Origin: Circinella umbellata
Taxonomy: Eukaryota; Mucoromycota; Mucoromycetes; Mucorales; Lichtheimiaceae
Direction of reading: 5' to 3'
NCBI GenBank assembly: GCA_025093555.1
Contig: JAIWNF010000069.1
Location: forward strand, 62,001-126,000
Length of the DNA stretch: 64,000 nt
Part shown: piece by piece, positions 1-64,000 of the stretch
Layout: every line of letters begins with the position of its first letter
Position numbering within the stretch: position 1 is the stretch's first letter
Translations under genes and position numbers: made by a program
The notes under the pieces: model-generated
Database searches by the model: none
The model's input: the letters and a program-made list of their open reading frames with translations, nothing else
What the model was told of the DNA's origin: nothing

Positions 1-2220
1 CTATGAATCTGCCCTCAAAAGTAAATGATTAAATATCTAATCTCGATAACTTTCACATCCTCTTTATTTTCACACTAAAAATGGGAGATGTAAGTTTTTG
101 AAATTTAACGGGGTTCCTCTGTATTCCTTATTAGAGTGTAGATATTCTATACGCCATACAAGAGTTTCAGTTTTAGCTTTCAATATGTCGTTTTTGTTTA
201 ATATGCTTACATGAATGAATGTTTCTTTGTCATAACCAGCCTCAGTTGAAAATTAGGGTTACATTCTGAGTGGCACAAAAAAAACTTGTGTGCGATCCGA
301 CAATTGCTTTCTTTCCCTTGATCGCACCATTACGAATGTCCAACAAGACAATAATGAGTCGAGAGATCTTGAACGATTTATGAATCAGGTCATAAATATT
401 TTTAATTAAGCTATATAAACTTATAATAATCAAAACTTTGTTTTTTTGTGCCCTTGCCAAAGTAAAAAAAAAAAAAAAAAAACAATGGGATGAAGGGGGT
501 CTGTGCTTTTTTCGGAGTTGGCTGTGAAACAGTGTGTGCTCATAATGCAAAGAAACATGCTTGTTACTTTCTTCATTACCATGGCAACCGTGCTCTTTTA
601 CTTTTAAATCATCACTCTCTTCCATTTTTATTCACACAAGCTTATACTATACTTAGTAATCCTATCGCCCTGCACTGTACTTGAAATTAACTGAGCCAAT
701 GAAAAGCTTGAAGAATAAAAAAATTTAAAGCGGTCACGTAAAAAAAAGGGGTGCACTAAAATCTTGGGAAGTACCCAAAAGTTATGGCACCCAAAAAACA
801 GTTATAAAAGACGTTCATTTTTTCCCTTTTTTTCCCTCTTTTTTTTTTTTTTTCCTTAAATAGGTTTCCTCCTTCGGGAGGAGGCCCGGCTTCAGCCCAG
901 GGAATTAGTTGCAATCAGCTTTTACCTAAAAGTTCAGGGTGAACTACACTCATGAATAGCACTCTGGTTAAGGGATGCACCAGATCAAGTAAAATAGCTT
1001 CGGTTATTTTATTTTGGTTTGGTTACCTCCTTAATTTGAAAGTGTGTTCTTGAGTGTACAATCCTATGGACATTTTAGTAAAATAGCTGTTTACAATCTA
1101 ATTGCCTGGGCTGAAGTGCGTTAGGATGATCGGAGTATCAGCTAGTTACTTAGTTAACACAATATAATAAATAAATGAATAAAATTTTTAATTTTTAATT
1201 TTTTGCTGGTGTAATAATGCGCGTGACATTATAAAAACACGCGTTTGAATTTTTTTTTTTACCTCCATTTTCTTTTTTTTATTTCCTTTTCACGAAATGC
1301 CATTTGTTTGAACTAATTATAAAAATATTACAGATCTCCATTATGTGAATTCGTGGTAGAATTTAAACATTTTCAGTTTCTTTTTGTAAAACTAAAGTGA
1401 ACAAGTCTGAAGCAAAATATATATATACTTGCCACTGGTGAGTGTTAGTAAAATGAGTGAATAATTTTTTTTTATTGTTTCCAAGATATTTTTTTTTGAA
1501 GGTCTTATGATCCACAACTAATCTTACATTTTATTCTATGGTGAATGACGGTATTATAATTCATAGAGTAATAATAGTATGTAACTTACCATTCTAATAT
1601 TTAACGAAAATAGTTTACTCTTTTATTTTTTGCTGACTACGTAATTATATCCAGATAACTATTATCATGTTTTATAGTTATTAAAGAATCTCATGAATAA
1701 AAAATGACATATCTAATATCCAATTTTGATTTTATATACCAATAATAATTAAAAAGGATATTCTTTATCAACTATACACATGATTATTCTTTATAGTTAT
1801 ATATTAATCCAAATATGGCAATAAATAACATGTTATTTACTTTAAAAAGGTAATTTGTTCAAAGATGGTCAATTTTCATTTTGTTTAAAACATATAAAAG
1901 AAAGAATGAGTATAATTTTTATTGAGATATAATATATTATAATATACATGATAATAATGATGATGATGGGATTATATATGTAATAATGATAATAATACAG
2001 TAGTTAATAAAAATACAAGTAATAATAAATGAAAGAGGTAAAAAAGTATGATGTAATAGTTTCATAATGCTAGTGATATGCTTTTTAAGATGAGAAAAAT
2101 GTTATATGATAATAAGAATGAAATGATGATTAAAAAGGAAGATTGCTTTTCTTTTCTTGTAAGTACGATTAGCAAAAAAAGGTGGGGTATAATAAGAGTA
2201 TACAAGTTTGGTTATTATTA
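1..2220. other. AT-rich region without recognised gene
   Basis: Only short frames dominated by homopolymer runs are present. The one structure seen is an imperfect inverted repeat: 890-908 matches the reverse complement of 1098-1116 at 18 of 19 bases, which may mark an old small transposable element. No RNA gene was recognised. Confidence 0.5.
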
Positions 2221-2451
2221 TTAAGCGCCCGTATTAGTTGGATCAATGCCTTGAGTATAAGTTGCTCGACCACCCATTGGATCAATAAATTGACCCAAAA
2301 CATCAGGAACATTACTATTTCTCATCGGATTATTGAGAAATTTAGAAGACGCAATAGGTCTAATTTTATTTTGTTCACGCTTAGTTATTTTCTTTGATGA
2401 AGAGTTAATCTCACTCTTAACTTTCTTGTTGGATCGTGTGAATGGAAACAT
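2221..2451 (-). CDS. Small hypothetical protein, 76 aa
   Basis: This is a single-exon frame with an ATG at 2451 and a stop just before 2221. The product is basic in its N-terminal half, with many Lys and Ser, and more neutral at its C-terminus, which ends in IDPTNTGA. I see no signal peptide, membrane segment or known domain. Codon choice resembles neighbouring genes, and no other gene overlaps it. Upstream, on the minus strand, are T-rich tracts of the kind seen before other genes here. It may be a real small gene or a chance frame. I do not recognise the family. Confidence 0.35.
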   Translation of the reverse strand: MFPFTRSNKKVKSEINSSSKKITKREQNKIRPIASSKFLNNPMRNSNVPDVLGQFIDPMGGRATYTQGIDPTNTGA

Positions 2452-3948
2452 TTTTTAAAATTGGTATAGCTTTCGTTGTTTTGAGACAAAAAGATGAATA
2501 TAAAAGACTGTAAAGAAGTAAAGAAAAAAAATTACTTTGTTGTGAAAGTGGGTTGTTTATATAATTTTTTTTAAACAACTTCTTTCACCTTCCTTCAATC
2601 TCATAGAAACTTATAAATCCGGATTACTGGTACAAAAGGGGGGAATTTTTCTGATCTAGTTACACAAAAACAGTGACTGAACAGAAAGTTTCTTAACTTG
2701 GCCTCTACTCAGCAATTCTTGATTGTTCTATGATATTTTCCATATAGGATCAAAAAAAAGACACGTGAGTGCAAATTATATTACACTGTCAAAGAAGCTT
2801 CTTCTAACTCTTGTTACAATATTGCATATTGTGTATATGAATTTATTTCAATAAATGAATTTTCTTAACCAAATTACAAATGAACAAAAAAAAAAGGTGA
2901 CCACGGAAACAAATTACCTTTTTTTGTCGCATTAATACTCATTGTCTTATTGGTGTAACAACCAAAGAAAACTATAATTTCTTGTAAAGAAGTGTTATAT
3001 AACATTTTATACAAGAACAATCGAATACAGGATCGGCGCCTCTGAGTTTAGTCTTGTTCGAAACCAATGATTGAAAGCTTTTTCGCATAAACCAGCTATT
3101 ATTGTGCTTTCTTTCAATAAAGCTTGTTTTCTTGACCTTCTTAAACATTTCTCTACGATTTCAGCCTTTTTCTTTAAATAAACGGAAACTCTTTTGTTAC
3201 TCCACGTAAAACTCTTTTTATTATTCTTTCCTGCATGTCTGGGTGATACACTTTTTTTTTGTGGGTATGTAATCATTAGCAAAATGGTAGAATATGGACA
3301 CCACTATTCATGACATCTGCACTAGGGTAGAAGCGAACATAATAATTGCAACTTCCAGAATTTTTTTTTCCTAATAACGACATGAAACATGGTTTCTATT
3401 ATTATATAATGAAAGATTGCAAAACGAAACTATCCTTCTATGTCGTGTCAGTTTGACTTATGTTATCGAGACGACAACAACGATCTTACTAAATTGGAAA
3501 GTGACGAAGATCACGATTGTGCTTTGAAGCGACATCCATCATTCGTACAAGCAGATACTTTTCTCTGTGTTATTATTGTCAAAGCATTAAAAAAATTAAA
3601 TGCTCTGCACGTACAGAACACCAAATTGTTCAAGACATTGTTTGTTTAGTAATGTAATAACTTTAACCAAAAAAATGAGGAGTTGTTTATATAGTAAATT
3701 ATATGATATAAAGTACTTTTCTAAAAATGGTATTTGAATAACATGTATACAGCATATGAATCAGCAGGAATAACTGTTTATATAATTTAGGATGTTGTGG
3801 GAGGGTCTATACAGTAGTAAGATATAAGTGCTTATCCATTCTCTTCCAACAGCTGTTAATTAAATACGTAATAACATCAATTTATTTACTTATAATATAT
3901 TTTCGATTACACGTATACGTATTAAAAAAAAAACTAAAAGTTCCATTC
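2452..3948. other. Intergenic region, no supported gene
   Basis: The longest frame is 91 codons on minus (3007-3282). It is Lys/Arg-rich with no recognisable domain, and I do not call it. The rest is AT-rich DNA with homopolymers. Confidence 0.4.
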
Positions 3949-5589
3949 TTAAAGATTGGAATAATGAGCGGGTTTCTTTTGCATAAATCCTTGAATGCTC
4001 TTGGGAATATCCTATTAATAATAAGAAGAAGAAGGTTAAGAGAGAGAGAGAAAAAACATATATTAATTTTTATATCTGTAGATATGTCGCTATCATGAAC
4101 TTGATAAAAGAAAAAAGAAAACTTACTTCTGTTTGTAACATGGCACTGTTCCAAACCGCAGTGTATTGCAAACCTTCATCAACGCTATGATCACGAGAGT
4201 AATTCAACAAATGCCTATATTTTTACAGAATAAAATGAGTTCTGTGTTAGCGAAAAACGAAAAAAAGAAGGGCGAGAGGGGGGGGACCGTCAACAATAAT
4301 AAAATGTATGTTGCTTATTATAATTCTTACTTGGAGCTAACAACAGCAACAGGAGATTTGCTAGCAATGACACGAGCTGTCTTTAATGCATCCTCTAATA
4401 TATTTTTTAATCCATTAGGTATCACATTTAGCAAATAAATCATTTAGTTGTTATGACAGTTTCTTAGATACGTTACCAATCATTTCTTCCTTGGTATCAA
4501 AAAGCTTACTAATAAGACCACATCTGTATGCTTCATCGGCATACATACTAAAAGATAAATTACATTGATGGGATTAGTGACATTTGATTCAATTATTTTA
4601 GATTACCCCTTTTCTTAAGGTTAAACTTACTTGCGACCGGTGAAACATAATTCACGAGCCAAACTGTCGCTACCAATGACCTTTGGTAAACGTTGTAATG
4701 TACCAACATCTGGAGCCAAACCTAAATCTACTTCCTGAAATGAAGCATATTATTAACACAACATTGACAAATACATGTGTGTATAAATAAATGTTGAGAC
4801 GAAAAAAAATGGATTTTTTTTATATACCTTGACAGTATAAAATGAATCCTTGGTACCATAACGAATATCACCTGCAGTACATAAATCTACAGCGACACCA
4901 TAAACACCATAATGCATAGCAACAATGACAGGTTGTGGGCATTTTTCAAGAGCAGACATGGCACTTTGGAACCACTACAATAAATAAATAAATACAAATG
5001 ATATATTAGATAAAAAAATCAGTATTTTTTTCCTCTTTTGAACGGTAAGTTTTTTTTTACTCTTATAATATAAATAATAACAGAAAAGAGTGTTTTTTTT
5101 TACCTCAATATGCAAACGTTTAGTATAAGCTCTTCGTGCAACATCAGTATCAGGTTCACCTTTCATCAAAAAATTATCCTTGACTAAAATAATAAAAAGT
5201 TTCAGATCCCTCTTTTTTTGGAAATAATTTATGTGCCTAATTATCCCTCTTTGAAACTTACAATCAATACCAGAGGTAAAGGTACGACCATGTCCAGAAA
5301 GAATAATGGCACGAATAGTAGAATCTTGACCAAGAGTATTGAAACAGACACGAATATCTTCAACAAGGCTGAAAAAAATTACAAATCAATAGATATAAAA
5401 GATAGTTTTGAGAAATATTATCCAAGAAACTTTATCTTTCTTTGATTTTTTTTTAAAAAAAAATAAGTGTCCTTACGCTTCATTGATTGCATTTAAACGT
5501 TTAGGACGATAAAGTTCAACATGAGCTACACCTTCAGGATAAATATGAACTTTTAAATTTTCGTATTGGTATTTAGGACTAGAAGACAT
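3949..5589 (-). CDS. ECH1: Delta(3,5)-delta(2,4)-dienoyl-CoA isomerase, ECH1-like (copy A)
   Basis: This is an enoyl-CoA hydratase/isomerase superfamily enzyme that shifts double bases of dienoyl-CoAs during oxidation of unsaturated fatty acids. Nine exons (5477-5589, 5262-5368, 5104-5183, 4828-4974, 4631-4734, 4477-4547, 4331-4394, 4127-4214, 3949-4011) join to 278 aa with GT-AG introns. Visible motifs are SGHGRTFTSGID (oxyanion-hole region), VDLCTAGDIRYGTKD, KEVDLGLAPDVGTLQRLPK and YSRDHSVDEGL. The three acidic residues equivalent to rat ECH1 Asp176, Glu196 and Asp204 are present. The protein ends in SNL, a weak PTS1-like peroxisomal signal. The ATG gives an N-terminus matching copies B and D. 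It is tandem and co-oriented with copy B, with the same intron positions, so it arose by duplication. Family assignment is firm; peroxisomal location is inferred. Confidence 0.92.
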
Positions 5590-6125
5590 CTTTTCGATAT
5601 ATATGTAAACTAAAAAAAAAAAGTGAGGGAAAATAATAGAAAGGTCCAGTGTGGGGGAAGGGGATTTATATATAATAAAAGAGAAAAGAAAAAAAAAAAG
5701 GGTGTCTAAGATACCCCGCGCTTAAACATATTTGTAATTGAAAATCCTTGTTCATCCCCCGGCTTTTCAATTCCCGGCCTCACTTTACTCTTTTAAGGGA
5801 ATAACTCACCGAACATTTCAAGCAAGGACATCATATTTTTTTAAAAAAAGATAATCCATTTAGTATTACACACAAAAAATATTAAACTCGGTAAAGCAAA
5901 TAAAAAATCCATTATTCATTGAATAATATATCTGTTGTTAAAAAAAAAGAAGATTTTCTATAACATGAAAATCGACATGGTTCTTAGATAATGTATGTTT
6001 GTAAAACTTACAATAACTACGTATAGTAATTACAATAACTGTTTTATATATTGCTTTTTATTAACAACTTTTAATAAAATGGAAGAGGTAAACCTTTTAG
6101 AAAGGAAAAAATGTATCACTAAGCT
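5590..6125. other. Spacer between ECH1 copies A and B
   Basis: This 536-bp spacer holds the promoter region of copy A and the 3' flank of copy B. It is AT-rich and I see no gene in it. Confidence 0.5.
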
Positions 6126-7627
6126 CTAAAGATTAGAGTAATTGGCGGGTTTCTTTTGCATAAAAGCTTGAATACTCTTGGGAATATCCTAATAATAAAA
6201 TAGAAAGTTAAATTATTTAAATCTTGATTATAAAATATTAATTTCTTACAAAATAAAAGGACTTACTTCTGTTTGTAACATGGCACTATTCCAAACAGCA
6301 GTATATTGTAAACCTTCATCAACAGAATGATCACGTGAATAATTCATCAAAAGTCTACATTTTATAAAGTTAATGAGTATAAAATCCCTAGTTTTTTTTT
6401 TTTTGCATAATATTTTACGTACTTTGAACTAACGACAGCCACTGGTGATTTACTTGCAATCAAACCAGCAGTTTCCATGGCACCCTCTAAAATAATATGT
6501 AATGCTATTTTAGTACCAAGATCATATTAGATTTTATATCTGATTTATTTACCAATCATTTGTTCTTTTGTATCGAATACTTTATTAATCAAACCACATT
6601 CGAGAGCTTCATCAGCATACATACTATTTAAAATAAGTCAATATCCAATTTAAAAATTATAATTTCTAAAACTTCAAAATTTTTAACTTACTTGCGAGAA
6701 GTAAAACATAATTCACGAATTAGACTAGCATTACCAATGACTTTGGGTAAGCGTTGTAAAGTACCAATATCAGCTGCAAGACCCACATCTACTTCCTAAT
6801 AATAATAATAATCCCCCACCCCAAATCCATTCATTAGATATCAAAAATCAAATATTTTAGGGATTTGATTTTGCGTATAGTTTCGTTTTTACCTTGACAC
6901 AATAATAAGAATCTTTAGTACCATAACGAATATCACCAGCAGTAGATAAATCAACACCAGCACCAATAGCACCTTTGTGAATACAAACAATGACAGGTTT
7001 GGGACATTTCTCTAATGATGAAATAGAGCTTTGAAACCACTATTATATTATTGAAAACAAAATACACACCATATAATAATAATACGTAACTGTTACTACT
7101 AAATAATACAATGTTGATATTAAACAATAAAAAATTGATGGCTTTACCTTTAATTGTTGTTGTCTCATATAAGCTTGTCTAGCAACATCCAAGCTATCAT
7201 CAATTTGCTCTTTAAAAGGTCCTTCCATCACTGTTTTGATATACATAGTGTGTGGCCAGAAACATTGGTTTTCTTTTTAGTATACGACATTTCAAAGGAA
7301 TAGTCTTTTTTTTAGTGTGACTTACAATCCAATCCAGAAGTAAACATACGGCCTGAACCTGATAATACAACAGCACGTACGTTACTATCGTTACCAAGGT
7401 CAGTAAAAGCTTGAAGAATATCACGTATCATTCTATCCATTTTTTTTATTAGAGAAAAAACATTAATTATCATTTTGAAAAAGTCGGTGTGTATGCGTCT
7501 TGTCGATAATAACTTACGCATAATTAAATGCGTTCAAACTTTTAGGTCTATTCATTTCGACATGAGCAACGCCATTAGGAAATACTTGAACTTTAACTGC
7601 TTCGTATTCGTATGTTGGTAAAGTCAT
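6126..7627 (-). CDS. ECH1: Delta(3,5)-delta(2,4)-dienoyl-CoA isomerase, ECH1-like (copy B)
   Basis: Second tandem ECH1 paralogue. Nine exons (7518-7627, 7326-7432, 7148-7230, 6893-7039, 6692-6795, 6553-6623, 6423-6486, 6267-6354, 6126-6188) join to 278 aa without internal stops. It keeps the motifs SGSGRMFTSGLD, VDLSTAGDIRYGTKD, KEVDVGLAADIGTLQRLPK and YSRDHSVDEGL, including the acidic residues matching rat ECH1 Asp176, Glu196 and Asp204. The C-terminus is SNL, as in copy A. The start ATG at 7627 directly precedes the conserved YEYEAVKV segment. It is divergent from copy C across a 1.5-kb shared upstream region. Exon sizes are almost identical to copies A, C and D, so the family expanded by DNA duplication, not retrotransposition. 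Expected role is auxiliary peroxisomal beta-oxidation. Confidence 0.92.
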
Positions 7628-9054
7628 TATTTAAAGTAGATAATGGATGGAAAGAAATAAAAAAAATTGTAGAATGGAGAAAGAAAGACGTTTCTTTCTC
7701 TGCGCGTATATAAAGAAAGAAGAGGTGCATAAATAACATTTGTCATTGGAAATGAACTTCCTTCTTTTCCCTCCGCTTTTTTTTCTGGACTTCTTTTGGT
7801 TATTAAAAATACCTCGTGAAAATTGAAGCCCTTGTTTCTTTTTTTATTTCTTTGGATTGGTCAAATTTTCTGACTTACTATTTATGGAATGAAGTGCCCG
7901 ATAGTTTAACCTTTTTTTTTTACAACTACAATTTAGTAATAATCAAATATCAAATCTAATGCTATTATTGAACTTATCAAAATTCACTATATTCGTTCAC
8001 TTTATTTACACAGGGGTGAAAAAAAAAGAAAGTCGTAGATAAATCGAGTAGATATAAAAATTATATCACCTTCTTTTATTATTGGTATCATTTATTACAG
8101 TTATCTGTTGCGTAGGTAATTTACTCTCATCAATACACCAGTAAAACAATCATTAACATTAAAAAAGAGTTGGATTTATATGAGTGATTAAAATCCGTAG
8201 TGTACAGCCAAGTCTATAACCATCCATGTGCAAAGGTGTGTTTCTACCTTGATGGGATGGCAACATATTGCATTTAGATACTTATAATGAAAAGGGTCAA
8301 TATCATAATCGAAAAAAAGGAATACTTATGACAAGTAGAGATATTGTGGGGATAATTGGTTGCAAGTATTAAGTAAATGATGATATTAATGGAATGAAAT
8401 GACATCAACTCTTTTTTTTTTCCTTTTGTAATAATTATAATCAAATACTTGGAATCCACTAAAATATATGTAATTATGATATAAATACTATTCTGATAAA
8501 GAACACCTGAAAGAAATGGAGAAATCTGGGAAAAAAGATGTCTGTTTTTTTAGGTACAGTTGAAAGTCTCACGCTTTCTGCTGCATTGCTATGAATAGTT
8601 GTTATGTAAACCAAAGTGATGTGATTATGTACCCCTTATTTGTTTTTAATGCATTTCTTTTTACTCGGATCGCCCTTCCGTAAATTTTTCCGAAATGTGT
8701 GTGATGCGGGATTCAATTTTTGCTTATTTTATGGAACAAATAATACCCATTCATGTATAGATCTAAATCATCAATTTAAAGATGATATACGTCTTATTAT
8801 TATTTTTATTATTATCTATAACGCCATATACAATATCCAAATATCTACGATTTTTTTTTCTACTCAAGATAACTACGTACGTAGTTACAGTTATTAGCAT
8901 AATGTTTAACAAATATCAATGTGCCGGAGACCAGCAGGATGATTGTTATGCATAAACAAATAAACAAATATGTTAGGGAAATCATTTGAAAAATGCGGAA
9001 TAAGAAAACTAGAATGACTAATAATCAAGCAAACTACTTTTTTTTATTATATAT
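7628..9054. promoter_or_regulatory. Divergent intergenic region between ECH1 copies B and C
   Basis: About 1.4 kb separates the starts of the divergent copies B and C, so it should hold both promoters. Minus-oriented TATA-like runs lie near 7700-7720, upstream of copy B. No gene or repeat was recognised. The promoter role is inferred from layout only. Confidence 0.35.
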
Positions 9055-9126
9055 ATGAACAACAGAATTTTGTGGAGAAGTGTTTGTAGATTAACTCCCC
9101 TGTTATTTTCATTTTTTATTTTCATT

Positions 9127-10917
9127 ATGACAACTAGTTCATCAACAACTGCTTTTACATATCAATATGAAACATTGAATGTCAAAATATATCCAGATGG
9201 CGTAGCACATGTTGAATTAAATCGTCCTGATAAATTAAATAGTTTCAGTCCAGGGTATAACCTCTTATATATATCTATATATCCATAATCATTATATATA
9301 ATAATACGTAGTAAAAATTTTGAATGTGTAAAAACAGATAAATTAAAATTAAAACATTTTAATTACTTATAGAGTTTTTGAAGATATTTTTCAGTGTTTT
9401 ACAACAATGAGTAAAGATAGTGATATTCATGCCATTGTTCTCTCCGGATCCGGTCGTATGTTCACTGCTGGGATTGATTGTAAGTCAATACGTAGTGACC
9501 TGGTTTTCTTTTTTTACTCCTAATCTTCAAGTGAAAAATTAATTAACGAAAGTGAATTTAAAAGTTAAAGGGGGTGCTTTATTACAAGGATCAAAGGATA
9601 AAGATTTAGACGTTGCACGGCAAGCATTTGCCAAACAAGCTCATCTTAATGTAAAATTTCATTTACATTGTCTCATTATGAATGGAAAAAAATGCAACTT
9701 TTTTTTCATCATACGTATCAAAAGTAAATAACAAACAATCGTATTAGATATTAATACTTATTATATATATATATATAGTATCTTCAACGTTCGATTTCTT
9801 CACTTGAAAAATGTTCACAACCTGTTATTGTTGCTATGCATAACGGTGTATTTGGTGTCGGTGTTGATTTAGTTACTGCAGGTGACATTCGTTATGGTAC
9901 TAAAGATTCCTACTATTGTGTCAAGGTAAATTATATCATATCTTTTTACTCTCTTTTTTTTTGAACTCATAGAAAAGATAAAAAGTAAACTTTGGACTGT
10001 AGTTCTATGTCATTTTATTTTATTTTATTTTATAATGTGAATACTAAAATATATATATATTTAATTATAGGAAGTAGATCTTGGTCTTGCTCCAGATGTT
10101 GGAACCTTACAACGTTTACCAAAAATTATTGGTAGTGCTAGTTTGGTTCGTGAATTATGTTACACTGCACGCATGTAAGATTTAATAATATACAAAAGAT
10201 GAAAAAAAAAGCTACTAATGTTGTTACTAGTAGTTAGTACGAATTTAAATATGATTACCAAAGTTTTCTTACACACTACCTTTTTAATTTTTTACGTATT
10301 ATTTTTACGTATACATTACTCTGCATATATATATATATAGAATGAAGTCTAATGAAGCATTACAATGTGGCTTTATTAACAGAATTTTCGATACCAAAGA
10401 GCAACTTATTGGTAAGGAAAATGTTATATGTATTGTTAAAACACTTAATATTTTTTTACTATTATATTCTATGATGTTACGTAATAACATTCTTGGTAAT
10501 GTTAATTTTTCAATTCATTTAGAGGGAGCAATGAAAACAGCCCATGAGATTGCCAGTAAATCTCCAGTAGCTGTAGTTAGCACAAAGTAAGAAAAATTTT
10601 ATTATTTATACTACGTACCCAATTTTCTTTGTCAAAAAAAAAGTATGTTAAATATCTTTAAATTAGACACTTGTTGAATTATTCGCGTGATCACAGTGTT
10701 GATGAAGGACTTGACTATACCAGGGTTTGGAATAGTGCTATGCTTATGACTGAGGTACGTATTTTTAATACAATACATACGATAAACAATGCCCTTTTTT
10801 TTACACATTCAATAAAAAAAAAATTTTAATTAAACAATTATTTTTTTTATATAGGATATTCCAAAAAGTATTGAAGCTTTTGTTACGAAAACACCTGCCA
10901 AATATTCAAAAATATAA
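9127..10917 (+). CDS. ECH1: Delta(3,5)-delta(2,4)-dienoyl-CoA isomerase, ECH1-like (copy C)
   Basis: Third ECH1 paralogue, on the opposite strand from A and B. Exons 9127-9254, 9373-9479, 9565-9650, 9779-9925, 10071-10174, 10341-10411, 10523-10586, 10667-10754 and 10855-10917 join to 285 aa. Key segments are SGSGRMFTAGID, GVDLVTAGDIRYGTKD, KEVDLGLAPDVGTLQRLPK and YSRDHSVDEGL; all three ECH1 acidic residues are kept. The C-terminus is SKI, a good PTS1 variant. I chose the ATG at 9127 because its N-terminus matches the other copies. An in-frame ATG at 9055 would add 24 residues with a hydrophobic stretch (LLFSFFIFI), possibly an alternative organelle signal. The linker after exon 2 differs from the other copies (an extra Gly/Leu/Gln-rich stretch). 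Confidence 0.9.
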
Positions 10918-13011
10918 AATTTTATTCTAAGTTAAATACATTTTTTCACGGTCACTGCTCGATACAACGATACCCCCTGTGAGACCAAAAAGACATCGTT
11001 ATATCGAGTTATTACTAAAAAGAATCGGCATCAGATGTCTATCTAATATGTCTCACAAAAAGAAGAAAGAGAACTCTAGTACATTATTATATCTTAGTTA
11101 CTATAAAAGAGTTGTACAATATAATAGTATAAAAAAGTTTTCTTTCTACATTTTTCTTTTTTTAAATATGTCTAGTCTTACTACTTTTGCAACCACATTA
11201 TCATATATAATTAATGCTAATGTCCGATAAGAAAAAAATCCAGAGTATCTTACCAAACGCAAAACACTACAGTATCTATATGAGATACTGTAAAGGAAAA
11301 GCCGGACTTGTATAGTGGACGAAAAACAAAGCAAGATTTTCATACCACAGCAATATTCACACAAGTTTGTAAAATTGAGGAACATAAATCTTATAATATA
11401 CAATAAATATCGTTCGAGAACTCTTTATTAGACACGCACCACAAGTTTTGCTTATACGTACGTAACATTAAAAAAATTCGAGTGTTTGCCACTGAGTCAT
11501 ATTACTGATGTAGAAATAGAGATCTTTTTACGTATAACTTCCTATCGCCAACCAAATAAGTAAAATTGGTATAAACATCAACAAGCGTAAGAAGTCCACA
11601 GAGTACAGCGTTTTCATGTATTAATTCTAAAAGTTCGATACATAGTTTGAAAAAACAAAAAAAAAAAATATGGAAGCAGTGACAATTATTCCTCATGAAC
11701 CTGATTTATATTATTACAGGCCACAACTTGACACAAAACGACTTTTTTTCTAAATATAGTTTCTAGTGTCAGGAACCAAAAGACAGATCCACTGCTCAAA
11801 CAGGATCGCTTTATTTCAGAGACCTTCTACACTTACCTTTTACACTAATATTTAGAAAGGGTGAATGCTATTAAGTCTTTCTTTTGAACATTATTTCAAG
11901 ATAGATCATAGATACAATAAGTGGTGATGTGCTGCGCCAAAGCCTGTCTCTTTTTACATCCGTTTTTTTGTTAACAGGCATCTTTCTTTCTTTTTATAGA
12001 TAACATTTTATATTATCCAACAAATACGATCTTGTGCAGTAATCAAGAAACAGCATCTTTTAACTAAAAAGACGCGAATTATTGCCAAGGTAACACAAAC
12101 GCGTTTCTGCTTCACATTATCTTCCAGATAGTAATTTAAATTGTGAAGAAAAAAGTGATATGTACTTTGGTCCTCGTTATATTGTAAAAACTTTTAGACT
12201 CGACTGGTTGATCATTTGTCCGAGATAAATCACTATGTTGCTGCCGTACTTATACTTGTTTTTTTTGTATCAATTACTTTTATTTACTGAAATGTGATAC
12301 GAGGCATAATCTTGAAAACCCGATTTCCAAAATGCATTATTGGCGAGATATTCTAAAGAACGCTTTTATTTATTTAGTTTAGTTATTTTTATTTGATAAA
12401 CAACCCAACAGTTTAGTATAAAAAAAATCCTTGTTAAATGTACAACCCTTCATATGAAGAGTTTTTAAAACATAGCATACAAACGCTTTACATGTGACCT
12501 AAAAAAATAGCGTGAGTTACTGTAGCTTAAAAACAACGCAACGCTCAATTATTTTTTTTTGCTTTTCATTGGGCAAATAATCTACTTCCACTTGAAGTTT
12601 CTCCCCCTTCAAATACGCCGCAGTAGGTTACCTGGTTTATTTTTTTATCTCTCTTCTCTAAACTTCTAAGATTACTTTGGTAATGACCAGAAAATAGGTT
12701 TCCGTAGACAAATAACAGGGAATCTTTAAAAAGTTTCTGTTATTTTTTTTAATAGTTACTTGGCTTCCAGAAAGATTTCCTTTGTCAGTGTGTTCCGTTG
12801 GCAAGCAAAAAAAAGGTTATCTGCACAATAGGGTTTTTTTTACCTATTATCTGGAACGTTCTCTTTTGTCGATGGTAAATGGGTCCCATTGGTTATATAA
12901 AAGGGGGTCGGGAGATATGCTCGTACTTGGAAAATAAGTTTTCATGTAATTATTTTGAAGATTGGTTGAGCTAGATGCTTTTTTTCCCTCCTGTTTGTTT
13001 GTACACGTCCT

Positions 13012-13094
<83 letters not shown>

Positions 13095-13921
13095 GAATAA
13101 AAACTATTTTATTTGGTAAAGAATATCGTCAAATGAGTTGAATGGGTGGAGGGAAAATGTGTAAAAAGGGAAAGTAATATCAAGGAATTAGTTTCCAAGG
13201 TCGTTGTTTGAGATGTCATAAATTGAAGAATAATAATAAAAAAGAAGGAGACGAGATTACGCAAATGCACTGTAAAATATACAAATAAAGAGAGCTCTAC
13301 TTTTAAATTTTGAAGTCTTCTGATTATAGATTATAGCAAAGTTTTTTGCTATGTGCGATATAGAAGACAGAAATTAGTATTTAATTGTGTATTAATGTTC
13401 TGGAAACAAGCTGGGATCTGTCCAAGCAGAATGGGGGAGCACTTATTTTCGGTTTACATGCACCAGGTAGAATAAGAACACATCCACTATTCATGTTTAT
13501 TCAATAAAATTTCACGGGCCAACTTTTCTTATAAGAGAATCATTTTCATTGCCAAATATTAAATAATAACAACGTATAAAATCATATAATTATGCAAAAT
13601 TATATATATATCATATTCCTACGATGCTACGTATTGGTATATTGATTCATTTCAACCGGGAGACTATCTATGATTAGTATATGTACATTCCGTTCTGAAG
13701 TATAAAATATCATTTTATTGTTAGTCTCTATCCATGTTTTTTTTGTTCATGATAATTTGTTTTTCAGGTGATGTATTATTTGGTTGAGGCATTATTAAAA
13801 GCTGCTTCCAAGCATAGGTGTACCATTAATCTAATCCATGGAATAACATACATATAATGTATGATACGTATTGCTTGTGTAGAAATAAGTGCAATATAAT
13901 TAATAATTACACATCCTTGTC
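10918..13921. other. AT-rich intergenic region with CA microsatellite
   Basis: No gene was recognised in these 3 kb. Short frames are out of keeping with coding use. The only distinct feature is the CA repeat annotated separately. Confidence 0.45.
13016..13092. repeat. (CA)n microsatellite
   Basis: About 38 uninterrupted CA dinucleotides. The minus-strand reading as Cys-Val repeats in a short frame is an artefact. Confidence 0.95.
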
Positions 13922-14045
13922 GGGGACCTTGGCTGTGGATCAATTCTTTCTTTATTCAAAATCGAAACATTATACTACTGAGAATTAATTATGAAATAAT
14001 AAAAGGAAAAATATTGTCTAAGTCTATAATCTCTATCTTCTTTTC
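13922..14045. repeat. Left inverted terminal repeat of DIRS element
   Basis: It begins GGGGACCTTGGCTGTGGATC and runs through a segment whose reverse complement is at 17905-18027. Identity is near perfect by eye over about 120 bases. Confidence 0.88.
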
Positions 14046-14094
14046 ATTCGAACATTTTACTACGCTCCTGGACATATCACCGCCGTAGCTTCTT

Positions 14095-14943
14095 ATGAAT
14101 CATGATGATGCCACCCCAGAATGGGCTAATGCCCTCCTCCAACGATTGCATGCAGTCGAACAGCAATTGGCTAATACAACCACTACTAATCAAGACCCTA
14201 ACGTTACAGTTCGCAATCCCGGAGCTGATTTTACTCCAACTGAACAAATGTTGGCTCAGTATCCATTCCTTCAAGAGAATTTCTTCAAACGACCATTGGA
14301 AGATCACCAACGAAGACAATTTCTTTTCGATTGTCCTAAGAATTCCGTTCGCACTTATGATCCACCCAAGATCAATAAAGTCACAATATCGAATTCAGCG
14401 AAGCATTACGATTCTGTTTTATATAATATACAATATCGATTATCAGGCCTCACAAGACCACTGGATTGGTTTTTATATCAAAACTTACATGGAAACTTCG
14501 ATGATGCTCACATTCGACAACAAAGTAGTGATTTTGCTCAAGCTATGCACGAACTATTATCTGATTTGGCTTCTTATATCACCACCTTACGAACTGATAA
14601 TCTTTACAAGGGTCTTCCCAATCACATCGAAGCTCCTGGTACCCAACAAGAAAAATTTTTGGTCGACACCCAAGACATGCTGGAACACATTAAACTCCAG
14701 CAATCAATACAAACTATCACTCAATGAAGACCCAAGAAAAACAAGGGACCTCGATCCCATAGTTTCCAAAAACAAGATCATGATAAGCAATATCATGAAC
14801 AATCTCAGCGTCGCTCCGCAGACAACACCAATCATCAGCAATCATCATCTTATAATATGGTCAATAACGTGGCTTCACGACCCCAGCAACAATCTCAGCA
14901 GCGGGATTTTCATCCTCGCCAATCTCACCCAAGAACGAATTAA
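14095..14943 (+). pseudogene. DIRS gag-like ORF1 with in-frame TGA
   Basis: ATG at 14095 opens a 210-codon frame that ends at TGA 14725-14727. The same frame continues for 71 codons to TAA at 14941-14943 with a basic, Gln/Ser-rich tail, as expected for a nucleic-acid-binding C-terminus. The simplest reading is one gag-like protein of about 280 residues cut by a nonsense change (CGA to TGA would explain it). The N-terminal part has a Leu-rich helix (WANALLQRLHAVEQQLA). No zinc knuckle is seen. The possible alternative is programmed readthrough. The product would package element RNA. Its downstream neighbour is the reverse transcriptase frame, which opens right at the TAA. Confidence 0.7.
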
Positions 14944-16796
14944 AAAAGGTCAGAGGACGTCTATCTTCCTTTTCTTCTACATGGTCTTCTTCTCTTGGTT
15001 TCCAAATTTCACCATGGCTCAGCACACTACTCAAGCGCGGTTACCGCCTTCCGCTCCTGTCTCCGCCACCACTTACAAACCACCACAATTTTCTGCACTC
15101 CTTCGAAGACTCCACTTCAATAATAGACCAAGAAATCAAGACTCTATTAGACAAGAATGCTATCGAACAAGTTTCTCTGCCATCTCCAGGCTTCCAGTCT
15201 CGCCTATTTTTACTCCCGAAAAAGGATGGAGGCCTTCGTCCGGTTCTCAACCTCCGTCCCCTGAATCAATTTCTACCAACGATTCATTTCAAGATGGAAT
15301 CTTGGCCCACCATAACCAATATGGTCCAACAAGGAGACTACCTAACATCAATCGACTTAAAAGATGCATTCCACCACATTCTGATTCACCCAGCACATCG
15401 TCATCTTTTGCAGTTTCAATGGCGCAAACAACTGTACCAATACAAAGTACTCCCCTTCGGTCTCAGTCTGTCACCAATAATATTTACCAAAACACTGAAA
15501 CCAATATTGAAATGGGCTCAGCAGCAGGGCATTCGTTTGAGAGCTTACATGGACGACTTACTGATTATGGCAAACTCAGCAACACAAGCACAACAACACA
15601 CTCAGCTGATCTCTCAAAAATTACAAGAACTGGGTTGGCTCCTCAACTTCAAAAAGTCCCAACTCATTCCAACACAAAAAATCGATCATTTAGGGATGTG
15701 TCTCAACACACAAACAATGACGATCTCAATTCCGGGCAAGAAAATTCGTACCCTTCGACGCACAGCCTATCAAATGCTTCATATGAAGACCATACCATGG
15801 ACGAGGCTAGCCCAATTCATCGGTTCGGCAGTCGCCACTCAACTAGGAAATCAACAAGCAAGGTTTCGCACTCGTCACTTATTAAAACAGCTCAATCGAA
15901 CTCGCCATCAACAAACTGCTATGATTACACCTCATATGCAACAAGAGCTGGTTTGGTGGACCACACAATTTCAAACTTGGAACGGCTCTCACATTTTACA
16001 ACACCAACCTCTGACACAAATATTTACGGATGCTTCGACAACCGGCTTTGGCATAGTCAAAGACCATACATACCTATCTGGGAAATGGACTGTCAAAGAA
16101 AAGAAATTTCACATAAATTATTTGGAACTTCTCATGGTATGGAAAGTTTTACAAACACCTCACTTGATCACCAGCTCACACATACAATTATGCATGGACA
16201 ACATCAGTGCAATGGCATACATTCGACATTTTGGAGGAACCAGGTCCAAGATACTCAACACTTTAGCTATGAAGATATGGACATATTGTTTCCAACACCG
16301 TATCACACTAACAACACTTTATGTACCTTCAGCGCACAACCCAGCAGACTCACCATCTCGTGCAATGATGACGCAAAACGAATGGCAATTACCTCACATG
16401 ACGTATCAACATTTAAACCAGCTTTGGGGTCCTCACCACATCGATCTTTTTGCTTCCGCAACCAACCGCCAAATCCAACAATTTGTGAGCTGGAATCATC
16501 ACCCTCAAGCTCTATGGACCAATGCATTCAGCAAAATTTGGACAGCACAAATGGGTCGTCTATATCTAGCCCCACCATGGAATTTGATTTTACGATGCCT
16601 TCAACGATTAATTCAACAGCCACTTCCAGCAACTCTGATCACCCCAAATTGGCGAACAGCACTATGGTACCCTTTAGCAATACAGCTCGCACTCGAACCA
16701 CCAATTGTCATCACCACACCAACAAAAGAGAACGATCTGTTGAACAAGAATGCAACATGGACCTTGCTCGCATGGAACCTCGGCAAAAAACACTAA
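14943..16796 (+). CDS. DIRS reverse transcriptase / RNase H
   Basis: The frame is open from about 14943; its first ATG (15294) is already inside the RT domain, so translation probably depends on frameshift or another mechanism from ORF1. RT signatures include LFLLPKKDGGLRPVLNLRPL (about 15201-15260), SIDLKDAFHHI, LPFGLSLSPIIFTK and the catalytic YMDD box at 15545-15556. RNase H follows with TDAS near 16026, a Glu in YLELL, an Asp in CMDNISA and HNPADSPSR. This order (RT then RNase H, then a separate tyrosine recombinase) is that of DIRS elements. It would copy element RNA into DNA in a cytoplasmic or nuclear particle. No internal stops are seen. Confidence 0.9.
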   Translation, partial: KKVRGRLSSFSSTWSSSLGFQISPWLSTLLKRGYRLPLLSPPPLTNHHNFLHSFEDSTSIIDQEIKTLLDKNAIEQVSLPSPGFQSRLFLLPKKDGGLRPVLNLRPLNQFLPTIHFKMESWPTITNMVQQGDYLTSIDLKDAFHHILIHPAHRHLLQFQWRKQLYQYKVLPFGLSLSPIIFTKTLKPILKWAQQQGIRLRAYMDDLLIMANSATQAQQHTQLISQKLQELGWLLNFKKSQLIPTQKIDHLGMCLNTQTMTISIPGKKIRTLRRTAYQMLHMKTIPWTRLAQFIGSAVATQLGNQQARFRTRHLLKQLNRTRHQQTAMITPHMQQELVWWTTQFQTWNGSHILQHQPLTQIFTDASTTGFGIVKDHTYLSGKWTVKEKKFHINYLELLMVWKVLQTPHLITSSHIQLCMDNISAMAYIRHFGGTRSKILNTLAMKIWTYCFQHRITLTTLYVPSAHNPADSPSRAMMTQNEWQLPHMTYQHLNQLWGPHHIDLFASATNRQIQQFVSWNHHPQALWTNAFSKIWTAQMGRLYLAPPWNLILRCLQRLIQQPLPATLITPNWRTALWYPLAIQLALEPPIVITTPTKENDLLNKNATWTLLAWNLGKKH

Positions 16797-17794
16797 AATC
16801 AGCCTCTGGTGCGGCTATAGCTATCACCAACAAGACAAATAAAATTAACCCATCAACAAAAATTCGACAAGCCGTATATGAACGCTGGTGTGAATTTACC
16901 GATTTAAATTTCATGGAACCCAATGTATTCCATTTAACCGGTTTTCTTGCATCACAGTATGAAACTAAGAAATGGAAAATAAGTACGGTGCTTGCTTATC
17001 AATCGTCAATACTGGCACTTTTTACTACCGCACAAAGCAACCAGATACGTAACCATCAGCATTTCCAAGACTTTCAAAAAGGTTTACGTCAAGGCAACAT
17101 ACTTCCACAAAAATCCTTTGAATATGATTTGCAACCAGCATTAACTTATATTCTCTCATTGGGCGATAACAACAAGATGACCGTCGAATTATTAACTGCC
17201 AAATTAGCATGGTTGTTAGCAATGGTTGGTTTCTTACGTCCTTCAGACATCGAACGTATTGACCTCACTCAATGTTCTATTTCATCTGACGATATTCTTT
17301 CACTCGTCATTGTTGCTCTGAAAGAAAAACGCAGTGGTATGCGCATTACCAAAACCGTAGTTATACATCCTCATTCTGATCAACTAGTTTGTCCCGTCAA
17401 CACTTACAAGGTTTATTGTTCTCGAGTTACTTCTTCCCTGGTGTCTGTCCCACATCCAGTTTTTCCAAACGTATTATTAGTACCACTATTACGATACGTG
17501 AATCATCATGATCAAAGCTTATCAAGTCAGCGCATTGGCAAATATATTAATCAAGTCATGAAGTTTGTTGGCCGTCCACCAGGAGCTCCTCTCCCAAAGG
17601 CAAGAGCTTTGGGTGCTACCCTGGCAGCACAAGCAGGCGTATCCATCGAAAATCTCGTAGTACAAGGCAACTGGTCGTCAAAGAAAATGTTTGAACAATT
17701 TTACCGTATTTCTGTCCAAACAAAAGAAAATTTCACTACAAGTACTCTGGATTCACAGCCAAGGTCCCTGACAAGGATGTGTAATGTACAGTAA
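16757..17794 (+). CDS. DIRS tyrosine recombinase
   Basis: This frame encodes the integrase of the element. The start is uncertain; ATG 16757 is used because the conserved region (TKIRQAVYERWCEF onwards) begins just after it. The core includes LAMVGFLRPSDIERI, with the first catalytic Arg, a Lys-bearing strand segment (IVALKEKRSG), the second Arg region KARALGATLAAQ, and GNWSSKKMFEQFYR with the candidate nucleophilic Tyr. The His of the usual HxxR box is not obvious and may be replaced. The same frame stays open upstream to 14102, but that part shows no family resemblance. It overlaps the 3' end of the RT frame by about 40 bases. Confidence 0.82.
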   Translation: MDLARMEPRQKTLKSASGAAIAITNKTNKINPSTKIRQAVYERWCEFTDLNFMEPNVFHLTGFLASQYETKKWKISTVLAYQSSILALFTTAQSNQIRNHQHFQDFQKGLRQGNILPQKSFEYDLQPALTYILSLGDNNKMTVELLTAKLAWLLAMVGFLRPSDIERIDLTQCSISSDDILSLVIVALKEKRSGMRITKTVVIHPHSDQLVCPVNTYKVYCSRVTSSLVSVPHPVFPNVLLVPLLRYVNHHDQSLSSQRIGKYINQVMKFVGRPPGAPLPKARALGATLAAQAGVSIENLVVQGNWSSKKMFEQFYRISVQTKENFTTSTLDSQPRSLTRMCNVQ

Positions 17795-17846
17795 CGACGA
17801 CGAAGGAAGTCGTCTACAACATTACATGACATAGGGGACCTTGGCT
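17782..17846. repeat. DIRS internal complementary region
   Basis: Its reverse complement is found at about 18005-18080 across the right terminus. In DIRS-1 this kind of segment is held to template completion of the element ends through a circular intermediate. Confidence 0.85.
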
Positions 17847-17904
17847 GTCCCCACCCCCCCTCCGCTTTAATTTATTTTATTTATTTTACCTATTTAATCC
17901 TCAT

Positions 17905-18081
17905 TCAAGAAGATAGAGATTATAGACTTAGACAATATTTTTCCTTTTATTATTTCATAATTAATTCTCAGTAGTATAATGTTTCGATTTTGAATAAAGA
18001 AAGAATTGATCCACAGCCAAGGTCCCCTATGTCGTGTAATGTTGTAGACGACTTCCTTCGTCGTCGTTACTGTACATTATT
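17905..18081. repeat. Right inverted terminal repeat and extension of DIRS element
   Basis: 17905-18027 mirrors the left terminus; 18028-18081 extends beyond it and mirrors the internal complementary region. The right outer boundary is set at the end of that match. Confidence 0.85.
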
Positions 18082-18588
18082 CTTTCCTATTATATTCACA
18101 CAACAAATGATTCGTTACTATTTTATAGGTACGTATTCTATAATTCGTCACTTCTTTTTACATTGACAGTAAAAATTATGGGATAAGAAAAAAAAGCAGA
18201 GATTAATAGGTGCATTATGAACTAAATAATAAATGATACAAATAGTTAACTAATAAATGATGCAGGATAAACATTAGATTATTGAATAAGTTCTATTCTT
18301 TGATAATTTTATATGTATCAGACGAGAAGAATTGTTTGATTCACCCAATATCATGTTTTGGATGGAGAGGGGAGAGAATTAAGCAAGGGGAAAATAAATA
18401 TAAATTAATCGTAAAAGTAAAAAACAAAAAGTTGACTAGAAACAGAAAACACAAGCGGATGTGCTACGTAACATATATTTTCAATCTCAGAACTTTTAAC
18501 TTACTAGCCTGAACGTACACTACAAAAAACTTTCTGATTTTTCTTAAACAATAAAATCAGGATTTTCGTAAAGTACTAGTAATGCTCA

Positions 18589-18715
18589 CCAGATGGCCTT
18601 GGTGGTAACGTCCCAACAAGATGTTCCTCTCATGGGTGTGTATTGCGAGTATTGCGATTGCGTTTACCAGATGGCTTTGGTGGTAACGTCCCAACAAGAT
18701 GTTCCTCTCATGGGT
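18589..18715. repeat. Two direct copies of a 49-bp motif
   Basis: 18589-18637 and 18667-18715 differ at one base (CCAGATGG then C or T). The start-to-start distance is 78 bp. Function unknown. Confidence 0.9.
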
Positions 18716-19747
18716 AGCGCCTCGTGTTTCTTTTTTTTTTTTTACCTTTGAAATAATACCAATTGTTTTTTATGATCTCATTGATTGAGTTATTGTTTTT
18801 TGATCAAGGGAAGTATGCGAAACTTTCATATTACATTACACAAGGTTTGTTTTTAATTAATTTACACTTCATAGAAAAAAAAGCATTTGCTTACAAGGAA
18901 CCATGAGTAATGGATTGAATTGTATATGGGGAAGTTGCACCGATTGCACCACAAGTTGTACAGGAAAAATTTGATGAGAGTGCTGGTCGAGAAGGAGATG
19001 ATTCAGTGAATAGTGGCAGTGGCAGTAGTAACGGAAAAACAAATGAATGAGTTTTCCTTAATAAAACCAGTATCGTAGCACCCAGAGGCTAACTTTTTTA
19101 AGTATATACTTTTTTTATATATACCCTAACAAAAAGTTTACTGTTCAAACACCTTTAAATTTCTGTGTTGAACCATTTTCACTATTATCCATTTTCTATG
19201 ATTGTCTATTGATCGTTTTATTACTGTTATACCTTATCAATTTTTTTATTATCATTATTTATCTCATTACATTTTTGCTCATGGACGTGATCAAAATAAA
19301 AAAAATCATGTACTGTCACCACAATTTCTTTGGAGTCTGACAATGAGGCTAGCGATCCTGAAGCCAATGAAGATGGGATCAGTTGTTGATGAGCAGGGTA
19401 AAGGAATATTCAAAAACAACGTTGCCTGAATTGGAACGAATGAAGAAACCTCAAGCTGATCAATACCTGGTGTGGTATTTCTCATCGATCCAGCAAAAGG
19501 TGTCAAGCACAGAAAGCAAAATGGGAACATATTCTTACGGTCTTTTTGCATCTACTGACACACCCCTGGCAGCAGGGATTGGAGGAGTCTTGAAAACTCA
19601 TTGGTCGACGGTATAGATAATCAAGAACTCAAATCAAAAGTTTGAAAAGTTGGTAAATTTCTGTATTTGAACCGTGGCATGATTTATGAATTTTATTATT
19701 AACAACTATAACTTATTTCGCCAGTGTCGTGATAATATGTATATAGA
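18716..19747. other. Region without clear gene
   Basis: Possible decayed coding pieces occur, for example a Ser/Gly/Asn-rich stretch at 18960-19050 and a frame-broken stretch at 19330-19620. None can be assigned. They may be the lost 5' half of the pseudogene that follows. Confidence 0.3.
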
Positions 19748-20740
19748 ACTCGGCTTTGGATGCCTATAATTTTGGACGACTCATTGATCACCATCCTATT
19801 GAACAACCTTTGCTTGCGTAGCTGTCACAAACGTTGATGCAGACTGCCACGTTTTTTATTCCTGGACCTCGTACACCTATTCAAAATATGCTGGAAAGTA
19901 ACAGGTTCTATTATCTGTGGAGCTTCTTGAATACGATTTATCATAACTCGACCATTGAAGCATTGTGGTAGGTGTAAACGACTTAATTTGGATGAGGCTG
20001 GTCAAAAACAAAATAATTCGAACTGACACGGCTTTTAATTTAAAGCAAAAGAAAAAATCAGTCTATCTCACGCTAATTCTTTGAATGCTATAGACGTAAA
20101 CTATCTACAACGGAAGAAATCGAAAGCGAGAAAATCGGTAGGCGACTTGATACCATTTACATTGGCAGTGGTGTATTAGAAGCAGGTCCGACTCGGGAAA
20201 TAATATTAAAGAATTTGAAGATTCCATGAGGAAGCTCTCACTTGTGTTTAAAGGTATGTTAAATGAAATTGTCATTCGTCGTCCGTCGCTCTTACATAAA
20301 GCTCGTGTCGTTGATTATAACATCAATGATATGCATGTAGTATTAATAATTACACAAGATGAATGAGAATATGCATGCTAAAAACAAATTGAATAAAATA
20401 GGTAATAGTCAGCGTTTCATTGATGCTGATGTCCCTGGTGGTCACAGGGCTCGAATCATGCGAACAGATGAATGAGAGTATCCATCGGATAATGATGACT
20501 ATATTTCGAAAACCATCTCACTTTTGGAAATAGCTTCGTATGGAAAAATTATCATCGACGAGACATATTCTTTATACTGTAAAACACGAGTTCGTCCATC
20601 ATTCACTGATTATTCAAGTATTCTTACCCCATCCTTTATTCAGGATAATGATGATCAAACACAATCTTCAAATTCTTCTGGTCCTGGAAACAAGTGTCGC
20701 AAGAAAACCAAGTTTCTTCAATACCTGCTTTTCTTACATA
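19748..20740 (+). pseudogene. Decayed paralogue of the 23.5-25.4 kb gene
   Basis: Segments match the intact gene in order. 19748-19970 reads as the SALDAYNFGR to TIEAL exon but has an in-frame TAG in the LLA-LSQTL motif. 20120-20340 matches the IGRR-DTIYIGSG exon with frameshifts. 20405-20720 matches the last exon (FIDAD, EYPSDNDDY, LLEIASYGKIIIDETYSLYCKTRV) with a TGA just before EYPSDNDDY. The downstream T- and C-rich flank also resembles that of the intact gene, so duplication included the 3' flank. It is a dead copy, about 4 kb upstream in the same orientation. Confidence 0.85.
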
Positions 20741-22480
20741 TCCCTTTTCTTTACATCATTATTCTCTGCATTACTTTTATTATTTACATCAGTATAATTA
20801 TTTTTTTTCGTCATAATTCACATTTTATTATTATTAAACTTGTATCGTTTTTATTATCATGGCTTTTTCGTCATGATTGTTATTCTACTATTGTTATACT
20901 TTTATGATGTATTAATGTCAAAGGTTTTCATTACATTTTTTGTGTAGCAACTGATTTGCTATGGAAACCATATAAAGCCGTTATGTAGAAATAATAAGAC
21001 GTGTGTTAGATCTTCTGTTTGATCGAACTTTGTAATCGTCACAGATCTCAAATACCATTGGGTTGCTTTTGAAACACAAATTACAATGGTTGTTATGTAC
21101 TTGAAGAAATGGAAATATTTGATAAAAGACAGTGTAATTAATCCAGTTTTAAGAACGCTTCAAAGCTTTTGTTCTATGCACTACATATTTTGATCACAGA
21201 CCGCGTGTTTATTGTATCACCAAGAAGTATGTCATTTTATCTAAATTATAAAGTGATCAAAAAATACTAGTAATCCACAATCGTTATTTGTCCCTATCAC
21301 TACCATCACAAGCACAACTATATACAAGCAGAATCGCAGAGAAAAAAAAAGCCTTGAAGCGTCAAGTCTCCATGAACATGGATAGATCAGTTAGGTACTA
21401 CAATGAAAATAATATAAAATTGAGATTAGACCAAGCTTCCTTTAAAAGTGCAAGAGAAAGAAAGACTGCTTCCCACTCCCGGCTGGGATGACTTGACGCC
21501 ATGGGAAACCAGAATGTTCTCCGTGTTAGGGCAGGGTTCAACTGAATCTTTCTCCCCATGATAACATGCTACGGCTCCCACTCCCGGTTGGGATGACTTG
21601 ACGCCATGGGCAACCAGAATGTTCTTCGTATTAAGGCAGGGTTCATATGTAGACACGTCATCACGTTTTTAATGAACTCGATAAATACCAAAACCCAAAA
21701 TGATAAAGAAATACTTAGCTTAAAATTCGTTCGTTTATGAAAAAGATGGCTATTAAGACGGAAGAAACAAAGTAAATTTTTAGTAATCAACATTTTGTAG
21801 ACACCTTTTAAGCCCGTTTATTTTGCCAAAGAATAACTCAAGCTATTCAAATGGTGAAGATAATACTGTCTCTACTCTAAATATTCAGCCAATAAAAATT
21901 GAGGTTTATACGCGAACAATTAAAGTCTTGTCCATTTTTACTTTTGCGGGATCTGAATTTCAATTTCGCTGAACGTAATTTTCGAATTTGCATATTATGA
22001 ATTTAACACTTTCGCCCACAGAATAATTTCACGTATTTCACAGGATTTACAGGATTTAACAGTATTTAAATGATTTTTTTTACGGTGATTGCTATGACCA
22101 CCTTTCATAGCCCATCCAATATCAAGATTAAATTTACAATAAAGATCATGTTCTTCATCAAGTACAACATCATTCATGTTTCAATAATATCGCCATTAGG
22201 GAATTGTGTTTTGAAATAAGTTACAATTTTTGTTGTCATTTTTTAGAAATTAATAAACGTGTAGTTGGGAGACAGGATAGTAAGGCACGACCGAAGACAG
22301 CGGAATAAAAAAAAACACAGTCATGGTGGGATGGCACGACGGCAGGATGGCACGATTTTTAGTACCTGCCATGAGATGCCTTACTTAAATATATATCAAG
22401 CAAGTCTTTGGTTCTCCAACAAAAAATCAGGAAATCTCAGGTGTGCAAAAACCAGGTTGACTGTATTTAATTTATCAACG
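20741..22480. other. Region with a 105-bp tandem duplication, no supported gene
   Basis: It contains the direct repeat annotated at 21474-21650. A minus-strand segment near 22000-22240 looks like a frameshifted coding relic, but I cannot name it. Confidence 0.35.
21474..21650. repeat. Two direct copies of a 70-bp motif, period 105 bp
   Basis: Copies begin at 21474 and 21579 with CACTCCCGG and share most of about 70 bases, including GGATGACTTGACGCCATGGG. The period is a multiple of three, so a minus-strand frame reads through both copies. Coding status is unproven. Confidence 0.85.
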
Positions 22481-22579
22481 ATTTCCATTCAACATGTGCT
22501 AAACCATCTGGATATATTTTAACATTCAATGTTCCATATTGATATTTAAAACCAGTAGAAAACCAGTAGTTAGTTGACA
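22460..22579 (-). pseudogene. Broken first exon of an ECH1 copy
   Basis: Read on minus from an ATG near 22579, it gives a segment with KYQYGTLNVKIYPDGLAHVE, nearly the N-terminus of ECH1 copy C (TYQYETLNVKIYPDGVAHVE). After this, the frame shifts, but the DNA still resembles the copy C exon end (GATAAATTAAATA). No other ECH1 exons follow nearby. It is a fifth, dead ECH1 locus. Confidence 0.85.
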
Positions 22580-23472
22580 TAATTGAAAAGTAAAATGAAA
22601 ATAACAAGGGTATTAATTTAACATTCTCCACATCAGCCGGAAACCTCGGCCCGTTTTCAGTATGGGGAAATGATTCTTTGAAAATTAAATGTAATAAACT
22701 AAGTGAAAATAAAATCTGAATAAATGTATGTGATGGGGACGTTGTCGTTTAACCCGAAAATTTTTCTTAATCATGGTGGGTCTTCTTCATCTTTTCCTTG
22801 TCTCAAACAAATATGTTCACATCCTGCGCTGTGTTCACTGGAAACATCAACTAAAACAAATTACAGTTTGAAATATACTTTCTCTTGTCATCCGGATTTG
22901 TTGTTTCTTTTTTATTATTTACCACTAATTTTTTTTTCTTCTTTCTTTCCTTCTTTCTCTACCTCTCTCCCACTGGTGATTAAATAACCTATATAACTCC
23001 ATGTATCTCAACGCATATTGTCCTCCAGCATTCGTTGTAAGATATTTCCATGCATCAATTAAAGGTTTTTCCTACTCCTCTGTTTTGTGCAACGCCATGG
23101 CACCTTCTGTTTTTTTCCTATCACATTTACAAATAAAGTATACTTTCTTCAGTGTTGTTTTCATTTCATCCTGAATTCCATTTAGAGTGAGTTTGTTGAT
23201 TGTTTTCATCTACATATTATTGTCTTGGCAGTAACTAAATAAAGAAATAACTTGTTTGGTTTGTGTAGGTATTGTCCCTGTTGGTGGAGATCGAGAAGAA
23301 AGAAAAGCTAATAAAGTGTCCATTAGAGCTTGCATTAGCAATAGACAAGACTCTTCTTACTGCATGGGGTAAACTGTGAGTAAATTAAAACGGCTCACCT
23401 GATTTTATTATTCCGCCAAGTGCCTAACTGGAAACACCATTCCCTGCTGCGACGATACTACTAAAGTCTACA
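22580..23472. other. Upstream region of the next gene; dispersed repeat
   Basis: About 22790-22866 resembles 39335-39395 (shared ACAAATATGT and TTCACTGGA), so it may be a dispersed repeat. The rest is T- and C-rich. No gene supported. Confidence 0.3.
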
Positions 23473-25415
23473 ATGGCAGAAGAAACGTGTGAAGGTAATG
23501 AATACACTGCAGTCCTTAAATGTAAATATCCAGATGATTAAATACTAATTATATGTATCAGTAATATGCTCTTTTTTGAGTGGTTTAAAAGAAAATGAAC
23601 CTATCCAGATTCAAACTGTTATCGAGGCTATGGAAAACAACATAATAAAAAGTTTCCTTGATTCCAATCGAAAACTAGATTATAAGGCTGTATGGTCAAA
23701 AAGAATTCAAATATGTGCTAGCAAATTAGAAATAGAATTGGTAAATACAAGAGATTGAAAATGTGTTTATTTTTTATTTTTGAACCAAAAATATACGTCA
23801 TAGTAATGACATTGTTTGCATAATATGCTTAGGATAATACAAAAGCAAGTTGGAAAACTATTGATGGCAAGATCAACGCATCATTGACATCAGCCACTTC
23901 AGCAACAGCAGCATCAACACCATCCTCTTCCTCCCCCTCTATCTGCCCATCTTTGAAAACACAGCTTTCAGTTACTGATAAAAATAAGGTTTTGAAAGCA
24001 TATGACGATCTTGATCCAAAAACATGTTGGTATTTAAAAGCAACTGAACGACGAGCACAAGTTGAGAAAAAAGAAATATGGTCTGTTGAAAGTCGTATGA
24101 GAGAATTCGTTGCGACTCTCAACTATGTCCAGTAAGTATTGTCTGTATGAGAAGGAAAAAGGAAGCAAGGAAAGAAAAAAGAAATCGATCACTAATTAAT
24201 CTTCAGTCCCAGCTTGTCTTTTATTCTTGACACAAATGATCTCAATTGGATCGATTATTTCAATGAAGAAGAACTCGCTGAACTTCGCTCATCTGGCGAC
24301 CCAGTACTTCGTCGTATCCCTGCTGAATTGAGGTCAAAATTTGATGAAATTGAAATCTTGGTAAGATTGTCCCTTATGTGTTGAATGGAAGGATGGTCGC
24401 TAACTGGTTTGCTATGGTCCTAATTACCTATCTAGAAAACTGCATTGGATGCTTATAATTATGGACGTACGATTGAGCATCATCCGATCGATCAGCCTTT
24501 GCTGGCGTGGCTTTCACAAACCCTCATGCAAACAGCCAAATTCTTCGTTCCAGGAGCCTCAACACCCGTCAAAAACTTTCTTGAATGTGATCAATTATAT
24601 TATCTCTGGAGTTTAGTTAATACAATACACCATAATACTAATATTGAAGCATTGGGGTGAGTACAACCTTTAATTTGGAACTAGTCGAAATCAACAAATT
24701 TTCAAGTATGTTATGCTAACAACTTATTTTAAAGGAAGGAAAAAACAAGTAATTCAAACGCAGAAGTTTTAAATTCGAAGCGAAAATTATCTGCTGTGCA
24801 AGAAATTGAACGAGAAAAAATTGGTAGGCGGATCGACACCATTTATATTGGCAGTGGTATTGAGCTTGGAGGATTAGAAGCTGGTTACAAGAAAGACAAT
24901 ACAAAAGAATTCGAAGATGCAATGCTGAAATTACCATTTGTGTTGAAGGATATGCTTACAGAAATCGTCAATTGTCGGCCTTCGCTCTTACGCAAAGCAC
25001 ATGTGATTGGATATAACGTGAATGGTATGTATGCAAAAAGTAATAATAACGACACAAAACTTTATGGGTGCATGGGTGCTCAAACAAGTTAATATTGTTA
25101 GGTAGTTCGATACGTTTGATTGACGCTGATCTGCCTGATGGACATATTATAAGATTACGACGGACTGATAAATTAGAGTACCCTATGAGTAATGATGATT
25201 ACGTCTTCAAAATGTTATCATTGTTGGAATTAGCCGCCTACGGAAAGACTATTATTGACGATACCTTCACATTGTGCTGTGAAACGCGGGTTCCGCCATG
25301 TGTAGGTGGTGAATTAAGCCTAGTTCCTCCGTCATTTATGCCTGCTAGTGACAACCAAGATTCATCATCCTCAAGCCCATCCAACCGCTCGAAAAAGAAC
25401 CGTAAAAGCAAATAG
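23473..25415 (+). CDS. Hypothetical protein, 492 aa, unrecognised family
   Basis: Seven exons (23473-23494, 23562-23740, 23833-24131, 24207-24360, 24436-24656, 24735-25024, 25102-25415) splice to 492 residues with no stop. A Ser/Thr/Ala-rich linker lies at about residues 82-98, and a Ser-rich basic tail (SNRSKKNRKSK) ends the protein. The central part has conserved-looking blocks: HHPIDQPLLAWLSQTLMQTA, YYLWSLVNTIHHNTNIEAL, IGRRIDTIYIGSGIELGGLE, and LLELAAYGKTIIDDTF. The pattern Asp326, Glu335, Glu340 in a beta-strand-like context recalls PD-(D/E)XK nuclease folds, but the Lys is missing and this is only a guess. No signal peptide or membrane segment is seen. The first exon is just 22 nt. A dead copy lies upstream. 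I do not recognise the family. Confidence 0.75.
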
Positions 25416-26621
25416 TTCTTTTTATCAACCACCTTCATCCTACTTACGTTTCAGCACATTATGCATACTATAAACTGACTGACTGGAGATCACTTTGTAT
25501 CATCACTTTTTTTTTATTATACCTCATTATCATCATTTTTCTCACTATTCTTATACCTTGTTATCATCATTTCTCTCATTATTATTATATCTTGTTATCA
25601 TCATTTCTCTCATTATCATTACTTTATTATCTTTTTTAAATCATTATCACATGTCGAAATATATCATTATAACCGTTATACGAAATGTACTTTAATCAAT
25701 AACAAAAGCAATTGTGTAACATTATACTATATCTTTATCTTTAAATCAAACCAGCAAAAAATTTGTCTTGGGGATCATATCCTTTGTTTGAAATTGTGAA
25801 GAACTAAAATCGTTAGAAATTAAGAGACAAGAAGAAGAATACATTAATAATAATAATAATTGTCTCAATGACAGTAATTTGTCATTGAAACTTGGTTGAA
25901 CAAGCCAACTATAACAATAACTCGTTTGAGGTTGTATATTTAATATCTAGGCTTCTTCTAGTTCAAATGGTTGGTGGCCAAACCATTTTTAGAGACGAAT
26001 AACTCTTATTTACATGGGATGGATCAGTTCTGAAGCTTTTTGTGGCCAAAATCAACTTTTAATGCTGTAAGCCCCCATCTTCAAAAAAAAAAGCCATTAG
26101 CTCAACGCTATAAATATTTAACTTGAAATATTTATAAATAAAAAAAACTCATTGAGGAAAAAGTAGTTATATACGTATACAGAATACGCAGTTAATTTAT
26201 CACTCTTTTCATTTTATTTATAATATGTATTAGCAATGTGTGTGTGTGTGTTGTCAATTTGTATTATATATTATCCCAGCAAATATAAAGCAAATCTCTA
26301 ATTGTATCTATAGCAAACATTTGTAGGTAATACATTTTTTGTATGTCTAATTCATAAACATGAAATGATATTATCATAACGGTTATAATAAATCCGGATT
26401 TTATTGACTTGACGCACGTGGCTTCCCTTAATGCAATCCAGTAGAAGAAAAAAGAAATCCTAATAGTATTGTTTTAAATTCAATCGGAGCATATCACCCC
26501 CCGCAGGAGCTATAATTCGCGTTTTCTTTTATACATAAGAAAAAGGAAAGGGAAAGAAGAAAAGCCCCTCTTTTTCTTAACATTTTATATAATATATATT
26601 ATTCAATTACTTTTTGAAAAA
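25416..26621. other. Intergenic region upstream of peroxiredoxin
   Basis: 25490-25640 is a T/C-rich run of imperfect TCATTAT-type repeats, also seen after the pseudogene at 20740-20900. The peroxiredoxin promoter must lie near 26400-26621. No gene seen. Confidence 0.45.
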
Positions 26622-27924
26622 ATGTTTGCTTTACGTCGTGCCATTTCTACTGCTGTCGCTCCTCGTGTTACTCTTGCTACACGTCGTGCTGCAATGACAC
26701 CTTCCGTTATTCGTCCAACTGCCATTACTACTGCTACTCGTCTTAACGCGTTTTATTCTTCTTCTGCTATTGAACCAAGAAAGACTGCTACTGTTCAACG
26801 TAAAAATCCAGTTTTCTTATTTTTTTTATTATCATTGAATGCATAAATAAATAAAGAAATGATATTAAAATAAGAGTTATTTATTCTTTTTTTTAGATAC
26901 TGCTCCTCAATGGACTGCTCAAGCTGTTGTCGATGGTACATTTGAAGAATTATCTCTTTCTGATTATAAGGGTAAATTCCTTGTCATGGTATGTTATTTT
27001 ATTACATATAAAAGGATACAAATAGAAGGATTTTTTTTTTTAATTTGGATAAGAATAATAATATTGGAATTTTTGTAGGTATTTTATCCTGCTGATTTCA
27101 CCTTTGTTTGTCCTACTGAATTACTTGCTTTCAGTGATCGTATCGAAGATTTCCGTAAGCTTGGTGCTGAAGTCGTTGGTGTTAGTGTAGAGTAAGTCTT
27201 TAGTTTATTTATTTTTATATTTATAGGTATCCTATTTAAATAAGTAAACGTTTTGATTGGGATGAGGGAGAGATATGTGGAGGCATAAATTGGATTAATT
27301 ATTCATATCAAATTATTATATTGTTTTTTTTTATATCAGTAATGTTCACTCTCACTTGGGTAAGTTTATTAGTATAATTTGATACATAAAGAAGCAGTAT
27401 ATACATTTATGAGAAATTGATTGATTTTAATTTTTGTTGTAATAGCATGGACCAATATTCCTCGTAAGCAAGGTGGTCTTGGTGATATTAAGATTCCTCT
27501 TGTGAGTGATCTCAAGAAAGAATTGGCTACTGATTATGGTGGTAAGTTTTCGTGTTGAAGTGAACAGTCGTATCTATTTGATATTAATCTTATAAATTAT
27601 CTATAAATAGTGTTGATTCCTGAAGAAGGTTTAGCTTTACGTGGTCTTTTCGTTATTGATCCTAAGCAAACTCTTCGTGTTGCTCATATTCATGATTTAC
27701 CTATTGGTCGATCTGTTGATGAAACTTTACGTGTTATTGAAGCTATCAAATTTACTGATGAACATGGCGAGGTAAGAAGAAAGAAAACAGCTAGGAGAAA
27801 GAGAGAGAGAGAGAACTTATATTTTTTGAATTTTTAGGTTTGTCCTGCTAATTGGCAAAAGGGTGATAAGACTATCAAGCCTAACCCAAAGGATTCCCAA
27901 GAATACTTTAACTCTCTTAACTAA
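26622..27924 (+). CDS. 2-Cys peroxiredoxin, mitochondrial type
   Basis: Reduces hydrogen peroxide and organic peroxides using thioredoxin-type donors. Seven exons (26622-26799, 26897-26988, 27079-27191, 27340-27359, 27446-27541, 27611-27771, 27838-27924) give 248 aa. The first about 55 residues are rich in Arg, Ala, Ser and Thr and free of acid, as in a mitochondrial presequence. The mature part starts near APQWTAQAV. The peroxidatic Cys lies in [13 protein letters not shown] and the resolving Cys in EVCPANW, so it is a typical 2-Cys (Prx1/AhpC) enzyme. [14 protein letters not shown] and the substrate-side Arg (GRSVDETLR) are present. The C-terminus (SQEYFNSLN) resembles the YF-bearing tail linked to hyperoxidation sensitivity. 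One exon is only 20 nt. Confidence 0.95.
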
Positions 27925-28680
27925 AAAATAGAACATGGGATTGTATAAATATATAAATATATATAAAAAGAAAGAGAGAGAGAATAAATCCATTGAAAAA
28001 TTTTTATTGATTAAAAACTTATTCAAATATTGAGTATGTAGACGCAGAAAGTGAAGAGTTTATGCTACCGATCACAACTTTTATGTTTTGAGCTATAAAA
28101 ATATATATTATGAACTCTTTGTTTAGTCCCTGAAAAAGGCTTTAACATGAAAAGCAACAATGATCATTTTAAGGGGTATAAATAATGTGCTCGATTATAA
28201 TCTATGTGTTTATTTTACTTTCCTTACACACGTGAATTAACTGAAACACCAAGACAACCACTTTTTAGAATTGTTTGAAAAATAATAATGACCACCCATT
28301 GGTTTTATCAATACATTTCGATAACGAATTCTTGATTCGTTAAGAGCTTTTTTTTTCATTTAATAGCATGGGTAACAGTGTTCAATGCTACTATTTCCAA
28401 GTGTTCTTACTTGTGATCTTGAATTGACTAAAATTATTAGAAAAGGGTATATTACCATATTCTTTTTTTTTTAATAATAAAAGGACCTGTTTTTTTTCAC
28501 CAAAGAAAAAGAAACATGTCTTGAAACTAATTCTTCATTCTTGGGCACTCAAACATATTATAAAAAAAGAAGCCGTAATAGTGATCAAGAAAGCTCAAGT
28601 GATTGCAAGTAAAAATTTAAAAAAACATAGTGAATATCTGAAAAGAAAGAGTAGCATAGTTACAATAATATACTTATCTT
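27925..28680. other. Intergenic region
   Basis: 3' flank of the peroxiredoxin gene and AT-rich DNA. No gene seen. Confidence 0.5.
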
Positions 28681-30480
28681 GATTATTATGGATTTCATAG
28701 ACAATTATCTTGTATTTCCTGGCAAGGGTTTATTCCATGCTGTTGTTGTTGTATCTCATACATGTCGACCAGATGGTTGCAAGTGGGTAGCACTGCGCTG
28801 CAGGGCCAAGTAAATCAAACTGAATTGGTTTTTATAGCCACAAGAAAACGAATCATTGATTATATCAATGAGCATGCTATAGAACTATTCTAAAAAGGAT
28901 AAAATATTCCATTATTTTTCAACAAGAAACGTTTTAAACAAATTCAAAGGATGCAACTACAGGTCTAAAAAAACATTTGGCCAAACACGGTATCATTCAA
29001 GAACAAACCATTCCCATCCCAAGGTTAAGGCTTCTAAATTCACATGTTTCAATCAACAAATACTTCCGTGACAAGCTTGCCTAATTTATTACCACGACAT
29101 CCTTGCCACACACTATTGCCAAGAATCCACATTTCCAAGCGGTGTTAAACATGGCACAAATTGCTTCTTCTGTCGCCTCATGTCAAATTTCCAAATGATA
29201 GTACCATTCCCTATTGACCTATGGAGGATTTATCATGGTTTATAAAAATCGTATTCGAAAATTATTCGTGGATATCACATCATTCTTATATACACTTGAT
29301 GCATGGACACGTGAATGACGCTTGTCCCCCTTTCTTTGGAATAACGACACATTTGGATCGATGTATCTTAAAATCAACAAAATTCTATTGTGCTGGGTCT
29401 TGAATGGTTGGAAGGGTCGCATACTGGTGTCAACATGACTGCATCCAATAGGAAGACCATGGGCCGACTGAATTTGAACTGGAAGCTTGGAAGTGATGTT
29501 TTTTTGATAACAAAGAACAGAATCCCATGGATTGCGCATATCATAAAATTGAACCGCCCAAGATATTTTTTTCGGGATGATTTGAAAGCAGAAGCAAGAG
29601 ATAACGAAGTAGATATGTTAGATGATCAAAAGTGAGAATAGGATAGGGTTAGGCAGTGCAGGTAATTATAAAAATAAAAAGAGGTTAAATAAGTAACATA
29701 AAATCAAATCAAACACCCACTGATCTTTTTTTTTGTATACCAGGTAAAAAATACTGCAAATATTACGAAAGGACATTGTCACCATTCGAGTATCTCCACA
29801 AGGATTGAAAAAAAAATCATGTGGACCGAATGATTGATAATGAGTATACTAAAGAAGAATCAAGTCAAAACTGTAAGAATCATAGAATCTCGTGAGCTGA
29901 TATGAGATACCCCAACAAGATGGAATTATCGACATATTATATGATTGCATGTCGCTTGGGTAGTGAAGTAAATGTACAACAAGACTCTCCGTGGAATTCC
30001 CCGAGCTGCAAAAAGTTCGAATTAACTGACAACGAATGGCAATGACGAGCTGTTTGAGTTTGCCAGACTCAACCCATTGATATCGGGTGAATCATATCCA
30101 ACAATATACCTGGTGATAACAGCATACAGGTCGTCTCCTCAATGTACTGGAAACCGCCCAAGGAGGTATGGAACGATGTAAGTAAAAAAAACAAAGAGTT
30201 TATTTGATATTTTACTCAACGGTAATACCTCATATAGTCATTATACTTACATTCATATTGTATTTGTTTCAATTGATAGAATCGGCCAGAGTTGTCAGCA
30301 GCTGCTAAGGCTGGATGGGCCAAGCTACAAGGCTACTATTACAAGGCTACTGGTCACGTCTATGCTGTTGCAACTGCCATGTTTCCACGATTAAAGTATG
30401 AATGGTGGGAAGCTGAAAATTGGGACAAATATTGTAGTGAAGCAATTAAACTTGTGAACACGACATAAGACAAGTACAAA
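28680..30480 (+). pseudogene. Decayed hAT-family transposase
   Basis: Scattered segments in several frames match the hAT order. 28950-28995 reads as the end of a BED zinc finger (TGLKKHLAKHG). 29390-29440 gives GLEWLEGSHTGVNM, like the LEGSHTGEN motif. About 29520-29560 gives IPWIAHIIKLN. 29906-29940 gives DTPTRWN. About 30075-30130 gives SGESYPTIYLVITAYRS. 30298-30425 gives KAGWAKLQGYYYKATGHVYA and the following AVATAMFPRLKYEWW. Frameshifts and stops between them rule out a working enzyme. hAT enzymes cut and paste DNA with 8-bp target duplications; I could not define the element ends. Confidence 0.75.
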
Positions 30481-30611
30481 CCGACATTCATTCTAGTGCA
30501 TCAAGCTTATGATCCTTACGCACTCATCCAAAGAAGACCAGGTAGAGTCAACCAACTAGCACGGTATATGGACACATATACCTTGGGATGATCCAACGAG
30601 TGACAATAGCC

Positions 30612-31293
30612 ATGAATGATTCAAAATTTGTTCTGCCCAATGGGCTTGAGATTGAGGGTAAGAAAAAAAAGGTTCCAGAAATATATAGGAGTTTATTGGT
30701 TACCAACAAAGCTTTTTTTTTTGGACTCTAGATTTCTGGAAACTCCCTCACCAAGATTGGAATAATCTCACCAAGTACGACTTTCGATTTGTATTTATCA
30801 AGCAAGAACTATCAAAAGAAAAGGCACATTTAAGATATTCTGCTGATATTAGTAAAATGAAAGAGAAGGTGAAGCCTGAATCCAACAGATTCCAAGCTCT
30901 TAAATCGTGTGAACAGGTTTTACGGGTAAAGTAAAATGTAAATATACTTTTTGCTCTTGGAACTGAATCAACTTGTTTTGTTGACTTGTAATGAACTTGA
31001 TAGTATTTGTTGAATGTTAAATCTAACACTGGAAACAAATATTTCTGAGATAAGGAGACTGCTAGACTCGTTGAAATCGCTACACACAGAATGGTTGTTG
31101 AGGTAGGAACAGTTATTCATTTTTTTGACATATTGCCGTAACTTTGATAAGATTTAATAATAATATTAATAACGATAGGAGGACATGGCTAATCTAGAAC
31201 AAGAATTAATAATGAGAATGCTCAGGTCATACAATTCTGGGGATGTCAAATATACTGGTAGCAATAGTAACAGTACTGGCAGTAGTAATAGTG

Positions 31294-31325
<32 letters not shown>

Positions 31326-31575
31326 GGTGGTGTTGGCATGAACAATTTGGTAAGCATTTCGTATCAAACCTGATTCTGTGCTATATACATATTTGACTCA
31401 CATGTTTATAACTCTTTATTTCCAGAACGAAAAAAGAAAGACAACTGACGAGGATGAGGAGGTATGACAGTGGTATATTGAAATGACATGATATGATATG
31501 ACATGATATGAAATGATATAGAATGATTATTTACTTATTTGTTTGTATATGCAGCGAACACCAAACAAGAGATGA
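30612..31575 (+). CDS. Hypothetical protein, 171 aa
   Basis: Six exons (30612-30657, 30732-30925, 31055-31102, 31179-31349, 31426-31461, 31555-31575) with GT-AG introns sum to 172 codons including TGA, without internal stops. The N-terminal part (NDSKFVLPNGLEIEDFWKLP) and a charged middle are followed by MANLEQELIMRMLRSYN. A low-complexity stretch of Ser, Gly, Asn and Thr comes next, then a charged tail (EKRKTTDEDEERTPNKR). It starts just past the hAT relic in the same orientation, so it could be an accessory frame of that element or an independent gene. I do not recognise it. The splicing consistency is the main evidence. Confidence 0.5.
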
Positions 31576-31679
31576 CATAATATCCCACTTGAAGATAAAT
31601 TCTATTGCTACAGAAAAGAAGCAGCCAGAGTGGCCAGCAGCAACGATGGCGTTTGTTTGGAAGGAAAAGAGAGACGGTG

Positions 31680-32079
31680 AACAAAGTTGCCGAAGGAAGT
31701 AATAGAATTGAACCGGCATTTAGCATATCTGCGCTCGGTATTGGTACCGGCCATCAAAAGGTTGGTGAACACGCTGACTGGCGAGCTAGCAGATTGTGCT
31801 CCCTGGGCAATCTGCTATTTCATCCACTTAGGAAACGTAAAACTTAATAATGATGATGGAACAGTATTTCTTCGTGCATTTGCGAAGATATTCACAGCGG
31901 ATTCTGAAAGTAGCCAATTAGAAAAGAAATCGCTAGGAGGTACTTTGAGACCCCTTAATGAAGCAATGGATTATTTGAAAAATAATAATATCAGTGATTT
32001 CAAAAGGTTGGAAGCCATCATTATTTCACGTTTCCAAGGGCTTGCCAAGGCAAATTTTGTTGGTCTTGAAGGTAAGTAG
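31680..32079 (+). CDS. Possible coding exon, hypothetical
   Basis: A frame of about 130 codons (LAYLRSVLVPAIKRLVNTL, CAPWAICYFIHLGNVKLN, TVFLRAFAKIFTADSES, SDFKRLEAIIISRF) ends with GGTAAGTAG, a possible 5' splice site followed by a stop. There is no ATG near its start, so it would be an internal exon or a relic. Composition looks coding. No family recognised. Confidence 0.3.
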
Positions 32080-33381
32080 CAGACGCATAAACATACATAT
32101 AGAAACTAATACTTGCTATACAATCGCCTACATGAAAAAGAACAACATTAGTTTGACTGCTGAATTAAGGTTTAAAATAGTACTTCCATAACTTATGTTC
32201 ACTATTAATGAAGGTTAGTAATAAGCAACACTTTAAAAATATTTAATTTTTATCAATTTATGTTTTCGTTGGGTTAAAGATGTCGCACTATTCTGCTAAC
32301 ACAATTCAATATTATTATATAGTTGTTATTTAACTTCACCAGTGGCACACAGATTTCTCGGCTGGGATTTATGTAATAAAAGGTTATAATAACCCATGGG
32401 TTACCCATTTGACCCATTTAAAAATTCATCCACCGACCCCTTTTGGGTGGAGCTGCAATATAAGCATCTATGATATATGCATATAATAATAGCTTTTAAC
32501 TGTTCCATCAAATACAAGTATTTGTATATGATTATCTTTTTTACCTTTACATATTTTTTAACATTTGTGTATATCATATACCGCTTTTGTATAACAAGAA
32601 TACATTTTAACAATAATAATAAAGAGTGTCATGAGTTTTCGTTGGCGTACAATTTTTTTTGACATGTCAATTCTGCTATTATTATTAAACATTGGTATGT
32701 AAATTGAATTTAATAGTTTGAATGTTGTTACATAGACAATGCATGTATATGTATTATCTATATACTATTAAATTTAATAAATGTCTATTATTGGATATGC
32801 TTTATGTAGACAAATAGGATTAGCTGTTGTAACACAACAATGACCAAACTTTAATAAATCAAGATAGTATTTCACAAAACAATACATGTGGATTATGTAC
32901 ACTTTATACATAGCGAATTATTCATTCTGCCGTCAGACCACTTATCTTACACCATGTTGCATTCATGTATTGTCTAAATTTAACGAAACTCACTATTCAT
33001 CAACGCTATTGGCATTACACCTTGTCTGTTTTTGTTGCTCGGCTTTTACGTTCCATCCCTACATTAGCAAAACTTTGTTTATGTAACTGCTTCTTATCCA
33101 CCATGTTTTCTATGATCATTTTCCAAATATGTCCTGAAGTGACCGAATTTACAGTTGGAAAAAAAAAGTTAAAATCATGTTCATGACCTTGGACTTTCAT
33201 ACCATGTTACAATAAGCGCATAATCTCAAACGATTGATGTTACGTGATACGTAGATTTACAACAAGTCCAGGCAATCAATTTGATACCTTTCTTTTTGAC
33301 AGACAATAAAAATTGGAATGGCTGGATATTAATGATTTACCATTAGCAAGATAAGGGATCTTATTATCTGGAGGTATAATA
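32080..33381. other. AT-rich region without supported gene
   Basis: Only short frames with no recognisable domain. Nothing else seen. Confidence 0.4.
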
Positions 33382-34109
33382 CAGTAATTTTTCGTTAAAC
33401 CGGTACTCAATATATATGAGGATTTATACCGGCTTAGCGAATTGGAAAAAATAACTATAATTAGATTAAGCTGTATGGATAAGATAAAAAAATATAGTTC
33501 ATATAGTGGAGCTTTGCTACTATAAGCTAATGTTTTAATGATAAAATTGATATTAGTGTATATAGTATTCATTGAATAGTGATGATGAACCAGAGATCGA
33601 ACCAATGACGAACCCACAACAAAGTTTGTTTAATATGGACCATGGTTAGCAGTTGAATAAATGAGTAAAAATAAATTGTATTAACAACATAATTACATAT
33701 TCAATGGTAATGAACAGGTACATGACAAAGTTGAAAAGAAGTACGTATGCACGCAGATGAGGAAAAAGAAAATAGTATCTGTGTAAAGTTAGCGAAAGAG
33801 AGCCACTGTTATCAACAAGATGCTGAAAAGCTTTTATTTGACGACAAGAATGATTTGTGTATTTTTAATTACTAGGAAAACAAAGTAGCCAGCTGAAAAC
33901 AAAGGGAAAAGCCGGGATGAGATTAAAGGAAGACTGTATTACTGATTTTACCATTAATAAACCCGGTAAATATTTAGGAAAGCTCACCGGATACCGGTTT
34001 AACGAATCACCGGTATTTTACTAAGTATATAAAAAATACGTATTTAAGATATACTACCGGTTTAGCGAAATACCGGTTTGACGAGTACCGGTTTGACGAA
34101 AAATTACTG
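33382..34109. mobile_element. Non-autonomous TA-flanked element with CAGT terminal inverted repeats
   Basis: Ends read CAGTAATTTTTCGTTAAACC at left and the inverse, with one difference (TCAAACC), at right. Both sides are flanked by TA, the target of Tc1/mariner and pogo elements. Motifs of the form ACCGG-T-TTARCGAA recur inside both ends (about 33430-33440 and 33990-34095), like subterminal binding sites. At 728 bp with no transposase frame, it is a MITE-like element. Confidence 0.82.
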
Positions 34110-34969
34110 TACAAGCAGTAACATTGAAATGTTATGATAAAGAATTTGTCATGACTGTATAAACAAGCGGATAAAAGAAATTGAAAGAACTGAATGATAT
34201 AAAACAACGCGAGTCATGACAACAACGATTACGAGGTCAGTAATAGTTGGTTCATTATCATTTGACATTGGGTGAAGTGATCAAGAGAATAATGATAATC
34301 GTCATCATGAAAATTTTCAGGAAGAATTGACTTATGACATTTATTATATCATTTGAACATGAATATTATGGTGATCATGGTTTGTCTTGATAATAAAAAA
34401 CAGCTTTTTTTCATGCATAAATTGATTCCCTCACATCTTTGAAATATCTCCTTAGCAATGGCGTGCGGGGGGGGGAAGTCATTGACACCCAGTTTTATAT
34501 CTCGTGAAAAACTCTTCGACACATAAAAGTAATGGCTAATTCTCAAAAAAAAAAAATGAAGAGCCACGAAACATGGTAAAGGCTTTTGGGGCGATAACTT
34601 TTTTGAAGTTCGATTAAATCATTGATCACGAAGGAACATTGGGTAATTATAAATATCTTGTTCACTAAACACCTGCAAACAGGTAGAATCAGGTGATTGT
34701 ATATCACTCACCAGCGGCGAAGATGGCCCGGGTAAAGCTAAGAATACAAATTCTCGTCTTCTTCTTCTTCTTCTTCTTCTTCTTCACCTATCTATCAAAC
34801 GTGTGGGTTATTGATTTCATGTGGAATTATATTGTTATTAGCATTCAAAATTATCCTTCCTGAAAGGTTTAGAGTAAACGTAAGTACACTTATATATATA
34901 GTGCGAATTAAAAGTTGTTAGTTTTGAAATATACTTATATGTCATTTATTCATTTTAGTCCATTCATGA
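34110..34969. other. Region without gene; CTT microsatellite
   Basis: A (CTT)n run lies at about 34756-34786. No coding region supported. Confidence 0.45.
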
Positions 34970-35525
34970 CGAATACTACTCTAGTAGAACGCTGAGAAAT
35001 GGAGGATTTGGTAGTTGTGGTACATACGTTCAAAAAGACTACTACTAATGAATTCGCTATTAAGCGTATCAATAAAACATACCGTAGTCATTATTCTTCA
35101 CCAATACATGCAATGATGATGTCCATGGATTCGCCACCTTTTTAACCAACTTGGTCTTAGATTTTGGACCAAATAGACTTATGAAGTCCCAACTACCCTA
35201 CGTAAGAAAGAAAATAAATATGGACGAATAATAGGATGTAGAATGTATTTTTAACTGACGTATTATATATATATATATATTTATATTGTTGATAGCCTTG
35301 TATAATGCAATAGGAAAAGTTTTTTGAGGATCGAAATCACATTTACTTGTCACTTAAATAGTAAGTACATTTTCAAGGCTTTGGAACATAAAAAAAACAC
35401 ATTGAACTTTCTCGGTACGACGCGTCAAGCTAGGTTTACCGGTGGTACATTGTTCTCATATGATGTACAATCTTGTTGTTCCAAATATTGTACACATTGG
35501 TGCCGATTGGAGAACCTATGATGCA
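34970..35525 (+). pseudogene. Possible protein kinase relic
   Basis: Pieces in shifting frames resemble a kinase in order: RNGGFGSCGTYVQK (glycine loop), NEFAIKRINKTY (the ATP-binding Lys), EDRNHIYLSLK, RQARF, and CRLENLMM where HRDLKxENLM would be expected. The catalytic Asp region is broken, and frameshifts separate the pieces. I infer a dead fragment; the assignment rests on short motifs only. Confidence 0.45.
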
Positions 35526-36129
35526 AGTAATGCTACTTTAAGAATGAAAAATCTTTTTGTAGTATGACAGTGACATTTTAAATATATATATTTTGAAAGC
35601 AAGAGTGAATAGCATGTATATGAACATGTATATTATGCAACAAATTTTTATGCAATATATTAATTCTCTGCGGCGGTAACTGTTTGGAAATAAGCCGTAT
35701 TCACTCGCGTCTAGCTAAAATGGACTTTCAAATCATGTTACGCCATTTGTATGATAGTAGCACTTTACATACAAACAATTATTACTGAAGGGACTTATTT
35801 TTGTTCTCAGGGGAAGAGAGAGTATTGATAAATTTAAAGCGTGTGGTGTTTTGTGTAGAGAACTTCCATTCCTTTTGTTTTTTAACAAACCAACAAAAGT
35901 TCAATCTACAAAAAAAGAGTGATCCGGGAAATTCGGAGAACAAGGAGAATCTGGGATATCATTACCAAAAAAAAAATTTGCGGGGTAACGGGGTAATATT
36001 TAAACAATTTGCATTACAAAGTTTAAATCTCACACTCACTCACACACATTCAAAAAGTATATATAAATACCTTTACTTTTTACTTTTTATTACTCAATTT
36101 TTTTTTTCTCATTCAATTAAAAAATAATA
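35526..36129. promoter_or_regulatory. Upstream region of ECH1 copy D
   Basis: T-rich and CT-rich tracts precede the ATG (36060-36120), as before other genes in this window. No gene seen. Confidence 0.35.
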
Positions 36130-37705
36130 ATGTCAGCATCTCCAAATTATCAATACGAAACTGTTAAAGTTGAAGTTTTTCCAAATGGAGTAGCTCATGT
36201 TCAACTCAATCGTGAAAAGGTGGGTTGAAAAAAAAATAGATCTTGAGAAAAGGAACAATTTTTTTTTAAGCCTATCAAAATTAAATATTAATTTCTTGGG
36301 GCTGGTCTGGTTTGATTATTTAGCGTTTGAATGCTTTTAACTATAGGTATGTTTCTTTACACAATCGAAAAGGCTAATTCAGTTATATATTAACCATAAA
36401 ATAATATTATTATATAGTTTAATTCGTGATATTCTTCAAACATTCAAAGATATTGATACTGATAGTAATATTCGTTCAGTTGTTCTTTCTGGAGCAGGTC
36501 GTATGTTTAGTGCTGGATTAGATTGTAAGTTTATATTCTCTCTCCTTTTCTTATATATCATTACAAAATCAATATTCATTATTTTCTGCAATGACATATG
36601 AAATAGTAAAAGAAGGTTCTTCAAAGAAAAAGATTTCTCCTGATTTAGATGTTGCTAGACAAGCTTTTGCTAAACAAGATCATCTTAGAGTAAGCTTTTA
36701 TGTATTTCACTATTATAGAATTTTATTACATATATAAAATTGTAAAAAATAACTCATAATATAATAGTGGTTTCAAAGTTCTATTTCATCATTAGAAAAA
36801 TGTTCTAAACCTGTTATTGTTTGTATTCATAATGGTGCTATTGGTGCTGGTATTGATTTATCTACTGCTGGTGATATTCGTTATGGCACTAAAGATTCTT
36901 ATTATTGTGTCAAGGTAAATTATCTTATTATTATCTATTCTATTATAAGTCAATTAACGTTACTATTATTGCATATTATTAGGAAGTAGATGTGGGTCTT
37001 GCAGCTGATATTGGTACTTTACAACGTTTGCCTAAAGTCATTGGTAATGCTAGTTTAATTCGTGAATTAGCTTACACTAGTCGCAAGTAAGTATTTTAAA
37101 ATAGTTATATATATACATATATATATAAAGTATACTAACCCATTTACATCAATTGATATATAGTATGTATGCTGATGAAGCTTTACAATGTGGACTTATT
37201 AATAAAATCTTTGATACCAAAGAACAAATGATCGGTAAAAAAAACTAGCTTTTTTTTATGTCACTTTAAATAATAAATAATTTTAGGAATTAATACTAGA
37301 TAATAATATTTATATGTATTTTGTAGAGGAAGCATTGAAAATTGCTAGTGAAATCGCAACTAAGTCACCAGTTGCTATAGTCAGTACCAAGTAAGTTTTA
37401 TTCTAAATCTATTCTCTCTAAAGATATAATTGTACATAACTTATTAACTTTTATCACACACACAAATCAAAACAAAGAAAACTATTGAATTATTCACGTG
37501 ATCATAGTGTGGATGAAGGTTTAGAATATACTGCTGTTTGGAATAGTGCTATGCTTATGACGGAGGTAAAATATTTAGTAATTAACATAATTTATTATTA
37601 CACGTTATTTTTTAGTAATACGTATTTATTTATTTTTACTAGGATATTCCAAAGAGTGTTGAAGCTTTTATGAAAAAGAAACCTGCTGCTTATGCTAAAC
37701 TTTAA
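36130..37705 (+). CDS. ECH1: Delta(3,5)-delta(2,4)-dienoyl-CoA isomerase, ECH1-like (copy D)
   Basis: Fourth complete ECH1 gene, 25 kb from the others. Ten exons (36130-36219, 36324-36346, 36418-36524, 36607-36689, 36768-36914, 36983-37086, 37164-37234, 37327-37390, 37478-37565, 37643-37705) give 279 aa. One extra intron splits the first exon of the other copies and leaves a 23-nt exon. Motifs: SGAGRMFSAGLD, IDLSTAGDIRYGTKD, KEVDVGLAADIGTLQRLPK, YSRDHSVDEGL. The three ECH1 acidic residues are present. The C-terminus is AKL, a canonical PTS1, which supports peroxisomal location. Within this window it has the clearest peroxisomal signal of the four. Confidence 0.93.
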
Positions 37706-40301
37706 TTATTTAAAATGAAACTTTTTGTAATAGTAAAATATTGAAAGGGGTTTTATATTCTTGGGTTCTACAAATTATTACTTTTAAATAAACCAACCTA
37801 CATAAGAATTCTCTTCATTTCAATAAGATATTATCTATTTACAAATTAAATTATTATTTTATTGAATTCAATTTCTAAGTGATAATGAATTATATGCATC
37901 ATAAAAAAAAGACACCATTTGCAATTAATTAAACATTTTCTTTTAATTCAAAAATAACATTTACGAATATTAGAATAAAGAACATCTACCTCGAATTAAA
38001 AAACACCATCTGTGATTAATAAGTAAACATCGGCAAAGATTAAAACAGTTCACCTCAAAACTGAAATAATACACCGTGTGCGTAAACCTATTAAAAACAA
38101 CATATAAGAGTTCAAAAACTGTCATCAACGAACTGAACAGATCACCATGGTCAGCTTGTTATCACAAACTCTTGTTAGAAATACTGGCTATTTGAGTTGA
38201 ATCGCATCAATACAGCTTTTTAAATCGACTGTTCTGATATAGGTGTCCATTTCATGAATGAGGCATTACCTTCGTACGATCCTTTCGCTAACGATGAAAG
38301 TATATCAGCGAATGCACGCTCGATATAATCTTAGAAGTGGCCTGTTCAGGCGATGGTGGATAATAAAAATGCGATAGGGCTTGGCAAATGGTGCTCAATA
38401 AAAAGTCTTCTTTTCATGAAGGTCCACCAAAAAACGCGAAAACAGAAAATCGTTATGCGTTCGACCAACTATAACCGTATTAAACGAATGTTTTATGGGT
38501 AAGCTATATTTAATTTAAACAAAAATATACTTCAACTACTATTATGTATCAACAAATATTGTTGAAAAGGTCATCACGACGTTACAAAACAGTACCAGAC
38601 TTCGTATGAAAGCACGAAGGATATGAAATAATGGGGTACTACAGAGAACCACCTGGTAAGGAAACAGCTTTAGACAGACTGTAATTCAAGCAACACATGA
38701 TTGCTCGTCTTCGAGAGTGATCATGGATCAACAAGGCTATTATTCCACCTTTGTTGCAGATCCAACTAACCCATGAGCGAGCACGACATTAACATAGAGA
38801 GTGACGGATGGAACAATGCAAGGTAATATTTGAACTGGTCGACATGTATTCATATCCTTTAAGCTTAACAAAATTTCTATAGATTTTCTTTTATATGTGT
38901 CCAGTACGAAGAATGGGTGTTCTGGTGGTCATTCTTGACTATCCTGGACTGGCAACAGTGGCGCCAGTCAACAAATTCCCAACACTTTCATAATTTTATA
39001 AGGTAAAAAAAAACTAAAAATAATAAACTTTATTTTGATCAACTTGTTCTAATAATCACTATATGATCACTATAGGCAACATTAAAACTCAAAACCCTCC
39101 CTATTGTCGACCATTTGCCTCACGAAAACGATGTTAAAAGTTTTCGAGCATCGATATAATTTTAAGAAGAAAAAACCATCAGTTCCACACATCTCTACCT
39201 CTTTGATAGCATTATCCTAAAGACCTTTTTAACCTTTACACTCAAATATATATTCCCGTTTTCTTTTTGTACCGTTCCCTTTTTTTTGACTTTTTTCCCT
39301 GTGTCAACAACAGGACTCTACTTTTTTTTTGTAATCTGTCTCGAACAAATATGTCAGATCTGACGTTGTCTTCACTGGAGACATTAGATTAGAAAAAAAA
39401 TTCATCGTATCACAAAATGGCGGAAGAATACTTTTTTTTATACTTGGCAATAAAATATCAATGTAACTCATGATTTAATTACACCTTTGCATCACTTGGT
39501 TATTACTTTTGTATATTGATATACCTAACATTAAAATGTCTCATGGTGAATTGGGAATCTAATAAGGCTACGATGGAAGAGTTTCCATATCCAAATGGCG
39601 ATTTGACTATAGATGATGAAGTAGTTCCTGGAACGGTAACATATTGTCGACCTCTATAATTCTAATTAAAGTAAAACAGTCTACGTTCTCTTGTGTAATT
39701 GGCAAAGACTCTGAATAACTTGGAAAAGGTAAAAGTAAAAAGTAGAAGTACGTACACCCTCCCCCCAAAAATATAGGGGAAAAATCCTGTATTTTTAAAC
39801 TAGCAGTTGAAGTTATTTACCCCATCAGTTATTTTTTTTTATCTTAACAAAAAAAAAAAAAGCTTACAACTATTATTATTGATACCCCCAAAAAAATCAA
39901 CCTCATAAAAAAAATTAACAGAAGGGTTATTTAAAGCTATAATACATCATATATGATACGTATTGTATATACACACGAAAATTTGTTGGCAATGGTCAGA
40001 GCAGCATGCATACCTTCTGCTACTTAAATTGGGTAAACTATGTCAGACTCTTTAGTATTATTCGAAAGTAGGTCCAGGGCCGCTAAGAGCAGGTGCGCTA
40101 TAACTTTTTTTCATTATAGGCTGTGTAACTTTATAGCCTGATATCCATGCTGTACCACTTGGCTGTAAAAACTGGGGTGTAAAATTGTACAGCATAGGTT
40201 GATTTACAACCTCCGCTGGATAGGATTAAGATTTATTACATTATGCGAAGACAGAGTTGACCTGCACCTCCAGGTGTACAGTCTATCGTTTGTGGTACGT
40301 A
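37706..40301. other. Gene-poor region with decayed sequence
   Basis: Frame-broken coding-like pieces occur near 38260-38480, 38600-38830 and 39540-39640, but I cannot name them. About 39335-39395 resembles 22790-22866. No intact gene seen. Confidence 0.4.
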
Positions 40302-40531
40302 CAGTGCTCACGGCGCCAATTTGCGTATTTTTGATTTTTTATACGCATTTTTAAATTTCAATTTGCGCATTTCTTAATTCTCAATTTGCGCTCCCACTAG
40401 TGGTCAATTCGCGTAAAGCACAATTTGGACCAGCCAAAGGCACGCAAATTGAGAATTGAGAAATGCGCAAATTGAAATTTAAAAATGCGTATAAAAAATC
40501 AAAAATACGCAAATTGGCGCCGTGAGCACTG
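40302..40531. mobile_element. Fold-back MITE, 230 bp, TA-flanked
   Basis: Arms of about 90 bases are near-perfect inverted copies around a loop of about 50 bases (roughly 40391-40441). The ends begin CAGTGCTCACGGCGCC and are flanked by TA on both sides, as for Tc1/mariner-type insertions. The close match of the arms suggests recent activity. It ends about 385 bp upstream of the microexon gene. Confidence 0.9.
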
Positions 40532-40916
40532 TACTTTCAATGGGCTTTATAAAAGTAAAAAAAAAAGTATATGGCATTACTTATACCCTCATCCACAAAA
40601 AAGGAAGGAGCATTAAGCTACTTTAGTTAGGGGTTGGAGAGGGGAATAGGGCAAAGCATGAATTCAGGAGTAATAATGATAGAGCTAGACGATGCTTCAT
40701 TGCTCTATTAACATATCGCGGAGAGTAAAACAATAATTTCAATTGATGCAAGGTATTCGTTTTGGTAAATTACTTCTCGGGCGTGCATATCCTCATATCG
40801 CTTAGTTTTAAAATGTAGAATTTTGAACAGGAGAAAAAAAAGACTATATCAAGTCTATTTTTTTTATCATTGAATCCATTACATCTTTCTTCATTTAGGA
40901 ACAAAACATCTTTATC

Positions 40917-43900
40917 ATGAAATATTCTACTATTATTCTTTTTGCCTGCATTTTCGTTCTTTTTGCAGCATCCTTCAGTGCCGCTCAACCAATCAATGAC
41001 AATCAGCTTTCAGGTGATATTGATCCTATCTCTCTTGAAGACGCTCGTAAGTTACAAATAAAGAAAACAGAGTTAGTTGTCTTTTATGATGACACACAAA
41101 AAAAAACAAATTTTAACCGAATTGATTGTAAACATAATAAATGTCATTTATACCTTTAAAATTAAATGTGCGCACTGTTGATGATTGATAGTTGGTACGT
41201 TAATAAATAAGATACGAAAACAAACATTTTTTAGAATGGGATACAGATAAAGAGTTACTAATATAATTCAATGTGAACATTACAAACAACATTCATTATT
41301 TTGAAACCATATGTTTGGATCATTGATAGGTGGTAAGCTAAACAAAAAGGAAATAAACCTAACATTCCTTATTACGTATAACAGAAGAGCAACAAAATAC
41401 TGACAGAATTCACTGTAAAAATTTTAAATGGTATCCATTACTTTAAAATTAAATATATGAATGGTTAATAGCTAGTAAGTTACAAAATGAGGGAGTGGGG
41501 CTAATGTTTCTTATAATGGCAGAGCGATGAAGAAATGCTAGAACACTGCATTGTAAAAATAACAAACCACAATCATTACTTTAAAACTAACTGTGTAAAT
41601 ATATAAAATAGTTCGTAAGTTACATAATAAGGGCCCCGCCTTCACACTTTTTATAATTGTACAGCAAAGAATAAATACTAACACAATTCACTGGAAAAAT
41701 GACAAACCACCATCATCACTCTAAAACGAAATGTGCGGAATATTAATAGGTGGTAAGTTAAAATTTAAGGCAGTAAAGTTGATCCGTTTTATAATCACAG
41801 CAAAGAATAAAGACTAACAAAATTCATCGTAAATATTTTAAATACGTAACATCCATTAAAATAAAACCGAATGTGTACATCATTGATAGCTCGTAAGTTA
41901 AAGATGAGGAGGTCATCTTAAGGTTTTTCATTGTGGCACAAAAAAGAACAAATACTAACAAAATTCTTCGTAAAAATTACAAATGAAATCCTTTACTTTT
42001 AAATCAAATGTGTGCTTCATAAATAGAAAGTAAGTTAAATAATAGAAAATCGTTTCTAATACTATTAATGATCCCACTTAAACAAAAACAATACTCACAC
42101 AATATATTCTAACAATTATAAATAACAACCATTACATTAAAACCGAAATGTGTTGAATATTAATAGTTCGTAAGTTAAAAAAGAAGTGACCGAAGTTAAT
42201 CTTTACGATAGCGGTACCAAAACAACAGTACTAACAGGACTCATTTTAAAAATTATAAATAACATTGATAACTTGAAAACCAAATATGCGGTGTGTTAAT
42301 AGATGGTAATTAAAAAAAAAGGGAGTAATGTTGATTTTCTTCTAATGACCGAAAGAGGACAAAATACTAACACATTTTATTGCAAACATGATAAATGACA
42401 TCCATTATTTTAAAATCAAATGAATAACATATTAATAGAAAGTAAGTTAGATAATAAATTAGTGGAGATTAATTTTTTTTCTTAAAACGCTAGCAAAAAG
42501 AGCTAATACTAACTAAAATGAATGTAAAATCACAAACAACACACATTACGCACTCTAAAACCAAATATGTGGACTATCAATAGTTAGTAAGTATCTAAAT
42601 AAGGGAGTGTCGTGTTTGTTCTTATAATGGCAGAAAGATAAAAACATACTAATATAATACATTGGACATAACACGATAAATTACGCCCATTACATTAAAC
42701 CCAAATGCGTGAAATTTTAATAGAAGGTAAGTTAAATAATAAAGAACAGAGATTTTCTTTCCTAAAACGCTAGCAAAAAGGGCTAATATTAATTAAACGG
42801 AATATAAAATTTTTAATGATATGCATTACTCTACTATAAATAGCTCGTAAGTAACTTAATAAATAGAGGAGTGCCGGGTTTGTTTCTTATAATGGCAGAA
42901 AGACGGAAAAATACTAACAGAATCCATTGTAAAAAACACGATCAATAACTTCCACTACGTTAAATCCAAATGCGTGAATTATCAATAGAAAGTAAGTTAA
43001 ATAATAAACGCTCAGAGTGAACATTTTTTATAATGGCATAAAAAACAAATGCTAACAAAACCCAATACAAAAACAATAAATGAAACCTGTTAACTCAAAA
43101 CCAAAAATATGGATTATCAATAGTTCGTAAGTTATACTGAGGGAGTCAAGTTGCGCATTTTTATAATAGAACAAAAAAGAACAAGTACTAACATAACTCA
43201 TTGTAAAAAACTATAAATGGTATATCCATTACCTTTAAACCAAATATGTGGACTATTACTAGGTGGTAAGTAAGAAAATATGGGAGTAGAGATACCATTT
43301 TTTATAATGTCATAGAAAACAATAAGTACTAATAGAGTCGATTGTAATTATCATAAACTACATACATTACTGTAATACTCATGGTATCGATTATTTATAG
43401 TTTGTAAGTTACAAAAATAAGATGCTATATTTAATGCTTGTTACAGTAGCAGAAAAAAAGAAACACTAACTAAATTTATTGTAAATATGATAAATAATAT
43501 CCACTACTTTAAAACCAACTGTATGAACGATTGATAGCTGGTAAGTTACAAAATAAGGGTGTGGAGTTGATGTTTGTTATAGTGTTAAAGAAAAGTCCAA
43601 ATACTAACAGAACCTATTGTAAAAATTATAAACGACATCTATTACTTTTAAACCAAATGTGTGGTTATCAACAGTTGGTAAGTTACAAAATCGTAGAGTA
43701 TAGATAAGCATGTCTAAAACGTTAGCAAAAAAAAAAGAAAAAAGAAAATTGATTACTAACTAAGCTGAATGTAAAATTATAAATGGTGCCTATTACTTTA
43801 AAACTAAATGCGTGGATTATTAACAGGTGGTAAGTTACAAAATAAAGGAGTGGGGATACACTTTTCTATAACTTTAGAAAAATGAGAAATACTAATCAAG

Positions 43901-46900
43901 TGGAATGTAAAATCATCAATGACACCCATTACTTCAAAAACAAATGTGTGGCTTATTAATAGATCGTAAGTTAATAAATGAGAGAGTGGTGTTGGTTTCT
44001 TCAATGGCCGAAAGACGACAAAATACTAACAGAACCCATTGTAAACGTGATGAATAACATACACTATCAAAAATGAAATGTGTGGATTTTAATAGAAAGT
44101 AAGTTAAATAAGAGCAGAGTAGAGATGACATTTCTTATAATAGCACAAAAAAGAAAAAACTCTAACAGCATTCCTTGTAAAAATTGTAAATGATATCCAT
44201 TACATTAAAATGAAATATATGGACTATCAATAGAAAGTAAGTTAAATAAGAGTATGTGGGGATAGCATGTCTTATAATGGCACAAAAATAAACAAATACT
44301 AACAGAATTCATTGTAAACAATATAAATGACATCTATTATTTTAAAACCAAACGTGTAAACTATTAATAGCTGGTAAGTCAGAAAATGCGGGAGTAGAGT
44401 TGACATTCCTTATAATGGAAGACAAACGAACAAGTACTGATAGAATTTATTGTAAACATTATAAATTACATCCATTACTGCAAAACGCAATGCTTGCTTT
44501 ATATATAGAACGTAAGTCAAGATCAGAGGGGTTATAGATACCATTTTTTATAGTGCTACTAAAAAAGAAATAATACTCACAAATTTCATTCTGACAATTA
44601 TAAACGACAACCATAATACTAAAATCGAAATGTGTTGAATATCAATAGTTCGTAAGTCAAAAAAGAAGGGTTAAAGCTAATCTTTATTATAGTAGTAACA
44701 AAATAAGAGTACTAACAAAATCTGTCGTAAAAATGATAAATGACATCGGTTACTTCAAAACCAAATATTCTGTTTATTAATAGGTGGTACGTTAAAACAA
44801 ATAAGGGATTGACGTTAATTTTTTTCTAATGGTCAAAAGTCGAGAAAATACTAACACACTCTATTGTAAACATGATAAATGGCGTCCATTATTTTAAAAT
44901 TAAATGCATAAATTATTAATAGCTCGTAAGTACTGAATAATAAAGGGAGTGACGTTGCTTCTAAAATGGCAGAAAGACAAAAAAATACTAACAGAGTCCC
45001 ATCGTACAAAACACGATACATGACCTCTCCACTACATTAAATCCAAATGTGTGCTTTATTTATAAATAGATCGTAAGCTAAATAATAGGAAATCGTAGAT
45101 AGTATTTTTTTTTTTATAGGGCCACTCAAAAAAAAGAAACAATACTCACACAATTCATTCTAACAATTATAAATGACAACCATTACATCAAATCAAAATC
45201 TGTTGATTATTGATAGTTCGTAAGTTAAAAAGGAAGGGAGCGAAATTAATCTTTATTATAGCGGTACCAAAACAACAATACTAACAGGATTCATTGTAAA
45301 AATTGTAAATGACCTCGATTACTTCAAAACCAAATGCGCAACTTATTAATAGATAGTAAGTTGAAAAATAAGGGAGTGGTGTTGATCTTTTTCTAATGGC
45401 CAAAAGACGAGAAAATACTAAAACACTCCATTGTAAACATAATAAATGACGCCCGTTACTTTAAAATCAAATGAATGAATTATTAATAGAAAGTAAGTTA
45501 AATAATAAGAGAGTGGCAATAATGTTTCTTGTATTGACATAAAAACAACAATACTAACAAATTGTAAATGTTAAAATTTTAAATGACATCCATCTCTTTA
45601 AAACCAATGTGGTGATTTATTTATAGTCGGTAAATAATTAAAGGGGGAGTGGTGTGTTTGTTTCTTATAGCGGGAAAAAGATGAAAAAATACTAACACAA
45701 CCCATTGGACATAACATGATAAATGACGCCAATTACGTTAAAACCAATTGTGTGGATTATTAATAGCAAGTAAGTTAAATAATAAGCGAGTGGAGATACT
45801 CTTTTTTTATAACGCTAGCAAAAAGGACTATTACTAATTAAACTGAATATAACATTAATATAAATTACATTCTTTACTCTAAAACCAACTACGTGGACTG
45901 TTTATAGCTCGTAAGTGACTAAATAAAGGGAATGACATTGTTGCTTCTCGTAATGGCAGAAAGAGGAAAAAATACTAACAGAATCCATTGTACAAAACAC
46001 GATAAATGACCTCCGGTACGTTAAATTCAACTGTGTGAATTATTAATAGAAAGTAAGTTGAATAATAAGGGAGTGGAGTGAACGTTTTCTGTAATGGCGC
46101 AAAAAAGTAAAACAAATACTAACAAAATTTTTAAATGAAATCCATTAATTCAAAACCAAATGTGCCGATTATTAATAGTTCGTAAGTTATGATGAAAAAG
46201 TCAAGTTGAGCTTCTTTACGATAATAGCACGTAGAAGAACAGAAACTAACAGAATTCATTATAAAATTGAAAATGATAACTACTACTTTATAAACCAAAT
46301 ATGTGGATTATTATTAGGAAGTAAGTTTATAAATAAGAAAGAAATGAAGACACCGCTTTTTATAATGGTGCAACAATAAACAAAGTACTAACAAAATTTG
46401 TTTTAAAAATGATAAATGATATTCATTACTTTACTAGACGGTAAGTTAAAAAATATATAATCAAGTAGAGTTATTCCTATTTAAAATGGCTAAAATCGTA
46501 ACGAAAATTGTTTTACACATATTAAATGACATTCATCGCATTGAAACGGGATACGTGGTTTATTAATAGCTCGTAAGTTATAAATGAGGGAATCACGTGG
46601 AAGGCTTTTATAGTGGCTCAAAAAAGTATGAATACTAACAGAATCCATTGTAAAAATTATTTATGCTATTCATTACCTTAAAACCAAATGTTGTGATTAT
46701 CAACAGTTAGTAAGTTAAACATAAAGTAGTCTTTGTCTGATAATGGCAAGAAAAAGAACAACTGCTAACAGAACTCATTGTAAACATATGATAAATGACA
46801 TTTTCATTACTACGAAATGCGTTGGTTAATAGTTGGTAAGTTACAAAATAAGGGAGAGGGGATAAGCTTTCCTATACGTAACGTTAGGAAAAAAGAGAAA

Positions 46901-47087
46901 TACTAACTACGCTGAATGTAATATCATCAATGATACTCGTTACTTCGAAACCAAATGTGTAACTGAATAATAGAAGGTAAGTTAAAAAATAAGGGATTTA
47001 TAGATAATATTCTTGTTATATTGCCAGAATAAAAAGAGCAAAGTATTAACAAACTTCATTGTAAAAATTATAGCTTTGCGTGACTAG
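40917..47087 (+). CDS. Secreted 90-aa protein built from 43 tandem 3-nt exons
   Basis: The first exon (40917-41046) has 43 codons plus one base. It starts with a signal peptide (MKYSTIILFACIFVLFAA, then SFSAA) and a short acidic segment ending SLEDA. Then 43 exons of exactly three bases follow, each between an AG and a GT(A/C)A-type donor, at about 138-bp spacing. The last exon (47074-47087) supplies ALRD and TAG. All 44 introns are phase 1, so every microexon finishes one codon and begins the next. The joined frame has no stop. The part made by microexons has hydrophobic residues at 44, 47, 51, 54, 58 and 69, 73, 76, 80, 84, 88, the 3-4 spacing of amphipathic helices, with a VSVGD turn between. 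The function is unknown; a secreted helical hairpin or coiled coil is inferred. Reading through intron 1 would instead end within 38 codons after exon 1. Confidence 0.85.
41047..47073 (+). repeat. Tandem array of 44 related introns with 3-nt exons
   Basis: Units are 120-152 bp, mean about 138. Order within a unit: donor (GTAAGT in 38 of 44), a stretch with TATAATGGC, an A-rich segment, a TACTAAC-like branch point, an AG-free stretch of about 65-75 bases (consensus about ATTGTAAAAATTATAAATGA), then ATTAATAG or a variant. Acceptors are TAG in 41 and CAG in 3. Variant donors are GTACGT after microexons 1 and 27, GTAAGC after 2 and 29, GTAATT after 9 and GTAAAT after 33. The units have diverged, so the array is not recent, yet the splice signals are kept. 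Confidence 0.92.
41192..46976 (+). other. Map of the 43 microexons (first base, trinucleotide, residue completed)
   Basis: 41192 TTG L44; 41330 GTG G45; 41472 CTA A46; 41612 TTC I47; 41750 GTG R48; 41890 CTC A49; 42027 AAA Q50; 42167 TTC I51; 42303 ATG H52; 42439 AAA E53; 42584 TTA I54; 42724 AAG K55; 42844 CTC A56; 42989 AAA Q57; 43124 TTC I58; 43263 GTG R59; 43401 TTT V60; 43538 CTG S61; 43675 TTG V62; 43827 GTG G63; 43963 ATC D64; 44096 AAA Q65; 44234 AAA K66; 44371 CTG T67; 44509 AAC E68; 44649 TTC L69; 44784 GTG R70; 44923 CTC A71; 45070 ATC H72; 45217 TTC L73; 45353 ATA H74; 45490 AAA K75; 45627 TCG I76; 45767 CAA A77; 45908 CTC T78; 46050 AAA Q79; 46179 TTC I80; 46318 GAA R81; 46438 ACG N82; 46570 CTC A83; 46707 TTA L84; 46833 TTG I85; 46974 AAG E86. 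Each residue uses the last base of the previous exon and the first two of the listed one. Confidence 0.85.
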
Positions 47088-47900
47088 CAGACACAGTCAT
47101 TGGGTTGAAGTCATATAATAGGAATCAAGGACCAGACCATCAGGCTTGAATAAACGGAGTAGCAAGAATTAACCGTATCTTAGACTATCACATCTTTTTT
47201 TAAAAAAAGCAACCCCATTAAAACTATTATGTACTACATTTGTAGTCCTATTAAATTCTTCTGAAACACTTTTTTTTTACTACGATCTGATTTATTTTGT
47301 TTTACAGTTTATTGTTTAAAAATAAAACCATTTATAATGCAGTAGCTTTTCATTATGTAATGTTCATTATGAGTAGAAAATAGATACATAGTAGATAATT
47401 ATGTTGATCGATAAATGATGTTATTAATTATAGATATGTAGTTGTATGATACACATTAGAATTAGCTTACTGGATCTGATATGCCTGGTACTAGCTTTAT
47501 TTGTTACCATCACCTATAGCACCACCGTCACCGAGAAATATCTTCATGTAAATATGATAAAAGAACGTTTTTTTTTTCGCATGATAATTAGTAGATGAGC
47601 ATAATTATGGAATACAATTATATTAACGTATTTACTAATACGTACTGAAGAACATAGTATAAAGCAAATATATAACAATAGCAAAATAAAGTAAAAGTTG
47701 ATAATGTCTTAATCATACGTATACCGCTTTCTAACAAATCTTATATACAAAAGATGGCTCTCAGTACAGTCTACTAGTGGCTACACTCATACTTGAAATT
47801 GTAAAGCATACATACAACACAAATGTATTATGCTCGCTTTATAGGTAGTAAACCATATCTTCCAAGTCAATGTAAAAACCAGATTACACCAGTACAAACG
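47088..47900. other. 3' flank of the microexon gene
   Basis: AT-rich with no repeat units of the array after 47073. No further gene seen. Confidence 0.5.
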
Positions 47901-48640
47901 TTAATGATTGGTGAAAATCGATATCATTAGAGACCATCCTTACAAAGCACAAGCACAAGAAGAAGCTGTGAAGCAATTAAAATGTATATTACACAAAATG
48001 GGTTACAAAAACATCTTACACGTAAGCTATTATGAACTTACAATAAAAAAGAAGTTACAGAAATTCATCCAGTATCGCGTTCTCAGGAGGAACTGTGCCA
48101 AGAAAACAGAGGAATGGCGTTTTGAGCTTGGAAGACAAAATACTAATTTTGACCAGTGGTGGTTTTTTTTATCGATAAAATAGGATTTGAAGTACGCTTC
48201 AAACAAATCTTTTAAATGATCCAAAAAAAAAGGCGTTGCGTACTCTTATCGTCTCACGATCGAGGCGTCAACATTTCTATTGCTCCTAGGAAAGAAATAA
48301 TTAACCTTTATGTAAAAAGCACCAGGCCATAACCGGTGGATCAAAAAAGAAAATAAAAGCTGAAGTTCAAAAACAATAAACACATCGTTGCAAAGGTTAA
48401 TATAAGAACTGAACATTTTTGTAAATTACGTATCAGCCTATCCGGGACTGTGGTGGTAGTGAATAATGAGAGGGTTCGTCACATAAACTTCTTGCGTAAA
48501 GAAACTATTGCGAAACGTGACTCATGAGTGTTTTATGTAACTCTATATTTATCATTTCTTAATCCAATTGAAGAGCTTTAATTAAAATAAAGGTTGATGT
48601 GAAACGAGAGCTTTTGATCAAACAAATTGTTTAACTCCCA
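47901..48640 (+). pseudogene. Decayed Tc1/mariner-type (DDE) transposase
   Basis: Frame-broken pieces appear in the order expected for this superfamily. An N-terminal helical part (47908-48183) runs into DQWWFFLSIK, which corresponds to the first catalytic Asp region (usually FIDE). RGVNISIAP and IINL follow at about 48261-48310. YVTLYLSFLNPIEEL is at about 48537-48580, the well-known region with the second catalytic Asp or Asn and Glu. Stops and frameshifts make it inactive. Terminal repeats were not found. It lies 0.8 kb downstream of the microexon array. Confidence 0.75.
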
Positions 48641-49974
48641 TCTGCTCATGAAGCTATAACTGTAAACTAAAGGGAATGAATTGCACATGCAAGACCTTTT
48701 TTTTCCTACCATGTGCACTTGAAAAGAAAATGTTGTAATGTTTATCACTATACCCTTTTTATAGTACAAACTTTTTTATTGTATTTTATAGCACCAAATG
48801 GGCTTTGTCCTAAAGGCAACTTTGTCGGCTTTTGTAGTACTTTGATTGAGATTACAAGAGAAAGTATACAAGACAAGATGAATTAACTAATGAAAGATAC
48901 TAAGCTAAATATTTGCGGGTAATTATAATAAAAAAAATACCCCTGTGGCACCCATACGAGTAGTAACGTGGAGTAGAGAGCAACTTGTTGATAGGAGATC
49001 AAGTAGACGCAGCGCGGAAAGAGAACAGTATCAACTCATAGAAAAGCGCTAAGAAATTGTCATTAAACTCTTATATGTGTTGTTAGTGTGGGAATGGAAT
49101 CTAGAACCATCGCGGGAAGGAAAGAAGCAGCTCAAAGAGCCAACTCTTTCGAGGGGGACTAGCCCCTATACCCTTTTTGTATCTATCTTGATTCAATCAA
49201 TTTATATTTATTACCAAAGAAGTAAAGTGTTATATAAAAACAAAGTGGTAAAATGTTGTAAACCGCCGAATTACTAGTTACCATGCGACATGATACCAAT
49301 AACCAAAGGTAATTAATCAGGTTGAAAAGCCTGCATTAAATTGTTTATAGTTTTACATCAATTCTTACTGTTGAACTTCACATAACACGAGTGCCCTACT
49401 ATTTGGTACGTAGTAAGACAAAAAAAAAACTAGATTACCCAGCTGACATAGTACCCTTCAAATTGCTTGTTTTGAGACCTCCTTAAAAAGAATTACTGCT
49501 GCTGCTTTATTCTATCACCCTAACTTTATCATTCTAAAAAAAAGTCAATGAACAACTCCAACAACTTGCTTGTGTACGAGAAACGTCCAGCTTTATATTT
49601 AGGACTTTTAAAAGGGTACTTAATAATGATTCTTCAACAAGGATTTTATGATGAAAAAAAAATTCGTGAGGAGGAGGAATAATAATGGGTTGGAAAGACG
49701 TCAATTATGTTTTGGAGGTGGATGTTGAAGGCTATAGGGCCGAACATCGCAACAGATTCTCAAATCAAAAGTTAGTTGTCTTAAGAAATTTGACATATAA
49801 TTTAGGTCACTATTGTAAATTAATGAGAACAGACATCCCCAAACGAATATGTGTGGGGAGGCGGCGGTGGGGGCTAGTGGAGTTGTTAGGGAGAGTAAAA
49901 AAAAAAGAGGCGTAAAATAATACGTAACACGCAAAAAAAAAAATTGAAAAAAAAAAATGAATCTCTTTTTTACC

Positions 49975-50006
<32 letters not shown>

Positions 50007-51213
50007 TACAAATGAAATAAGAAAAAATCAAAGCAAATTATAAATTTAGTTGATGATTTAATAATTAATGGTACGTATCATAAAAATTGCATATTTAGTT
50101 TACATTTGTATATCTTATTACTTATACAACATGGTATATAGATTGTTATTTGTGAAGTATTGAGAGTGTGTTGTATTTAGCTGTTTTTTTTTACTGACCG
50201 ATCCCAACTCAAAATTTTATCTCATTCTCAATTGGCATCTTTTTTTTTTCGTTATTAGATTTATACAAATATGTAAGAGTGATATTTGACATGATAGGCC
50301 GTTCTACTTTCATATACCCAGATATGTTATATGGATTTTGTAAATAAATTATGCTGAGCGATTAGATATTCGTAAATTACGTTTTTCTTATCAAGTTATC
50401 AAAGAAGAGGCGTCTCTCAATGATTCAGTAAAAGTGATCAACAACAACAAAGCATTTTCTCCCCTATTGGTAATTTCTTATACTTACCTATTATTTCTCC
50501 TAGAATGATGGATATTCATAAAATGGCAAATAGAAGCTTTTATCTATCTAATAGAAACTAATGTTTTTTCATCTTCTTTTTATTGTCAACTCTTTATATT
50601 TTGTTCTCGCCCCACTCTCCTTCTCAACCTCCCTCCCCACCCCCACCCCCGGATAATTTCGTCATTTATATACAAATGTGGTCTTATGGAAGTTAGTAAT
50701 AATATCTATATAAATAATTATAAAAAACCTACTAACGGCTTACATTATCTATATACGAAAAAATCATAGGTGTATTTTGGAGAGGTAAGTTGACTGACTA
50801 TTGATCTCTATTAGGTTTTCTTTTAATATCGATCAAAGTCTACATATCCATCTTGGTTTTAGAATAGTATAACATTTTATCATCCGAATACATTGTTCCC
50901 TGTTATCGAGCAAAAAAAAAAACCAGGAAAACGCCAAAGAAAAAAAAAAGGGTTTCCCATGTATAAAAACATGGCCAAGATCTTGCAAAGCGCACTCCAT
51001 AGTAACAGGATTATGAAAAAAAAATTAAACTTTTTGAACACTTCTCCTTCTCCAACACTTTCTCCTATACTACATTTCTTTTAGCTTAAATAATATTTTG
51101 CCTCCCCAAGAAAACGTTTTTGTTTTTTAGCTTTAGTTTCTCTCGTCTTTCAACAAAACTATTCTTTTCATATTTCAAATATAACAAGATAACTCTTTTT
51201 TTTTTCATTCATC
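48641..51213. other. Intergenic region, no supported gene
   Basis: A short TA microsatellite lies at 49980-50006. A 76-codon frame at 49685-49915 has no recognisable domain. 48960-49320 has a composition unlike its surroundings and may be a solo LTR, but I could not find both ends. Confidence 0.4.
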
Positions 51214-52259
51214 ATGTATTATTATTTTGAATGGTTATTGAAACAACAACATCGTACAAAATGTTTTGTTGTAGTCATTACAATATTAACCATTATTATT
51301 ATGATGGTCACAACAAAATGGAAATGGTTAACAAGAACAAGAACAATAAAAAAGAATTCTTGGTTACAAGATCGTTTTCTTTTTTTATCTTCTTATAAAA
51401 ATGCCATTTTTAAGAATGGTAAACAAGAAGATGAAGAAGAGCAACAACAACAACAACAACAAATTGAAGATGAAAATTCACCTTTACTTGCAATAAAAAC
51501 AATAGCAACAACAGAAACTAAAATGGAAGCTACTCCATTGTTACTGATCCCATTATCAGAAAAAGAAATTGATATGAAAGAGGATGAAATTGAAGATGAA
51601 AGTGGATTAATATTAGCATCTCCTTCGTCTTTTAAGAAGAACACTGATAATCAAATCAGAATGGTAATGGTTAAACAAGCTAAAAAAACATCTACTACTT
51701 ATGGGTCAAGTAAGTATTATGCTTTTCTATTTTTTTTTTTTGTAAGATCACACATATTAAATTTTGTATAATTAACAAAATAAATCTTTTTTTTTTTTTA
51801 GTTGGAGATGTAGATCATTCATATTTACTGTCACAAAAACAAAAAAGACAAGAAGAAAAATTATTATCTTATTATTTTATATATAATGATAGTCATCAAA
51901 GTGATAATCATTCTAACAACCCGTTCAACTATAATAATAATACAAGCTTTACTATTCCAAGAGGACCTTTGTTGATAGTAAAAGAGAATAATAATAACCC
52001 CTATTATTATCAACAACAACAGCAGCAGCAGCAGCAGCAAAATCGTCGTCATGATGATAAAAAGAATCAACAATTACAACATAAAAGGCAACATCCACTT
52101 GCAATAGGTTTATTTCGTAATAATCGATTCTGTGGAAATAATAATAGTAATAATGTCATGGTGATTACCACGGCAACTAGTTCATTATTACCTACCATGG
52201 CAACAACACTAGGAATGAAAAAACCATCCTCTTATTCATTATATTATAAATATAATTAA
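51214..52259 (+). CDS. Hypothetical membrane protein with poly-Q tracts, 317 aa
   Basis: Two exons (51214-51709, 51802-52259) join in phase 1 to give 317 aa. A single membrane segment lies near residues 17-36 (CFVVVITILTIIIMMV) after a short cytosolic-type N-terminus and is followed by a basic WKWLTRTRTIKK stretch. The remainder is low in complexity: a Glu- and Gln-rich run (DEEEQQQQQQQ), an acidic region, Asn-rich stretches and a second Gln run. I see no known domain. It lies 1 kb upstream of the trehalose gene on the same strand. It may be a real but fast-evolving protein. I do not recognise it. Confidence 0.6.
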
Positions 52260-53267
52260 AACAATTATAATAATAATAATTATATATTTTTATTTTATAT
52301 TTTTATTTTGATCTGGTCCTTTGTTATTTTTGGCACGGGAACAAGAAAATCCTGTGATAAGGAAAAATAAAATGAGCTTAAAAGGATGGGTGGGAAAAGA
52401 TCGATATGCCATACTTGGTATTGTTGAGAGAAGAAAAAAAAAGTGAAAGAGAGAGAGAGAGCTCCGCAAAAAAAAAAAATTGACAGGAATTAAAGATGTG
52501 TATATTATAGTGCAACAGAAGATAAGGAATACAAGGTTTTATGGTTCTTTTTTCGGAAAAGATATAACTTTCTTTTTTTTTTGACTCCTCCTTGTTACCA
52601 ATAACCGCCACATGATCATATTCATCTTTTAATTGTCACGCGCATTATATATCTACAATGGGGGAGTGCAAAAATAAAAATAAATGTTCCTGAGTTTTCA
52701 CAAAAAAAGGTACCTGTTCCGTTTCTGTTTTTTTCTTTTTGGTTCAGATAATATAATAGATTATTACAATGAAAATAAGAATCCTTATATATAATTGAAT
52801 TCTATGTTATCTTCATGTGTGATAAGATAATTCACCAAACACGTAACTATATTCATTTACACAAGACGTGCTACATACCTTCTTTTTTCTTGGTGGCCCC
52901 TCTCCCCCCCGGACAAAAACTAATTTTGTCCGACAGAAAAAAAAAGGTTCAAGAGGGTTTTCCACCGTCAACGTCTTCCCGTTGTTCGGGAGATAAAATA
53001 AAAAAAAAGAAGGGAATCTTTTTTTTTTCATTTCCTTCTTTTTTTCTGATCCTATAAAAAAGAGCAAAAAGAAGGAACGATAAAATAAAAATAAAAAAAA
53101 AGAGAAGATCATCGAAATTTCATCTGGTTCGATTTTTTATATAACAAAGCAACATCTCTCCTTTTTTTTCATATATATTCCTTCTTTTTTCTTTATCATC
53201 ACTTGGATAAACCTCCTTTCAAGCAAATCCCACTGTCCAACCCCCATAAGAATTGATATACAACATC
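52260..53267. promoter_or_regulatory. Upstream region of the trehalose gene
   Basis: AT-rich, with T/C-rich tracts just before the ATG (53155-53230). Two CCCC motifs, possible stress-response elements in fungi, lie near 52904 and 53240; that role is inferred only. Confidence 0.3.
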
Positions 53268-55463
53268 ATGACGTTAAATGATTTATTAACAGCAGAAAAT
53301 GTGGCCCAATATTTACCATTATCAGGTCATTTACCTAGTATACCAGGTCGTATTATTAATGTGACTCATCAAATACCTTATAATATAATCCGTTCACCAC
53401 CTACCATGACACCTATTGATAATTATGAGACGCATACCCAACAACAAGAAGAACAACAACAACCCGAACCCTCAGAACAAACAACAAAGAACAATCCACC
53501 TACTCCACCTTATTCACCTTACAATTCATCCTTTGAATCCACCACAGATGAAGAAGAACGTGAAAGTATTGATTTATTTAAAAAAATGCATCAACATTCT
53601 TATCAAAAAAGATCCACTTCTGCTTCTACTACTACTTCTTATCCATCAGGAGCACCTATTTCAAAAGTAGCCCGTCATCATCGACGTCAAGGTACTTTAC
53701 GTGTTAAATTTCATGCAGCTGATTGGACTGTCGTTCAAGGTCGTGGTCATGGTGCATTATATGCTGGTTTACAAAGTTTAAGTCAACACTGGGAAACAAT
53801 TCATATTGGTTGGACGGGTCCTATTCGTGTTTCTCAATCTCATTCTAAAAACAACAACACGAATAATAGCAATGGCAATAATACAAAGACAACTATTTCT
53901 TCAGAATCGATTGAATTAAAGGATAAACAAAAATTAGAAGGATTATTATGGGAAACAGGAAGAATTGTACCTATTTTTTTAGATGATAAGGTATCGAATG
54001 GTCATTATGATGGATATTGTAAAGAAGGTATAAAAAATAAAAAGGGGGAGGGAGATGAAAATAGTAAAGATAAATTAAAAATGGATTTTTGATTTTTTTT
54101 TTCCCGCTTTTATAGTTCTTTGGCCATTGTTTCATTATTTAGTATGGACAAATGCTACTGATGGAAGAAATGAAAAACAATATTGGGAAGATTATGTATT
54201 TGTCAATCAACAATTTGCAAATACAATTATTTCCCACTATAAAAAAGGCGATATTAGTAAGTTTTTTTTTGGAGGGGGGAAATAACGGATTATATATATA
54301 TAGAATAATAATAATATTATTTTTTTTGCAGTTTGCATCCAGGATTATCATCTCCTATTGGTTCCAGAGATGGTTCGTGCACAAATACCAGATGCCGCTA
54401 TCGGTATTTTTATCCATGCAACATTTCCAAGTTCAGAGATTTTCCGTTGTTTAGCAGGTAAGAAAAAAAAAACTATGCACGGGATATTCTTTTTTCATTC
54501 TGATTATTTTGTTTTTTTTTTTCTCTTCCCATTATTGTAGCACGAAATGAAATTTTAAAAGGAATGGCTAGTGCCGATCTGGTGGGATTTCAGGTAAAAA
54601 AAAAAAAAAAGATGTAGCTTGTACTACGTACATCTCCAACCAAACTATGCTACATGGAACCAAATTCACTTAAACAAAATATATAAAATATATTTATTAT
54701 AGACTTATTCTTATGCACGTCATTTTATATCATCATGTACACGTGTTCTCGGATATGAAAGTACATTAGTAGGTGTAAATGCCAATGCGCATCAAGTCTC
54801 TGTAGGTACTTTTCCTATCGGAATTGATATTGATCGGGTCAATCGGTTCCGAAAACAACCAGGTGTTCAACCCAAAATGGATGCTATTCGATCCATGTAT
54901 ACTGATAAAAAAATTATTATTGGTCGGGATAAATTGGATCAAACCAAAGGTGTTTTACAAAAATTACGTGCCTTTGAACAATTTTTACATGATTATCCTG
55001 AATGGCGTAATCAAGTCGTCTTAATTCAAGTCACTACACCTACCACCAGTGGGAATTATAGATTATTGGAAACAAAAGTATCGGAATTAGTCAGTCAAAT
55101 TAATGGCATGTATGGTTCACTTGAATTTACACCTGTTCATCATTATCATCAAGATATCGATCGTGATGAATATTATGCTTTGTTATCAGCAGCTGATGTT
55201 GGATTAATTACAAGTGTACGTGATGGTATGAATACAACTTCTTTTGAATTTATTATTTGTCAACATGAAGAACGTCACAGTCCATTGATTTTATCCGAGT
55301 TTACTGGAACGGCTGGATCACTAAGTGCTGCATTAATGGTCAATCCATGGGATTCAGTGGGTGTTGCCAAGGCAATTAAGGAAGCACTTGTGATGACACC
55401 AGAAGAAAAATTGACTCGACATATGGTAAGTTTTTTTTTATGAATCCCGGTTTAAATGGGGTG

Positions 55464-55516
<53 letters not shown>

Positions 55517-56624
55517 AAATATTCTAACTTTTTGATATTATAGCAATTATATAATCATGTCACAGCACATACAGCAAGTTTTTGGGCTCAATCCTTTGTT
55601 AAACAACTTGTTAGTAGTACTGAAAAAAGATCATTACAATCTCATGCTACACCTGCTCTTGACTTGAATTTATTATTGGATACTTTTAAAAAATCTAAAA
55701 AAAGACTCATGTTCTTTGATTATGATGTAAGTGATTGTATATTGGCATTGCTTCTTTTCAAAAACAATGAGGAGAATAATAATAATAATAATCATATTTT
55801 GGTTATTTTTTTTAGGGAACATTAACACCTATTGTATCAGTACCATCGGATGCTCGACCTTCTAAAGAAATGTTAAAATATTTACAAACTTTGTGTGACG
55901 ATCCACAAAATGAAGTTTGGGTTATCTCAGGACGAGATCAACAAACATTAGATGATTGGCTTGGTAGTACAATTAATAATATTGGTTTTAGTGCAGAACA
56001 TGGATGTTTCTTAAAAGCTGCCAATGCCACTCAATGGACCAATATGTTGGATGATGTGAATATGAATTGGAAACATGATGTCACTGAAATCTTTGAATAT
56101 TATACTGAAAGAACACAAGGTAGTTTTATTGAATTCAAGAAATCATCTATTACTTGGCATTATCGTATGGCTGATGCAGAATATGGGTTAGTTTATCATT
56201 ATTTATGTTTAGATATCTTTTTTTTTTTTTGGAAAACTAACAAAAAAAAATACCTCTTCTTTATAGTGCTTTCCAAGCCAAAGAATGTCAAAATCATTTA
56301 GAAAATGCTCTTGTGTCTAAATTACCTATTGAAATTCTTATTGGTAAAAAGAATATTGAAGTAAGACCTGCATCTATCAACAAAGGTGAAATAGTAAAAC
56401 GTATTTTAGCACAACATGCCAATGCAGATTTTATTATATGTGCTGGTGATGACAAGACAGATGAGGATATGTTCAGAACATTAAGTACAGCAAGATTAGC
56501 TCATACAAACTCATTATATTCTATTACTGTTGGACCAGCAGAAAAGAAAACAATGGCTAATTGGCATGTTAAAACAAGTCATGATTTAATTCATGTATTA
56601 GGACAAATGGCTTCTATGAAATAA
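53268..56624 (+). CDS. Trehalose-6-phosphate synthase/phosphatase (TPS2-like)
   Basis: Two-domain enzyme of trehalose synthesis in the cytosol. Eight exons (53268-54027, 54116-54256, 54332-54457, 54541-54593, 54703-55425, 55544-55726, 55816-56186, 56267-56624) give 904 aa. After a low-complexity Gln/Pro/Ser-rich segment, the glycosyltransferase-20 domain shows VLWPLFHY, IQDYHLLLVPEM, FIHATFPSSEIFRCL, GRDKLDQTKG (the Arg/Lys pair that contacts the donor) and SVRDGMNTTSFEF. The C-terminal HAD phosphatase domain has FFDYDGTLTPIVS (nucleophile Asp), VISGRDQQ and GDDKTDEDMF, so phosphatase activity is expected. Whether the synthase half is active is open, since many fungal Tps2/Tps3 proteins keep it as a regulatory domain. 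The start is the ATG at 53268. One intron holds a (CT)n run. Confidence 0.93.
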
Positions 56625-56699
56625 TAGAGTAGTTTTCTTTTTTCTTTTTTTTTTGTACATAATTCTTTATTATTATCATTATTATTATTATTAAAATGT

Positions 56700-57534
56700 T
56701 CATTTAGTGGTTCCATTAGGTTGTTGTTCTTTTTCATCATCTTCAGCTTGTTGTTGTTGTTGTTGAGGAGATGGAACAAATACTGATTCTAAATGACGTA
56801 ACGCAGCTTGTTGTATATCATTTAATTCATTTTCATCACTTGGATCAGCAAAAAAATCATTTTCTTCTTCTAATGCTTTTTGTTCAGCTAAGAAATCTTC
56901 ATCTGGATGAAGTGCTGCGCATGTTGACATGGCCATATAAATGGCTTCCACTAATCATCATAATAATAATATATTTAAGTATATATATAAATCATCCATT
57001 CCCCCCCCCCTTCTTTCCCAATTTTTCTTTTTTAAAACAGAAACTTACAAGAACCAGGATCTTGTGGCATAAATTTAAGTTCTGTTACAATATCTTCTTC
57101 ATCTTCAGGTAATTGTTGATTAGGAAAAAATCGACCTTGTTCAAGTTGACAATAAATACTAGGTCGACCTTCTTGACGTGAAATAGCATGAATAATAATA
57201 TCTGGATATTCTACTGCAATACCTGAACCAGCCAATGCCGAATAAAAATAAACTTGACTAATAAATTATAAAGAGTGAATTTAATGATTCTATAATAATG
57301 GTTGAAGGAAAAACTTTCCAAAAAGAAAAAAAAAACGTGTTTTGATTCTTTTTTCGAAAATTAAGAAAAAATATACTATATATCGTTTTACCTTTCACAA
57401 ACGTTTAAATCACCTTGAATAGTACCTTCAGCACCTGATAATGGAGGTAAAATTTGTAAATCTACATTACGTTGTGTATGTCGTACATTTTGATCAGAAA
57501 GATCAGGTGGTGAATTAAGTAAAGTTACTGTCAT
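56700..57534 (-). CDS. CLNS1A: pICln (methylosome subunit, Sm-protein chaperone)
   Basis: pICln binds Sm proteins and presents them to the PRMT5 methylosome and SMN-type assembly, before snRNP formation. Three exons (57392-57534, 57049-57257, 56700-56950) splice to 200 aa. The PH-like fold region shows DLNVCESQVYFYSALAGSGI, EYPDIIIHAISRQEGRPSIY and a strand ending ELKFMPQDPGS. An acidic tail follows (DFFADPSDENELND), then a Gln-rich C-terminus. Length and order agree with fungal pICln/Lot5 proteins. It is convergent with the trehalose gene, with only about 75 bp between stops. Because this window has an extreme splicing substrate, the presence of an snRNP factor is noted, but linkage is probably chance. 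Confidence 0.85.
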
Positions 57535-57885
57535 TTTAGAATGGAAAGAAACGAAAAAAAAAACGCGGGTTCCTTTAACATTGAATAATTCCTTTTAAAC
57601 CCAAAAAAAAAACACCGCCTGCATTCTGGGCTTACATATGAGGCAAAACACAAAAAAAAAATTTAATAAATGATAAAAATTACAAAAAAAAGAGGGGATA
57701 AAATGCAAATTATAAAAAGATTTTTAAGATTGAAAGAATTATGTACTGAGGGAAGGTTGAGGTTGACGATGGTGTAAAGTTTGTATGTTGTTGTTGTTGT
57801 TGTTGTTGTTTTTTAAGGGAAAAAAATATTAGAAACAAAAAAAGAAATGTCAAAATGCAATTAAAGTAAAAGAAAATTTTTCTTT
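57535..57885. other. Short intergenic region with GTT repeat
   Basis: It lies between the start of pICln and the stop of the next gene. A (GTT)n run is at 57788-57811. No gene seen. Confidence 0.6.
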
Positions 57886-58271
57886 TTACAAAAGTTTCTT
57901 TAATGACTTTGGCTTATTCGCTTTCTTAGCTTTCTTTTTAGCTAATTTACGAGCTACTTTTTTATTACGTGCACCACTCGTTGAAATCTTTTTAGTTTCA
58001 TCCGTTGTATCCATGGAAACGGTTTCTGATTGTTCTTCTTCCATATGATTTCCAATTTTTGGTTTTTCTGCTGCTTTTGCTTGTGCTTCTGCTAATCGTG
58101 CAAGTCGGGAATCTTCAACTGGTTTGAATACATTTTCTCGCTTGATAGCTACATTTAAATAATAGAGTTAATGTTTAATGTTTTTTACTTGATTGAATGA
58201 AAACAAAACTCCCATTTTCTATATTTACCTCGAAATCTCTTTTTGCCTTGTGATCTTAAACTGCGTGCCAT
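57886..58271 (-). CDS. Small basic DUF2423-like protein (LLPH family)
   Basis: Two exons (58229-58271, 57886-58148) give 101 aa. The N-terminus MARSLRSQGKKRFR, followed by AIKRENVFKPVEDSRLARLA, is the signature of the DUF2423/LLPH family, whose yeast member YBL028C is linked to ribosome biogenesis in the nucleolus. The C-terminus is rich in Lys and Arg (KKVARKLAKKKAKKANKPKS), fitting a nucleolar RNA-binding protein. Family members are of similar size. It is co-oriented with pICln and SEC24 on minus. The first exon was too short to stand alone, and the intron placement is supported by the restored frame. Confidence 0.8.
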
Positions 58272-58466
58272 TATATTTTTTTTTGGTTTTGTTACTGAAA
58301 GAAAAAAAAAAAGAAAAATAAAATTTTATTTCTAAAAACAGTTATGAGCGGGCTCTATTTGATTTGACAACCGCTTAAAAAAAAAGGCTGCATTATTTGT
58401 ATTGTGACATGCAAATCAATCCAATGGCAGATCAAGTCATTTCATTTTTTATTAATTTTTTTTGAG

Positions 58467-61400
58467 TTAATAATTACTACTCTTTTTCATTTCATCTTGT
58501 ATTTTACGATGAAGAACACACATATAATCTACATAAGTCTGTACTTCTGCATTACGATCTTCTGTCATCCATGTAGAAAATAAAAATTCAATAGGATCCA
58601 TTTCTTGTCTTACAATACGTAATTGTAAACATCGTGTTCTTTCAGATTGTAATTGTCTTGAAATATCATGAATTCTTTCTGATAATGAATTATCCAAAAT
58701 AGGTAAAGTTGTCTATTATAAAAAGTAGTAATTCATTAAGATCAGATACATAACATAGAATAGAATGAATATATATTTACCATGTTAGGATCTATTTGAT
58801 CTAAACGGTCTACACCAAATACTTGTTGTGTAAATTCATTAGAGATTTTATTTCCAATCCAGAAATAAAGATCAGACCCAGTATCTAATAGTTTTTTTTA
58901 TTATTTGTTAGTTTCATTCTAGATGAGAAGAAAGGATATCAGAATCTTTTTTTTTTACTTACCAAGTAAATAAGCACCTTTAGAATCTAAACGTTCATAA
59001 GATGTACGGATCATAGGTGGTAATTTAACTTCACCTTTCAAGTTGGCAACACCATCTTCTCCTGTTAATTGATGTACAGCAAACATACGTGGATAGAGAG
59101 ATAAAACAAATTCATAAACACTCATACTATTTAATCCTTTCATACCAGCTACTCTTGCATCAATATTTATATCTGCTCCCACTATATATATATATCATTC
59201 ATTAGTATTTGATACATTGCTTATATAATATATATATATACAACTTACCACCACGTAAAGCATGAGATCGCATAGCACCATGCGCGTAAACAGGTAATAA
59301 TTTAAATGCTTCAGGTAAAATTAATTGACCAGCAGATGTGGATGCTGCACAATTAGTTCTATAAGCTGTAAGAATATCAACGCATTCTTCTGTTAATTTT
59401 GCATGAATATCTCGTCTAGTTTTATGATATGAATCAAATATAGCTAAAAAATAATAGAATAATGCATCATTCATTGTAAGCTTAATATTCAACTATTCTT
59501 TATAAATATAATAAATCCCTTTTAATATTACCTTTGCGTACAATGATACTAATAGCAGTATCTTCATCACCAGCACGAAATACATCTGCAATTTGATTGG
59601 TTACAGCTAAATTCAAATTATGCACACGTACACGTCGTTCACCAGAACGTGTAGTATATAATAATGCTGCTTGAAAATTAACTCCTTTTGAAATATCTAA
59701 TTTACTATCATGTTTTAAAACTGCTGCGAATGCTTTATCTTGATCAATTCCTGCTAAATCCATATCTGTATATGTACTCATATGACAATTTCCATAATGA
59801 TCAATCACTTGAAGACCTATTTTTTTTTAAAAAAAACTCAGCATTCATCTTTTAACCTCTTTGCCTTTTTTAAAAAAAAAATTATAATTCTTACCATCAG
59901 AACATCGAACACGCATAACACCATCAAAACCTATTTCACGATGAACATCATGATTTAACTGATATGCAATCTTAGAAGAATCTTGGACATGATTAAATCC
60001 TGGATAATAACGTAGATCACCTCCTGTCAAACTACTGATAACACCCAGTGTAGCAAGATCAATAAATTCAGTTGGGAAAACCCAAGTATGAACACACACT
60101 GCATTCTTGACACATTCATTTCCAAGTTCTTTATAAGCATCATTTTGTGGATTCAATAATTGTTTTTCCTTGTCTGTATTAAAAAGCGTTTTGGCATCTC
60201 TTGATCGAAGTGCATCATTACCAAAACTTGGTAAACATGATTGAAATACGAATAATTGACCACCTGTATTTTGCTATAATAATAAATCTTTTTTGTAAGA
60301 TCTTCTTCACCAAAAAGATTTGAAACTCTATATCAATATATATATCCATAGGGTTCTTACCAATGCTAATAAACCTCCTCGAACAGCCGATGTGTATACT
60401 GATTCTGGACGAACAGAATCTTTAAACATAGAAGGAAGATTATCAAGTAATTCAATAATAATATCTCTATTTATAATATTAACCAAAGTTTAGTAAAAAA
60501 AAACCCTCCCAATGTTGATATAAAATAAAACCATCAATAAAAAAAAACATACTGTGATTCCATTGGATTCACTAAAAATCCTTCTTGTAATGGTAAAAAC
60601 ATTTCATTGATATCACTCACAACCATCATTTGAGCTTGAGTTAATGCAGGCTAAATAATAATAAAATAATTATCTCAATAAACAAATTGGAAAACCATCT
60701 TTCCATACACACACGAGTAGGTATCTCAATTAAAAATAAAAAACAAACTTTACCGATAAATTATAAAATTGAACACTTTTATCAAATGTCAATAAGGCAA
60801 TACGATTTTCAGCAGTCAATCGATTCGTATCATCAAGATGATTCCCATAGAGTGTATGTTTAAGTGCTTGACAACATGATTCCAACATACCACTACGAAC
60901 GGCTTGAGCTGAAACATCAATAGCAAAAACATAATTCAAAGGGGCTGGTTTTCGATTTGGAGAATAATAATCCGAAGGTACTTTAAATTCCACCGAACCA
61001 TAACGTAATTCAGGACGTTGATCTACATCCATACGTCTTCCTGACATATCCACATTGGCAAAGTACCATGAAGGTACTTGATTTGAATGAGAACAAATAT
61101 TACAAACAAATCGAGATCCACCTTGAATAAAAGTACACCATGGATTAATATAAGCACGGCATCGAGAACAACGTACTGGTCCTTCTTCTTCACCCCCTCC
61201 TTGATTTTCTACTACTTGAATAGCTACTTCTTCTTTTTTATTCTTTGCCAAAGGTTGAATAATTAAGCCCATGGGTAATTTAGATTGATCAGCTAGTTCT
61301 TTACTGAATGGTATCTTATCCATAGTAGATCTTATAAAACGTGGATTACAATTTCCTATATATATATATATATATTTGTTTCCATAGAATATATCAAATC

Positions 61401-61884
61401 CCTGTTCCTCCTCCTATGTTTTCTTTTTTTTTATTTACCTTGGTCTAAACCAATATAATTTGTAGTAGACAATGGAACACGATCTCTTTCAATCGTACCA
61501 AAAAACTTATCACCAAAAATTGTTTGATCTTGTTCTCGTACTTGAACAGGAGCAGGCATTTGATCAGGATCAATGCGCGGTCTAGGTTGTTGAGGTGGAC
61601 GTAATTCAGCTGGTAATTGTTGACTTGTATTTGTATAGGGACCTTGGGTATATCCAACACCGGGACCTGAAACAGAACGTGTAGAAGGAGTCGGTTGTTG
61701 TGTAGGTGGTAATCCATGTGGCCATGGTTTATTATTATCATTGTTGTTGTTATTGGATGGTGGTGTTATTGTATTCGCTGTTCCTTGATTTGTAAATGAA
61801 GAAACTTCGGGATTCACAGGATAAACACGTTTTGTATGTTGTTGTCCTATTGGCGTTGTAGTAGCTGGAAGAGGAGGTCTCTGT

Positions 61885-61915
<31 letters not shown>

Positions 61916-62028
61916 AGTCTTTTTTTTTTACTTTCTCATATTATTATTATTTTTACCTGTGCCAAAGGTTGTTGTGGTTGAACAAATTGTGGTTGTTGAG
62001 GTTGTTGAGGTGGGAAAGGTGGTCTTGG

Positions 62029-62066
<38 letters not shown>

Positions 62067-62534
62067 GCTGTTGAGGAGATGACAATGGTCGTTGTTGTGG
62101 AGACATTGGACGCTGTTGTGGAGACATTGGGCGCTGTTGTTGAGGTTGTGGTTGCTGTGGAGGTCGCTGTAAATGCATATTTTGCATTGGTGTCACCAGA
62201 TTATTAACATTATTAGGTTGTTGTTGTTGTTGCTGAGGTGGTGAATTAATAGGTGGACGTTGAGGTCTCATTGGCATACCATAAGCAGGTCGAGGTGGAG
62301 CACCTATTTTTCACATAAAGATAGTTAATTCTTTTATATTCTTATTCATCTTTATGTTTATTTATTATTTTACCTGTTTTTTTTAAAAAAATTATGCATA
62401 CCTGTAACTGGATTGGGCATTCCCGGTCTTCCCACATTCATGGGAGGTCTTTGACCGCGAACTATAGGTCTCACGCCTTGATTATTTTGTGGACCTGTGG
62501 GTACTCCCATAGGGGGTCTTTGATCCGTATTCAT
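58467..62534 (-). CDS. SEC24: SEC24, COPII coat cargo-binding subunit
   Basis: Sec24 pairs with Sec23 in the inner COPII coat and selects cargo leaving the ER. Twelve exons (62402-62534, 61957-62303, 61439-61880, 60754-61355, 60553-60650, 60361-60466, 59895-60273, 59532-59816, 59249-59443, 58963-59181, 58781-58884, 58467-58712) sum to 1051 aa. The N-terminal third is a Pro/Gln-rich disordered region with long Gln runs and repeated RPMSPQQ. Then come NCNPRFIRSTMDKIP, the zinc finger CSRCRAYINPWC to CNIC, the trunk (LNYVFAIDVSAQAV, ENRIALLTFDKSVQFYNL, LPLQEGFLVNPMESQ), the beta-sandwich, the helical domain and the gelsolin-like end. Length is usual for the family. The ATG at 62534 is the first available. 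Confidence 0.95.
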
Positions 62535-64000
62535 TACTTTTTTTTTATTTCTAGTTTTTGAAAAAAAAGTTCGCGATCGAAGAAAAAAAAAAAAGATTTA
62601 GAAACCAAGAATAAAAACGTGTTCCTATCTCCCTCCCCCCTTCTCTTTTTTTTTTCAAAAACGAAAACTCACTCCCCCTTTAATTTAAGGGAAGTTTGCG
62701 GAGTAAAAAAAAAAGAGTTTCTATAAAACTTTTTGTATGCCATGAGTATTGAAGATAGTATGTTGATGGGTCTTTTTCTCTTTTTCTTTTATAATTCTAA
62801 TCTTTATCCCTGTCAAGTTTTTATTCTTGGAGTGTGTCTCTCTCTCTTTCGCCAAAATACGTCCAACATTTTCCTTGTCACACCATTTCCTTGTTCCCCA
62901 GTGTAAAAGTAACAAAGAACTACATCTAAAAAAAGTATAATTATTATCACTATTGTTTGAATATGTTTAGAAAATAATGAATAAAAGAATGATTGATGTT
63001 GTCATGATTGGTAATAGTGTACGTACGGGCTCTTGAAGAATTACTAACGGCCTTTTGGATGGACCTCAATATAAAGTTGGATGTTATCCATATATAAGCA
63101 AGCTATTGGTGTTGCTCATAGCCATTTTTAAAGATCAAAAGAGGATGGTAAAATAAAGTAGTAACAGTTCTGATAAGTGAGTTAATCGCTTTTGATCTCA
63201 TATAATAACGGATATTATGTTTGTCATGATGTCGACTACGTAAATAATCAATCATTTAAGCCGTATAAAGTCCAACAGTAAGAGTCAGAGAAGTTGGTAT
63301 TACTAGGACGTTCTTTTTTTTCATCTTGGAGTAATTTCATGTAGAGTCAGTATCGATTTGACGCATCAGACGTATGTATCATAACTTTGCTTAATGCTAT
63401 AATATCACAGTGTCGCGTGGTAACTCATAATTTGGCGTTTCATAACAATTTATTTCCATGGTAATAAATATAATAAATTGATCAAACGAAGATTTAGATA
63501 TAAAAGTTATACAGATAAACAGACTACAACATTCTATTTTTCAAGTTACATGTGGTGGTAAAAAAAAAAGGATCTTGAATAATGCTCTTTAATTTATAGT
63601 TGTACATATGGCTAAACGAAACATGAAAGAGGTGTGATGTAAGCCACAGTCTTTCATGTGTTCGTTTGGTCTTTTTTTATAGACGATATGGAATGACTAT
63701 GGTAAGCTTAACGGTATGAAATGTTGAAACATAAATTTGTTTACATAAAATGATGTAACATATTTGCACAGGTGAGATTTAGGCCAAGAAGTGGGTAAAA
63801 ATTGGGGGCGGATTATGCTGTCTGCGTTTATATCCCCATTTGAATAGTTATTATTATTATTATTATTATTATTTATTTTCATATCCTTGTTATCGACGTT
63901 ATCAATACCATTTGTTATAGTTAGTATTACGTACGTACGTATTATTATTTTCAAATACGATTTTTCTTATAGTTACAGTACAATCTTTCTCAATAATACA
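62535..64000. other. Intergenic region upstream of SEC24
   Basis: It includes the SEC24 promoter (minus) and AT-rich DNA with an ATT microsatellite at about 63846-63872. No gene recognised to the window end. Confidence 0.45.

What the first reader, a model, noticed from the sequence alone, without database searches (positions are those of the whole stretch)
40917..47087. A gene made of 43 consecutive 3-nt exons
Seen directly: 43 times in a row, exactly three bases lie between an acceptor (TAG or CAG) and a donor (mostly GTAAGT), with nearly all units also carrying a recognisable branch point. Exon 1 gives a signal peptide, the joined frame has no stop over 43 codons, and TAG comes four codons after the last intron. 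The decoded part has regular 3-4 hydrophobic spacing, which random triplets would not give. 6.2 kb of DNA thus encodes 90 residues, with every codon after 43 until the last exon split by an intron. Schistosome micro-exon genes and aphid bicycle genes have many small exons, but I know of none built of tandem single-codon exons.
Basis: partly seen in the sequence, partly recalled or inferred. Interest (0 to 1): 0.98.

Follow-up and report, generated by a model that had tools for sequence, protein, structure and literature searches.

The report
Genes spelled one codon per exon
In the mould Circinella umbellata, a family of six genes has its likely coding sequence broken into runs of 5 to 43 mostly three-letter pieces, set between spacers of about 134 bases that look like introns; splicing, not yet tested, would join these pieces into small, likely secreted proteins, one of which reads as a known surface-coat domain (chaplin), so a gene can apparently be built a single codon at a time.

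Summary
In detail: 43 consecutive acceptor-NNN-donor units lie between a signal-peptide-like exon (40917-41046) and a terminal exon (47074-47087), in one open frame of 273 nt. It is neither chance nor a single oddity. The genome (Circinella umbellata) holds five more genes with a related first exon and arrays of their own: 106 decoded units, 99 of 3 nt and 7 of 6 nt. A scan allowing 1-30 nt gave 98 of 99 at 3 or 6 nt; the other is the end of an exon 1. Strongest evidence: one paralogue's microexons, joined in phase 1, read as a chaplin domain (PF03777, E=7.1e-10; the 26-residue microexon stretch alone 1.7e-7; 0 of 8 reordered controls). Introns show an AG-free zone (2 AG, about 261 expected). 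The array grew by duplication of whole units, including a 22-unit block that the peptide also shows. A two-exon gene shares the signal exon and its phase. Step-by-step splicing is inferred: no RNA was available. Helical order of the window peptide is weakly supported, and two paralogues show no codon-usage signal. The public gene model omits the array.

The parts
40917..41046 (+). Exon 1: signal-peptide-like start MKYSTIILFACIFVLFAASFSAAQPINDNQLSGDIDPISLEDA plus one base (phase 1)
   Evidence: related exons at five other loci with arrays and in a two-exon gene at C8; signal peptide judged by eye, no predictor run
41047..41191 (+). Intron 1 (145 nt), GTAAGT...TAG
41192..46976 (+). Array of 43 three-nt exons and the 42 introns between them. 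Microexon starts (each 3 nt): 41192, 41330, 41472, 41612, 41750, 41890, 42027, 42167, 42303, 42439, 42584, 42724, 42844, 42989, 43124, 43263, 43401, 43538, 43675, 43827, 43963, 44096, 44234, 44371, 44509, 44649, 44784, 44923, 45070, 45217, 45353, 45490, 45627, 45767, 45908, 46050, 46179, 46318, 46438, 46570, 46707, 46833, 46974
42167..46976 (+). 22-unit segmental duplication: units 8-21 correspond to units 30-43 in intron sequence and in codons
46977..47073 (+). Last intron (97 nt), GTAAGT...TATTAAC...TAG
47074..47087 (+). Terminal exon CTTTGCGTGACTAG, in-frame stop
47088..47330 (+). Family 3' region (likely 3' UTR), conserved in paralogues
   Evidence: 4 of 5 paralogues at E 4.2e-18 or better; the fifth (C113) shows the same motif by eye

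Best explanation
The window holds one of six Circinella umbellata genes in which a signal-peptide-like exon is followed by a tandem array of 3-nt (rarely 6-nt) candidate exons between homologous introns of about 134 nt, and the spliceosome is predicted to remove these introns one after another so that each step would add one codon to a small, likely secreted protein. Shown from sequence: the array, the open frame, 3n exon lengths, common phase 1, intron signals with an AG-free zone between branch site and acceptor, the paralogues, the chaplin match of one paralogue, and duplication of whole units. Inferred: inclusion of all microexons, the order of splicing, secretion and function. Because a 3-nt exon is thought to leave no room for factors at both of its splice sites at once, the likely route is intron definition with step-by-step (recursive-like) removal: when an intron goes, the growing exon gains three bases and its next GTAAGT donor becomes usable. 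Since each unit is 3n long and all boundaries are phase 1, a skipped, lost or duplicated unit should only remove or add whole residues. That would let unequal exchange inside introns lengthen or shorten the protein codon by codon. The products, a chaplin-like protein and a helix-like one among them, may be surface-active coat proteins of hyphae or spores.
For: Paralogue L009 (C177, about 29 kb) joined in phase 1 hits Pfam PF03777 ChpA-C at 39.0 bits, E=7.1e-10 (cut-off 21 bits). A strict set without the two doubtful 6-nt units still gives 2.4e-7; 0 of 8 reordered versions hit it. The 26 residues assembled from its 23 microexons (plus one base of exon 1 and two of the terminal exon) hit it alone at 1.7e-7. 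Exon lengths: 93 of 3 nt and 5 of 6 nt among 99 calls with lengths 1-30 allowed, the 99th being the end of exon 1 of L010; introns of the window array vary from 97 to 149 nt. Exon 1 ends in phase 1 in 6 of 6 array genes and in the two-exon relative. Window array: 0 stops in 44 codons, codon-usage log-odds +37.3 bits in frame against -32.7 and -37.9 in the others; third codon position T/A/C/G = 30/12/2/0. AG between branch site and acceptor: 2 observed, 261 expected by base shuffling, 243 GA as control, over 106 introns. The 22-unit duplication is visible in introns (mean identity at a distance of 22 units 72.3%, overall 68.5%) and in codons (64% over the 14 pairs of units 8-21 with 30-43, background 36%). 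The two-exon relative has homologues in Circinella minor that span its exon junction.
Against: No transcript or peptide was seen. Two paralogues, L010 and L011, show no codon-usage signal in frame (-15.6 and -6.9 bits), and pooled over all genes the real exon order is no better than shuffled order by codon usage (32% of shuffles as good); only absence of stops separates it (zero stops in 2.7% of shuffles; all). L007 and L008 each contain units that look dead (read by eye). The amphipathic-helix argument for the window peptide is not significant by moment. Two units of L009 that improve the chaplin score have weak donors (GTTAGT, GTAGAT). Either half of the chaplin stretch alone scores below cut-off (10.5 and 13.6 bits with the other half masked). 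Two of the six decoded proteins were searched against 5.8 billion predicted proteins: L009 found nothing and the window product found only the public model of its own gene. That model leaves the array out.
Confidence: 0.85

Rival explanations
1. The array is a tandem repeat inside one long non-coding stretch; the true transcript joins exon 1 to the terminal exon, or ends early as in the public gene model, and the triplets mean nothing.
For: The only annotated product found, BDC45DRAFT_574789, goes from exon 1 to a stretch near 41386 and ends there. Joining exon 1 straight to 47074 would also be in frame (both boundaries phase 1). No RNA evidence was available.
Against: Chaplin match from the joined triplets; codon usage in one frame of the window array; spacing of 3 or 6 kept in six loci while introns vary in length; AG exclusion over 106 introns.
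Confidence: 0.06
2. The array is spliced, but units are skipped at will: it is a generator of many single-residue-deletion variants rather than of one defined protein.
For: All decoded units are 3n and phase 1, so every subset stays in one frame; very short exons are hard to include (PMC4674806 passages); alternative splicing is discussed as a source of variation in schistosome micro-exon genes (PMC10526429 passages).
Against: The L009 array spells a known domain in order, and donors are near consensus in almost every unit (GTAAGT in 94 of 106), which looks like constitutive inclusion.
Confidence: 0.2
3. Origin by insertion: copies of one introner-like intron entered every codon of ordinary reading frames, rather than growth by duplication of intron-plus-codon units.
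For: The chaplin domain is known from bacteria, so its codon order probably predates the introns. Over 4851 pairs of 3-nt units, triplets are about as unlike as chance (33% identity) while intron flanks are 60% alike; triplet identity rises only when flank identity passes about 70-75%.
Against: Unit duplication is seen directly: 22 units in the window, two units in L010, one unit in L007. Insertion alone does not explain why all boundaries are phase 1. One whole unit used as a query hit only the six loci and fragments at C153 and C101; whether those fragments lie in other genes was not examined.
Confidence: 0.3

Closest known systems
Schistosome micro-exon genes (MEGs)
   Same: Secreted products with a signal peptide; many tiny exons, mostly multiples of three; gene families; hard to annotate (PMC10526429: abstract and passages seen).
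   Different: MEG exons are mostly 15 bp (text: 6-81 bp; abstract: 3-81 bp) with introns of 100 to almost 5000 bp; here 99 of 106 decoded units are 3 nt, introns are about 134 nt and homologous to one another, and units duplicate in tandem. A fungus, not a flatworm; sequence relation was not tested.
Aphid bicycle and megacycle genes
   Same: Families of putative effector or secreted proteins with many small internal exons of one phase; megacycle has over 100 microexons (PMC9168663: passages seen).
   Different: Bicycle internal exons are almost all phase 2, about 17 exons per gene; here phase 1 and mostly one codon each. No tandem intron repeat is described in the passages seen.
Single tiny exons: Arabidopsis APC11 1-nt exon, Fusarium CYP621A 1-nt exon, Drosophila homothorax 3-bp exon
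   Same: Show that 1-3-nt exons can be spliced; [quoted passage not shown] PMC12940212 abstract; PMC7392893 listing only).
   Different: As far as seen, one such exon per gene, not tens in a row making most of the mature protein.
Recursive splicing ratchet points
   Same: Juxtaposed acceptor and donor, with a donor regenerated after a step (PMC8605326 passages).
   Different: Zero bases are left behind, mostly in long introns; here each step would leave one codon.
Fungal introner-like elements
   Same: Families of near-identical introns within one genome (PMC4457414 passages).
   Different: Those sit in unrelated genes; here copies are tandem within one gene family.
Streptomyces chaplins (PF03777)
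   Same: Paralogue L009 matches the domain above the curated cut-off; short, signal-peptide-like start, two Cys in the mature part (PMC3079736 passages).
   Different: Bacterial chaplins come from plain reading frames (recalled); no contiguous chaplin frame was found in this genome, in a search that rang in none of its control genomes either. The window gene itself is not a chaplin.

Membership tests
Micro-exon genes (as in schistosomes) | Signal-peptide exon followed by many symmetric tiny exons | tested here: met
   signal peptide by inspection only
Micro-exon genes (as in schistosomes) | Exons mostly about 15 bp, long introns up to 5 kb | tested here: not met
   99 of 106 decoded units 3 nt, 7 of 6 nt; introns before each unit 92-161 nt. 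The last introns are longer in three paralogues: 359 and 362 nt in L007 and L008, where dead-looking units were left out, and over 1 kb in L010 (by eye)
Micro-exon genes (as in schistosomes) | Expressed, alternatively spliced | not testable with these tools
   no RNA data
Chaplin (PF03777), paralogue L009 only | Score above Pfam's curated cut-off | tested here: met
   39.0 bits, cut-off 21
Chaplin (PF03777), window gene | Score above Pfam's curated cut-off | tested here: not met
   no PF03777 hit for the window peptide
Chaplin (PF03777), paralogue L009 only | Surface activity, amyloid fibrils, hydrophobic coat | not testable with these tools
   needs protein
Introner-like elements | Near-identical introns in unrelated genes | tested here: inconclusive
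   a two-unit pattern hits only the six loci; one unit as query hits the six loci and fragments at C153 and C101 whose gene context was not examined; three stray single matches at C70, C79 and C166 were not followed up
Functional U2 introns | Donor, branch site, acceptor and AG-free zone between the last two | tested here: met
   sequence signals only
Bicycle genes | Internal exons of phase 2 | tested here: not met
   all decoded units are phase 1

The most novel reading that the evidence does not exclude
These loci are codon arrays: a form of gene in which the heritable unit is an intron carrying a single codon, so that recombination inside introns edits a secreted protein one residue at a time without ever breaking the frame, and the spliceosome reads the array as a ratchet, one codon per step. 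A whole known domain (chaplin) is written this way.
Probability: 0.6. Interest if true: 0.97.

Novelty: new variant of a known kind. Interest (0 to 1): 0.93.

Why it matters
If spliced as read, this is an extreme of exon size and number: up to 43 consecutive one-codon exons in one gene, in a family. It would test how the spliceosome handles exons too short for both splice sites to be bound at once, and whether splicing must run in order. It shows a route by which protein sequence could grow and shrink by single residues through recombination in introns. It also means that gene finders can miss such genes: here a chaplin-like domain, otherwise known to me from bacteria, does not show in a six-frame search. 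Related genomes may hold more; none could be read here.

Tried and rejected
Chance: rejected. Non-coding satellite: rejected mainly by the chaplin match. Genome-wide introner family: a two-unit pattern and one whole unit found family loci and two fragments only; counts from such searches are lower bounds. A shorter single-unit pattern had 44 matches, 41 in the six loci and 3 strays (C70, C79, C166) not followed up; its reversed control had 5. Contiguous chaplin frame in this genome: none, but no control genome rang either, so this is weak. Prokaryotic relatives of the decoded L009 protein: 190 stretches matched a pattern and none was confirmed. PDB: none for L009. NCBIfam: nothing for L009; for the window peptide two matches far below cut-off. 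Rfam on the window: none. Helix order of the window peptide: moments not significant. Viral contigs: 9 with one match each to the two-unit pattern, not followed up; I judge the number compatible with chance. Structure prediction was not tried: its rules admit direct translations, and a spliced product is not one. Eukaryote genomes other than the window's own were not available, so orthologous arrays could not be read. Ten paper searches on microexons, chaplins in fungi, introners and tiny exons listed no tandem one-codon-exon gene among the rows shown; only open-licence papers are searched. A hydrophobin paper (PMC3364958, passages) was looked at for coat proteins of Mucorales and had nothing on zygomycetes.
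Full report
What is in the sequence. Exon 1 (40917-41046) encodes 43 residues that begin like a signal peptide (by inspection; no predictor was run) and ends one base into a codon. It is followed by 43 units in which three bases lie between an acceptor and a donor, and by a terminal exon at 47074-47087 with an in-frame stop. The joined frame of 273 nt reads MKYSTIILFACIFVLFAASFSAAQPINDNQLSGDIDPISLEDALGAIRAQIHEIKAQIRVSVGDQKTELRAHLHKIATQIRNALIEALRD. The 44 introns are 97-149 nt long (mean 134); 38 of 44 begin GTAAGT, 41 end TAG and 3 end CAG. Most carry a TACTAAC-like branch site, typically about 67 nt before the acceptor; a few automatic branch-site picks are plainly misplaced.

More than chance. 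A position-weight scan trained on the flanks of the 43 units, blind to exon length within 1-30 nt, returned 41 units in the window, all of length 3; two units have acceptors below its threshold. Over all six loci it returned 99 calls: 93 of 3 nt, 5 of 6 nt, and one of 14 nt that is the end of exon 1 in L010. A two-unit pattern with a free first exon of 1-12 nt matched 53 times in 50.8 Mb, all in the six loci, all with 3 nt; the reversed pattern matched once. A single loose unit is not remarkable: 49 matches with a gap of 0-18 nt, 29 of them with a gap of 3, against 69 for the reversed pattern.

A family. The genome (50.8 Mb, 210 contigs) holds five further loci with a related exon 1: two in tandem on C191, one more on C177, one on C147, one on C113. 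Each is followed by an array. The decoder, which allows exons of 3 or 6 nt only, gives 106 units: 99 of 3 nt and 7 of 6 nt; by gene 43 (window), 23 (L009), 18 (L010), 11 (L011), 6 (L007), 5 (L008). Dead-looking late units of L007 and L008 are not among them. Exon 1 ends in phase 1 in 6 of 6. In 5 of 6 the script reached an in-frame stop in the terminal exon. In L010 the last intron holds an inserted element, and by eye the terminal exon behind it also continues to a stop. The 3' region is conserved: 4 of 5 paralogues are found by it, the fifth by eye. Array fragments without a recognised exon 1 lie on C153 and C101; six fragment units printed can all be read with 3 nt, one of them with a weaker donor.

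Organism. The only protein-database match of the window product is a hypothetical protein of Circinella umbellata on a contig of 204,370 bases, the length of contig C177 that holds the window. Its public model goes from exon 1 to a stretch near 41386 and ends, leaving out the array. The species belongs to the Mucorales, Lichtheimiaceae.

Strongest evidence that the triplets are codons. Joined in phase 1, paralogue L009 reads MQYSTIFLFACILVLSAAYSSIAQTSENAGTGGSATGNNPVPVPIHVPVNICGNVDVIGILNPACVDQNQGTQ. Pfam's chaplin model PF03777 matches it with 39.0 bits, E=7.1e-10, against a cut-off of 21 bits; without the two doubtful 6-nt units it is 30.9 bits, E=2.4e-7; 0 of 8 versions with the same microexons in another order match (7 random, 1 reversed). 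An earlier hand-decoded version with one of these units read as 3 nt gave 36.2 bits, E=5.4e-9. The 26 residues from P40 to C65, built from all 23 microexons plus one base of exon 1 and two of the terminal exon, match alone at 31.4 bits, E=1.7e-7. With one half masked the score falls to 10.5 or 13.6 bits, below cut-off, so the match rests on both halves together. Four of the six decoded products were sent to Pfam; the other three gave nothing above cut-off.

Codon usage. Against a table of 2639 codons from five HSP70 loci and two window exons, the window array scores +37.3 bits in the predicted frame and -32.7 and -37.9 in the others (stops left out of the score; 0, 0 and 6 stops); L009 +7.8 against -24.8 and -5.4; L007 +10.6 and L008 +3.3 in frame; L010 (-15.6) and L011 (-6.9) show no signal. 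Pooled, real order is not better than shuffled exon order by codon usage (32% of shuffles as good), but zero stops occur in only 2.7% of such shuffles.

Introns. In the stretch from the branch site to the acceptor there are 2 AG in 6319 bases where base shuffling gives 261; the mirror dinucleotide GA occurs 243 times. Upstream of the branch site AG is common, 463 in 5885 (106 introns, last introns not included). This is what scanning for the first AG would require.

How the arrays change. Introns of the window array are on average 68.5% alike; the mean by distance, over distances of 1-34 units, peaks at 22 units (72.3%), with pairs up to 83.5%. The codons show the same register: over all pairs 22 apart 62% identity, over the 14 pairs of units 8-21 with 30-43 64%, background 36%; a distance of 11 gives 53%. 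L010 shows a two-unit repeat with nearly identical introns, L007 a one-unit repeat whose middle intron is a hybrid of its neighbours. In eight unit pairs picked for near-identical flanks, 7 of 30 exon bases differ against 18 of 693 flank bases (Fisher p=2.9e-5); 4 of the 7 come from one pair in L007, without which it is 3 of 24 against 17 of 607. In the older 22-unit register exons differ at 15 of 42 bases and flanks at 265 of 1325 (p=0.019). So codons change at least as fast as the intron flanks, within an open frame.

A plain relative. The signal exon also finds, weakly (E=0.098), a gene on C8 with a 100-nt exon 1 ending in phase 1, a 160-nt intron and one ordinary Cys-rich second exon. It has homologues of 115 and 107 residues in Circinella minor that span the junction. 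The array genes thus share their first exon and phase with a normal two-exon gene. No Pfam family matches it at E up to 1.

Mechanism (inferred). A 3-nt exon is unlikely to host factors at its acceptor and donor together. The likely route is intron definition with removal in sequence, as proposed for the 1-nt exon of Arabidopsis APC11 (PMC4674806, passages), and related to recursive splicing, where a donor is regenerated after a step (PMC8605326, passages). Here each step would leave one codon. Constant phase 1 and 3n length make skipping harmless to the frame.

Function (inferred). Chaplins coat aerial hyphae and spores of Streptomyces and lower surface tension (PMC3079736, passages). The window product has hydrophobic residues at 3-4 spacing (41 of 5000 shuffles as good) but no significant helical moment. 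A surface-coat role for the family is a guess.

Comparison. Schistosome MEGs and aphid bicycle genes are the nearest kinds: secreted or effector-like products and many small exons of one phase or of 3n length. They differ in exon size and in the absence, in the passages I saw, of tandem homologous introns. I file the finding as a new, extreme variant of micro-exon genes by how it is built, not as a member by descent.

Limits. No RNA, no proteomics, no second species at DNA level.

Noticed in passing
L010 (C147:203000-212500), about positions 5110-6090, minus strand: An inserted element with inverted ends (GCCTCTTCTCGATTTTACCG / CGGTAAAATCGAGAAGGGGC) and a repeated CAAAACAAG on both sides sits in the last intron of the L010 array (by eye).
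   Followed up: partly
C8:39251-39755, minus strand (L033): Two-exon gene for a Cys-rich secreted-looking protein with a signal exon like that of the array genes; homologues in Circinella minor.
   Followed up: partly
L040 (C153) and L041 (C101): Fragments of microexon arrays without a recognised exon 1, likely relics.
   Followed up: partly
L007 and L008 (C191): Two similar array genes about 5 kb apart; late units appear dead in each, and L007 has one extra 6-nt unit.
   Followed up: partly
G000 C70:6025, C79:150350, C166:3887: Three stray matches AATAGATTGTAAGTTA to the single-unit pattern outside the family loci.
   Followed up: no
window 14102-17794 +: A 1230-aa open frame without a Pfam match in a GC-richer stretch (42%), overlapped by a 500-aa open frame; no tandem repeat found.
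   Followed up: no
window 54877-55443 + and 60730-61323 -: Open frames matching glycosyltransferase family 20 and the Sec23/Sec24 zinc finger and trunk.
   Followed up: no
window 41192-46976: Besides 22 units, codons also repeat at a distance of 11 (53% identity), which recalls 11/22-residue helical repeats of apolipoproteins (recalled).
   Followed up: no
L012-L020 (viral contigs): Nine viral contigs each hold one match to the two-unit pattern; not examined, number judged compatible with chance.
   Followed up: no
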